Shown here one piece after another: positions 1-41,029 of a DNA stretch of 41,029 nucleotides. A program made the position numbers and the translations under genes. Source of the DNA: a virus; the IMG/VR virus record IMGVR_UViG_3300010373_000023, positions 1 through 41,029 of that record; one strand, 5' to 3'. Every line of letters starts with the position of its first letter. The stretch's first letter is position 1. The notes under the pieces were generated by a model. The model did no database searches, was not told the DNA's origin, and was given only the letters and a program-made list of their open reading frames with translations.

Positions 1-123
1 GATTAAGCTATGGCAGTTGATCTCCACCTGCTCAAAAGCGAGCTTGCCAATGACCCGCAGGCGCTCGGCCTCGTCGCCATGACCGACCAGGCGGCTGCCG
101 ATGCGCTCAATCTTGTCCGCGCC
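1..123. repeat. terminal direct repeat, left copy (circle closure)
   Basis: The first 123 bases are repeated without a mismatch at 40907-41029. The repeat begins inside the end of the 40220 gene and runs into the 10-438 gene, so it falls within coding sequence and looks like a circular contig written past its closure point. The unit genome is therefore 40,906 bp. A true virion terminal repeat of this length is possible but less likely. Confidence 0.93.
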
Positions 124-438
124 TGGGCGGCCTATCAGATCAACACTGCGCCCGTCGCAGCCGCGACTTTCTTTTCAAATCTCGATCCGACTGAGTTTCT
201 GGCACTCACTCAGCTGAAGATCTCGCAGCTGCAGGCGGTCTTCCTTGCCGCGCCGATTAACCTGTCCGACCCATCCACGCAGGGAATTCTGCTCGGGATA
301 TTCACGGCCTCTCCAATCTCTAAGGCCAATGTCACGGCATTGGTTAAGCGCCAGGCGTCCCGCGCTGAAGTTGTGATGGGCATAGGCACGGTCGTGTCGG
401 CCGCAGATGTTCACAACGCCCGAAATGGAGCCTGGTAA
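10..438 (+). CDS. conserved phage structural-region protein, unknown function
   Basis: 142 residues starting at ATG. On the circle its ribosome binding site GGAGG lies upstream in the 40901-40910 copy. No enzymatic motif is visible. The C-terminal part (SRAEVVMGIGTVVSAADVHNA, about residues 117-137) resembles a short motif I associate with small proteins in tail/adhesin regions of siphophages. It follows the tail-fibre-like gene 40220-40912 by three bases across the junction and is followed immediately by the 439 gene, so it belongs to the late structural operon. A minor virion or assembly role is an inference. Confidence 0.75.
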   Translation: MAVDLHLLKSELANDPQALGLVAMTDQAAADALNLVRAWAAYQINTAPVAAATFFSNLDPTEFLALTQLKISQLQAVFLAAPINLSDPSTQGILLGIFTASPISKANVTALVKRQASRAEVVMGIGTVVSAADVHNARNGAW

Positions 439-825
439 ATGGCGATCTTAAGATCAACAGGAGTCCTGATTGGTACCTCTGAAACCGTTGGAGACACGAT
501 CGCTAATAACGCGACGGACACAGGCGCTGAGGTCGATGTGCTCGGCGATAACACCTCCGCAGGCGACATGGAGATCTACCTTGTCTTCACGAGCACGGTC
601 ACAGCCGGCACGATCGACATAAAGATCAACTCAATCCGCGTCACCGGCCAGGTCTACTCGAAGGTCGCTTTCGAACGCTCGTTTACACCGATCAACGGAA
701 CCCAAAAGATACCGATTGGGCGCGTGCCGGCCGCGCGTTTTATGAACGCCGAGGTCAAGAATAATGGGACTGGAGCGAATGCAACCAATGTCGCTCTGCT
801 CTACACCCTGACGAAACTCAGCTAA
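439..825 (+). CDS. hypothetical virion-associated beta-rich protein
   Basis: 128 residues. The ATG directly follows the TAA of the preceding gene. The protein is rich in Thr, Val, Asn and Gly with alternating hydrophobic residues, the composition of a beta-sandwich capsid/tail accessory or decoration protein, and has no signal peptide or membrane segment. Its last base overlaps the start of the LamG protein gene at 825, so the two are translationally coupled. Function is inferred from position only. Confidence 0.7.
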   Translation: MAILRSTGVLIGTSETVGDTIANNATDTGAEVDVLGDNTSAGDMEIYLVFTSTVTAGTIDIKINSIRVTGQVYSKVAFERSFTPINGTQKIPIGRVPAARFMNAEVKNNGTGANATNVALLYTLTKLS

Positions 826-2192
826 TGCCACTACCCGGAATGCGCCGTGATGGGCGCGTAAAACCTGAATGGGGAACACCGCTCGACACAGGACACCCGC
901 TCTGCGAGGAGATTGCCGGCGTCTGGGCGATGTTGGAGGGAACTCCGATACTCGTAAGCGGGGGAGCAGTGGGGGTACTGGCAGATGCATTGGATCGTAC
1001 GCCAGGGGTCATACCCGCATTCACCGGGCTGCAGCCAGTACCGGGGTACACCGGGAGCGCGATGCAGTTCCCGCATCTCAACCAGGCATTTGTAAATCTT
1101 CCGCTCACGGAAGCAGTCAATCACGCGAGCTCGTTTACGATCATGTCACGGTTTATGTGGACCGGAGGAACGCCATCTTACAACCCGGTTATGTCCCGAT
1201 GGAACCAGGCCGGCAACATCGGGTATGGCCTCAGCATCGATCCATCTTTCCATATGCGCGGTGACTCCCAGAACGTCAGCGGCGGCGGTTTCACCGGGTC
1301 GGTCGCCGTCAGTGCGAACGTCTGGCACGACGTTGCTTTTACCGTAGATGGCGCAGGCCCACGGGGCATATATGTCGATGGGCTTCCAGACACACTCTCG
1401 GGCACGGGCGCAGTGCTTCCCGGCACGGGTGGAACGACCGTTGTCGCCGCGATCGGGCAGGACGGCTCGTTCGCCGCCTCTGCCAACACTCCTGAAATCC
1501 GTGGTTGGCAGGGACTAATCGAGTATGTTTACCTGTGGCATAGGGCGCTGAGAGCGCAGGAGATAGCCGATCTGCACTTTTCGCCTTATGGCATATTCGC
1601 GCCGACGACCCTTCAGAAATTCTATTCAATCGCGGCTGGCGCCTTTTCGAATATGGTGTCCATAGCTCGCGGCGTTGCGAGGGCAACAGCGGCCATCCTT
1701 GCGACCGGAACCACGCTCGGCATGAGCGCCAGCGTTGCCAGGGCGTACGCAGCGCCTCCGACCGGGGCAGGCGCGATCTCTGCCAGGAGTGCAGGCGTCT
1801 CACGCGATCTCGGAGCGCTCATAGGTTCGGGATCGATTTTCGGCAGGAGTGCGAGTGTTGCCAGAGCCTACGCAGCCTCGCCAGTGAGTGGAAGCTTCGT
1901 CTCGGGCACGAGCATTGGTGTCTCCCGCGATTTTGGCGCGCTCGTAGGATCGGGCTCGATCCTGGGCACAAGCGCAAGCGTTGCGCGGGCTTATGCAGCG
2001 CCACCGACCGGCGCAGGCGCGATCTCGGCGTTCTCGATCAGCGTCGGCAAAGCGCGGGCGGTCGCGCCCACGGATTACGTCGTTGTTGTGACCGGGCCGC
2101 CCAACCCTGCGAGCTTCGGTGCTGCATCCGCTGAGGCGAGCTATGGTGCCGCGCCCAGGCGCGCGAGTTATTCTGAGAGCAAAAAGCCATGA
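825..2192 (+). CDS. LamG/concanavalin-A-like tail adhesin with 41-residue repeats
   Basis: 455 residues. Residues about 80-265 look like a LamG/ConA-type jelly roll: WHDVAFTVDG, then IYVDGLP, then a final strand around YVYLWHRAL with an EIADL helix. Such domains bind carbohydrate. Residues 299 to about 415 hold three tandem copies of a 41-residue Ala/Gly/Ser-rich unit whose core is SASVARAYAA. The repeats suggest a flexible stalk or trimeric rod. It probably acts in host-surface binding. The TGA overlaps the next ATG. Confidence 0.7.
   Translation: MPLPGMRRDGRVKPEWGTPLDTGHPLCEEIAGVWAMLEGTPILVSGGAVGVLADALDRTPGVIPAFTGLQPVPGYTGSAMQFPHLNQAFVNLPLTEAVNHASSFTIMSRFMWTGGTPSYNPVMSRWNQAGNIGYGLSIDPSFHMRGDSQNVSGGGFTGSVAVSANVWHDVAFTVDGAGPRGIYVDGLPDTLSGTGAVLPGTGGTTVVAAIGQDGSFAASANTPEIRGWQGLIEYVYLWHRALRAQEIADLHFSPYGIFAPTTLQKFYSIAAGAFSNMVSIARGVARATAAILATGTTLGMSASVARAYAAPPTGAGAISARSAGVSRDLGALIGSGSIFGRSASVARAYAASPVSGSFVSGTSIGVSRDFGALVGSGSILGTSASVARAYAAPPTGAGAISAFSISVGKARAVAPTDYVVVVTGPPNPASFGAASAEASYGAAPRRASYSESKKP
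1719..2051 (+). repeat. tandem 123-bp coding repeat (about 2.7 units)
   Basis: Units begin at 1719, 1842 and 1965, exactly 123 bp apart, each with GGC followed by codons for (M/R/T)SASVARAYAA. Codon use differs between units at synonymous positions, so the array is not a very recent slippage product. The third unit decays after about 28 codons. Confidence 0.85.
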
Positions 2193-2527
2193 GCGCTCCT
2201 GTCGACAATGAGATGGATATTCGCCAGGGTGAGATTCAGGATGTGGAAGCGCAGATCACGTTTCTGACGGCGGCCACATTGACCGAGGTGAAATGCACGC
2301 TGCGAGACAATGCGAACCGCGTCGCAGGTGGGATAGAAGACGAGGCAGGCGAGTTCCTGAATTCGTCGAACGGCGTCGGTGCGAGCACGGATTGGATCGT
2401 CTGGTTTCCTGACTTCGACCCCACGACGCTCGAGCTGCAAAATGGAGATTATTATATGGAACTGCTATCGAAGCGCGGGGACGGCGAGAAATTCAAGCCT
2501 CGCGTAAAGATCACGCTGACAGACTGA
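2189..2527 (+). CDS. hypothetical structural-region protein
   Basis: 112 residues. ATG overlaps the stop of the LamG gene (ATGA). The sequence alternates short strands (QITFLTAATLTEVKCTLRD, residues 20-38) with acidic loops and has no membrane segment or catalytic motif. It lies between the adhesin and the neck genes, so it may be a virion accessory or an adhesin chaperone. No family is recognised. Confidence 0.7.
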   Translation: MSAPVDNEMDIRQGEIQDVEAQITFLTAATLTEVKCTLRDNANRVAGGIEDEAGEFLNSSNGVGASTDWIVWFPDFDPTTLELQNGDYYMELLSKRGDGEKFKPRVKITLTD

Positions 2528-2926
2528 GTGACCATGCTGAGAATGCCAAAAGCGCAGCCAGGCTTCCTGACGGATGCGCAGCTCGCGAGCCTGCGCGGGA
2601 CGGTCACGCGAACGCTGCCCTGGTTCGCAACCGTGCTGAAGAATACGCCCACCAGGGACGCCGAAGACGATCTGCAGGACGACTGGTCCACGCCGATCGC
2701 GATTTACAACTGCGATATCGAATTCGTCACGGATGGCCGCGAAATGCCCGTCGGCGGGCAGATGGTGGCAGTAGGCAGCTACCTGATCACGCTGCCCTGG
2801 AACGCGGTGGTCGAGCCGGACCAGCGCCTTTCGATCAATAATCGGGTGTATGAGATCAACAACCGTTTCGATAACTGGACGGACCAGGCCGCCGTCTACG
2901 TGGATGCGGAGGAGGTGGAAGAGTGA
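2528..2926 (+). CDS. putative head closure / head-tail joining protein
   Basis: 132 residues if started at the GTG directly after the previous stop; an ATG two codons later (2534) is an alternative, and neither has a strong ribosome binding site. The central segment (IYNCDIEFVTDGREMPVGG, then WNAVVEPDQRLSINNRVYEI) has the strand pattern and the 'D.....g..Y.V' motif of small head-closure (stopper) proteins. It is followed by an HK97-gp10-like protein and a tail-terminator-like protein, the usual neck order. The family call is by pattern and context. Confidence 0.6.
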   Translation: MTMLRMPKAQPGFLTDAQLASLRGTVTRTLPWFATVLKNTPTRDAEDDLQDDWSTPIAIYNCDIEFVTDGREMPVGGQMVAVGSYLITLPWNAVVEPDQRLSINNRVYEINNRFDNWTDQAAVYVDAEEVEE

Positions 2927-3141
2927 GCATGTCAGGCAGCCGGGCGACTACGCCCGAGGAGAGCGCGGAGCACGATCGCGTGGTAGAGAAAGAGCGCGCG
3001 GAGATCGAAGCGCGGCGCACGGGCGTCGTCATCGATACCAGCGAAGTGAAGGGATCGAAAAAGGGTGCAAGCGACAGTCAAAACGACAATAACCCAAAAC
3101 CGGGTCCCGGATTTGCTGAACCGGCTGCGCCCACGGCTTGA
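2923..3141 (+). CDS. small hydrophilic protein, possible
   Basis: 72 residues from GTG overlapping the upstream stop (GTGA), with an ATG two codons in. The product is very polar (Glu/Arg then Lys/Asn/Pro) with no fold signature. Its last 77 bases overlap the start of the gp10-like gene in another frame. The GTGA coupling supports it; the overlap and composition weaken it. It may instead be a by-product of a longer untranslated gap. Confidence 0.4.
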   Translation: MSMSGSRATTPEESAEHDRVVEKERAEIEARRTGVVIDTSEVKGSKKGASDSQNDNNPKPGPGFAEPAAPTA

Positions 3142-3481
3142 GAGGGTGCTCGAGAAGGCCGCTCACGATGTCGAGGCGCGCGCGAAGGTTTCGATCTTGA
3201 GCGGAGCGAAGACCGGCCGCATCTACGGAATTCACCAGGCGAGCGCGCCAGGCGAAGCGCCGGCCAACGAGATCGGCAACCTGGCGGCAGGTATCGCGGT
3301 CGCGCCGGGCCCGGCGCCGCTCTCTCGCATTATCGCTTCGAACGCGGAGTACTCCGAGAGGCTGGAGATGGGCAGCCCGGAGGGAACGATCGCGCCGCGT
3401 CCGTTCCTCGGGCCGGCGCTGGAGAGCGTGAGGCAGCCCTTCGTGCGGGCAGTGCAGCAGGTGGTAGAACGTGGCGCTTGA
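3065..3481 (+). CDS. HK97 gp10-like neck/tail completion protein
   Basis: 138 residues from GTG 3065. It has the HK97-gp10 pattern: an N-terminal helix (LERVLEKAAHDVEARAK), then ASAPGEAPANEIGNLAAGI, and near the end YSERLEMGS followed by RPFLGPALES. Members sit at the head-tail junction. Order (closure, gp10-like, terminator, major tail protein) agrees. The next gene starts inside its last codons. A later GTG near 3145 is possible but would remove the conserved helix. Confidence 0.8.
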   Translation: MQATVKTTITQNRVPDLLNRLRPRLERVLEKAAHDVEARAKVSILSGAKTGRIYGIHQASAPGEAPANEIGNLAAGIAVAPGPAPLSRIIASNAEYSERLEMGSPEGTIAPRPFLGPALESVRQPFVRAVQQVVERGA

Positions 3482-3887
3482 GACTGTCATCGTTGAGAAG
3501 TGGATGATCGATCTGATGCTGGCAGACGCCGCGATCGGCGCCCTGATCGGCACGGACATCTACCCGATCGTGGCGCCGCAGGGCTTGAAGCGTCCGTTTA
3601 TGCTCGTGATCTACCAGCAGGGCAGCGACATCAATTCGATCGGCGAGCGCTCGCTGGCGCAGCCGCTGTTTCAGGTGAAGATGGTGGGACGGCACCAGGA
3701 TGTCGCGACGCTGCGCGCCGGCGCGAACCGCATCGATGCACTGCTGCAGGATAAGCGCGTCGTGGTCGCCGGGTATCAAATCCGGGTGCAGCGGGAGATG
3801 GAAATTCGAACGCCGGACTTCGGTACCGGCGTGGAGTATGAGAACATGGGCGGGATGTATCGCTGCTGGGTGAGCCTGGCGGCTTAA
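3471..3887 (+). CDS. tail terminator / tail completion protein (DUF3168-like)
   Basis: 138 residues, GTG start overlapping the upstream gene by 11 bases. Pattern of the DUF3168/tail-terminator group: an N-terminal helix with LADAAIGALIGTDIYPI, then RPFMLVIYQQ, and a core strand LFQVKMVGR followed by a helix ALLQD. Such proteins cap the tail tube and join it to the neck. The gene is immediately upstream of the two tail tube genes, as expected. Confidence 0.7.
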   Translation: MALETVIVEKWMIDLMLADAAIGALIGTDIYPIVAPQGLKRPFMLVIYQQGSDINSIGERSLAQPLFQVKMVGRHQDVATLRAGANRIDALLQDKRVVVAGYQIRVQREMEIRTPDFGTGVEYENMGGMYRCWVSLAA

Positions 3888-3902
3888 AGTCTGGAGTTTG
3901 TC

Positions 3903-4325
3903 ATGGCACTTATCGGCGAGGATTGCAGCATCAGCATCACTTTCGGGACGCAGGCGTTTTCAACGGGGATCATCACCTGGGGATCGATCGCGGCCGTGAC
4001 CGGGAAGGCGCGGCGTATCTCTACGGAAGATAGTGTCGAGCTTGCCAACACCAAAGCGATCGGCAATCCGCGCAAGCTGCACCGCGGCCACTCGGGGAAC
4101 ACGCGCATCGATTTCGAGGCCGTCGTAGGCTGGGCAGGCTATCAGTTCCTCACGGCACGCGCCACCCCGATCGGGCTGCCGATCCGCGTCACGCTCCTGG
4201 AGATATCGAGCCTCGGAGCGGGCTCCGTGTTCGAGGGGATCGTCGAGAAGTGGAAGGGCGATATCCAATCGACGGAAGTCCAAATTGAGAGCATGAGCAT
4301 CATGTGCGACATCGATCATGGGTAG
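3903..4325 (+). CDS. major tail (tube) protein, copy 1
   Basis: 140 residues, ATG preceded by CTGGAG. It lies between the tail terminator and the tail chaperone, the fixed place of the tail tube gene. About two thirds or more of its residues match the next gene. Both share MALIGEDCSIS at the start, ELANTKAIG..RK.HRGHSG in the middle, and a near-identical last 27 residues (from GIVEKWKGDIQ to MCDID). Assignment rests on position and beta-rich make-up. Confidence 0.72.
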   Translation: MALIGEDCSISITFGTQAFSTGIITWGSIAAVTGKARRISTEDSVELANTKAIGNPRKLHRGHSGNTRIDFEAVVGWAGYQFLTARATPIGLPIRVTLLEISSLGAGSVFEGIVEKWKGDIQSTEVQIESMSIMCDIDHG

Positions 4326-4340
4326 AGTCTGGAGTTTCTG

Positions 4341-4757
4341 ATGGCACTTATTGGCGAGGATTGTTCGATCTCTCTGCGGCTGGGCGGGGTTGTGGCGGGC
4401 GTGATCACCTGGGTCGCGTTCGGTACGATCACGGCTAAGGCGCGCAGGATCTCCGTGGAGGATAGCATCGAGCTGGCGAATACCAAAGCGATCGGCGACC
4501 CGCGCAAAAAGCATCGAGGTCACTCCGGCAGCTCGCGGATCGACCTCGAAGAAGTCGTAGGCTACGGCGGTTATGCCTTCCTCAGTTCGCGCGTCACGCC
4601 CATCGGCCTGGCGGCGGAGCTGACCATCAAGGAGATCTCCTCGCTCTCGACCGGCTCCGTGTTTACCGGAATCGTGGAAAAGTGGAAGGGCGATATCCAG
4701 TCCACCGAGGTTCAGATCGAGAGCATGTCGATCATGTGCGACATCGATGCCGCGTAA
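4341..4757 (+). CDS. major tail (tube) protein, copy 2 (tandem paralogue)
   Basis: 138 residues. Clear paralogue of the 3903 gene; even the leader is copied (AGTCTGGAGTTT before both starts). The C-terminal 27 residues are identical in protein while the DNA differs at many synonymous positions, so both copies have been kept under protein-level selection. It may build a second tube subunit, a tube-distal variant, or a tail-tip ring. Its stop overlaps the region of the chaperone start. Confidence 0.72.
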   Translation: MALIGEDCSISLRLGGVVAGVITWVAFGTITAKARRISVEDSIELANTKAIGDPRKKHRGHSGSSRIDLEEVVGYGGYAFLSSRVTPIGLAAELTIKEISSLSTGSVFTGIVEKWKGDIQSTEVQIESMSIMCDIDAA

Positions 4758-4767
4758 AGGAGCAGCC

Positions 4768-5178
4768 GTGAGTAAGACGCTTGACGAGCTGGCGGAGTCG
4801 TTGCCGGTCGATCCTACGATTGCGGAGGAGATCGATGCCAGCGAGTATCTGGGCGAAGAGCCGGGTACGACCGTGTTCGTGTTCCATGACCCCGGCGCGA
4901 ACCAGCAGTTCCAGGCCAACAAAGACGCCAAGAAGCTCTGCTCGATGCCGGAGTTTTTCACGATGGTCGAGGAGCTGATGACGATCTCCTCGATGATGGC
5001 GCTCGCGCATGTGTCGCCGCCGTTTGCCAGTCCGCCCGGCATCACGTATGCGCGCCTGGCCAAGTATAATTCGAAGTTCTTCATGTGGCTGATGAACCGC
5101 TTCTTCGAGAAATTCCCACACCTACGCGACATGGAGGCAGCGATAAAGGCTGCAAAAAAACAGTCCTCCGTGGAGTAG
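4768..5178 (+). CDS. tail assembly chaperone, short form (G-like)
   Basis: 136 residues from GTG 4768, which has a good AAGGAG site; an in-frame ATG at 4747 would overlap the tail gene and has no site. Helical, acidic protein directly before the tape measure gene. Its last codons run through a seven-A stretch (GCA AAA AAA CAG) and stop at 5176-5178. This is the usual G gene with a -1 frameshift site near its end (see the GT entry). It would coat the tape measure during tail assembly. Confidence 0.8.
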   Translation: MSKTLDELAESLPVDPTIAEEIDASEYLGEEPGTTVFVFHDPGANQQFQANKDAKKLCSMPEFFTMVEELMTISSMMALAHVSPPFASPPGITYARLAKYNSKFFMWLMNRFFEKFPHLRDMEAAIKAAKKQSSVE

Positions 5179-5321
5179 AAGGGCGCGCGCGGATCGTGTG
5201 CCTGCGGAGGCTGCACCGTCTGCCATGTGAGATGAACCTCTCTTCCACGGAGCTGATCGAGCTGTTTGCGATCGATGAACTGATGATCGAGGCGGAAAAG
5301 AATGCTGCTGTCAAGCCTTGA
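4768..5321 (+). CDS. tail assembly chaperone, -1 frameshift fusion (GT-like)
   Basis: Predicted joined product: 4768-5160 read in frame, then 5160-5321 after slipping back one base on A AAA AAA, about 184 residues. The -1 frame stays open to 5321, past the zero-frame stop, and adds 53 residues (MNLSSTELIELFAIDELMIE near its end), overlapping the tape-measure start by 20 bases. CCTCCG (5165-5170) can pair with CGGAGG (5205-5210) just downstream as a stimulatory stem. This is the arrangement of lambda-like G/GT genes. Confidence 0.78.
5152..5161 (+). promoter_or_regulatory. -1 ribosomal frameshift slippery site
   Basis: GCAAAAAAAC: in the zero frame it reads gcA AAA AAA, so both tRNALys can re-pair after a one-base slip. 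It lies six codons before the zero-frame stop and in front of the tape measure gene. Confidence 0.78.
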
Positions 5322-6969
5322 GGTAAAACTAGGGATAAGCGGTGATGCGGCCGTAGTCCAGGGCCTCAAGCGACTGCAGCAGGCGGAGGACCAAGCGGCG
5401 GGCGGCAGCAGCGCTTTGTCGAGCGCGATGTCGGCCATGGAGATCCCGGCGCTGCGCGCGATCTCCGCTGCGACCGGCCTGGCGACGGCCCTGATCAGCC
5501 TCTCTGCGGGCGCGATCGCGGCCTCCGGCATCCGCCTCGCGGCGCAGTACGAGCGCGTGGAACTCGGATTTAAGACGCTCCTCGGTTCGGCGTCGGCGGC
5601 GCATCAGCTGATGGCCGATATCTCCAAGCTCGGACAGACCACCCCGTTTAAGACACAGGAATTGACGCAATATGCCAGGCAGCTGCTTGCCACCGACGCG
5701 AGCGCCAACAAAGCGGTGAACACGCTGCGAGTCCTGAAGGCCGTCACGGATACCATGGCAGCCACCGGCGGAACGACCGCGGACGTCGGCGAAGTGGCCA
5801 GCGTGATCGGTCAGATGCGAGTGGCGACTCATATCGACATCGAGCAGATCAAGACGCTCTCGAGACTCGGAGTGAATGTCACTGGCGTCTACAAGGCCGC
5901 GACCGGCAAGGACGTTGCGCCGCAGATCGCCATGGCGCGCCTGGCGAACATGCAGGGACCCAGAGCCGCGGAGACGCTCTTAAAGGGCATGGAGAAGCTG
6001 TACGGCGGCGCAGCGGCGTCTCAGGCGGCCACCGGCCTCGGCCTGCTGCAGAACATCATCGAGACGCTCGGACTGGTCTCGCTTCCGACAGGAGTGCTGC
6101 TGCTCGGGCTGATCAAGCCGATTGCGGCGATGGCGCTTCATATTTTGACGACCGCGCAGCACATCAACGAAATGACGCACGGAGTGGCCGGCCTCGCGAC
6201 GATCCTGATCCTGCTCATTCGCGGGTGGACCGTGATCTCCTCGGTCTGCATTGCCGCCTACACTGCGACCACTCAGCTCACCGCGGCACTGATGGCCTAC
6301 TCCAACGCGGCTCGCTCCGCCGCTGCCAGCACAACCACCGCGGCCGCGGCCTCAAGGACGGCGGCCGCCGCAAATACCGTTGCGGGAACAGCCGCGGCCG
6401 CGGGAGGAGCTGCAGCGAGCGGAGGGGCAGGCGCAGCGGTCGCGGGCGGCGCCGGAGCTGCTTCCGCTGCGTTCGGGCTCAAGTCGCTGTGGCCCCGGTT
6501 GATGGGAGGTGGACTGAAAGCGATCGGTCCGGAGATCGCCGCCATGCTTGGAGGCGCGCTGAAGTTTCTGAAGTCGCCGGGCGGCCTCGGTCTGGCGGGT
6601 CTCGGGCTGTCTCTTTTCGGCGGCTACCTGCAGGGATCCAAAAACAACGGAACAAAGAACACCGGCGACTATCTCTCCAATATCGGCGGTGCGATGGGTA
6701 CGGCGAGCCTGGTGGCGCTGCTGCCCATTCCGCCGCTGATCAAGCTCGCGGTGATCGCGCTCTCGGGAGTCGGCGCCGGGCTTAAGACCTGGTGGGACAA
6801 GAGTCACGAGAAGCCGCCCACTGCGGAGAGCCCCATGGCGCTCACGAATGCGATCTTAAAGGATATCCACGCCGTTCTGATCGGAGGCGGAGACCGCGCG
6901 AACCGGGTGAAATCTGAGCTTGAAGCAGAGTACGCGATCCGCCATGCCGTGCTGACGGGCGGTGGCTAA
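5302..6969 (+). CDS. tail tape measure protein
   Basis: 555 residues, ATG overlapping the GT reading frame. N-terminal part has the TP901/PhageMin-type tape measure core (YERVELGFKTLLGSASAAHQ, then TTPFKTQELTQYARQLLATD, with KTLSRLGVNVTGVYKA at about residues 187-202). The centre contains hydrophobic stretches (about 255-335) and an Ala/Gly-rich linker (about 340-395). By the rule of about 0.15 nm per residue it predicts a short tail of about 80 nm. The stop TAA overlaps the next ATG by one base. Confidence 0.9.
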   Translation: MLLSSLEVKLGISGDAAVVQGLKRLQQAEDQAAGGSSALSSAMSAMEIPALRAISAATGLATALISLSAGAIAASGIRLAAQYERVELGFKTLLGSASAAHQLMADISKLGQTTPFKTQELTQYARQLLATDASANKAVNTLRVLKAVTDTMAATGGTTADVGEVASVIGQMRVATHIDIEQIKTLSRLGVNVTGVYKAATGKDVAPQIAMARLANMQGPRAAETLLKGMEKLYGGAAASQAATGLGLLQNIIETLGLVSLPTGVLLLGLIKPIAAMALHILTTAQHINEMTHGVAGLATILILLIRGWTVISSVCIAAYTATTQLTAALMAYSNAARSAAASTTTAAAASRTAAAANTVAGTAAAAGGAAASGGAGAAVAGGAGAASAAFGLKSLWPRLMGGGLKAIGPEIAAMLGGALKFLKSPGGLGLAGLGLSLFGGYLQGSKNNGTKNTGDYLSNIGGAMGTASLVALLPIPPLIKLAVIALSGVGAGLKTWWDKSHEKPPTAESPMALTNAILKDIHAVLIGGGDRANRVKSELEAEYAIRHAVLTGGG

Positions 6970-9311
6970 TGGCCTGGTGGCGCCTGACCCTCGATGTGCC
7001 CTTCAGCTTCTGCATCGAGCAGGGGTTTGCGCGCGATGTGAAGTCCTGCGACTTTCGGATCGAGAAATCGGCAGGCACCGGCTTCTCACCTCGCCTCTGG
7101 CGCGAGCCGATCCTCGGGATCGTGATGCTCAAGCCCTCCGTGCTGCAGCGCGGGTTTACCACCGACTTCAAAGGTCTCGGCACGTGGAATTATCGCGCCG
7201 CCTTCTGGAACGAAGTGCGCCGCGGTCAGGCGATCAAGAACTTCCCCAACCCCGCTCCAAACGCCGACCCGGATCAGCCGTTTGCCCTCCTCATGGCGCC
7301 CGTCAAGCCCGCCGGACAGCGCTACGAGCTGATTGAGCTGCTGATCCAAGAAGCGATCATGGCCATCAAGTTCGATGTGCTCTGGAAAGAGAATTACGAT
7401 GACATGAAGTGGGTGATGCAGAGCACCTTCACCCTTGCTGAAGACGAAAGCTATGCGATCCACTACCATGGCCTCACCGACGAAATGGTGCGTAAGGAGA
7501 ATTGGTTCTGCTTTCGCGTGGACACTCTCGGTATTCACTTTTCGCATACAGGCATCATGCGTGTCTACCAGTACGACCGGGCCGACCTGACGAAGCCGCC
7601 GATCTTCCTCCAGGAAGTCCAGATGTGTCACCCCGGGGACATCCTCAACCGGAGCGGATACTTCTACTTCATTCCCATTCCGAACGTCGGCCTGGCGGTC
7701 TACCACTCGCTGCAGCCGAAGAAGGCCGATATCTTCGGCGCTTCCGCGCGCAATGTCGCGGTCACAGGGAAGCTGATCCCGTGGTCGACCAGCTACGACG
7801 GCACGCACGCCTACCTGTTCCAGGCTTCGAATGTGTCGATCGGCATGAATCCCTATCACCCTACCCTCATCGGGTTCCAGGTGGTGCGATTCCCCACGAC
7901 GGCGGAAGATTTCAACGACGGGCCTTTTTCCATCCCCTACAAGCCGACGCTCGCGCCCAGCTCTGTGACCGCTTCAGGCGTCGCGGACCGCGGCACGCTC
8001 TCGGCAGTACTGCAGGCCGCGGCGGGCGGCGCCCTGTGGGACCCGACGGCATCGGACTCGCATCTGGCTCGCGTCGCAATCACGCTGCAGACTGGCGATG
8101 CGAAATATACGCCGTTCTGCGGAACCTACTCCGTGCGCTGGCTGCCGGTGTTTGCGACCAGGGCGACGACTGCGCTTCCGCTCGCCTATCACACAACAGA
8201 CGGAGTGGACCGCCTGGAGCGATTGGAATGGAGCGACAATGCCGACTCCCACTTCGAGGGAGAGGCGCAGATCCTGATCTACTCGATCGCCGGGCAGGTG
8301 ATCATGTTCCGGGGCGACGCGACCTTCCTGCTGGAATATTCGCAGGACCAGGGCACAACCTGGTTCACCTACACCGGCGGGTTTGCCAAGCAATGGATCG
8401 TCGATGTGGAGTACTCGCCGAACTGGGGCACCTACTACCGGTGCAAAGTGCGGCTCTACGACATGTGGGAGCGCGGCGAAGAGACGCACGTTCTGTGGCA
8501 GATGGCGTTCGACAGCCTGGCCATCGGGCGCGCCTTAAACAATGTGCTGACCGGCATGGGCTTCTCGGTGATCGCCGATGCGGATCTGCCGGCAGAAGCG
8601 CTCACAACCACGCTGCAGTTTGCTCCGGACGGTCTTTCCTGGCGCTATTCGCCCAGGGAGGGCGAGAAATATCAGGACGTGATCGCGCTGCTGCTGCTCT
8701 ATCTGCGCAAGCAAAACGTCCAATATCGGCTGCGGTTCAACTGGGCTGGCACTCCGCCGGCGTGGATCCTCGAGCTGCGGCCGCGCGATATTGCGACGAT
8801 CGTCTCGCTGGTGCCGTTTGCGGCCTCTCGCAACGAGGGCGCGGGGATCTGGGACTACAGCAGCTGCCGGATGATGCCGGAGCCTCCGGAGGGCAACATC
8901 ATCATCTGCGAAGGGCTGACGGTACCGGACCCTCAGCACGCCCTGCGCGTCACCGTCCCTCCGCTGGTCAATACAGGCAGCCTGAGCGATCCCACCAGCC
9001 CGGACTATCTCGGGCGCTCGCTGATCGTGAAGATCAATGTGCCGGAAGTGACGGACAACGATACGCTCACGAAGATGGCCAGGCGCTTCTACGACGCGAT
9101 CGCGCACCGGCGGCTCAAGGCCAACATCGAGACGCAGCACTTCACCTGGATTCTCGCGCCGAACGTGCGAATCCAGGTTTACCGCACGGAGGGCTCGCTG
9201 ATGCTCGATACCTGGATCAAGCGCCGGACGGTGGTCATCGAGAATTTCGATCAGGAAGTGGTGAAGTTCGACACGGATACGATCTGGGAAGAGCCGATCG
9301 GAAGAGCGTGA
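6969..9311 (+). CDS. large distal tail / baseplate hub-like protein
   Basis: 780 residues; the largest protein here and directly behind the tape measure, where siphophages carry distal-tail and hub proteins. The N-terminal third has no recognised motif. The C-terminal 150 residues (MARRFYDAIAHRRLKANIET, then LAPNVRIQV) match the 'phage late control D / tail hub' strand pattern in which a segment describes an oriented local frame. No peptidase or lysozyme motif is visible. It may combine Dit- and hub-like roles, as no separate Dit gene is present. Confidence 0.65.
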   Translation: MAWWRLTLDVPFSFCIEQGFARDVKSCDFRIEKSAGTGFSPRLWREPILGIVMLKPSVLQRGFTTDFKGLGTWNYRAAFWNEVRRGQAIKNFPNPAPNADPDQPFALLMAPVKPAGQRYELIELLIQEAIMAIKFDVLWKENYDDMKWVMQSTFTLAEDESYAIHYHGLTDEMVRKENWFCFRVDTLGIHFSHTGIMRVYQYDRADLTKPPIFLQEVQMCHPGDILNRSGYFYFIPIPNVGLAVYHSLQPKKADIFGASARNVAVTGKLIPWSTSYDGTHAYLFQASNVSIGMNPYHPTLIGFQVVRFPTTAEDFNDGPFSIPYKPTLAPSSVTASGVADRGTLSAVLQAAAGGALWDPTASDSHLARVAITLQTGDAKYTPFCGTYSVRWLPVFATRATTALPLAYHTTDGVDRLERLEWSDNADSHFEGEAQILIYSIAGQVIMFRGDATFLLEYSQDQGTTWFTYTGGFAKQWIVDVEYSPNWGTYYRCKVRLYDMWERGEETHVLWQMAFDSLAIGRALNNVLTGMGFSVIADADLPAEALTTTLQFAPDGLSWRYSPREGEKYQDVIALLLLYLRKQNVQYRLRFNWAGTPPAWILELRPRDIATIVSLVPFAASRNEGAGIWDYSSCRMMPEPPEGNIIICEGLTVPDPQHALRVTVPPLVNTGSLSDPTSPDYLGRSLIVKINVPEVTDNDTLTKMARRFYDAIAHRRLKANIETQHFTWILAPNVRIQVYRTEGSLMLDTWIKRRTVVIENFDQEVVKFDTDTIWEEPIGRA

Positions 9312-9323
9312 TGAGGTGAGAGT

Positions 9324-9755
9324 ATGAGCAGAGGCACTGAGATAACGCGTCTGGGGCTTCGGCGGATCATCGATCAGGCGCTGGGCATGAACCGGGTGAA
9401 CACGCGTACGAATGCGCAGCGCGAAGCGGAGATCCGGATCATCAACCGCAACATGCTGCCGGTGCTGGTGGTTCCGGACGGGCAGCCGGTCACGCCGGCA
9501 ACGATGGCTGCGAGCGGGGCGGCGGCGCCGCTTCAGGTTGGCAGCGCTTTTGCCTTCCTCGCAGGCTACAGCGCGCCGGCCGGGAGTCCGGCAGCAACGC
9601 CGGACTCGACCGGCCGCGGCGGTGACACCCATGTTGCCGTGCACGCTTTCGCCTCCGGAGGCTCGCGAGGGACGGCGGTCGGCGTCACCCTGTTTCCAGG
9701 CGCAGGCGCGGCGAGCGGCGGAAGCACCGGCACGGGATTGGCCACCGTGGTTTGA
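9324..9755 (+). CDS. hypothetical tail-associated protein
   Basis: 143 residues. Charged N-terminal helix (about 1-45), then a Gly/Ala/Ser/Thr-rich low-complexity C-terminal half typical of phage tail accessory or collar proteins. Preceded by AGGTGAGAG. It lies between the hub-like gene and a tail-fibre-like gene. No family recognised. Confidence 0.65.
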   Translation: MSRGTEITRLGLRRIIDQALGMNRVNTRTNAQREAEIRIINRNMLPVLVVPDGQPVTPATMAASGAAAPLQVGSAFAFLAGYSAPAGSPAATPDSTGRGGDTHVAVHAFASGGSRGTAVGVTLFPGAGAASGGSTGTGLATVV

Positions 9756-9766
9756 TCTGCATTTGA

Positions 9767-9805
9767 TGTCCGGCAATGTCCGGCAAGGGGGTTTGAATGT
9801 CCGGC
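9767..9805 (+). repeat. three phased TGTCCGGC repeats before a tail-fibre gene
   Basis: TGTCCGGC occurs at 9767, 9777 and 9798 (spacing 10 and 21 bp, about one and two helical turns). Two copies lie in the intergenic gap; the third contains the first codons of the 9797 gene. The same octamer, inverted, recurs with the same 10/21 spacing at 16328-16366. Copies lie on one DNA face, as expected for a cooperative DNA-binding site. Confidence 0.6.
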
Positions 9806-10198
9806 ACCGCTAAAACACATGTGAGCGAGCAGGTTTGTGGGGATTATGTGACTGGCATCTCACCGGCGGTGTCGCGGTGGGTCGGTCTCTTCTCGACGGC
9901 GCCCACCGACGTTGCGGCGACCGGCGTGGAGCTGGCCGGAGGCGCGTATGCCCGGCAGCCGATCACCTTCGGTGCGGGCGTCAATCAAACTCCGCATGGC
10001 AGGCTGTACACCAATAATCTGGCAGCCAACTTCGCGACGGCAACGACGAACTGGGGCACGCTGCCGGAGTATGGTGTCTTCGATGCGGTGTCCGGCGGGA
10101 ACCTGATCTATCACGATGCGCTGACCGGCCCGCCTTCGGTCGTGATCGGCCAGACGTTCTCGCTGCCGGTGGGCACCGTCACCTACCTGGAGGACTGA
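9797..10198 (+). CDS. tail fibre-like protein (short)
   Basis: 133 residues. Pattern of a widespread phage tail-fibre family: SRWVGLFSTAPTD, then GGAYARQPITFG, then ATTNWGTLPEYGVFDAVSGG and LIYHDAL, ending in a strand-rich tail. ATG preceded by AAGGGGG. The 40220 gene has a related layout, so the phage has two such proteins. It probably decorates the tail tip or assists receptor binding; no catalytic residue is evident. Confidence 0.7.
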   Translation: MSGTAKTHVSEQVCGDYVTGISPAVSRWVGLFSTAPTDVAATGVELAGGAYARQPITFGAGVNQTPHGRLYTNNLAANFATATTNWGTLPEYGVFDAVSGGNLIYHDALTGPPSVVIGQTFSLPVGTVTYLED

Positions 10199-10202
10199 GG
10201 CC

Positions 10203-11735
10203 GTGGCGCTCACTCCGATACCGTGCACGGACGCTTCCTTCACGCTCGCGCCAACGCTGGCAAGCCCGCCACCGTTCATCTCTGGCTTTGGTTATGCGGA
10301 TGGGCCGACTGTATTCCACGAATGCTTTTTCGATTTCACACCGCTCCGTGACCTGTTCCATACGGCAGGTATCCAATTTTTCACCTACACGATTTCCTCC
10401 CGAGCGCATGATTGGGCGGAAGCCTTCGACGTACAGATCACGATGACACGGCCCGCATTGGCCGATATCACCTGGTTCGGCAGTGAATTTCGACATTCAC
10501 CTCCCCCGACAAGCACCGGATACTACACAGGTTCTGGGACGCCGACACAACTATTCGACGAAGATGTTAAGAGCATCTTCGATACCGCTGCTTCGCCCGC
10601 CTTCTCTTTCGATCGGTATTTTCTACAGAGTCCAGTCTCACCGACGAACCTGCCCCTCTCCGTGCAGGCGGCGTGCGGCGTCAATCCTTTTCGGTTTTTC
10701 GTTCAGAACCTGGCTCCATTTCAATACTGGCATAACACGCGCACTCAGCTCGCCTACGCGACTCGCGCCACGCCGCCGATCCTTACGATCACAAACCTTA
10801 TCGCGTGGTGCGATGGCGCCGCATGGGATTGTATCGACGCTTGCATTCCTCCGACCATTCCCAGCGGGCACACCGGCAGCGTCTGCGTAAAGAGGAGGTG
10901 GGTGCCCACGGCTTCACTGCCGAACGCGTTTGTCGGGCCTCCGGGTTACGGCGCGGACCTCGCACTGGGATCGCTGACAGGGTGCAACGTAGATGTCGTT
11001 GTGGGTTGCTTGACGTCTGCGCAGATAGCAGCGGGCCATTTCTCAGGGCCGTGGCAAGCCAATCTCATCACTTCCGCGCTCTGCACCTTCGCAGGCGTCG
11101 CTTACACGAGCGTTCTGAGCGGCAATTTCAATATTTCGGCGGGCGTGGTTTGTTCGGATACTCTGGAGGGCTCCGCGGCCGCGATCGAAGTAGACGGCCC
11201 GCGGCAATGGGTGCATGTGGGCGGCGGACAGCAGATCAAGACGTATGACAACGCGTTCAACTCTCTCTTCTCAGGCACCTTTCCGGTGACGACGTGGAGG
11301 AAGCTGCGCGCCGATCCTCGATTCGGGTCGCTGGCAGCGCTCGGATGGACCGCGGGCGTCACGCCGAAATACTCGGTGTGGCTTTCGACAGACGGCGGGC
11401 AGACCGCCAACAAGATCAGTGAGGTGAGCGCTACGAGCAGCATATTGGAGAGAGACAGCGAGCGGAACTGGCTGCTGTGGTTTACGGCGGACGGGGCGAA
11501 CCTGGTGTCGGTGCAGATCAGCCTGGACGGAGGGCAAACGTACGCGGCTCCTGTCCCAGTGAACCTCGACACCGGCGGCCAGCTGCAGGCCGCGCTGCTG
11601 GATAGCTGCCAGGATTGTCGCTCCGGCGGGCGGTTGGGATTAATCTGCGCTCCAGGTTCCGATCCAAAGACACCCGGAACGACTGCTGTTATGGTGAGCG
11701 ACGACGGCGGGCTGACGTTCCGGAAGGTGGTTTAG
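10203..11735 (+). CDS. Asp-box (BNR-like) tail fibre / receptor-binding candidate
   Basis: 510 residues from GTG, preceded by GGAGG. The C-terminal part carries three Asp-box motifs of the S-x-D-x-G-x-T form: STDGGQTAN (about residue 394), SLDGGQTYA (about 438) and SDDGGLTFR (about 497), as in BNR/beta-propeller proteins. The N-terminal 250 residues are rich in aromatic residues and Pro with several Cys. It is the last gene of the rightward late block and meets the leftward operon 14 bases later. A receptor-binding fibre is the best inference. Confidence 0.65.
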   Translation: MALTPIPCTDASFTLAPTLASPPPFISGFGYADGPTVFHECFFDFTPLRDLFHTAGIQFFTYTISSRAHDWAEAFDVQITMTRPALADITWFGSEFRHSPPPTSTGYYTGSGTPTQLFDEDVKSIFDTAASPAFSFDRYFLQSPVSPTNLPLSVQAACGVNPFRFFVQNLAPFQYWHNTRTQLAYATRATPPILTITNLIAWCDGAAWDCIDACIPPTIPSGHTGSVCVKRRWVPTASLPNAFVGPPGYGADLALGSLTGCNVDVVVGCLTSAQIAAGHFSGPWQANLITSALCTFAGVAYTSVLSGNFNISAGVVCSDTLEGSAAAIEVDGPRQWVHVGGGQQIKTYDNAFNSLFSGTFPVTTWRKLRADPRFGSLAALGWTAGVTPKYSVWLSTDGGQTANKISEVSATSSILERDSERNWLLWFTADGANLVSVQISLDGGQTYAAPVPVNLDTGGQLQAALLDSCQDCRSGGRLGLICAPGSDPKTPGTTAVMVSDDGGLTFRKVV

Positions 11736-11749
11736 CGGAGGGCAGCTGT

Positions 11750-11866
11750 TTACTTCCGCCGCTTCATCCGATACCGCAGGAAGGCGAGAGCCACAATGAG
11801 CGCGAGCAGCAGGCTCTGCCAGTTGACATCGTTGAAGTTGCGCCAGGGGATCGGACCCATCGTCAT
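11750..11866 (-). CDS. 38-residue single-pass membrane protein
   Basis: Small gene with ATG at 11866 that shares its A with the upstream gene's TAA (TAATG). After MTMGPIPWRNFNDVNW comes a hydrophobic stretch of about 14 residues (SLLLALIVALAFL) and a strongly basic tail (RYRMKRRK): one membrane helix, predicted N-out/C-in. It is the last gene of the leftward operon. Role unknown; lysis-regulating or membrane-exclusion peptides of this size occur in phages. Confidence 0.65.
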   Translation of the reverse strand: MTMGPIPWRNFNDVNWQSLLLALIVALAFLRYRMKRRK

Positions 11867-12048
11867 TATCTCGTGTAGGGATTAAGCACGATCTCGATGC
11901 GCCGGGCGATCTTGCGCTTGATCTTCGCAGTCGCCCAATCTTCGGCCGAACGGGACCGTTCTTGCGCGGAGGCCTCCTCCAGCAGGTCCAGCCACAGGCG
12001 CCGCAGTTTGTTCTCCAGGTCCGCTTCGTCGCTGATCGGCTCACTCAT
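11866..12048 (-). CDS. small acidic/basic helical protein
   Basis: 60 residues. ATG overlaps the stop of the upstream gene (ATGA). Predicted long helix with alternating acidic and basic blocks (EADLENKLRRLWLDLLEEA, then KIKRKIARRIEIVL). No membrane segment. Unknown function; coupled in the leftward operon. Confidence 0.65.
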   Translation of the reverse strand: MSEPISDEADLENKLRRLWLDLLEEASAQERSRSAEDWATAKIKRKIARRIEIVLNPYTR

Positions 12049-12290
12049 CCTTTGTCCCTGATCCCATATTTACACGTTCCGCCGAGTCCGCAGGTCGGGC
12101 AAGAGCGCGGCCATGCCCCGCCGAGGTTGCGCAGGTACTTTTGGCAAGGCGTTGGCGGTGGATCGACATTCCCTTCCAGTTCATCCACTTTCTCAGCGAG
12201 CTCCGCGGTAAGGTGGATCAGCACTTGAAGCCGGTCCTCTTCGGTAGCGTAGCTTCCCGCCAGGGCTCTTATTTTCTCGCCAAGTGTCAT
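12045..12290 (-). CDS. small protein with helix and C-terminal zinc knuckle
   Basis: 81 residues. Helical N-terminal half (LAGSYATEEDRLQVLIHLTA), Pro-rich hinge, then CPTCGLGGTCKYG, a short C-x2-C-x5-C cluster that probably binds zinc. ATGA overlaps on both sides. Unknown function. Confidence 0.65.
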   Translation of the reverse strand: MTLGEKIRALAGSYATEEDRLQVLIHLTAELAEKVDELEGNVDPPPTPCQKYLRNLGGAWPRSCPTCGLGGTCKYGIRDKG

Positions 12291-12475
12291 TTCGCTCTCC
12301 GATCGGGCGCGTTGGGAAGATCGATCATCGACGCTCCTCGGTAGGCTTGCACGGCAGCGGGCGCCAGCTGGAGGTTCAGCGTCTCCTTATCGGTCATCTT
12401 GCGGCGGTAGTGGTATGCGATTCCGTGCTGCTGTTCGTAAAACTGGGCTTCAGCGCCCACCCCTTCAAGCGTCAT
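12287..12475 (-). CDS. hypothetical early protein, start uncertain
   Basis: 62 residues from ATG 12475. The same frame stays open upstream to 12589 and reads like real coding (TWTRREWTTVAVAVK just before the ATG, with GC-rich third positions), but has no ATG/GTG/TTG. A good GGGGGAGG site precedes an ATG at 12557 in another frame, which stops after 11 codons near ACCC. Either a rare start, a frameshift or a base error is involved. Confidence 0.6.
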   Translation of the reverse strand: MTLEGVGAEAQFYEQQHGIAYHYRRKMTDKETLNLQLAPAAVQAYRGASMIDLPNAPDRRAK

Positions 12476-12589
12476 CTTGACCGCTACCGCGACCGTCGTC
12501 CATTCGCGCCGCGTCCACGTCTCAACTCTGCGCAGGATGGGTATCGATACCGAGCATTGCCAGAGGGAACCTCCCCCGAAGAACTTCCC

Positions 12590-12841
12590 TCATTCAAGGC
12601 CGCTATTCGCGGTAAGCCCGATCACGACGCGCAGTCCGGTGACTTCCTGCGTCCAATAAAAGCGCTCGTTTAGCGTGTCGCTCGCCTCAAAACAAGGGTT
12701 GTCATAGGCGATCTGCTGATGTTTGCTCAGTCTCATAGCATCACCTTCTCCCCGCCGACTTCCAGGAACAAACACGACGGCGCCGAAGCTGAGCCATTCC
12801 CGAAGGGTGAACGGCGACCTCAATTCTTCTTCGGTGGCCAT
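12590..12841 (-). CDS. hypothetical early protein
   Basis: 83 residues. Soluble, mixed helix/strand; includes FTLREWLSFGAVVFVPG and FYWTQEVTGLRVVIGLT. Starts inside the end of the upstream gene (22-base overlap), consistent with translational coupling. No family recognised. Confidence 0.62.
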   Translation of the reverse strand: MATEEELRSPFTLREWLSFGAVVFVPGSRRGEGDAMRLSKHQQIAYDNPCFEASDTLNERFYWTQEVTGLRVVIGLTANSGLE

Positions 12842-13065
12842 ACCTCGTCTCCGTGGGTCATCAGCGCGATAATGAACTCATCCAGCACTCGCCGCGACTT
12901 GAGGCGAAGACACATCTGGATGTCGGTACCGGCGACTTTGTAGAGGATGCAGACGTGCTCGGGCTTTCCGGCGCCGTCGGGCTGCGGATGCCAGTTTGTG
13001 ACCGCGAGGCCCTCGCATTCGACCACCTGCATATCGGCGTAATTGGTGGCTTTGTCGTCAGGCAT
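12820..13065 (-). CDS. hypothetical early protein
   Basis: 81 residues. Strand-rich first half (NYADMQVVECEGLAVTNW) and a helix with RRVLDEFIIALMTHG. ATG overlaps the stop of the HTH gene by 8 bases, so it is coupled to the regulator upstream. Small size and place next to an HTH gene are compatible with many accessory roles; none can be assigned. Confidence 0.62.
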   Translation of the reverse strand: MPDDKATNYADMQVVECEGLAVTNWHPQPDGAGKPEHVCILYKVAGTDIQMCLRLKSRRVLDEFIIALMTHGDEVWPPKKN

Positions 13066-13324
13066 GAACTTTGATGAGCTCCTTTACAAATTCTTCGACC
13101 GTTGGGATTATTTCCGTGATCTCGACGTCCAGGGCGCTTGCGATCTGGTATAGCCGGAGGAGCGGCATGGCCTGGACTCCCGCTTCGAAATTAACGATGG
13201 AGACTCTCGAGACCCCTATCTCGTCTGCAAGTTCTGCCTGCGAGATTCTTGGCGACCGTCTCAAGCGGAGGCGGCTCACGTTGTCGGCGATCAGCCGGTA
13301 CAGCTGGCGTTCCGTGGTGGTCAA
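13058..13324 (-). CDS. Xre-family HTH regulator
   Basis: 88 residues from TTG (TTGA overlap with the upstream stop). A canonical five-helix HTH domain covers about residues 10-70: NVSRLRLRRSPRISQAELAD, recognition segment GVSRVSIVNFEAG, then LLRLYQIASALDVEITEI. A cytosolic DNA-binding protein inside the early operon, followed by two or more small genes of unknown function. It may autoregulate this segment. Confidence 0.85.
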   Translation of the reverse strand: MTTTERQLYRLIADNVSRLRLRRSPRISQAELADEIGVSRVSIVNFEAGVQAMPLLRLYQIASALDVEITEIIPTVEEFVKELIKVHA

Positions 13325-13719
13325 GGCTTGCGCTTCTTGAAGGAGATGAAGTGCTCTGTATTGATGTCTGCAATCGGGCTCCTGCCGATCATCAAGGCCG
13401 CGAAATTGCGCTCGTCAACTCCCATGGTGCCTACGATCTCCGTGGGCTCAAAGAAGGCGTCGCGGATCCGGTCCGCCACTTCGGGAGGGATCGCGCGTCT
13501 GTCGGGCCGCTCGGAGATCGTGAGCTGAAGCGCGTCTCTTCCGTTGAGGCGCGTGACTGTAAACATCATTCGAAGGCATAAGCCCGCATAGATCGTATCG
13601 TGGCTGTACTGATCGAGCAGCTTCGGGTTGGAGAGCGTGGCCAGCACCGGCAGCGGGTGCTCGATGGCGTGCGCCCTCATCCTGGCCGCGGTCGCGAGCA
13701 GCTCCTCCTCCTCAGTCAT
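13321..13719 (-). CDS. hypothetical early protein
   Basis: 132 residues from ATG 13719, which overlaps the upstream TGA (ATGA). Starts with an acidic helix (TEEEELLATAARMRAHAIEH), has LTISERPDRRAIPPEVADRI in the centre and a basic end (SFKKRKP). No membrane segment or zinc site. Function unknown. Confidence 0.68.
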   Translation of the reverse strand: MTEEEELLATAARMRAHAIEHPLPVLATLSNPKLLDQYSHDTIYAGLCLRMMFTVTRLNGRDALQLTISERPDRRAIPPEVADRIRDAFFEPTEIVGTMGVDERNFAALMIGRSPIADINTEHFISFKKRKP

Positions 13720-13910
13720 ATCAGCCTCGCTTCCGCTTCTTCCTCTCCAATTGCTTCCGTCAATGCCAGGCTGATCATCGACCCGTTCAAGCAGTCCGGG
13801 CACTCGTCGCCGCCCGTCGAGCAGTTCGGGCAGTAATCTTCCCCGCAAAAGATGCACTGCTGCAGCACGCCGGTACAGATTGTACATACCTCATCATCGT
13901 CAACTTCCAT
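13716..13910 (-). CDS. small zinc-ribbon protein
   Basis: 64 residues. Eight cysteines in four C-x2-C pairs (CTIC, CIFC, CPNC, CPDC) in residues 9-40: a compact double zinc ribbon. Acidic tail. Such modules mediate protein or nucleic-acid contacts. Next gene overlaps by ATGA. Confidence 0.75.
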   Translation of the reverse strand: MEVDDDEVCTICTGVLQQCIFCGEDYCPNCSTGGDECPDCLNGSMISLALTEAIGEEEAEARLI

Positions 13911-13943
13911 CGGTCGAATTCCTCACGTCGCACCATGTCACCG

Positions 13944-14330
13944 CTAATCGATCTCGAACTCCAGCGCGGGCTGCAGGGCGGCGGCTGCCTGCCGGTCTGC
14001 CTCCTCCTGGGCGGCTCGCTCCTCGTCGGTGAGGCGTGTCCGGATGAAGCTGGCCAGCTCGGGCACACGTTCGGCGATAAGGCGGCCGTACTCGGGGCAG
14101 AAGTTGTTGTCCAAGCCAAAGTCCGTGCCGATGGGCTTGTCCCAGATATCAGTCTCGATGATCGGGTGGCAGTTGTACCGCAGATCCTCGTAGAGGTACC
14201 TCACGCCGACGCCGGCATGGCCCATCGATTTCAGCTCACAGGCGTGGCGGATCATTTTGTCGAGTATCCACTCGTTGGCATCGTGGAAGATCACGAATTT
14301 GGCGCTGTAGCCTTCGGGATACGCGGTCAT
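13944..14330 (-). CDS. hypothetical early protein
   Basis: 128 residues. Contains FVIFHDANEWILDKMIRHAC, then GVGVRYLYEDLRYNCHPII and an Ala/Glu-rich C-terminal helix. No ribosome binding site of its own; its ATG overlaps the stop of a 10-codon leader peptide, which does have AGGAG, so its translation is probably coupled. No family recognised. Confidence 0.7.
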   Translation of the reverse strand: MTAYPEGYSAKFVIFHDANEWILDKMIRHACELKSMGHAGVGVRYLYEDLRYNCHPIIETDIWDKPIGTDFGLDNNFCPEYGRLIAERVPELASFIRTRLTDEERAAQEEADRQAAAALQPALEFEID

Positions 14331-14359
14331 AGAGGTAACTCGTTGGGTAAACTTTGCAT
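14327..14359 (-). CDS. 10-residue leader peptide (candidate)
   Basis: ATG 14359 preceded by AGGAG at 10 bases encodes MQSLPNELPL and stops with TGA overlapping the ATG of the 13944 gene (ATGA). The gene behind it lacks its own ribosome binding site, so the leader would deliver ribosomes to it. A GC-rich hairpin at 14395-14426 precedes the leader on the transcript. Confidence 0.45.
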   Translation of the reverse strand: MQSLPNELPL

Positions 14360-14394
14360 AGTGGTCGGTCTCCTGATTAGATCGATCTCCGGAC

Positions 14395-14426
14395 CGCCGC
14401 GCGGAGCGGGGATTCAGCGCGGCGGT
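14395..14426 (-). other. GC-rich hairpin in leftward operon
   Basis: CCGCCGCGC pairs with GCGCGGCGG across a 14-base loop, just after the 14430 gene stop and before the leader peptide. No U-tract on the leftward RNA, so it is more likely an RNA-stability or pause element than a terminator. Confidence 0.45.
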
Positions 14427-14429
14427 TCT

Positions 14430-14564
14430 TTACAACTCCTTGACGTACTCTTGCTCCGGATCTCCGCCAGGCCGGTACCGCCCTGTGTCCGGATGACGGT
14501 GCCAACCGGACGGCTCGGCTTGCGTCTCCGGATCGAATTCGGCAAGTGACAGCAACGCTATCAC
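14430..14564 (-). CDS. 44-residue hypothetical protein
   Basis: GTG start 14564, 12 bases after the upstream stop. The product contains WHRHPDTGRYRPGGDPEQEY, ending in VKEL. The Trp/His/Arg-Pro pattern and the biased third positions look like real coding. Too short for reliable function. Confidence 0.6.
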   Translation of the reverse strand: MIALLSLAEFDPETQAEPSGWHRHPDTGRYRPGGDPEQEYVKEL

Positions 14565-14576
14565 GGGATGATCGTA

Positions 14577-14768
14577 TCACCATACGTCGCTGTAGCCCGT
14601 AGGAGGCACTTCTCCGACGACAATCCGCGCCCGTCCGAATGTGAGCGGCACTATCCCTGCGAAGCGCGTTCCGCCGTGCGTGTGCTTGTAGGCGAGGAAG
14701 TAATCGTACGGGTCGTCGCTCTGATCATTGTAGTTCGGGTAGATGATCTCAGACGTCACATCCAGCAC
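14577..14768 (-). CDS. small hypothetical protein
   Basis: 63 residues, ATG overlapping the end of the upstream gene by 13 bases. Acidic/aromatic N-terminus (SEIIYPNYNDQSDDPYDYF) and a strand-rich end. No motif recognised; a coupled member of the leftward operon. Confidence 0.65.
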   Translation of the reverse strand: MLDVTSEIIYPNYNDQSDDPYDYFLAYKHTHGGTRFAGIVPLTFGRARIVVGEVPPTGYSDVW

Positions 14769-15001
14769 TCCAGAATCTTCGGGTCGTCCCTTGGATCGTG
14801 CGGCAGCCGGACCAGGCCGCGGGCTTCGAGGTGAAAGCGCAGCTCGTCAAGCGAGTGCGGCGTTCGGTAGAAGGTGGCGGGCGCCGTGAAAGCCTCGCCT
14901 CCTTTGACCTTCCAGCAGCGGCACACCCATTCGTTCGGAAAGTCGTCCGGATGATCGTAAATGGCGTAGATCCACACCTCGTGGTCGGTTTCATCGATCA
15001 T
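14756..15001 (-). CDS. small hypothetical protein
   Basis: 81 residues from ATG 15001, overlapping the upstream TGA (ATGA). Contains VWIYAIYDHPDDFPNEWVC and a helix LDELRFHLEARGLVR. Many acidic and aromatic residues. No family recognised. Confidence 0.68.
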   Translation of the reverse strand: MIDETDHEVWIYAIYDHPDDFPNEWVCRCWKVKGGEAFTAPATFYRTPHSLDELRFHLEARGLVRLPHDPRDDPKILECWM

Positions 15002-15615
15002 AGCTGAGCCCTTGTGATCCCTAGGACTGCACGCTCCAGGTCCGTGAGATCCCAGACCGCGAGGACGGCGTAGAGGCCGCCTCCCAGGGCTTTGAGCAGG
15101 GCAGGGTCCACGGGCGCAACGATCTCCCAGCTGTCGACTTCGAACAGGATGTGATAGTTCTTCAGGGCATACGCCGGCCTGAACTGCGGCGGAATGCTGG
15201 GAACCATGGCTCGCTTGACCCGATCCCGGTGGAAGGGTTTGCCGTCCGCGGTGGCAGCTGCAGGAAAGGTCCCGAGCGGGATCCGGGTGCAGGTGGCGGC
15301 GATCATCTTGCCCCGGCTGTTCCGGTCGTAGAACCTGCAATCGTAGCGGTCTTTCGACCAATCCGGATTAAAGTCCACGCAGACCGTGCGCGTGTCAGCT
15401 CGCGCGATGGCCAGGTTCGGGTAGCCATTGGGCTTGAGCCCTCCGGCGCGCATGACCTGCGGCAGCGAAATGACCCGTTTACCGGCCGCGATCTCGCGAT
15501 AGCCGCGCATGATGATCGCATCCTCTTCGCTGCCGCCTTCCGCGACGGCGGCCTTGTACTCCAGAAACGCCCGGCGCGCTTTGTCCGGTGGGATGATAAA
15601 CGGTTGAAGATCCAT
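14998..15615 (-). CDS. conserved phage early protein, unknown function
   Basis: 205 residues with a strong AGGAGG site. Contains SEEDAIIMRGYREIAAGKRV, LPQVMRAGGLKPNGYPNLAI, and a strand-rich core with VPSIPPQFRP. No catalytic triad or nucleotide-binding loop is visible. It is the largest soluble protein left of the replication genes and probably acts early in infection. Confidence 0.7.
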   Translation of the reverse strand: MDLQPFIIPPDKARRAFLEYKAAVAEGGSEEDAIIMRGYREIAAGKRVISLPQVMRAGGLKPNGYPNLAIARADTRTVCVDFNPDWSKDRYDCRFYDRNSRGKMIAATCTRIPLGTFPAAATADGKPFHRDRVKRAMVPSIPPQFRPAYALKNYHILFEVDSWEIVAPVDPALLKALGGGLYAVLAVWDLTDLERAVLGITRAQL

Positions 15616-15668
15616 AATGCCCTCCTGATTTGAGCTTTACTGCATTGACCGAAGTTGCCGATATTTTG

Positions 15669-15989
15669 TCAGCCGTCATCGCTCTCCAGGTCCTCACGCA
15701 GCTCTTCGACGATCTTGGCGTGCTTCTTGAGCGCCGCGACTTCGTTGGTGTACCGGTACATTTCCTCGCTTCGTGGACCGCCGAAGATCACTGTCTCCCA
15801 GAGGACGGGTTTACCGCTGCAGAAATTGTGATCCAGTCCGAGGAAGATGGTGGACACGGTAACGTCCGGCTTGACCTCGGTTCGCGCAAGCTGGCGGTTG
15901 GCAGCATCTTCGAACCATTTGGCCCATTCGAGCAGCTCCGCTGGCTTAGGCTCGCCTTCTGCGTCCAGGATATAGTAGAGGGGTCTCAT
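15669..15989 (-). CDS. conserved phage early protein (MRPLYYILD family)
   Basis: 106 residues from ATG 15989, which overlaps the upstream TGA; an ATG eight codons earlier is less likely. The pattern MRPLYYILDAEGEPKP, LLEWAKWFED, VSTIFLGLDHNF, ETVIFGG and YRYTNEVAALKKH matches a small protein found in many phage early regions. The function of that family is not established. Confidence 0.75.
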   Translation of the reverse strand: MRPLYYILDAEGEPKPAELLEWAKWFEDAANRQLARTEVKPDVTVSTIFLGLDHNFCSGKPVLWETVIFGGPRSEEMYRYTNEVAALKKHAKIVEELREDLESDDG

Positions 15990-16489
15990 TGGTCCACCTT
16001 CGTGTCGTTCCAAGATGCGATCAGGTTTTGGATCCAGTTTCGGCGCGGCGGCGCGATCAGCGCCGGCGGCCGCGACTGCATCTCCATCGCTCTGAGCTTC
16101 TGCTCATTCTCGACCTGAGCCTGGAGCTGCTCGATCTGGCGGTCCTTGGCGTGGAGCTGTTCCTTCAGGACCTCCAGCATGGAGGCGAGGACCTCGTACT
16201 GGACATCTCGCCGGACATCGCCGGACACTTCGGACACCGATTTCTGCCCGATAGCGTCCAGATCTGGCGCGATCGCCTTCGAATCTGGCTCGTTTGGCGC
16301 GTTTATGGCGCATTCTTCGGACATTACGCCGGACATTGCCGGACGCCAGCGCACCTTTGCCGGACGCACTTCAGGCGCTGTACGGTCCTCTTCGGGCAGG
16401 CCGGACACGACGCGTCGGGCCTGGCGCTCGCTCAAGTGGCGGCGCAGGGCGAACTCGGTGATGGTGATCCATTCTTCTGTATCGATCAT
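15986..16489 (-). CDS. HTH + coiled-coil protein of the replication module
   Basis: 167 residues. An N-terminal winged-helix-like DNA-binding segment (WITITEFALRRHLSERQARR, residues 7-26), a variable linker, then a coiled coil (about 100-140: LKEQLHAKDRQIEQLQAQVE) and an end rich in Trp/Arg. Resembles DUF3967-type plasmid/phage replication accessory proteins. Its DNA contains the phased TGTCCGGC repeats, an arrangement recalling origins placed inside replication genes. ATGA overlaps on both sides. Confidence 0.62.
   Translation of the reverse strand: MIDTEEWITITEFALRRHLSERQARRVVSGLPEEDRTAPEVRPAKVRWRPAMSGVMSEECAINAPNEPDSKAIAPDLDAIGQKSVSEVSGDVRRDVQYEVLASMLEVLKEQLHAKDRQIEQLQAQVENEQKLRAMEMQSRPPALIAPPRRNWIQNLIASWNDTKVDQ
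16210..16407. repeat. phased GCCGGACA/G repeats (candidate iterons or operator)
   Basis: GCCGGAC[A/G] begins at 16210, 16220, 16328, 16338, 16359 and 16400, with looser TTCGGACA at 16229 and 16316. Spacings are near multiples of the helical repeat (10, 10, 21, 41). The copies fall in all three reading frames of the surrounding gene, so they are not a protein repeat. The inverse octamer also forms the 9767-9805 array. Confidence 0.6.
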
Positions 16490-17070
16490 GATGTTATCGA
16501 CAATTGCGAGCTGATGAATGGCGAGCCTGGTGGAAATAGCTCGGGGTTACGTTTCCAGGCAGGTTTGAGCAGCTCCTGAGTGACGGCCTCGCGGTGAGAT
16601 TCGACGCGGGAATTGTACGAGTCGATGTACTCCTGCCGCAGTCTGCCGATGGATTCGCGCATCCAATGGTACCGGTGCCAGATCGCATGCAGGCCACTCA
16701 TATCCTCCGCCGCTCTCCGGACGAGAGTTGGAACTCCTGGCGGCCACTTGCGCCCCATGTATTTCTCGGTCAGCGCCCATGCTTCGAAGTCCGGGAGGGT
16801 CGGCGATGCGATATCGAGCGCCCGCTGCCAGATGTCCGAGGCAGTCGGCAGAAACGGCGACGACAGGATCACTCGAATGACGATCTCTTTAGCAATGCTG
16901 CTCGGAAGCGGCACAATCGCGGCGCTGTAGAGCCTTGCGACGGCAGGTCTCCATTCGTGCGATTTGCCTTTGCAGGCATATTGAGTTTGGATCAGCTCAA
17001 GCAGCTCCGAAGTCTGCACGTCACACTCGAAAGTCTCTTCCTCTGGTTCGGTCTCGTTCCACATCGTCAT
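16486..17070 (-). CDS. putative replication accessory protein
   Basis: 194 residues, ATGA overlap with the upstream gene. Helical: SELLELIQTQYACKGKSHEW, FLPTASDIWQRALDI, WPPGVPTLVRRAAEDMSGLH, and a basic C-terminal helix. It sits between the large upstream replication-like gene and the HTH/coiled-coil gene, where phages often encode a helicase loader. No Walker motif is present, so an AAA+ loader is excluded; a DnaC-independent adaptor is only a guess. Confidence 0.55.
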   Translation of the reverse strand: MTMWNETEPEEETFECDVQTSELLELIQTQYACKGKSHEWRPAVARLYSAAIVPLPSSIAKEIVIRVILSSPFLPTASDIWQRALDIASPTLPDFEAWALTEKYMGRKWPPGVPTLVRRAAEDMSGLHAIWHRYHWMRESIGRLRQEYIDSYNSRVESHREAVTQELLKPAWKRNPELFPPGSPFISSQLSITS

Positions 17071-18035
17071 TGATTGGCTACCTTCTGTTCAAATTCAGCC
17101 CGGACTCTGGCTGCTACCTCAGCATTCGAAAGAGACGGCTTTGAGGCAGCCTGACTCGCGGCTCCTCCTGAAACCGCGCCGTGAAGCATACCGGGCAGCC
17201 CTGGCGTCTTTCGCTGCCTGTCAAGCTCGTCTGCAGCCCGGTTCTTGACGATGTTCCTGCAGTACGTGATCGCGTCTTTGATTTTGTACCGGTCTCCGGG
17301 CTTCATATTGCCGACGACAGACCTAACAATGTCAGGTGGGAATTTCTCCTTCGCCAAAATAGCGAGGAGCTTTGCATCCTGAGAGTCGTGTTCGTCGATC
17401 GGGTATCGTGTGTCGATTTGTAATTCCGGAGAGGCAGGCGTCGGACCGACAGACAGTCCGTCGGATTCCCCCTCAGTCTGTAAGTCAGTCGGAGATGCCG
17501 GGCGCGCGCGAGGGGGCTGATCACTTTTGTTGGCCGTTTGTGTGGGAGATGTCTGCTCCGTACGTACGGTTTGTGCATTCGCGGCGCTGGATTTGTTTGA
17601 CGGAGCTGCTCCGTTTGTAAGCGTCTCGCGCGAGGTTTGTGCGGGGGCGACCGCTAGACCTAGCTCCGTTTCAATGCGCGTGAGCCTCGCATTAAGCTGC
17701 ATTGCACGCGTGTTGGCGACGGCCTCCGCTGCGGCGGACCGGGCGGGATGTTCCTCTTCTGCTGTGGCTGTGGCGGCTGATGGAGCGAGCACGCCTGCAC
17801 GACAGAGCTTGCCATCCACACGGACGAGCCAGCCGTATTCGATCATGCGATCTACGAACAAGGGGCGGTACTTATTGTTCAGCAGCCCCTGGAGCAGCCA
17901 TTCGTCCGCGAGCTGCCCGTCTCCAGCGATGTGCAGCCTCACGATCACGGCGACGATGGCTTCCCGCCAGGTGGGGCGGAGATATTTGTAAAGGAAGTGA
18001 TCGAACAGTTCTAGCGGGGGCACGTTCTGGCACAT
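17067..18035 (-). CDS. putative replication initiator-like protein
   Basis: 322 residues from ATG 18035, the start best placed behind GAGGAG; GTG 18044 is possible. An N-terminal winged-helix-like domain (YKYLRPTWREAIVAVIVRLH to VDRMIEYGWLVRV, about residues 15-75), a long disordered Ala/Thr/Ser/Pro linker, and a C-terminal helical domain (DAKLLAILAKEKFPPDIVRS, DRYKIKDAITYCRNIVKN). This layout is like phage replication initiators and replisome organisers. It heads the three-gene replication segment. Confidence 0.55.
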   Translation of the reverse strand: MCQNVPPLELFDHFLYKYLRPTWREAIVAVIVRLHIAGDGQLADEWLLQGLLNNKYRPLFVDRMIEYGWLVRVDGKLCRAGVLAPSAATATAEEEHPARSAAAEAVANTRAMQLNARLTRIETELGLAVAPAQTSRETLTNGAAPSNKSSAANAQTVRTEQTSPTQTANKSDQPPRARPASPTDLQTEGESDGLSVGPTPASPELQIDTRYPIDEHDSQDAKLLAILAKEKFPPDIVRSVVGNMKPGDRYKIKDAITYCRNIVKNRAADELDRQRKTPGLPGMLHGAVSGGAASQAASKPSLSNAEVAARVRAEFEQKVANQ

Positions 18036-18081
18036 CGGCAGCACTCCTCAAATTTCTATCTCAGTGTCAATAGATTTGCCG

Positions 18082-18110
18082 TGCACCCCGTTTGGTATAA
18101 TAGAGGTGCA
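18082..18110 (+). promoter_or_regulatory. extended -10 promoter flanked by inverted repeat
   Basis: TGGTATAAT at 18093-18101 on the plus strand, a full extended -10. TGCACC (18082-18087) and GGTGCA (18105-18110) flank it symmetrically and could bind a regulator. No plus-strand gene follows; the RNA would run to the hairpin at 18143-18179. The complementary strand also reads TATTAT, so leftward initiation is possible too. Confidence 0.55.
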
Positions 18111-18188
18111 GCACAGCGGATAAACGAATAGGTAAATCTATGGCGGCCCGGATCTGACTTGACAGGAGATCCGGGCCGCTTGGCGTTT
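18108..18188 (+). ncRNA. candidate small antisense RNA A
   Basis: Between the extended -10 and a 13-bp perfect stem (18143-18155/18167-18179) followed by TTGGCGTTT. About 80 nt with no meaningful reading frame. It lies opposite the leader between two leftward genes (stop 18192, start 18035), so it would be antisense to that leader. The U-tract is interrupted, so termination is less certain than in unit B. Confidence 0.4.
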
Positions 18189-18191
18189 AGA

Positions 18192-18470
18192 CTACGCGGG
18201 CAGCGTCAGCACTGGCTGCGCCGCGACGCTCTCCTTCAGCGCGGCGATAGCGGCATCGATGGCCGTCATGTCCTGCGCTGCTACGGCCGCCTCCAGATCC
18301 GAGACTTTACTGTTGACATCTGTCTGGAACTGCGCATCCGCCGCGTTGTGGGCGTCCACATCCGCCTTCAGCTTATCAAGGTCCTCTTTTTCGCCTGCCA
18401 TCTGTTTCTCCAATTTCTTGACCCGGCGCTCCAATTTCGGATCGCTGCCGAGCATGATGATAGTTGCCAA
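18192..18470 (-). CDS. small coiled-coil protein
   Basis: 92 residues from TTG 18470 (AAAGGGGA six bases upstream) or 87 from ATG 18455. Heptad pattern through DPKLERRVKKLEKQMAGEKE and DLEAAVAAQDMTAIDAAIAA. Similar Ala-rich coiled-coil proteins recur in phages without known function. No membrane segment. Located just before the antisense unit A. Confidence 0.65.
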   Translation of the reverse strand: MATIIMLGSDPKLERRVKKLEKQMAGEKEDLDKLKADVDAHNAADAQFQTDVNSKVSDLEAAVAAQDMTAIDAAIAALKESVAAQPVLTLPA

Positions 18471-18509
18471 ACCTGTTCCCCTTTCGATTCGGGGTGTAAG
18501 AGGCCCTGA

Positions 18510-18609
18510 TTCCCTCCGAGATGCTGTCGGCCCGTCAGACCCGTCCCTACACCGGCGGTACGATGCGAACAGCATCTCGCAGGGAACGCTTAGACCTAAC
18601 GCGTTCCCT
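18510..18609. repeat. long inverted repeat with alternative partner arm
   Basis: An 18-base arm (18510-18527) pairs with 18569-18586 with one mismatch over a 41-base loop. The right arm also begins a second hairpin: AGGGAACGC (18581-18589) with GCGTTCCCT (18601-18609). The two structures share bases and exclude each other, in an untranslated gap between two leftward genes. Confidence 0.65.
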
Positions 18610-18622
18610 ATGCGCACGCCGC

Positions 18623-18856
18623 TCAGCGGCGCAGTATCCACAGCGTGACGATGATCAGACCGATGATCCCCACCACAAGCAAGCCGATCATGGCGACTCC
18701 GATGACGTTCGATCTCTGCCCTTCGAAAAAGGCGCGGTCGAGCGGATCGCCGTCTTCGGTCTCCTCCGGATGGTGCAGCGGCAGCCGCTCGATATGGTTG
18801 CGATCGTTGATGAGGGCCGAATACGGGCGGCTGCCCCGGTTGGAATGCACACGCAT
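18623..18856 (-). CDS. C-terminally anchored membrane protein
   Basis: 77 residues. Polar N-terminal 50 residues (about seven acidic residues in DDEF-type patches), then one strong membrane helix at the C-terminus (VIGVAMIGLLVVGIIGLIIV) ending TLWILRR. Tail-anchored topology with the bulk in the cytoplasm is likely. Possibly a membrane-directed early function; no family recognised. Confidence 0.68.
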   Translation of the reverse strand: MRVHSNRGSRPYSALINDRNHIERLPLHHPEETEDGDPLDRAFFEGQRSNVIGVAMIGLLVVGIIGLIIVTLWILRR

Positions 18857-18915
18857 GGCTTGACCTCCAAAAGACGGTCGAGAGCCTGATTCACTCGATC
18901 GGCATATTCAAACGA

Positions 18916-19158
18916 TTATTTGGTTGGAGAATTTTGTAAACTCTCCTCCGAGTGCCAGGAATGGCAGAACCCGCAGTACTTCTGCCTGATGTCTTCCGGG
19001 TGCCAGCTCGCCATTCCGCAGCAGAGGCAGCGGATCGCCGGCTGACAGGTCGCGAACAGAATGTACGTGCTGCAGCCGGCCTCGACCAGAGCCCGCCGCC
19101 GCAGGATCGCGTCGTTCCGCTCTTTCTTGAAACTCTCAGACTCAGGCATATCCGCCAT
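18916..19158 (-). CDS. phage zinc-finger protein (CxCC...CGFCH)
   Basis: 80 residues from ATG 19158, which shares its A with the upstream TGA. C-terminal half has IRCLCCGMASWHPEDIRQ followed by KYCGFCHSWH, the pattern of a small zinc-binding protein common in phage early regions (function not established). N-terminus is a charged helix. Confidence 0.75.
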   Translation of the reverse strand: MADMPESESFKKERNDAILRRRALVEAGCSTYILFATCQPAIRCLCCGMASWHPEDIRQKYCGFCHSWHSEESLQNSPTK

Positions 19159-19370
19159 CAGAACAGCGCCTCGATGCGCTCGATGTCTCGGTATCCCGCG
19201 CTGACCTGGCCTAGCCTGGAATTGTCGCACTGGACCCTCACCCAGGTGTCACCGAGATAGATAATTGTTCCGGTCATCTGCCCCAGGACCCGCACGCGAT
19301 CTCCCACGACGAAGCGCTGCGATCGCGGGGCAACGGCTGCGTATTCTCCCGTGGGTGGGCGCTTGTTCAT
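19158..19370 (-). CDS. small SH3/KOW-like protein
   Basis: 70 residues. FVVGDRVRVLGQMTGTIIYL followed by WVRVQCDNS and a terminal helix: the strand pattern of a KOW/SH3-type barrel. Such domains bind nucleic acid or protein. Coupled on both sides by overlapping start/stop codons. Confidence 0.65.
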   Translation of the reverse strand: MNKRPPTGEYAAVAPRSQRFVVGDRVRVLGQMTGTIIYLGDTWVRVQCDNSRLGQVSAGYRDIERIEALF

Positions 19371-19813
19371 ATCTCTCCCGGATGCAAGGCCATGTCGTGT
19401 TCGAAGGGCGCGGGGTCGAGCATATCGATCGGGACGCGCACACCCTCGCCGGGATAGCCCGAGCAGGCAAATTTCACCTCAGACCTACTCTCGTGGCAGG
19501 CATCACACATGACCGCGATCGCGCCGTCCTGGGGCAGCCCGCACTGCAGACAGCCCCACCCTCTGCCCTTCACCGGTCCGCGCTTGGAGAGCATGATAAT
19601 GTTGCGGACCTTCTCGAAGCCGCCGCACGCGCAGCAGCTGCCCAGGTTCTCTGGCTCCTCTGGCTCCTCTGGCAGATCGTCGTAGTCCGGATCGTCGCAC
19701 GGGTCTTTGCATTGCCAGTGATCGGGGTAGGTCGTACCCTCCTGAAAAATCAGGTCCATGTTGGCGGGGTCGTCTAGGACACCACAGATAGCACACCTGA
19801 CCAGGGCGCTCAT
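19367..19813 (-). CDS. multi-zinc-ribbon protein
   Basis: 148 residues from ATG 19813 (ATGA with the upstream gene). At least four Cys clusters: CAICG near the start, CCACGG, CLQCGLP and CDACHES; acidic Pro-rich linker (DLPEEPEEPENLG). Probably binds two or more zinc ions. Role unknown; one of several zinc-ribbon genes in this operon. Confidence 0.72.
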   Translation of the reverse strand: MSALVRCAICGVLDDPANMDLIFQEGTTYPDHWQCKDPCDDPDYDDLPEEPEEPENLGSCCACGGFEKVRNIIMLSKRGPVKGRGWGCLQCGLPQDGAIAVMCDACHESRSEVKFACSGYPGEGVRVPIDMLDPAPFEHDMALHPGEI

Positions 19814-20001
19814 TCCGGCGCCCCCGCAATGCGGCACGCTTTCAAACCATCAATGACAGCCTGGGCGTCCTCTAGAACTTCTTCCCGGAGTTTTTGCGGC
19901 AGAAGATCGAGCGCGTTGACAATGGGCGGTGAACCATTACGCATGATGCGCTGGTTTACCAGGATCGTTGCGATCACTTCCTGCTCGGTTACGGGCTTCA
20001 T
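19810..20001 (-). CDS. small helical protein
   Basis: 63 residues from ATG 20001 (ATGA overlap). Helical throughout: TEQEVIATILVNQRIMRNGS and PQKLREEVLEDAQAVIDGLK. No Cys cluster or membrane segment. Unknown. Confidence 0.68.
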   Translation of the reverse strand: MKPVTEQEVIATILVNQRIMRNGSPPIVNALDLLPQKLREEVLEDAQAVIDGLKACRIAGAPE

Positions 20002-20300
20002 TCCGGCGCCTCCTCCGTGAGCGCGGCGTAGGCCTGCGTCATGGCAGCGTCCAGGCGCTCGTGCTCCGCGTGGCATTCGGCGATCTCCGTTTTGTTTTTC
20101 GCGGCGCGATATCGTTCCAAGAGGTGGACGATCGGCTCGCAGTGGGCCATCACCACGGCGTTTCCGGCCGCGTGGTTGGGATCGTTGTCCGGAAATATCG
20201 TCGCGACGGCAGCCGCGTAGCGCTTCCCGGCCGGCTTGAGCCAGATCGCTTTGCCGTTCTCGGACCTGTCGATGATCAGCGGGCCAGGAGTGATCAACAT
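19998..20300 (-). CDS. hypothetical early protein
   Basis: 100 residues, overlapping the upstream stop by seven bases. N-terminal strands (ITPGPLIIDRSENGKAIWLK), then a helix-rich C-terminus (PIVHLLERYRAAKNKTEIAE) with two His and one Cys near CHAEHERLD. No family recognised. Confidence 0.68.
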   Translation of the reverse strand: MLITPGPLIIDRSENGKAIWLKPAGKRYAAAVATIFPDNDPNHAAGNAVVMAHCEPIVHLLERYRAAKNKTEIAECHAEHERLDAAMTQAYAALTEEAPE

Positions 20301-20509
20301 GGGAAAGGCTCCATGGACAGCGTTCTCTTGAAGTCACAGGTGCCGTCGCAATACGAGGTACCGCAGCTGACGCACTGGACGTGCTGGTGGCCGTCGATGG
20401 TAAAGATCCAGAATTTATCTGCCCCACAGTCCGCGCAAATCGCGAATTTGGCACTGTGCGGCTGACCACGACCGCCGTCCTCTGCAACGACCCGGGTAAC
20501 TGTTTTCAC
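20294..20509 (-). CDS. small zinc-ribbon protein
   Basis: 71 residues from GTG 20509 (GTGA overlap with the upstream stop). ICADCGADKFWIF and QCVSCGTSYC form a classic C-x2-C...C-x2-C ribbon, with a further CDGTC. Probably a nucleic-acid or protein adaptor. Confidence 0.72.
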   Translation of the reverse strand: MKTVTRVVAEDGGRGQPHSAKFAICADCGADKFWIFTIDGHQHVQCVSCGTSYCDGTCDFKRTLSMEPFPC

Positions 20510-20802
20510 GGCCGTTCCCCCATTTCGCCGCTGCCGTTGCATATAGGGCGGGAGGTCTGATCGTACCGGTGGCCGGGCGGATCGTACCTCTGACCGAATG
20601 GCGCTGCGAACCGAAGAATCTCCTCGACGGGCGCGAACGAAAGCCAGGTGTAGTAAGCCCAATAGTCGAAAAGTGCGAAGCCTGGCTGCGCTCCCCAATC
20701 AATCATCAGTACCCATCTGTAAGGCCGAAGGCGATCGTCGTCGTGGACGCGGTTTCGCGCCTCGATTTCCAGGGTGTCGATTTCGGGTGATCGGAAGCTC
20801 AC
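20506..20802 (-). CDS. hypothetical early protein
   Basis: 98 residues from GTG 20802 (GTGA overlap upstream and downstream). Aromatic-rich centre (VLMIDWGAQPGFALFDYWAY). No membrane prediction of sufficient length, no zinc cluster. Unknown. Confidence 0.65.
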   Translation of the reverse strand: MSFRSPEIDTLEIEARNRVHDDDRLRPYRWVLMIDWGAQPGFALFDYWAYYTWLSFAPVEEILRFAAPFGQRYDPPGHRYDQTSRPICNGSGEMGERP

Positions 20803-21143
20803 GACTGCACCTCTCTCTTGGCATTCGGCGCGCAAGCTGAGCAGATGTCCTCCTGGACCCACGAGCAGCCGCCAGGACAAGCGCATTCATCGGTACAGCC
20901 GCAAAATGAACAGACGCGCAGGTCTGCGGAACAGGTGACGCAGTATGCGACCACGGGAAACCGAGGATCGATGATAACCACCGTTCCGCGATTGCTATGG
21001 TAGGTGCGTCCGGCAATCAGCTGGAGCGTGCGGGCGCGCTGAACTTCCGTGTGGCAGCGGATGCAATACAACCGTGCGGGCAAATCTCTAACCTGGGTAG
21101 GATTGCAGTCGGGATTTGGGGTTTGGTATAATGTATCCGGCAT
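20799..21143 (-). CDS. zinc-binding protein (CIRC..CVTC..CSFCGCTDECACPGGC)
   Basis: 114 residues from ATG 21143 behind AGGAA. Cys pairs at CIRCH, CVTC, and the segment VCSFCGCTDECACPGGCSWV ending in ICSAC, which resembles a conserved phage motif of Cys-rich 'C..CG.t...C..gC.W' proteins. Several zinc ions are likely. Its start and leader are exactly opposite the candidate antisense RNA B. Confidence 0.75.
   Translation of the reverse strand: MPDTLYQTPNPDCNPTQVRDLPARLYCIRCHTEVQRARTLQLIAGRTYHSNRGTVVIIDPRFPVVAYCVTCSADLRVCSFCGCTDECACPGGCSWVQEDICSACAPNAKREVQS
21124..21132 (+). promoter_or_regulatory. extended -10 promoter of antisense unit B
   Basis: TGGTATAAT, with TTGCAG 18 bases upstream of TATAAT. 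On the plus strand it faces away from the leftward gene whose first codons it overlaps. Confidence 0.6.
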
Positions 21144-21202
21144 AAGTAAATTCCTGTTTGGAATTGGGGCCGGGGCGCTGATCAGAGCGTTCCGGCCTTT
21201 TT
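21139..21202 (+). ncRNA. candidate small antisense RNA B
   Basis: About 64 nt between a consensus extended -10 (TSS expected near 21139) and a strong intrinsic terminator ending in TTTTT. It covers the start codon, ribosome binding site and leader of the leftward zinc-protein gene on the opposite strand. The best-formed of three similar units (18.1, 21.1 and 26.1 kb). No coding potential. Confidence 0.55.
21168..21202 (+). terminator. intrinsic terminator of unit B
   Basis: GGCCGGGGCGCT pairs with AGCGTTCCGGCC (two G-U pairs) over a six-base loop, followed by TTTTT on the plus strand only. Confidence 0.82.
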
Positions 21203-21205
21203 CTG

Positions 21206-21309
21206 TGTCATTTCGCAATCATGTCAATCCTAAAGCGTAGACGCGGAGTTCCACCGCCCCCTGCCAGAGGGAACCTGGCCGTGCCGGTCCCAGCACTTCC
21301 TACGCGCGA
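21206..21309. other. gap without a supported gene
   Basis: On the leftward strand two frames of about 25 codons are open (one GTG, one TTG start) with no convincing ribosome binding site. Nothing else recognisable. Confidence 0.5.
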
Positions 21310-21516
21310 TCAATCCTCAGCAAACGGTGCATCTACCGGCCACTCCTCCGGATCGCTCCGCCTGGCCTGGTGCCGCGCTGCTGGATGCAGCGCTGCTCTG
21401 CCCTTCGCCGTGATCGTAAAGCCTGCGTACTCCGGCAGGTGCTGCACGCCCGGCTCGGTCGGGTCGAGCCGGGTGTCCCACGTGAGTTGATGGTTATTGA
21501 GCGTGACTAGCTTCAT
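21310..21516 (-). CDS. small hypothetical protein
   Basis: 68 residues. N-terminal strands (KLVTLNNHQLTWDTRLDPTE), then a Gly/Ala/His-rich segment and an acidic end (DPEEWPVDAPFAED). Six bases downstream of the Cro-like gene, so first in line after it. Unknown. Confidence 0.62.
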   Translation of the reverse strand: MKLVTLNNHQLTWDTRLDPTEPGVQHLPEYAGFTITAKGRAALHPAARHQARRSDPEEWPVDAPFAED

Positions 21517-21522
21517 CGGCGT

Positions 21523-21768
21523 TCAGGCGGCTTGCGCTGCCAGCTCACGCGGATCTGGTTGAACTTCGATGTCAACCATGAAGTCTTGAGGGTTTGCTTT
21601 GAACGCCCGCGCGATCAATATCAACTCTGAGGCTTTCGGCTCGACTCCGTTGAAGATGTCACGCAGTCTAAGCTCCGGCATTCCGATCTTACTGCAGAGC
21701 CACTTGCGCGGCCTGCCGTCAAGGTGTTGCCGCAACGCCGCAACGCTGAACTTCAGATTCTTCGGCAT
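21523..21768 (-). CDS. Cro-like HTH protein
   Basis: 81 residues from ATG 21768 with a GGAGGG site; a GTG-less upstream ATG at 21795 lacks a site. A helix-turn-helix-like segment (KWLCSKIGMPELRLRDIFNG, then ASELILIARAFKANPQDFMV) resembles small Xre/Cro proteins. It is the first gene of the leftward operon and divergent from the CI-like gene, the place of Cro in lambdoid switches. It probably binds the operator between them. Confidence 0.65.
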   Translation of the reverse strand: MPKNLKFSVAALRQHLDGRPRKWLCSKIGMPELRLRDIFNGVEPKASELILIARAFKANPQDFMVDIEVQPDPRELAAQAA

Positions 21769-21827
21769 CCAATTCCCTCCCGTTCGACTTTTCACCTTCT
21801 CACCGCACGAAACGATAAGTGTCCCTT

Positions 21828-21836
21828 ATAATAGCA
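21828..21836 (-). promoter_or_regulatory. early leftward promoter (extended -10)
   Basis: On the minus strand TGCTATTAT, an extended -10, about 55 bases before the Cro-like start; it overlaps the left arm of the operator palindrome, so operator binding would block it. No clear -35. Confidence 0.5.
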
Positions 21837-21865
21837 GCAATGTTACGGTAAATATACATTGTTGC
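21834..21865. promoter_or_regulatory. switch operator (10-bp inverted repeat)
   Basis: GCAGCAATGT (21834-21843) and ACATTGTTGC (21856-21865) form a 32-bp palindrome with one mismatch, in the AT-rich gap between the divergent Cro-like and CI-like genes. The likely binding site of one or both HTH proteins. Confidence 0.6.
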
Positions 21866-21919
21866 AATCTTTTTTCATAAGAGGCAGGGTACTCTTGTTC
21901 AGACGAGATGGAGGGCAAC

Positions 21920-22420
21920 ATGGAACGGAACCGATTTGCGATAGAACTTGACCGGCGAATGAAGGCGCGGAGGATGCGCACTGGGCAGCTTGCAGCAGCT
22001 ACAGGGGTTTCTCAGCCGCGGATCAGCCAGTACCTCAGCTGCACTCACCGGCCAGGGGAAGAGATGATCGAGAAGATTGCGGCCGCGCTGGATTGGCCTC
22101 TCCAGGATGCGCTGCACTGCGCGGGCTACCACCGGCCAGAACTCGACGCCGGCGCAGAGGAAATCGGCGCGGAGCTGGCGGATATCATCGATCCGCTGGA
22201 GCCGGAGGACCGGCGACTCGTCCTGTCACAGTTACGGGAGTGGGCGAGGGGTCTGGTGGGCATTTTGACGGAGACGAGGGGGATCACTTCAAAAGCAGGA
22301 AATCAGACACACAATTCTGTATTATGTATCACTTTTAACCGAACCGCCCGTCTATTCGCCGTATTTCTAACAGACTGTTGCTTGCTCGCGCATTCCCCGA
22401 TACATCCAGTAGCAGCATAG
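21920..22420 (+). CDS. CI-like repressor without peptidase domain
   Basis: 166 residues from ATG 21920, whose GGAGGG site includes the alternative ATG at 21908. N-terminal Xre HTH (about residues 8-60: MKARRMRTGQLAAATGVSQP, RISQYLS). A C-terminal helical part (ADIIDPLEPEDRRLVLSQLR) but no LexA/S24 Ser-Lys peptidase, so it is unlikely to be cleaved by RecA. The last 45 codons are compositionally different and AT-richer, running over the CACAAT operator. Confidence 0.72.
   Translation: MERNRFAIELDRRMKARRMRTGQLAAATGVSQPRISQYLSCTHRPGEEMIEKIAAALDWPLQDALHCAGYHRPELDAGAEEIGAELADIIDPLEPEDRRLVLSQLREWARGLVGILTETRGITSKAGNQTHNSVLCITFNRTARLFAVFLTDCCLLAHSPIHPVAA
22309..22326. promoter_or_regulatory. CACAAT-N5-ATTATG operator-like site, copy 1
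   Basis: The 18-base block at 22309-22326 matches 26221-26238 with two mismatches. It contains CACAAT-TCTGT-ATTATG, one base short of the perfect palindrome CACAAT-N5-ATTGTG seen in copy 2. It lies inside the 3' end of the CI-like gene, about 105 bases before the integrase start. Confidence 0.55.
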
Positions 22421-22430
22421 GTTTCATCTG

Positions 22431-23498
22431 GTGAAACCCGCAGATGCTGCTAATGCCTACGTCGCCCACTGCAGGGCACGCAATCTGTCCCCGAATAGCG
22501 TGATCACCTACCGTCACGCCCTGGGCTGGATGGTGCGGTCCCTGCCGGATGCTGATTTTGCACAGATCACCTCTCCTCAAATCGATGCCGCCTGGTCCGC
22601 CATCGCCGATGCGGACGAGCTGGGACCCAACACGCTGCGCCTTTACCGGGTGATCATGGCGAGCTGGCTGGACTGGTCCATCCGGAAGGCGGGCCTGGCC
22701 CGGCACGCTCTGCGCGAAATCCCGCTCCCGAAGAAGGTCGCGCCCTTTCGGCCGAAGGTTTCGATCCAGCGCCTCTACGCGCTGCGGGCGGCCTGCGTGA
22801 GACTGAACTCCGACTACGAACGAGTGCGAGCGCTCGCCCTCCTGGAGACGCTCTGGTCCACGCTCACCCGGCGCGCGGAGGTGCGCAGCCTGCAGGTGCG
22901 CCATCTGCGTCTCGAGGACGACCCGCCCGAGATTCACATCGAGTGCGGAAAAGGCGGATGGTCTGGCAACATTCCGATCAGCGATCGCGCCGCCGGTGCG
23001 CTGCGAGACTGGCTTGCGGTCCGCGGCGATGCCGGGCACGATTGGCTCTGGTGCAACGAGGGAGAAAAGCGTCAGCGCATGGGGATGCATGCGCTGTACA
23101 AGCTGCTTGGCACTCTGGCGACCTCGGCCGGAATTGCGGTGGACGAGTGCAAGCCGCATGCCGTACGACGAGGATCCTCGACCGCGATGCTGCAGGCCGG
23201 GCAGGACCTCGGTACCGTCAGCCTGTATCTGCGGCATCGATCGATCCAAACGACAATGGATTATGTGGAGTCGAGCACTAATCGCCTGGCGAAGGTACGA
23301 AATTGGATGGAAGATGTCGAGAAGGCGGAAGCCAAGGAAGGTTCGAGGGACACTATCATCGAGGAAATCCGCGGTTACATGGCTGCCGCCCAGGAGCCCA
23401 CGGTTCCGGCCGAGCAGCGGCCGCAGGCGAAGAGCGACCCGCGCGCCCACCGGCGCCGGATGCAGACAACGGTCCGGCATAGGCAGCAGCCAGAGTAA
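22431..23498 (+). CDS. int: tyrosine integrase
   Basis: 355 residues from GTG, 10 bases after the CI-like stop. SAM-like N-terminal domain (residues 1-90) and a catalytic domain with all expected residues: Arg147 (TRRAEVRSL), Lys174 (ECGKGG), His243/Arg246 (KPHAVRRGSS), His269 (LRHRSIQTT) and the Tyr278 nucleophile (TTMDYV). C-terminal basic/Pro-rich tail of about 60 residues. Catalyses site-specific integration and, with an excisionase, excision. No attP core could be found by eye. Confidence 0.93.
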   Translation: MKPADAANAYVAHCRARNLSPNSVITYRHALGWMVRSLPDADFAQITSPQIDAAWSAIADADELGPNTLRLYRVIMASWLDWSIRKAGLARHALREIPLPKKVAPFRPKVSIQRLYALRAACVRLNSDYERVRALALLETLWSTLTRRAEVRSLQVRHLRLEDDPPEIHIECGKGGWSGNIPISDRAAGALRDWLAVRGDAGHDWLWCNEGEKRQRMGMHALYKLLGTLATSAGIAVDECKPHAVRRGSSTAMLQAGQDLGTVSLYLRHRSIQTTMDYVESSTNRLAKVRNWMEDVEKAEAKEGSRDTIIEEIRGYMAAAQEPTVPAEQRPQAKSDPRAHRRRMQTTVRHRQQPE

Positions 23499-23501
23499 AC
23501 A

Positions 23502-23534
23502 CCAAACGGGAGAATCGGCGATTCTCCCGTTTGG
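23502..23534. terminator. bidirectional hairpin between convergent genes
   Basis: Perfect 16-bp arms around a single base (CCAAACGGGAGAATCG and its complement). It sits three bases behind the integrase stop and 50 bases from the end of the leftward gene at 23585, so it can stop both. The lack of a long U-tract is a weakness; an att-related palindrome is an alternative. Confidence 0.6.
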
Positions 23535-23584
23535 CGGGGTGCTAACATGGCTCTCGCTGAGAGTTTACCACCAGGTGAACCTAA

Positions 23585-24094
23585 TCAAGCAGCTTCGGCG
23601 CGGATTGCCTGGCACCGATCGGCGTGCGCTTTTCCGGCCGGAGCGTTGCAGCTCGTGCAGACGGCGCCGCTCGTGTTGATGGTCCGGGTCCCGCGCTGGA
23701 GCTGCTCGCGAGCTGCTCGGACCGGCTGATCCAGACGCTGATCAGTCTCCGCCTCCTCGCCCAGCTCCTCCATGGCGGCCATTCCGATGTTCACCGCATC
23801 GCGCAGCGCCCTTGCCTTTGCCCGCGTCTCCGCCATTCGCAGCAGGCAATTCTGCATCGCCGGCGTCACGTTGTTCGGCGCCGCATCGCCCAGGCCGCTG
23901 AACGATCGCTCGATGCCGTCCTTCTCCAGCACGATCGTTGCCGTGCAGATCGCGACCCTGTTGTTCGCGTCGGTCGGCGCCTGGATTAACTCAGTGGCGA
24001 TCGACTTCAGGCCCTGCTGCGTTGCGAGGTCCAGGAGGCCAGCATAGAGGCAGAACGTCCGGCCCTGGCGCTCGATCAGAAATTCCTTCTTCAC
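23585..24094 (-). CDS. putative recombination protein (Rad52-like annealing family)
   Basis: 169 residues. The middle (LLDLATQQGLKSIATELIQA, ICTATIVLEKDG, FSGLGDAAP, then LLRMAETRAKARALRDAVNI) resembles the strand-helix pattern of Rad52-superfamily single-strand annealing proteins, in which a helix with TRAKARAL is typical. Ends with a small CTSC...C segment. The 326-residue gene further up the operon has the pattern of DUF1351 proteins that accompany recombinases. Family call by motif only. Confidence 0.5.
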   Translation of the reverse strand: MKKEFLIERQGRTFCLYAGLLDLATQQGLKSIATELIQAPTDANNRVAICTATIVLEKDGIERSFSGLGDAAPNNVTPAMQNCLLRMAETRAKARALRDAVNIGMAAMEELGEEAETDQRLDQPVRAAREQLQRGTRTINTSGAVCTSCNAPAGKAHADRCQAIRAEAA

Positions 24095-24282
24095 TGTCGT
24101 TCCTCCGTTTCGCTAAGAGTCTCTTCGATGATCTTCGCGCGTCGATCCAGGAATGCTTGCGCGTCAGCTTCGCTCTTTGGATCGTAGTCCAGGCCGTAGG
24201 CTGTGACGCACGCCCGGTGCGACTTCTCGCCATTGCTCACGGACTCGGCGCTCAATGTCTGATTGCAAAAGACACAATTCAT
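24091..24282 (-). CDS. small protein with CxxC pair
   Basis: 63 residues. MNCVFCNQTL at the start and RACVTAYG give a three-Cys/His zinc site (CVFC...HRAC); acidic helical C-terminus. Its stop overlaps the start of the next gene (ATGA). Unknown. Confidence 0.68.
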   Translation of the reverse strand: MNCVFCNQTLSAESVSNGEKSHRACVTAYGLDYDPKSEADAQAFLDRRAKIIEETLSETEERQ

Positions 24283-24294
24283 GGTCTCGGTCTC

Positions 24295-24570
24295 CTATAG
24301 GTAGTCGATGCGGTTTCTCAGCTCGTTAATTTCTCGGGAGCGCTTCTCGATCCGCCGATCTTGCTCGGACTGGTAGACGCTCATTCCATCGATGCTGCTT
24401 TCCAGCTGCTCGATGCGGTCGCCGACCTCCTCGGAGACGATCGCCCGAATGAGATCCTCCAACCGCTCTGCCACGGTCGGCGGTGGAGTGGTGGTCGGCG
24501 GTCTGGTGATCTCAGCGGCATAGAGGCAGAAGGTCCGGCCCTGGCGCTCGACCAAAAACTCTTTTCTCAC
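24295..24570 (-). CDS. coiled-coil protein sharing its N-terminus with the 23585 gene
   Basis: 91 residues. The first 18 residues (MRKEFLVERQGRTFCLYA) match the start of the 23585 gene (MKKEFLIERQGRTFCLYA); then a Thr/Pro linker and a C-terminal coiled coil (RIEQLESSIDGM, EQDRRIEKRSREINELRN). The shared module is near-identical at the DNA level, so it was probably duplicated. It could be a partner that co-assembles with the recombination protein. Confidence 0.65.
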   Translation of the reverse strand: MRKEFLVERQGRTFCLYAAEITRPPTTTPPPTVAERLEDLIRAIVSEEVGDRIEQLESSIDGMSVYQSEQDRRIEKRSREINELRNRIDYL

Positions 24571-24582
24571 TTGCGTGTCTCC

Positions 24583-24780
24583 TTATAACTTTCCGTTTCT
24601 GGGTGATGTCAGCCGAATCAGCTTCAACTCGGCATCATCCGGGCTGTATATCCGGTATTCTCCGGCTTCGAAGCGCAGGTCCGCGGTCGCCGTCAGCGGT
24701 GCAGGCTCGCCTGCTTTTACACTCGCCAGGCTGCTGCACAATGTGCGAGCACGCTGAGGACTCACGACGATGTATTTCAT
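24583..24780 (-). CDS. small hypothetical protein
   Basis: 65 residues. Strand-rich (KYIVVSPQRARTLCSSLASV, then DLRFEAGEYRIYSPDDAELK). Starts in the stop of the 24777 gene (ATGA) and precedes the N-terminally duplicated gene by 12 bases. Unknown. Confidence 0.65.
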   Translation of the reverse strand: MKYIVVSPQRARTLCSSLASVKAGEPAPLTATADLRFEAGEYRIYSPDDAELKLIRLTSPRNGKL

Positions 24781-25757
24781 TTCTGCCAGCCGAAGTCGTC
24801 TTCCATCCGTTTCTTGTAAACCTCGCGATCCGATCGCTTCTCCTCGTCGTCGATCGGCGCGGAGATCATGAGCGAAGAGGTATTAAGCTCGTCGGCATAC
24901 GGATCGCTCTCGATCAACGCTCCTAGATTGAGCGCCTCGCGGTAGAGGCCGCAAATCTCGATCAGCAGCGGGACGCACGCCATGTCGTCCGCTGCACGGT
25001 AGGCCACCAGGCGGGCCACAAACCTCGCGACAATCGGATCCGAATTGAGCGTGTCGAGTGTCTTCACCAGCTCCGCCACCGGCGACGTCGCCGCCTTAGC
25101 AACGGGAGGCTCAACGGGCGCGGCCTTCGCAGCTGCCCGCAACTGCTCCAGTTCAGCGCGATCGGCGGCAAGCTGCGCCTGATCCGCTTCGGCCTGAACT
25201 CGCTGGTTGTACAGCTCGTGCAGTGCAAGGATCGTCGCGTCGCGGGCCATTTTCGCGGTCGTGTCGTACTCCTCGAATTGTTCAAGCCATTCACCGCTTG
25301 CGTCTTTGCGCGTGGCTGCCAGCGCCTCACACCGGGCCGTGATCTCCTGAGATGTCGCGCCGGCAAGAGTGATCGGCAGTCGGCGCAGCTCCTCGATCGC
25401 GGCCATGATCGCAGCCTGGCGGCCGGCTTCCGCCTGCTCACGCTCGATGCGCGCTCGCTCGATGCGGCTCTCCTCGGCGTTGATCTGCCCGGCTATCGGA
25501 TCTTCGAGAGCGGAGATTTGCAGGGATATCCGCTTCGCTTCGCTGTCGATCAGCTTTGCCTGCTCCAGCACGGGCGCCTTGATCTTCACGCGCATCCGCT
25601 CGAGCGCGGTCCGATACCCGGCCAACTCCTTGCGCGCCGATTTCGCGGCCGACATCCCCGCGTCGCTGCCGACCTCGTAGAGCTTGCCAGCGTAGCGGCT
25701 GCGCAGCGCATCGAGCGCCGCGGCGGTTACACTGTATTCAGTGATCTGTGTTTGCAT
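24777..25757 (-). CDS. DUF1351-like recombination accessory protein
   Basis: 326 residues from ATG 25757 (25760 also possible) behind AGGAGG. N-terminal 180 residues are helical and coiled-coil rich: SARKELAGYRTALERMRVKI, LEQAKLIDSEAKRISLQISA, then GEWLEQFEEYD. The pattern agrees with DUF1351 proteins that lie beside recombinases in phage operons. C-terminus has a separate domain (PIVARFVARLVAYRAADDMA). Likely helps single-strand annealing or nuclease function; inferred. Confidence 0.55.
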   Translation of the reverse strand: MQTQITEYSVTAAALDALRSRYAGKLYEVGSDAGMSAAKSARKELAGYRTALERMRVKIKAPVLEQAKLIDSEAKRISLQISALEDPIAGQINAEESRIERARIEREQAEAGRQAAIMAAIEELRRLPITLAGATSQEITARCEALAATRKDASGEWLEQFEEYDTTAKMARDATILALHELYNQRVQAEADQAQLAADRAELEQLRAAAKAAPVEPPVAKAATSPVAELVKTLDTLNSDPIVARFVARLVAYRAADDMACVPLLIEICGLYREALNLGALIESDPYADELNTSSLMISAPIDDEEKRSDREVYKKRMEDDFGWQK

Positions 25758-25843
25758 CATCGTCCTCCTACCAGGGCATACGCCAACTCCGCCGCGAAAA
25801 CGACGAGCAGCGCGTAAATTCCAATATTCTTGAGGGTGCGCAT
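25757..25843 (-). CDS. 28-residue membrane peptide
   Basis: MRTLKNIGIYALLVVFAAEL followed by AYALVGGR: one helix of about 16 hydrophobic residues with a basic N-terminus, predicted membrane-inserted with N inside. Both ends overlap neighbouring starts/stops (TGATG), so it is translated as part of the operon. Too short for other domains. Confidence 0.62.
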   Translation of the reverse strand: MRTLKNIGIYALLVVFAAELAYALVGGR

Positions 25844-26058
25844 CAGCCGATCTCCGCTTCGGCAATGCGCGCCATGTACGCGCTGTTCTCCGCGTTCTCA
25901 TTCGCGGTCCCGAGAGCTGCTTCTAACTCAGCAATACGAGCGTGCAGCTTCGCCATCGTGCTGCGGTGGGCATCCGCGCGCAGATCCTCCTCCGCGAACT
26001 TCGCCTCACGCTCGCGCGCGCGCACGTAGGCTCGATCCTCAAACGGTACGGTTTTCAA
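25843..26058 (-). CDS. small coiled-coil protein
   Basis: 71 residues from TTG 26058, with AGGAG seven bases upstream. Charged helix (RAYVRAREREAKFAEEDLRA) and a heptad region (STMAKLHARIAELEAALGTA). First gene of the leftward recombination operon; its leader overlaps the palindrome at 26069-26085. Confidence 0.62.
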   Translation of the reverse strand: MKTVPFEDRAYVRAREREAKFAEEDLRADAHRSTMAKLHARIAELEAALGTANENAENSAYMARIAEAEIG

Positions 26059-26068
26059 CTCTGTGCTC

Positions 26069-26085
26069 CTATTCTGGTAGAATAG
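26069..26085. promoter_or_regulatory. palindrome CTATTCT-GGT-AGAATAG at operon start
   Basis: Perfect 7-bp arms around three bases. It overlaps the ribosome binding site of the leftward gene and, on the plus strand, the TGGTAGAAT extended -10 (26075-26083). It could be an operator for both directions or a hairpin masking the ribosome binding site. Confidence 0.5.
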
Positions 26086-26155
26086 GTGTGCCGGTCTTCG
26101 CAGGTTGGCACACCGCGCGCAGCGTCTTCCTAGGGGCGCTGCGCGCTGTTTGTTT
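26085..26155 (+). ncRNA. candidate small RNA C (two stem-loops)
   Basis: GGTGTGCC (26085-26092) pairs with GGCACACC (26107-26114), directly followed by GCGCGCAGCG (26115-26124) pairing with CGCTGCGCGC (26137-26146), then TGTTTGTTT. A compact two-hairpin RNA of about 70 nt with an extended -10 just before it. It is opposite the upstream region of the leftward recombination operon. No reading frame of note. Confidence 0.48.
26115..26155 (+). terminator. intrinsic terminator of unit C
   Basis: A 10-bp GC-rich stem with a 12-base loop and a T-rich tail TGTTTGTTT on the plus strand. Confidence 0.65.
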
Positions 26156-26174
26156 GGTAGTATCATTATGGCTC

Positions 26175-26200
26175 AAAAGGATTGCTATGTCAATCCTTTT
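26175..26200. terminator. bidirectional hairpin AAAAGGATTG/CAATCCTTTT
   Basis: Perfect 10-bp arms with a six-base loop. A-rich on one side and T-rich on the other, so it can end transcription either way, insulating unit C from the excisionase-like promoter. Confidence 0.55.
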
Positions 26201-26221
26201 CACTCCAGAAACGATTAATTA

Positions 26222-26245
26222 CACAATTCTTTATTGTGGTATACT
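26222..26245 (+). promoter_or_regulatory. operator plus leaderless promoter of the excisionase-like gene
   Basis: CACAAT-TCTTT-ATTGTG (26222-26238) is a perfect palindrome abutting TGGTATACT (26237-26245). The ATG starts seven bases after the -10, where transcription should begin, so the mRNA would be leaderless. A near-copy of the operator block lies at 22309. Confidence 0.6.
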
Positions 26246-26251
26246 GCGGGC

Positions 26252-26476
26252 ATGAGACCGGAGAGCTACGTCACGATAATTGAGGCGGCGAAACTGCTCG
26301 ATGTCCACCAGCAGGTTATTCGCCAGGCTGTTTGGGAAGGGCGTCTACCGTCCACGACAGTGTTCGGACGGATCGTGATTTCACGAGCTGACGTAGAGGC
26401 TTACCGTGCGCGCACCCGGCCTGATGGCGTGAAACCTCGAGGCCGGCCGAAGAAAGCTGTGTCGGGAGATGCCTGA
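26252..26476 (+). CDS. excisionase-like winged-helix DNA-binding protein
   Basis: 74 residues from ATG 26252; an in-frame ATG at 26234 would lie upstream of the -10 and is rejected. HTH_17/excisionase pattern: SYVTIIEAAKLLDVHQQVIR, then GRLPSTTVFGRIVISRADVE, AYRARTRP, and a basic Gly-Pro-Arg tail (RGRPKKA). It probably bends DNA for excision or regulates its own promoter. Confidence 0.75.
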   Translation: MRPESYVTIIEAAKLLDVHQQVIRQAVWEGRLPSTTVFGRIVISRADVEAYRARTRPDGVKPRGRPKKAVSGDA

Positions 26477-26660
26477 AGACACGTCGATACCGGATGCGTT
26501 CGACCAGATGATTAAGGGGCCGTACGCCATCAATGACAAAATCGCGCGGCTAGAAAAGACCGTGAAGGCGCTCGCTAAGCGTGTTGAAGAATTGGAAGCG
26601 CGCGAGGAGCGGCGCCATCAAGAGGATATCGATCGTGCGGAACGAGGCGACGGATCGTGA
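26469..26660 (+). CDS. small coiled-coil protein
   Basis: 63 residues, ATG overlapping the excisionase-like gene by eight bases. Heptads in NDKIARLEKTVKALAKRVEE and highly charged C-terminus. Unknown; likely co-transcribed with its neighbours. Confidence 0.65.
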   Translation: MPEDTSIPDAFDQMIKGPYAINDKIARLEKTVKALAKRVEELEAREERRHQEDIDRAERGDGS

Positions 26661-27097
26661 CTTCACCCTACAAAGTCTGCCCGGCCTGCCAACTGTCCTA
26701 TGCATCGAGCCTGGCCGAATGCCCGCGCTGCGCTCACTTTCGGCGAAGTCAGCAGCCGGTACCAGTAGTGAAGAAGCCTTCCGGGTGGGACTGGCCAGCG
26801 TCGACTCCGCAGCAGTGGTTCAGCGGCCTGGCGGCGATCGCGGCGATCCTGTTCTTCTGCTGGGTGATCATCCCTTGGATGTTTCCTCGCGGCGGCCGGA
26901 ATTCAAACGACGATCTGTACAAAGTCAAGTTTGGAATGCAGGTCGCCGACGTGCAGCAGATCATGGGAGAGCCGGACCAGTCGCAGGATTTTCAGAGTAC
27001 CGGGATGCGGATGCAGATGTTCTATTACACCGTGGGCGGGCGGCAGGTGCAAATCGCTTTCCAGAACGGCCGCGTCGACTCGATCAACAGGTATTGA
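26657..27097 (+). CDS. zinc-ribbon / membrane / BamE-like protein
   Basis: 146 residues from GTG (GTGA overlap). Three parts: a zinc ribbon (CPACQLSYASSLAECPRC, residues 8-25), one membrane helix (FSGLAAIAAILFFCWVIIPW, about 55-75), and a SmpA/OmlA (BamE-like) domain (VKFGMQVADVQQIMGEPDQS then IAFQNGRVDSI). The ribbon would be cytoplasmic and the BamE-like domain outside. It lies in the small-gene set behind the excisionase-like gene; an envelope function such as exclusion is only a hypothesis. Confidence 0.7.
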   Translation: MTSPYKVCPACQLSYASSLAECPRCAHFRRSQQPVPVVKKPSGWDWPASTPQQWFSGLAAIAAILFFCWVIIPWMFPRGGRNSNDDLYKVKFGMQVADVQQIMGEPDQSQDFQSTGMRMQMFYYTVGGRQVQIAFQNGRVDSINRY

Positions 27098-27101
27098 GAG
27101 G

Positions 27102-27338
27102 ATGCTCTTTTTCCCGCACTACCACGAGCAGTCGCTGTACAGCACGTTCAAGCCGATGACCGGGCGGTGCGCCCGCTACGACTGCTCCAAGTGCGACTGG
27201 CATCTGCTGTTTGTGTACCCACGGACCGCTGAGACTGAGAGCGTAGAAGACTTTACCTGGCGCATTATTAGCGGCGCCGATGGGCCATGCCCGCACTTCC
27301 GACCGTTTCTCAACTCGCTTGTGCAGCCTCTTTTATAG
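27102..27338 (+). CDS. small hypothetical protein with Cys/His
   Basis: 78 residues from ATG 27102. MLFFPHYHEQSLYSTFKPMT, then CARYDCSKCDWHLLFVYP and CPHFRPF: a possible zinc site of CxxxxCxxC and CxH. No family recognised. Follows the BamE-like gene by four bases. Confidence 0.62.
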   Translation: MLFFPHYHEQSLYSTFKPMTGRCARYDCSKCDWHLLFVYPRTAETESVEDFTWRIISGADGPCPHFRPFLNSLVQPLL

Positions 27339-27380
27339 CTGTCACTCTGTCAACCCCGCAACCGAAAAGGACATGCAGAT

Positions 27381-27695
27381 TTGAACTTTCAGACAAGCGA
27401 CGCTATGGTAGATGCCGCAATCGAGTGCTGCAGCGTCATTTATCATCATGGTCATCCTAAGCCAGGGGACATTAACCGCATCAGAGCAAAGTACGAGATT
27501 CCCATGGAGCTAATGGATTCTGTCATCAGTGAGGCCTGGATGATTATTCGAGCCGCCTTTATCAATGAGGTTGGCTTACGAAAAGAAGCGGGTGAGAAAA
27601 CCAATGAAGCGTCTCCATACCTCGCTGGAATCTATATTCGATCAGTGCAACAGAATTATGCAAAGCCCGCGTTCATGCCTGAATCAAGCGAATGA
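27381..27695 (+). CDS. hypothetical helical protein
   Basis: 104 residues from TTG behind AAAAGGA; ATG 27405 is an alternative. Helical: DAAIECCSVIYHHGHPKPGD and MELMDSVISEAWMIIRAAFI. Base composition is AT-richer than neighbours. Unknown. Confidence 0.6.
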   Translation: MNFQTSDAMVDAAIECCSVIYHHGHPKPGDINRIRAKYEIPMELMDSVISEAWMIIRAAFINEVGLRKEAGEKTNEASPYLAGIYIRSVQQNYAKPAFMPESSE

Positions 27696-27793
27696 CCTCG
27701 TGGCGAGCCTCGGTGGGCGCCTCCAGAATGCAACCGCCGCAGAAACGTGCAATACTGACATGTAGACACGGTTAGTAGACACGTGGAGACGGA

Positions 27794-28000
27794 GTGCATG
27801 TCGCTGAGATAGTCCTGGCGCGGTACGAGCTGCGCTGTAGTGCCTGCAACAGGTTCATGGGAGAGCTGTTCGGAGACGAGATACGCCTTCGAACACGCTG
27901 CATGGGCCGAGACTGCCGCTGCTGGAACTGGTTTAAGGTCCATTGTGGCGTGCTCACCACCGGGCGGGCGCGGCAATCAGCCATCGATAAAGTCGCATAG
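27794..28000 (+). CDS. Com-like zinc-finger protein
   Basis: 68 residues from GTG. ELRCSACNRFMGELFGDEIR followed by TRCMGRDCRCWNWFKV is the two-pair zinc pattern of phage Com-like/zinc-ribbon proteins, which in Mu activates translation of a later gene. Located two genes before the terminase small subunit, so a regulatory role at the early-late border is possible. Confidence 0.6.
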   Translation: MHVAEIVLARYELRCSACNRFMGELFGDEIRLRTRCMGRDCRCWNWFKVHCGVLTTGRARQSAIDKVA

Positions 28001-28025
28001 AAATCTGATCTGCATGAGGCCATAG

Positions 28026-28058
28026 CGTCTCTTGGGTAGACCCCGAGAGGCGTTTTTT
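28026..28058 (+). terminator. intrinsic terminator before the packaging genes
   Basis: CGTCTCTTGGG pairs with CCCGAGAGGCG (two G-U pairs), loop TAGAC, then TTTTTT. The same motif GCGTCTCTTGG and tail GTGTTTGGG recur at the 33571 terminator. Confidence 0.8.
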
Positions 28059-28099
28059 GTGTTTGGGCCGGCCAGGCGCCGGTCCACGAGGTTGACAGA

Positions 28100-28543
28100 G
28101 TGACAGCATTAAAAGCGGGTTGGGCGGAGAAATTCCTGGCGAAGCTCCGCGTTACCGGCAATGTGAGTGTAGCCGCTCACGCAGCGCGTGTGAGCAGGGC
28201 AGCGGCCTATAAGCGACGGAACGAGAACAAGAGATTCGCTACCGATTGGGACGATGCCATCCTAGAGGCAGGCGACTTCCTGGAGGAGGAGGCACGGCGC
28301 CGCGCGTTCACCGGCGTGCTGGAGCCTGTTTATGGCAGGGTCGGCAAGGATGAAGACGGCAAGATCGGGACGGTACGCAAGTATTCAGACACGCTGCTGA
28401 TCTTCCTGCTCAAAGGCGCAAAACCGGGCAAGTATCGCGAGAACCATAAGCATGAGCTGAGCGGACCGGGCGGCGGCGCGATCCCCATTCGCGAGATTAT
28501 CATCGAGCGCACGGCTGCGGCCGCCAGCGAGGAAGACGCTTGA
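28100..28543 (+). CDS. terS: terminase small subunit
   Basis: 147 residues from GTG. N-terminal HTH (LRVTGNVSVAAHAARVSRAA, then AYKRRNENKRFATDWDDA), helical core FLEEEARRRAFTGVLEPVYG, and the end KYSDTLLIFLLKGAKPGKYR: the terminase-small pattern. Binds the packaging site and recruits the large subunit. Followed one gene later by the large subunit. Confidence 0.85.
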   Translation: MTALKAGWAEKFLAKLRVTGNVSVAAHAARVSRAAAYKRRNENKRFATDWDDAILEAGDFLEEEARRRAFTGVLEPVYGRVGKDEDGKIGTVRKYSDTLLIFLLKGAKPGKYRENHKHELSGPGGGAIPIREIIIERTAAAASEEDA

Positions 28544-28773
28544 GTCGACCAGACATCATCGTTGGCCACCTGATGAAGGTGATCATGCTCACGACGCCCG
28601 GCGGCAAGCGGACCGGCTCGACGCGTCCGGTCAAGGTGCTGCGCATCCTGCATCACGTGTATCCGAAAGGCGCCATACGTTCGGTCGAAGTGCAGACCGT
28701 TGACGACCTGCCGGTGCGAATCGAGTGGGTGGATCCAAAGTACCTTGTAGCGCTCTCGGAGGAGGATGCCTGA
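28540..28773 (+). CDS. small hypothetical protein in packaging operon
   Basis: 77 residues from TTG (TTGA overlap with the small subunit). Beta-rich: HLMKVIMLTTPGGKRTG, then VKVLRILHHVYPKGAIRSVE and VEWVDPKYLV-like end. Overlaps the large-subunit start by eight bases. Unknown. Confidence 0.65.
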   Translation: MSRPDIIVGHLMKVIMLTTPGGKRTGSTRPVKVLRILHHVYPKGAIRSVEVQTVDDLPVRIEWVDPKYLVALSEEDA

Positions 28774-30076
28774 CTTATACCGCGTCGACTCGGGGCGGCT
28801 GACGCTCAACATGCACGAGGGCCAGCTGCGCGCGTGGGATAGCAAACGCAGGTTCGTCTTTGTGCTCGCGGGAACGCAATCGGGCAAAACGTCATGGGGT
28901 CCGTGGTGGCTGCACCGGGAGATAAGCCGTACGGCCGATCCCACCGGAAAGGGGCAGATCCCCAACGACTATATCGCGGCGACGGCCTCTTATGATCTGT
29001 TCAAGCTCAAGATGCTGCCGACGCTGCGAGAAGTGTTCGAGCATACGCTCCGCATGGCGCGCTGGTGGAGCGGCGATCGCATCCTGGAGCTTCGTGATCC
29101 GAACACCGGGAAGTTTTGGGCCAACGATTCATCGGACCGGATGTGGGGCAGGATCGTGCTGCGGTCCGCGTCGTCCGGAGGCGGGCTCGAGTCGCTCACG
29201 GGGCGCGGAGCCTGGCTCGACGAGTGCGGACAGGACGAGTTTAGCTTAGAGACCTGGGAGGCAGTTCTCAGGCGACTCTCGCTGTTTCGCGGCCGCGTGC
29301 TGGGAACGACGACGCCCTACAACCTGGGCTGGATTCTGCAAGAGCTGTACAAGCCGTGGCTGGCTGGCAATCGCGATATCGCGATCATCAACTTTCCCAG
29401 CTACCTAAACCCGCTCTTTCCCATGGCGGAATACGAGCGGGCGCGGGCGACGATGCCGCTGCATCGGTTCCTGATGTTCTACCAGGGCCTCTTCGCGAAG
29501 CCCGCCGGTCTGATTTACGACTGCTTCGACGATGCGATCCATATGGTCAAGGACTTCGACATTCCGAAGACCTGGCCGCGATATGTTGGTATCGATTTCG
29601 GAGCGGTGAACACGGCGCTGCTGTGGATTGCAGAGGACCCAGGCCGGGGGCGTTACGTGGTCTACCGCGAATCGCTCTCGGGCGGGAAATCGACCCAGGA
29701 GCATGTGGACGAAGCGCTGGCGCTGGCCAAGAACGAGAATGTTGTGCTCTGGCTGGGCGGCGCCGGCAGCGAGGACCAGCAGCGGATGGACTGGAATTCG
29801 GCGGGGATCTCCGTTGGTCAGCCTTACGTTTCCGACGTCGAGGGCGGCATCATGCGGCCCTACGGGCTGTTCAAAACCAAGCGGTTGTTCGTCTTCGAGA
29901 GCTGCCGCGGCCTTCTCGCCGAGCTGGGCACCTACAAGCGCAAGCTCGACGAGAGCGGGCAGACCACGCATGAGATCGAAAATAAGCGGAAATTCCACCG
30001 GCTCGACGCGCTGCGCTACATCGGCTCTGGCCTTGTGGACGCGGGCGTGGTGCTCGGGCAGAACATCTGGAGTTAG
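28766..30076 (+). CDS. terL: terminase large subunit
   Basis: 436 residues. ATPase domain: Walker A GTQSGKT (residues 36-42), Walker B GAWLDE (148-153, Asp152/Glu153), and the coupling motif TTTPYN (181-186). Nuclease domain: RYVGIDFG with Asp277 and a C-terminal HRLDALRY carrying another metal-binding Asp. It powers DNA translocation into the procapsid and cuts it. Size is normal. Confidence 0.95.
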   Translation: MPDLYRVDSGRLTLNMHEGQLRAWDSKRRFVFVLAGTQSGKTSWGPWWLHREISRTADPTGKGQIPNDYIAATASYDLFKLKMLPTLREVFEHTLRMARWWSGDRILELRDPNTGKFWANDSSDRMWGRIVLRSASSGGGLESLTGRGAWLDECGQDEFSLETWEAVLRRLSLFRGRVLGTTTPYNLGWILQELYKPWLAGNRDIAIINFPSYLNPLFPMAEYERARATMPLHRFLMFYQGLFAKPAGLIYDCFDDAIHMVKDFDIPKTWPRYVGIDFGAVNTALLWIAEDPGRGRYVVYRESLSGGKSTQEHVDEALALAKNENVVLWLGGAGSEDQQRMDWNSAGISVGQPYVSDVEGGIMRPYGLFKTKRLFVFESCRGLLAELGTYKRKLDESGQTTHEIENKRKFHRLDALRYIGSGLVDAGVVLGQNIWS

Positions 30077-30091
30077 GGAACGAGGTGAAGA

Positions 30092-31510
30092 GTGATCTCT
30101 GATCTGATCCTGCAGGCGGCCGCCATGGAGCAGCACGAGCGGCTGATTATGATTCGGACCGCCTGGGACGCCTACAAAGGGAAGTTGCCAGCCTCTCTCA
30201 AAGTCCAGATCGGGCAGCCGAACGACAATGTGAACCTCAACTTCGCACGCACGATCGTGGATGATGGCGTGTCGTTCCTCTTCGGGGACGAGGTGGAATT
30301 CGAGGCCGGGGATAAAACGGACGAGGCCTCCGACGATAGTTCCGCTCCAGACCCTGCCGACCAGTGGCTAAAGAAGTTCTGGGAGAAGAACCACAAGATG
30401 ACGCTGCTTGGCGACGTGGCGCTCAACGGCGGCGTGTGCGGCCATGCGTTCCTGCGCGTGCGGCTGCCCGATGAGAGCAAGGGCGAGAAATTCCCCAGGC
30501 TGATCAACCTCGACCCCGCGACGGTGACACCGGTCTGGAATCCGGACGACTATCAGGATGTGCTCTTCTACGTGATCCAATGGAACGCGATCGAACCGCG
30601 CACCATGCGCCCTATGACGCGGCGGCAGGTGATCGAGTGTGCGGAGAATGGGCTTACCTGGTCGATCACGGACGAAGCGAGTTACGGCGACAGCAAAGTT
30701 TGGGTGACGCTCGACGAGCCGGAAATCTGGACCTTCCCCTGGGCGCCGATCTTCCACTGCCAGAACCTGCCCGCGCCGAACGAGTTCTGGGGGCAGAGCG
30801 ACCTGGAGAGCGACGTGGTCGACGTGCTGAAATCCATCAATTACAATACGAGCAACATCGCGCGAATCCTGCGATTCCACGCGCACCCAAAAACGTGGGG
30901 ATACGGATTTGCGCAGCGTGATCTGAAGGTCGATGTCGATAATACGATCGTGCTGCCCAATAAAGAAGCCAGGCTCCAAAACCTGGAGATGACCTCCGAC
31001 CTGACCAGCTCGATCGAGTTTTACAAGCGGCTGAAGGAAGCGCTTCACGAGATCGCGCAGCATCCGGAGATTGCGACCGGCAAGCTGGAAAGCGCAGGCC
31101 CGCTCTCAGGCGTCGCGCTCAACATCCTGTATCGCCCGCTGCTGCAGAAAACCGCCAAGAAACGACGGCGCTATGGGGATATGCTGACGGACCTGAACTG
31201 CAAGATGCTCGAATTGGCCGGTTTCGGCGACCGCGACACACAGGAGATCGAGACGCACTGGCCGAACCTGCTGCCAGACGACGCGAAGGAAGAGGCGGAT
31301 ACCGCGCTCGTGCTGGAGGGCCTCGGTGTCAGCAAGGATACCCTGCTGCAGCGGCTCGGCTTCGATCCTGAGCTGGAGAAAGAAAAGAAAGCCAAAGAGG
31401 TCCAAGATGCGGCGGATGTCGGCGCTGCAATGTTGAAATCGTTCGACAAGGGACAAATACCGGGGCAAAACAGCAGCGTCCGTACAGCGTCCGACGGAGG
31501 TGACGAGTGA
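30092..31510 (+). CDS. portal protein (SPP1 gp6-like)
   Basis: 472 residues from GTG. Features of the SPP1 portal family: an N-terminal FLFGDEVEFE, a wing with strands through RLINLDPATVTPVWN and VIQWNAIEPR, the helix around KSINYNTSNIARILR, and a C-terminal acidic helix with Glu/Lys repeats. Forms the dodecameric DNA channel. Directly behind the terminase. Confidence 0.92.
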   Translation: MISDLILQAAAMEQHERLIMIRTAWDAYKGKLPASLKVQIGQPNDNVNLNFARTIVDDGVSFLFGDEVEFEAGDKTDEASDDSSAPDPADQWLKKFWEKNHKMTLLGDVALNGGVCGHAFLRVRLPDESKGEKFPRLINLDPATVTPVWNPDDYQDVLFYVIQWNAIEPRTMRPMTRRQVIECAENGLTWSITDEASYGDSKVWVTLDEPEIWTFPWAPIFHCQNLPAPNEFWGQSDLESDVVDVLKSINYNTSNIARILRFHAHPKTWGYGFAQRDLKVDVDNTIVLPNKEARLQNLEMTSDLTSSIEFYKRLKEALHEIAQHPEIATGKLESAGPLSGVALNILYRPLLQKTAKKRRRYGDMLTDLNCKMLELAGFGDRDTQEIETHWPNLLPDDAKEEADTALVLEGLGVSKDTLLQRLGFDPELEKEKKAKEVQDAADVGAAMLKSFDKGQIPGQNSSVRTASDGGDE

Positions 31511-31908
31511 TCGTCGAGAATAATCCGGCACTGGAGATATGGAAGTCCAACCGGCGCAAGATCATATATTTCGACGAAATGACGCTCCTGGATATCTTGG
31601 AGGGCAAGGTCGAACTACGTGACTTCGCCGACCTTCCTTCAGATGCGACTCCCATGCAGGTCTTTTACGAATTCCATCGCCGGTGCTGGAGTATGAGCAT
31701 TCACAGCTCTGAATTTGAGACGGTCGAAATTGGGCACATGATTCCTTCTTTTCGAGAGGGTCTTGCCACCGTCTGTAAGCGCGTGGAAACTCCTCGCGAG
31801 GAAATCGTTCGCAAGCTCAGAGACCGCCTCACGAATAGCGACTATATGCACACCGGGCGAGATGAACTGGAGTCGGTGATCGCGTTGATCGATCAGAAAC
31901 GGATTTAA
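31507..31908 (+). CDS. hypothetical protein between portal and minor head genes
   Basis: 133 residues from GTG (GTGA overlap). Contains IIYFDEMTLLDILEGKVELR and a helical C-terminus (EEIVRKLRDRLTNSDYM). AT-richer than the portal. Probably inserted between portal and minor head genes; unknown. Confidence 0.65.
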   Translation: MIVENNPALEIWKSNRRKIIYFDEMTLLDILEGKVELRDFADLPSDATPMQVFYEFHRRCWSMSIHSSEFETVEIGHMIPSFREGLATVCKRVETPREEIVRKLRDRLTNSDYMHTGRDELESVIALIDQKRI

Positions 31909-31913
31909 CTGTA

Positions 31914-32264
31914 ATGACAGCAGTTGAGCGGGCGAAAGAGAAGGTCGGGCGACTCTTCGAAGCGTTGTCTGCACACAAGGATGTGCAATGGTCCGAACTA
32001 GTACGCGGCGGCTGGGAATCGCGAACGAGCCTACCAAGCGGGAGTGCGGTCGCTCATGTCGATCCGTCGGGCTATTACGAAGTCTATTACGAACTGAACG
32101 ATCGCAGAATCGGCACGCTGATTGCCGGCAGCTTTGAGCAGTTGGAAATGGCGCAAGCCGGGCCGGACCGTCCGATTCGCAACATGGACACACAGTCTCC
32201 TGATGCGCAGCAGGCAGGGCAAGGTGTATATCCCGAATTCCAGCGGGCGCAGAGACCTTCATGA
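31914..32264 (+). CDS. hypothetical protein
   Basis: 116 residues. N-terminal helix (AVERAKEKVGRLFEALSAHK), strands around SAVAHVDPSGYYEVYYELND, then a polar Gln-rich end. The last bases overlap the minor head gene (ATGA). Unknown. Confidence 0.65.
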   Translation: MTAVERAKEKVGRLFEALSAHKDVQWSELVRGGWESRTSLPSGSAVAHVDPSGYYEVYYELNDRRIGTLIAGSFEQLEMAQAGPDRPIRNMDTQSPDAQQAGQGVYPEFQRAQRPS

Positions 32265-33319
32265 CCGTCTACCAGCTCTCTCGCCAGTTCAAAGCCGAGC
32301 TGCTTTCGCGTGAGCGCGCCGGCGCGAGGGAGATGCTCGAATCCTACCGGGTTGCGTATCGCGAAATCATGGACGAGCTGCAGCAGCTCACCGACCAGAT
32401 GGAGGCGCACGCCCGCACGCAGCTGCGTCGTCTGGAGCAGGGCTTAGAGCCGAAGCGTCTCGATGTCGCCTGGCTGCTGAAGGAGAAGCGGCTCACCGCG
32501 CTGCAGGCTCAGGTCCTCGCCCAGATGGAGAAGTTCGGCGCGATCGCGGGCCCCATGGTGGAACGGCTGAAATATGAGGCGGCCGCACGCGCCGAAGAGG
32601 ACGCGCGCGAGCTGGCGTTTGCCGCGCTCGATGCGAAGGCCGCGCAGATCTCCGTCTCGTGGTCCACGCTTCCGATCGGCGCGTTCGAGAGTCTGGTGGG
32701 AACGTTCGACGCGCGATCGCCGGTCTCGAAGCTCTTCGCATCCTTCGCTCCGGAGGCGGGCTCCGGAGTGCGATCGGCGCTGATCAAGGGCGTGACGCTC
32801 GGCCAGGGGCCGCGGCTGATCGCCGATGCGGTCCGCAATGTGCTGGGAGTGCCGCTTACCAGGGCGCTGACAATCTCTCGCACTGAAACGCTTCGGAGCT
32901 ACCGGGAGGCCTCGATTGCATCCTACGCAGCAAATCCGGATATTGTCCGGAAGTGGCGGTGGACCGCGACTAAGACGGCGCGGACATGCGCAATGTGCCT
33001 TGCGATGGATGGGCAGGAGTTCGATAACGATGTTCCCTTCGGATCGCATCCGAATTGCCGCTGCGTCCCGATACCGGTTACGCTATCGTGGGAGGAACTG
33101 GGTATCACCGGCATTCCTGAGACGTCTCCTCAGATCGAAAGCGGATCCGACTGGTTCGACCGTCAGGACAAGGTGACGCAGCTGCAGGTCCTCGGCCCGG
33201 CGAAGTTCGAACTCTTCGAGCGCGGCGAGATCAAGATCAGCGATCTGGTCGGATATCGAGACGATCCGGAGTGGGGGCCGGTGCGCTACGAAAAGAGCGC
33301 CAAATCCGTCGATTCGTGA
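32261..33319 (+). CDS. minor head protein (Mu gpF / SPP1 gp7-like)
   Basis: 352 residues. Helical N-terminus, then the characteristic C-terminal pattern: LTISRTETLRSYREASIASY, RKWRWTATKTARTCAMCLAM, DGQEF, and PFGSHPNCRCVPIPV. The Cys/His set probably binds zinc. This family binds the portal and enters the capsid. Position after portal agrees. Confidence 0.9.
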   Translation: MTVYQLSRQFKAELLSRERAGAREMLESYRVAYREIMDELQQLTDQMEAHARTQLRRLEQGLEPKRLDVAWLLKEKRLTALQAQVLAQMEKFGAIAGPMVERLKYEAAARAEEDARELAFAALDAKAAQISVSWSTLPIGAFESLVGTFDARSPVSKLFASFAPEAGSGVRSALIKGVTLGQGPRLIADAVRNVLGVPLTRALTISRTETLRSYREASIASYAANPDIVRKWRWTATKTARTCAMCLAMDGQEFDNDVPFGSHPNCRCVPIPVTLSWEELGITGIPETSPQIESGSDWFDRQDKVTQLQVLGPAKFELFERGEIKISDLVGYRDDPEWGPVRYEKSAKSVDS

Positions 33320-33324
33320 AACTG

Positions 33325-33333
33325 TGGTATAGT
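33325..33333 (+). promoter_or_regulatory. extended -10 promoter of the tRNA
   Basis: TGGTATAGT, nine bases before the tRNA. Same form as the promoters at 18.1, 21.1 and 26.2 kb. It lies just behind the minor head gene stop. Confidence 0.58.
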
Positions 33334-33341
33334 GCAAGCAA

Positions 33342-33416
33342 TGCGGGTTGGTGCAGGGGTAGCACGTCGGCCTCATAAGCCGAAGGTGGATGGTTCGAGT
33401 CCTTCACCCGCTCCCA
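33342..33416 (+). tRNA. tRNA with CAT anticodon (Met, or Ile2 if lysidine-modified), CCA encoded
   Basis: 75 nt including encoded CCA. Acceptor 2-7 pairs perfectly (GCGGGT with ACCCGC) but position 1-72 is U-U; D stem GTGC/GCAC; anticodon stem TCGGC/GCCGA with loop CTCATAA; T stem GATGG/CCTTC has one U-U mismatch. The three G-C pairs of initiator tRNAs are absent, so it is not a standard initiator. Decodes AUG, or AUA if modified. Confidence 0.92.
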
Positions 33417-33570
33417 CGATTCTCCCGCCCAGGGTAGGCAGCGCGAAGTCCGCTTAAATGTGCGTACCTCTCCGCTGAGTTCGAAGACGGGCCGCCGGTC
33501 TTAGGGATCACGCGCGGGGCAACCTGCCCCGGAACACAGGCGGCATATTTACATAGATTTGTTGAGGCCT
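33417..33570 (+). other. untranslated structured stretch behind the tRNA
   Basis: No supported gene. Contains one clear hairpin (CGGGGCA-acc-TGCCCCG near 33515-33532) and leads into a strong terminator, so the tRNA transcript would carry a 150-base 3' extension that could be processed or act as RNA. Confidence 0.4.
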
Positions 33571-33605
33571 CGCGTCTCTTGGAAACCACCAAGAGACGCG
33601 TTTTT
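33571..33605 (+). terminator. intrinsic terminator behind the tRNA
   Basis: Perfect 12-bp stem (CGCGTCTCTTGG with CCAAGAGACGCG), six-base loop, then TTTTT. Shares its left arm and tail with the terminator at 28026. Confidence 0.88.
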
Positions 33606-33627
33606 GTGTTTGGGAGGGTCCGGTTTC

Positions 33628-34272
33628 ATGGCGGAAGTAGAGGCCCAGGCGGCCGCGGCGACACCCCCGGCGGGTGAGACCACACAGAGTCCAGCAGCAG
33701 CAGCGGAAGCGCAGGACGTTTCCTCGTTGCCTGAATGGGCGCAGAAGGTAATTCGAGACGAGCGGGCGGATGCGGCCAAGCATCGAACAAAGGCGACCGA
33801 CCGCGACACGCTGGCAGCGGAGCTGAAGACATTCAAGGATGCTCAGCTCTCTGAACAGCAAAAGTTAGAGCAGAAAGCGGTTGAGCTTGAGAAGAAGGCG
33901 AACCAGACCGCGGAGGAGCTGCGCCAGGAGCGCGCCCATCGTGAAGTGGAACGCCAGGCGCGCAAACTGAACCTGGTGGACGAAGAGACGGCGCTCGCGC
34001 TGGTGGCCGCCCGCATCGAATATGACGATGCGGGGAAACCGACCAACGTGGAAGCGCTGCTCACCCAGCTCGCGAAAGACAAACCGTTCCTGGTCGGAGC
34101 GGATGCTGGTTCGGCGGCGGCGGCAAGGCCGGTGTCTTCAGCCGCCAACCCGAACCGGGGCGCGCAGGCGGGCGGGACGTTCACAACGACGCAGATCGCA
34201 GACAGAGCATTTTACGAGGCCAATCGCGACGCCATTATGGCGGCCTATCGCGACGGCCGCATCATCGAATAA
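33628..34272 (+). CDS. capsid scaffolding protein
   Basis: 214 residues from ATG 33628 (GGGAGGG site). Ala/Glu/Lys-rich, with long charged helices (KLEQKAVELEKKANQTAEEL, RQERAHREVERQ) and a C-terminal helix ADRAFYEANRDAIMAAYRDG. This is the typical make-up of scaffolds, placed directly before the coat gene. Confidence 0.82.
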   Translation: MAEVEAQAAAATPPAGETTQSPAAAAEAQDVSSLPEWAQKVIRDERADAAKHRTKATDRDTLAAELKTFKDAQLSEQQKLEQKAVELEKKANQTAEELRQERAHREVERQARKLNLVDEETALALVAARIEYDDAGKPTNVEALLTQLAKDKPFLVGADAGSAAAARPVSSAANPNRGAQAGGTFTTTQIADRAFYEANRDAIMAAYRDGRIIE

Positions 34273-34316
34273 GGCTGACGCCTGCTTAGAGCGCGCGCAG
34301 CCCGGAGGTTTCTCAA

Positions 34317-35237
34317 GTGGCTATTAACAGCATCGGGCGGACCCAGGCAGATACCGCCGGGTTTATCCCGATTATCTGGGCGCAGCGCGCGCTCGATGTG
34401 CTCCGCGCGAAGATCGTTCTCGCCAATTTCGTGGCGAGCGATGCTGACTACGAGCCGGGCTGGAAAGGCAAGACTCTCAACATTCCCTATCCGGGCACCT
34501 TCACGGCGCAGTCCAAAACCGAGGGCAACCCCGCAACCGTGCAGCAGCCGGCAAACGCGGCGACTGTGCCGGTGACGCTCTCCCAGCACAAGTATGTTGA
34601 CTTCGTGATTGAGGATTGGGCGCAGGCGCAGTCGAGCTCAAAACTCATGGACCGCTGGATGAATCCGGCGATCGTCGCGCTGGTGGAGGACCTGGAGACC
34701 TACCTCTTCAGCTTCTACTCCTCGCTGACGGGAACCAGCGTCGGAACCTCCGGTACCAATATCGCCCGCGCGACCATCACCGCGGCGCGCGTCGCGCTGA
34801 ACACCGCCAAGGTCCCCATGGAAGACCGCGCCCTGATCATCTCGCCGAAGGATGAAGGCGCTCTCCTCAACGACGCAACACTGCAGTCGTATTTCGCCTT
34901 CCGCCAGAATGAAGCGATCACCAACGGTAAGATCGGGGAAATCGACGGATTCAACATCGCGATGTCTCAGCTCGTTCCTGTGGTGGCTGGCACTCCCAAC
35001 TCCACCAAGAATCTGGCGATACAGCGAGACTCCCTTCTGCTTGCCACGCGGCCGCTGCTTGACCCGCCGGCAGATTCTGGCGTCAAGACATCGGTTGTCC
35101 TGGACGAGAAGTCAGGCTTGTCGCTGCGATTCCAGTACCAGTACCGCATCGATTACCGCGGCATGTACTGTGGCTTCGATCTGCTCTACGGCGGAGTCGC
35201 CCTGCGACCGGGCAACGGCGGGGTAGTGCTCTCGTAA
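34317..35237 (+). CDS. major capsid protein (P22-coat-like HK97 fold)
   Basis: 306 residues from GTG. N-terminal AGFIPIIWAQRALDVLRAKI and the strand block KGKTLNIPYPGTFTAQSKTE, the VTLSQHKYVDFVIEDWAQAQ segment and the C-terminal FQYQYRIDYRGMYCGFDLLY fit the P22 gp5/HK97-fold coat pattern. Directly follows the scaffold. The main shell subunit. Confidence 0.9.
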   Translation: MAINSIGRTQADTAGFIPIIWAQRALDVLRAKIVLANFVASDADYEPGWKGKTLNIPYPGTFTAQSKTEGNPATVQQPANAATVPVTLSQHKYVDFVIEDWAQAQSSSKLMDRWMNPAIVALVEDLETYLFSFYSSLTGTSVGTSGTNIARATITAARVALNTAKVPMEDRALIISPKDEGALLNDATLQSYFAFRQNEAITNGKIGEIDGFNIAMSQLVPVVAGTPNSTKNLAIQRDSLLLATRPLLDPPADSGVKTSVVLDEKSGLSLRFQYQYRIDYRGMYCGFDLLYGGVALRPGNGGVVLS

Positions 35238-35239
35238 TC

Positions 35240-35276
35240 GATCGCGCGGATCGGTCGGATCGGTCTGATCGGTCGG
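35240..35276 (+). repeat. 9-bp tandem repeat before the 35288 gene
   Basis: GATCGGTCG / GATCGGTCT / GATCGGTCG: three direct copies between the coat gene stop and the ribosome binding site (GGAGGAAA) of the next gene. Possible protein-binding site or slippage product. Confidence 0.5.
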
Positions 35277-35287
35277 AGGAAACTTGA

Positions 35288-35950
35288 ATGAAGTTTGTAG
35301 TCAATCCTGGCGGCGCCGTGCATGGCGTCGCCGACGAAGAGGTGGAGACGCTGGTCCGCGAGCGCGGGATGCGCCTGGCCACCGGCGAAGAGACGCAGGA
35401 GTACTTCCGGCTGCAGGGTCTCGACGAGGACGGACGCCCGCATCCGGACACGATGAAGTCGATCGAAGAGGCCAATGAGCGCCGGCGGCTGAACGAGAAT
35501 GTGCGGCAGGAGAATGCGCCCACCGAGGCCTTCGCGACGCACAGCTCCGATAGCCCGCTTGCGAAGGTGCGCGAGGCGAAGCGCCAGCGCGTGCTAAGCG
35601 TGGAAGCCACTCTCACGCCGACCAACCCGCTGGAAGCGCATGTCGCCAAGCTGAACAAGGATATCGCGGACAATCAGGCCGTGATCGACGAAGCGAAAGC
35701 GGCGAACGCGGAAGCGCTCGGTACCTTTGACATCGATCCCAACCTGCCCGCCTCGACCAATCAGGCCGCCTGGCTCGGCAGCGCCGACCCGCATGTGCCC
35801 GAGGGTCAGGTCCCCACCGAGGCGCATCCCGCTCAGACGGATCAGACGGTCGGCGATAAGATCGCTGAAGCCGATAGCGGCAAGGCAAAAGCATCGTCTT
35901 CAAACCCGCAATCGGCCGATAAGCCTGCTGATCCGGCGGGTAACAACTGA
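35288..35950 (+). CDS. hypothetical capsid-region protein
   Basis: 220 residues. N-terminal small fold (MKFVVNPGGAVHGVADEEVE), then highly charged, Ala/Asn/Pro-rich disordered sequence to the end. Located between coat and connector genes, where decoration or head-fibre proteins occur. Function unproven. Stop overlaps the next ATG (TGATG). Confidence 0.65.
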   Translation: MKFVVNPGGAVHGVADEEVETLVRERGMRLATGEETQEYFRLQGLDEDGRPHPDTMKSIEEANERRRLNENVRQENAPTEAFATHSSDSPLAKVREAKRQRVLSVEATLTPTNPLEAHVAKLNKDIADNQAVIDEAKAANAEALGTFDIDPNLPASTNQAAWLGSADPHVPEGQVPTEAHPAQTDQTVGDKIAEADSGKAKASSSNPQSADKPADPAGNN

Positions 35951-36537
35951 TGGCAGTCCGGGCGACAATGGCGGGCCTGATCGCCAAGATTCGAGCGCTG
36001 ATTGGAGACAAGAATGCGCCACAGCAATTTAGCGATCAGGAGATACAGGACCAGCTCGACACCGTTCGGGATGTGGTCCGATATCAGGCATTGCGCCCGG
36101 CGCCAACTCCGGCGCCTAATACTGGGGTTGTTCAGTATCTGGACTTCTATGGAGAGACCGGCTACTGGGAAGCCGATGCGCAGGTGTTCGGCCCGGCCTG
36201 GCAGCCGCTCACTGCCGCCGATGCGGACTTCATCACGGGGCATTGGACTTTCGCGTCCAGCCAGATCCCCACGGTGTGGGTCGTCGGCAAGATTTATGAT
36301 ATCTACAGCGCGGCGGCAACGATGCTGGAGGAATGGATGGCGCAGGACGCCATTAACTCCTTCGACGTGAAGACCGGCGAGCGCACCTACTTCCGAAACC
36401 AGATCGCAAAGACGCGAGCTGGCCTGATAGACCGCTATCGAGCGAAGGCATGGGCCGTGACAGTCCGCCAGTACCGCGAGGATGCAATGCCGGATTCTGG
36501 CGGTGTGCCGGTCGCGGGCGACCGGATACAGGGTTAG
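35950..36537 (+). CDS. head completion / connector adaptor-like protein
   Basis: 195 residues. Pattern of a gp15-type head-completion adaptor: IAKIRALIGDKNAPQQFSDQ with EIQDQLDTVRD, then a Trp-rich central strand region and helix KIYDIYSAAATMLEEWMAQD, and a C-terminal helix AKTRAGLIDRYRAKAW. These proteins connect portal and neck. Further neck genes are at 2.5 kb, so the module is split by the lysis cassette. Confidence 0.7.
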   Translation: MAVRATMAGLIAKIRALIGDKNAPQQFSDQEIQDQLDTVRDVVRYQALRPAPTPAPNTGVVQYLDFYGETGYWEADAQVFGPAWQPLTAADADFITGHWTFASSQIPTVWVVGKIYDIYSAAATMLEEWMAQDAINSFDVKTGERTYFRNQIAKTRAGLIDRYRAKAWAVTVRQYREDAMPDSGGVPVAGDRIQG

Positions 36538-36540
36538 CCG

Positions 36541-37128
36541 ATGTCCGGAGAGACGGAAAAGCAGGTCAGCGGCTGGACGGTCGATACCCTGCACGCGCTG
36601 GTCCTACAGATGTTACACGACCGGGACAGCCTGGCCAACGAGCGGGCCGCCGCCGCGCAGGTCGCCCTGAAAACCGCGATCGACGCGCAGGACAAGCAGA
36701 CGCAGCAAGCCCTAACTGCCGCCGACCGCGCCGTGGTCAAGGCAGAGCTCGCGACCGAGAAGCGGTTCGAAAGCGTGAACGAGTTTCGTAAGGCGCTCTC
36801 AGACCAGACGAGCAATTTTATGAGCCGGACGGAAGTCTTGAGCGAACTCGCGGGCCTCGCTGAAAAGATCGAGGCCCATTCAAACCGGCTCGGCTCGGTG
36901 ATGACGCGCACGGAAGTCGATTCGCTGTTTACGTCGCAGTCGGCGACCTCGGCGGCGCGCTACCAGCAGATTTTAGATCAAGCGGCGATCACAGCGACGC
37001 GACTGGACAAAGCCGAGGGGACGCAGGGCGGGCTGAAGCTCGGTGCCGGTTTCATCGTGGGCGCTGTCGGCCTGACCGCGACGATCATCACGGTGATCTA
37101 CGTGATTTTGAAAGGAACAGGGCACTGA
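36541..37128 (+). CDS. coiled-coil protein with C-terminal membrane helix
   Basis: 195 residues. Long coiled coil (about 20-155: LANERAAAAQVALKTAIDAQ, EKRFESVNEFRKALSDQTSN) and a C-terminal membrane segment (LGAGFIVGAVGLTATIITVI). This layout is common near phage lysis cassettes. It could be a spanin-like, holin-associated or injection protein. First gene of the lysis group. Confidence 0.65.
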   Translation: MSGETEKQVSGWTVDTLHALVLQMLHDRDSLANERAAAAQVALKTAIDAQDKQTQQALTAADRAVVKAELATEKRFESVNEFRKALSDQTSNFMSRTEVLSELAGLAEKIEAHSNRLGSVMTRTEVDSLFTSQSATSAARYQQILDQAAITATRLDKAEGTQGGLKLGAGFIVGAVGLTATIITVIYVILKGTGH

Positions 37129-37322
37129 TGGCAAGAGCGTTGATTCGGATACTGGTTCTGGTGATCGTGGGCGCGGTGGCGTTCTGGCTGATCGGGATGC
37201 TGCCCTTCAGCGCGTTTATCATGGAGATCATCCGGGTACTCGTGATCCTGATCTGCCTGGTGTTCCTGATCGACACGTTCTACCCGTTCATCACCGGGCG
37301 CAACGCACCGCCGCCGCTCTGA
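37128..37322 (+). CDS. holin candidate (two membrane helices)
   Basis: 64 residues, ATG overlapping the upstream stop. Two hydrophobic helices (IRILVLVIVGAVAFWLIGML and FIMEIIRVLVILICLVFLID), short polar ends: class II holin layout. In the lysis cassette two to five genes before the peptidase. The 37701 protein is the other holin candidate. Confidence 0.58.
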   Translation: MARALIRILVLVIVGAVAFWLIGMLPFSAFIMEIIRVLVILICLVFLIDTFYPFITGRNAPPPL

Positions 37323-37414
37323 TGGAATTCTTTTTGACCTGCTGCTTTGCAATAGTTGTCGTCGCGTTTGTCCTCTGGTGGATGACCCTGCCGGAGAAAA
37401 GGAACAGAAAGTGA
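37322..37414 (+). CDS. 30-residue membrane peptide
   Basis: MEFFLTCCFAIVVVAFVLWW followed by MTLPEKRNRK: one membrane helix and a basic tail. ATG overlaps the upstream stop, and its stop overlaps the next GTG. Possibly an antiholin or lysis peptide. Confidence 0.6.
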   Translation: MEFFLTCCFAIVVVAFVLWWMTLPEKRNRK

Positions 37415-37704
37415 ACATCTTTCAGCAGATTACGAATTGGGCCAAGGCCCGGCTGCACATCAAGCCGACTGAGCTGAAGGGCACGCCCGGCGTGAAGGAC
37501 CCGGCGGCGCTTGCAAACCATGTAAACACAATCATCGGGACGGCCGTGGATGCGGCGGCCGCCCTGGGGCCTGGCGTTGCCATCAATGCGCTGACGATCC
37601 ATGGCGATCAGCTCAAGGGCGCGCCCGGCATTATCGGCGAGCAGCATGATGCGGTCGCCGGCGTCATCAATTCCATCGTGGCGGGCAAGCTGGCCAACCA
37701 GTGA
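37411..37704 (+). CDS. hypothetical protein of the lysis group
   Basis: 97 residues from GTG (GTGA overlap). Soluble; contains WAKARLHIKPTELKGTPGVK and ALANHVNTIIGTAVDAAAAL. No membrane helix. Its place between small membrane proteins and the peptidase suggests a role in lysis timing or a neutral passenger; unproven. Confidence 0.6.
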   Translation: MNIFQQITNWAKARLHIKPTELKGTPGVKDPAALANHVNTIIGTAVDAAAALGPGVAINALTIHGDQLKGAPGIIGEQHDAVAGVINSIVAGKLANQ

Positions 37705-37970
37705 CACAGCAGCCGATAACGCCGATCGTGGATGTTTCGGTGGTCAAAACCAACATCGGGCAGCAGATCACGCGGGCAACGATCTCGGTTGTCATGGCGC
37801 TCGGTGCGCTGCTCACGTTCGTTTCGACCAATCAGCAGCAGATTCAGACGCTCTTTCCTAACGTGAAATGGATCGGCGCTGCGCTGCTCGCAGGCGGCCT
37901 GGTGGCGAGGATGCTGCAGGAGATCCTGCTCGCTTTTAACATCCATGTGGTGCCGGGAGTGAAGCGATGA
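37701..37970 (+). CDS. second holin candidate
   Basis: 89 residues from GTG. Two membrane-inclined segments (ATISVVMALGALLTFVSTNQ and WIGAALLAGGLVARMLQEIL). Directly before the endolysin, the classic holin position. Either this or the 37128 gene may be the true holin. Confidence 0.6.
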   Translation: MTQQPITPIVDVSVVKTNIGQQITRATISVVMALGALLTFVSTNQQQIQTLFPNVKWIGAALLAGGLVARMLQEILLAFNIHVVPGVKR

Positions 37971-38512
37971 CGAATTTCCACGAGCTGGTCCCGCTTCCAC
38001 CGCTCACTGACATCAATTCCGGGCTTTCTGCCTGCAAGCAATCGACGATGTTTGAGCTGTTCGGACGCCCTGGCCGGTTGACGGTGGACTGCTCGCGGCA
38101 GACGGACGCGTTGAACGCGCAGATGATCACGGCGGGAGTCGGGCCGTTTCAGGTGAGCGGCTGGAAGCCGGCCGTCATCAGTCTCCGCGCGGTCATGGGC
38201 GAAGTGAAGGCTCACGATCCGGGGCTGTACGCTGTCGTGAGAAGCGCCGGAATGCTTTGCTGCCGGGCGGTTCGTGGAAGCCAGTCCAACTACTCTAATC
38301 ATAGTTGGGGCACCGCTATTGACCTGGAAATAGAGTCGCAGCTCGATCAACTTGGAGCGAAGATGTGTCAGCGCGGCATCCTGGAACTCTATCCCTACTT
38401 CCACGCGCACGGCTGGTTCTGGGCTGCGGGATATACCGGGAGAAAAGACCCGATGCATTTTGAGCTGGCAGATGAGACCGTGCGAGCGATGTTTAAGGCG
38501 CTGGTCCACTGA
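37967..38512 (+). CDS. endolysin, M15 D-Ala-D-Ala carboxypeptidase-like
   Basis: 181 residues. Zinc ligands and catalytic pattern of family M15: SNHSWGTAIDL (His112, Asp119) and DPMHFEL (His164). No signal peptide, so it needs a holin. Cleaves peptide cross-links of the cell wall. Predicted lysis enzyme of the phage. Confidence 0.85.
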   Translation: MTNFHELVPLPPLTDINSGLSACKQSTMFELFGRPGRLTVDCSRQTDALNAQMITAGVGPFQVSGWKPAVISLRAVMGEVKAHDPGLYAVVRSAGMLCCRAVRGSQSNYSNHSWGTAIDLEIESQLDQLGAKMCQRGILELYPYFHAHGWFWAAGYTGRKDPMHFELADETVRAMFKALVH

Positions 38513-38709
38513 TGGCAAAGCAGCCAGGCTCGATATTGCTGAACGGCGTCCGCTATCAGCTCATGCTGCTGAAGGTTGAATCTCGGAATGTTCGAGGTAT
38601 CCCGATGTCGCTGACTCTGCTTGAGGAAGAGCAGAAGATCAATATCGAGGAAGGCATGGAGTTCATCACGGCCTACATTCAAGAGCAGAATTTAGAAGGC
38701 ACGATCTAA
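38512..38709 (+). CDS. small hypothetical protein
   Basis: 65 residues, ATG overlapping the upstream stop. Contains ILLNGVRYQLMLLKVES and a helical acidic end (TLLEEEQKINIEEGMEFITA). No motif. Late operon member. Confidence 0.65.
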   Translation: MAKQPGSILLNGVRYQLMLLKVESRNVRGIPMSLTLLEEEQKINIEEGMEFITAYIQEQNLEGTI

Positions 38710-38900
38710 TGAGCAGATATTGGGACAGCCGGGGCAGTTCGGGCGGCGCGGTCGCGATGCAGCAAATCCACCTTCGCGTTCATATGGAGTGGCTGGCAGC
38801 GCAGTACAACCGGGGAGTGATGGTCACAAGCGACGGGCAGCCGACGAAGGACGGGATCGAGTGGCTGCGCAGGTACCCGAAGGTGGCAGACACTTCGTGA
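38709..38900 (+). CDS. small hypothetical protein
   Basis: 63 residues. MSRYWDSRGSSGGAVAMQQI then EWLAAQYNRGVMVTSDGQPT: short soluble. Its stop overlaps the GTG of the large tail-associated gene (GTGA). Unknown. Confidence 0.62.
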   Translation: MSRYWDSRGSSGGAVAMQQIHLRVHMEWLAAQYNRGVMVTSDGQPTKDGIEWLRRYPKVADTS

Positions 38901-40210
38901 AGCTCTTTGCACCCATGGCGGCGATCTGTGCATCGGACAATAACAAGTCGATCGGCACCTGGCTCGATGATGTGGGCCGCGAGGGGCACAGCGTCACCAC
39001 CAAGACCATGCCCACAGGCTGCTCCGTGGGGGATGTGTTCGAAGCGATCCAGGGGGCGGCGCCGGCGCACACACAGATGTTCGGGGCGCTGCCAATCCCG
39101 TCGGTGCGATCTGATGTAGACGGGCATACCAACCCGGACGGCACCCTGCGCGCCGGCGACTGCCTCGGGCCGTATTGTTCGAATTCGCTCGACGTGTGGA
39201 AGCCGGATTCGAATGGGATCTATGGCAATCAATTCGGTTTTGCGTATGCGCCCGCCGTGCGGACGGTCTCGATGATCGATGGGAGCAATCTAGCGCAAAT
39301 CGGCACCGAAGCCGTTGTGATAGACAAGATGCTCGCCTATAACCACGCTTATCGAACCGGTCTCACCGACTACGGCGGCGAGGCGTGCTTTGTGGATTAT
39401 CTGGACCAGCTGCTGGTCATTCGGCCCCGGATCATGGCCGACCTCCAGGCCGTGGTCGGAGGCGAGGCCCAGGTGCATGATCTGTCGACCAATGTAGACG
39501 CAGACAGATACCACTTCTTTCAGGTGAATGCCGGCAAGCGCTTTTTGGCGGGCGGATTCTTTGATGGCGGGCTGGGCCGGGACATGACGGTCGGCGAGTA
39601 CAACACGGGATCGATGCTAGATTTCGCGAGTGGCTCCGTGCTGGTGGCCGTGGTCTTGATGTTTTGTTCCACTGCCTGGATGATGCGCTATTGGCCGCTG
39701 CAGAGGGCTGCGCTGGTGGGTGGCTCGGTGGCAGTGCTGTACGATCAGTGGGCGCGTTTTTGGCTGACCGGATGGGATGAGACGACGCCGCTTTGTTCGA
39801 TCCTGTTGCCGCAGATGATCGCAAACATCGACATGATCTTTGGCGGCGTCGGGGATTACACGGTTCTGAGAAGGGTGGGCGACATGGCGGTAGACCCGCG
39901 AGTGGACGCGCTGACCACGCGAGTATCGGCGCTGGAGCAGGAGATGGCCGCGCTGGGTACCGCGAGCGTGATCGTGGCCCCTCCGGGCATTGTGATCTCA
40001 AGCGCAATGTATATTCGCCTCGACGGGCAGGGCAGCTTCGATACGACCGCGGAAGTTGCCGCGCTGGTCTCGGCCGGGCGGGCCTGGGACGCGGGCCACA
40101 ACTTAAGAGACCCGGCAGTCGGCTTTGAAAAGCGCCTGCGGGTGAAGGGCACAAAGAACGGCGCCCCTTTCGATGTGACGTTTTCCCAGTGGCAGATTGT
40201 GAGCTTCTAA
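38897..40210 (+). CDS. hypothetical tail-associated protein with hydrophobic C-terminal segments
   Basis: 437 residues from GTG 38897. Gly/Asp/Asn-rich, repeated loops and a central part with FFQVNAGKRFLAGGFFDGGL. A hydrophobic stretch (SVLVAVVLMFCSTAWMM, about residues 248-264) could touch membrane. C-terminus has a coiled coil (ALTTRVSALEQEMAALG) and a small fold. Possibly a tail or injection protein. No family recognised. Confidence 0.6.
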   Translation: MKLFAPMAAICASDNNKSIGTWLDDVGREGHSVTTKTMPTGCSVGDVFEAIQGAAPAHTQMFGALPIPSVRSDVDGHTNPDGTLRAGDCLGPYCSNSLDVWKPDSNGIYGNQFGFAYAPAVRTVSMIDGSNLAQIGTEAVVIDKMLAYNHAYRTGLTDYGGEACFVDYLDQLLVIRPRIMADLQAVVGGEAQVHDLSTNVDADRYHFFQVNAGKRFLAGGFFDGGLGRDMTVGEYNTGSMLDFASGSVLVAVVLMFCSTAWMMRYWPLQRAALVGGSVAVLYDQWARFWLTGWDETTPLCSILLPQMIANIDMIFGGVGDYTVLRRVGDMAVDPRVDALTTRVSALEQEMAALGTASVIVAPPGIVISSAMYIRLDGQGSFDTTAEVAALVSAGRAWDAGHNLRDPAVGFEKRLRVKGTKNGAPFDVTFSQWQIVSF

Positions 40211-40219
40211 GGAGAGATC

Positions 40220-40912
40220 ATGCCTAAAAGTCAAGCGTACGCGCTGGCGTTGCTCAAGCACTATTTTCAAAACCTTGCGATCGTCAACGTGGGAGATGCG
40301 CCGGGCTTGCTGCCAGCCGGTACGGTCGGCTCTCTCTATGTCGCTTTGCACACGGCAGATCCGGGCAAAACGGGCGATCAGACGACCAACGAGGCGGCCT
40401 ATACAGGCTATGCGCGCGTGGGCGTTGTGCGATCGGCGGCGGGCTGGACTTGCGCAGGCACCCCGATTCCGACGAGCGTTAACGCGGCTGCCGTCAACTT
40501 CGCGCCCTGTACGGGCGGCGCAAGTACAGTCGGATGGTTCTCCGTGGGGGTGGCCGCGGCGGGCGCGTCCGTCTTCGGCTATAGCGGCCAGTTCTCCACG
40601 ACGCTCTACGATGGCGTTGCCAATGTGTCCGACACGCTCACCATCCCTGGAAACCCGTTTGTGGTCAACGACACGCTCGTGTTCTCCGTGGACAACGGCG
40701 AGGCCATTCCTGCGGGCATCACAGCCGGGACGATCTATTTCGTGAAGACCAGCGCCGGCAACGACATCACGATCTCCGCAACGCTCGGCGGCGCGCAGCT
40801 CGATGTGACAGCGGCTTCGGTATTCACGGTCGGCAAGATCGCGACATTGGCTATCAGCAACGGCATCACGCCCTCATTCGCGATCGGCGCTTTAGTCATG
40901 GCGGAGGATTAA
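40220..40912 (+). CDS. tail fibre-like protein with inserted beta repeat
   Basis: 230 residues with a GGAGAG site. N-terminal part follows the pattern of the 9797 gene (SLYVALHTADPGKTG, then YTGYARVGVV, VNFAPC). A C-terminal insert (FVVNDTLVFSVDNGEAIPAG, then TAGTIYFVKTSAGNDITISA) resembles a beta module repeated in many phage structural proteins. Probably binds surface or decorates the tail. The circle joins it to the 10-438 gene. Confidence 0.7.
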   Translation: MPKSQAYALALLKHYFQNLAIVNVGDAPGLLPAGTVGSLYVALHTADPGKTGDQTTNEAAYTGYARVGVVRSAAGWTCAGTPIPTSVNAAAVNFAPCTGGASTVGWFSVGVAAAGASVFGYSGQFSTTLYDGVANVSDTLTIPGNPFVVNDTLVFSVDNGEAIPAGITAGTIYFVKTSAGNDITISATLGGAQLDVTAASVFTVGKIATLAISNGITPSFAIGALVMAED

Positions 40913-41029
40913 GCTATGGCAGTTGATCTCCACCTGCTCAAAAGCGAGCTTGCCAATGACCCGCAGGCGCTCGGCCTCGTCGCCATGACCGACCAGGCGG
41001 CTGCCGATGCGCTCAATCTTGTCCGCGCC
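40907..41029. repeat. terminal direct repeat, right copy (circle closure)
   Basis: Identical to bases 1-123. On the circle these bases should be counted once. Confidence 0.93.
40916..41029 (+). CDS. truncated repeat of the 10-438 gene
   Basis: The first 38 codons of the 10-438 gene reappear here and are cut off by the window end. An artefact of the written overlap, not a second gene. It supplies the true upstream context of that gene: the 40912 stop and GGAGG ribosome binding site. Confidence 0.9.
   Translation, partial: MAVDLHLLKSELANDPQALGLVAMTDQAAADALNLVRA

Follow-up and report, generated by a model that had tools for sequence, protein, structure and literature searches.

Phased short direct repeats in an early operon of a phage genome: a candidate replication origin

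An early operon with repeats inside one of its genes

The DNA analysed here (the window) is a stretch of 41,029 nucleotides, IMG/VR virus record IMGVR_UViG_3300010373_000023. Three of its minus-strand ORFs, 17067-18044, 16486-17070 and 15986-16489, are joined by successive 4-bp overlaps and encode products of 325, 194 and 167 residues, respectively; the next ORF of the operon, 15669-16013 (minus strand, 114 residues), has no assigned function. None of the three overlapping ORFs matched a Pfam family at the cut-off or an informative PHROG. The sole match of 16486-17070 is weak and leads to a family of unknown function (phrog_9804, E=0.0012), and it is the layout that suggests a helicase loader as its possible product. 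ORF 15986-16489, which holds the repeats, matched neither a replication family in general nor the O-family initiators at the Pfam and PHROG thresholds, its HTH being known from single-sequence prediction only. In that prediction (AlphaFold2), the 167-residue product comprises an HTH (residues 10-29), a low-confidence linker (about 33-88), a long helix or coiled coil (89-139), which is the confident part of the model, and a C-terminal helix (150-166). The 325-residue product, a candidate for the role of alternative initiator, is predicted to have a winged-helix-like N end (low confidence, pLDDT below 50) and a helical C-terminal domain (mean pLDDT 50.8 for the whole model, about 85 for residues 215-276). 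Structure searches returned nothing informative.

The preliminary description of this DNA had reported at least six octamers within 15986-16489, distributed over all three frames and spaced by nearly whole helical turns. The six it listed were all located at the positions given: on the strand as presented, they read GCCGGACA at 16210, 16220, 16328 and 16400, and GCCGGACG at 16338 and 16359. They constitute the six GTCCGGC sites of the window's array, which lie on the minus strand only (four exact TGTCCGGC and two CGTCCGGC) and are indeed spread over all three frames (0, 1 and 2) of the ORF, itself on the minus strand. Three weaker copies on the same strand lengthen the array to nine sites. Following the minus strand, iteron 1 (16400-16407, exact TGTCCGGC) precedes by 41 bp iteron 2 (16359-16366) and, 21 bp further, iteron 3 (16338-16345), both CGTCCGGC with one mismatch to TGTCCGGC; iteron 4 (16328-16335, exact) lies 10 bp past iteron 3, the weak iteron 5 (16316-16323, TGTCCGAA) 12 bp past iteron 4, and the weak iteron 6 (16229-16236, also TGTCCGAA) 87 bp past iteron 5. 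Iterons 7 (16220-16227) and 8 (16210-16217), both exact, come 9 and then 10 bp later, and the weak iteron 9 (16198-16205, TGTCCAGT) closes the array 12 bp past iteron 8. The window array contains the TGTCCGG core at a 9-11 bp repeat. Phasing is good locally, the preliminary description having given spacings of 10, 10, 21 and 41 bp; the claim of helical spacing is weakened for the array as a whole by its 87-bp gap and 12-bp steps, some of the steps between sites not equalling a whole helical turn.

The sites encode residues 28-95 of the 167-residue product, and thereby coincide with the linker between the predicted HTH and coiled coil, which is itself predicted to be disordered. About 50 bp from the first array site lies a candidate unwinding region of 60 bp (16459-16518), one of the eight lowest-GC windows of this size in the genome; a GC content of only 40% in a genome of 60% nevertheless counts against the origin reading discussed below. 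Within this region, TTATCGACA at 16494-16502 was considered as a DnaA box beside the array and rejected, as a match with one mismatch is no more than expected by chance. No clear turn in GC skew coincides with the array, and a promoter search over 15500-18300 found none. No D5_N or D5 helicase match was obtained in the window, and no primase or helicase was found in the subset of window ORFs scanned, which suggests that the phage uses host replication enzymes. Since a tyrosine integrase is encoded at 22431-23498, the phage probably integrates.

Controls on the array and a second cluster

According to the preliminary description, base composition would yield two or three octamers in the window. 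That figure is too low: GCCGGACR occurs 16 times, as compared with 6.6 ± 2.8 in dinucleotide shuffles, one of which (out of 100) gets to 16. The strong point of the observation is clustering, not the abundance of the octamer. Indeed, codon-preserving resampling of ORF 15986-16489, a control that the preliminary description had asked for, gave a mean of 0.45 GTCCGGC and never at least six in 100,000 trials; when the ORF's own synonymous codons were permuted, the mean rose to 1.10 and at least six sites were again never obtained (0 of 50,000). With no motif set in advance, a heptamer present six times within 200 bp arose in 1 of 2,000 codon-preserving resamplings. The same approach revealed no heptamer excess in the neighbouring ORFs 16486-17070 and 17067-18044. 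Synonymous controls without six GTCCGGC sites in 150,000 trials bear out the earlier contention that protein sequence cannot explain the sites, and support the conclusion that the repeats are kept at the DNA level.

Other repeats were noticed in the window. ACGGAGC and ACAAAC recur at 17541-17671, in the linker-coding part of ORF 17067-18044, ACGGAGC being at chance level in this ORF by the codon-preserving test, and GATCGGTC is present three times at 35249-35274, in 9-bp steps.

A second cluster, absent from the preliminary description, lies on the plus strand 6.4 kb away and consists of three exact TGTCCGGC copies: the first (9767-9774) is between genes, the second (9777-9784) 10 bp past it, and the third (9798-9805), 21 bp past the second, covers the start codon of ORF 9797-10198, a gp80-like tail gene. 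The cluster is therefore essentially intergenic, preceding this gene and overlapping its start, and the 10- and 21-bp steps of the main array recur in it. Because the octamer was defined at the other array, the cluster constitutes an independent test, and three TGTCCGGC within 45 bp were not encountered in any of 1,500 third-order Markov simulations. A cluster in late genes is unusual: in 21 of 22 other array phages checked (see below), close TGTCCGG pairs are confined to one place, the exception being G028, with two such places separated by 1.2 kb. Seven of the nine exact TGTCCGGC copies in the window belong to the two clusters. Stoperators of the mycobacteriophage L5 type are many single sites scattered through the genome; this type of element was considered and set aside, the exact copies being clustered rather than dispersed singly.

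Relatives of the early module and TGTCCGG arrays in other phages

No relatives of ORFs 15986, 16486 and 17067 were found in IMG/VR or among named phages, nor any relative of ORF 16486 in 396 genomes from the phylum of an Acidobacteria array genome. The sole IMG/VR match to 15986 (L002, 42% over 45 residues) was discarded, as ORF inspection suggests an antisense match. Terminase relatives of the phage were found at 28 loci, whose early modules differ from that of the window, and 20 of these relatives, searched as whole records, contained neither the early proteins (0/20) nor a TGTCCGG pair (0/20). The term replication module, used in the preliminary description, thus comes from anatomy, since the early ORFs have neither relatives nor a replication-family match; for the latter reason, a role of the module in replication is not proven. 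One terminase relative (L423, about 6496-6762; G004, 26496-26762) carries ten AACCCTCC-type repeats, in both orientations and at 9-13 bp steps, within the 3'-terminal part of a gene for a primase of 1185 aa. Two others, L419/L420 (G001, 25316-25664) and L425/L426 (G005, 40717-41081), contain long repeats of 15-bp and 12-bp period, which advance in frame steps of three and are probably protein repeats.

An IMG/VR scan for three TGTCCGG at 9-10 bp spacing returned 94 loci. As a first permuted control (TGCTCGG) was dominated by 9-bp protein repeats, a separate 10-10 bp control was used: triplets of this spacing were found at 38 IMG/VR loci for TGTCCGG and at 5 for the permuted heptamer, a comparison that, like the other scans seeded with TGTCCGG, does not measure how often this heptamer is used relative to others at phage origins. 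At least two sites in each orientation were present at 42 TGTCCGG loci and at none of the 120 control loci listed. A primase-helicase gene lies beside the array at 39 of 68 TGTCCGG loci (median distance 172 bp), as against 3 of the 120 control loci listed with such a gene within 1.5 kb. The neighbouring primase-helicases are unrelated in kind, some being of the D5_N/DUF5906 type (L058, L106) and others combining Prim-Pol and AAA_25 (L097, L101). At three loci, the array is within an initiator-like gene, which matches a PHROG replication initiation protein in L140 (E=2.7e-7), has weak PHROG support in L062 (0.0069) and matches no family in L122.

Conservation could be assessed in a related system, that of 14 phages with a D5-type primase-helicase (L031, L046, L058, L080, L081, L083, L085, L093, L106, L110, L114, L128, L132 and L141), not for the window's own array. 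Twelve mirror-symmetric TGTCCGG sites are 97% conserved by column in these phages, as compared with 61% for other columns, the median pairwise identity outside the sites being about 44%. Taken together, these data support the view that a TGTCCGG core at 9-10 bp spacing marks origin-like regions near replication genes of many phages. The motif alone is no proof of an origin, because some of the chromosomal TGTCCGG triplets, among the matches listed, occur in genes outside phage replication. A few triplets were seen in bacterial-genome ORFs that match or resemble an NUBPL-type P-loop NTPase (L268, L276) or PriA (L387), and are possibly interspersed in-frame repeats.

The same layout is found with other heptamers in named phages, at the 3' end of the primase/helicase gene: CGTGACA in Rhizobium phages 16-3 (12 copies, L439 3578-3854) and RHph_X2_25 (13 copies, L440 3594-3870), GTATAAA in Roseobacter phage CRP-831 (10 copies, L441 3561-3703) and TGGGACA in MW202867 (8 copies, L442 3850-3955). 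Salicola CGphi29 has a weaker GGGGACA array (5 copies) at its primase 3' end, and vir555 has CAGTTGA within its primase gene. As to TGTCCGG itself, we put forward only tentatively that it is a common origin word, a heptamer that unrelated initiators (D5 helicase, Prim-Pol/RepA helicase, winged-helix initiators and the HTH/coiled-coil type of the window) would use at the same spacing owing to a shared DNA-binding partner or to origin exchange.

Interpretation and comparison with known systems

We consider it probable that the array at 16198-16407 represents the initiator-binding iterons of a phage replication origin located inside the early operon; the cluster at 9767-9805 would then be an additional iteron set, accessory in role or for copy control. 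The sites, their spacing, the DNA-level constraint and the second cluster are direct results, and the origin function is supported by analogy with the arrays described above. Against this reading speak the early proteins without a replication-family match, the 8-bp sites that all point one way where primase-associated origins have an inverted arrangement, the lack of D5_N in the window, and a second cluster that is unusual in lying among late genes. As to mechanism, we infer the following. The HTH/coiled-coil product of 15986-16489, or else the winged-helix-like product of 17067-18044, would bind the same-strand TGTCCGGC copies, so that initiation would be carried out by products of the very operon that bears the array. 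Binding would be cooperative and on one face of the DNA, which it would bend; the bound protein would then open the adjoining A+T-richer stretch near 16459-16518, and the opened site would be passed to the host replisome. The repeats would be tolerated in a coding region because the linker they encode accepts any sequence, as in lambda O.

The main rival is an operator array, in which an HTH/coiled-coil regulator would bind the repeats within the gene that encodes it and, since it could act there too, those at 9767-9805, thereby controlling both the early operon and the tail gene. A predicted HTH followed by a coiled coil suits a dimeric repressor, a protein bound before and over the start of 9797-10198 could block expression, and the presence of one octamer in two places fits a single protein with two targets. 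However, nine sites in the middle of a coding region, where the promoter search came up empty, would make an odd operator, and elsewhere the phased core adjoins primases or sits in initiator-like genes. We therefore regard an operator as unlikely.

It is improbable that the repeats are neutral, that is, a functionless 10-bp minisatellite generated by slippage in a tolerant linker. Structure prediction does depict the linker as unconstrained, and many of the chromosomal TGTCCGG triplets listed consist of nothing but 10-bp tandems and lie in unrelated genes; however, the window array, with its dissimilar spacers and irregular steps (41, 21, 10, 12, 87, 9, 10, 12), is no tandem array, the octamer is found again at the second cluster, and the scattered sites of the D5-type phages have been retained in that family amid drift.

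Slightly less probable still is a partition site of centromere type, at which a small DNA-binding protein would act to maintain the prophage as a plasmid. The centromeres of ParR/omega systems are likewise phased short direct repeats, and a ParA-like gene lies some 1.1 kb from one of the TGTCCGG arrays (L104). However, a ParA-like product is absent from the subset of window ORFs examined, the integrase points to integration instead, and arrays elsewhere follow primases rather than ParA. Finally, a chance or protein-driven cluster is hardly credible, since, even though TGTCCGGC fits the composition of a 60% GC genome and a low-complexity CCGCGGC cluster at 6281-6397 nearly equals the top-ranking GTCCGGC array in a simple heptamer-cluster scan of the window (20.6 and 21.5, respectively), the codon-preserving tests and the independent second cluster make it improbable.

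For a phage whose replication proteins have no known match, the origin reading names a candidate origin together with defined sites and possible binders. A recurring architecture at phage origins, readable from DNA alone, is brought out as well: heptamers repeated in steps of 9-10 bp, either next to replication genes or within them, with TGTCCGG common to several unrelated replication systems.

Among open-licence papers, the literature on iterons offered general precedents only, and searches for five tandem spellings as plain letters (exact spellings) found no paper. PICI/SaPI-type origins combine short iteron sets with a rep/primase gene (PMC6092414); their AT-rich melting region lies between two iteron sets, an arrangement not seen in the window. 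With the origins of the P4-alpha/D5 and Prim-Pol-RepA types, the window array shares the TGTCCGG core and the 9-10 bp spacing, their arrays being located beside the replication gene. It differs from them in that those arrays mostly occupy the primase-helicase 3' end and have both orientations, whereas the window sites are all direct, on one strand and without the dyad layout; moreover, neither D5_N/DUF5906 nor Prim-Pol/AAA_25 turned up beside the array in the scanned subset of window ORFs. A likeness in repeats and steps, and not in any similarity shown for flanking proteins, is provided by the L011 prophage (IMG 2830095549_000004), in which a gene that weakly matches a primosomal protein is followed downstream by TGTCCGGCAATGTCCGGCAA direct repeats with steps of 10, 10, 21 and 12 bp, near-identical to the second cluster.

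In lambda, the iterons are in the middle of gene O, with an AT-rich tract alongside (PMC7466680). The preliminary description had invoked this precedent of iterons in a replication gene, and the parallel holds for layout, not for homology to lambda ori or O, the host gene matching no replication family. The lambda iterons, bound by O, are four in number and longer, whereas the window has nine or more 8-base sites, a weaker A+T-rich tract, an extra distant cluster and no O homologue. As in lambda ori, direct iterons lie centrally in an early gene of a coupled operon, where the gene encodes a linker, and these copies of a short sequence are kept at the DNA level; the A+T-richer stretch about 50 bp from the first site is a candidate counterpart of the lambda tract. 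The best reading is thus that of an origin which would be lambda-like in layout and not homologous to lambda ori/O.
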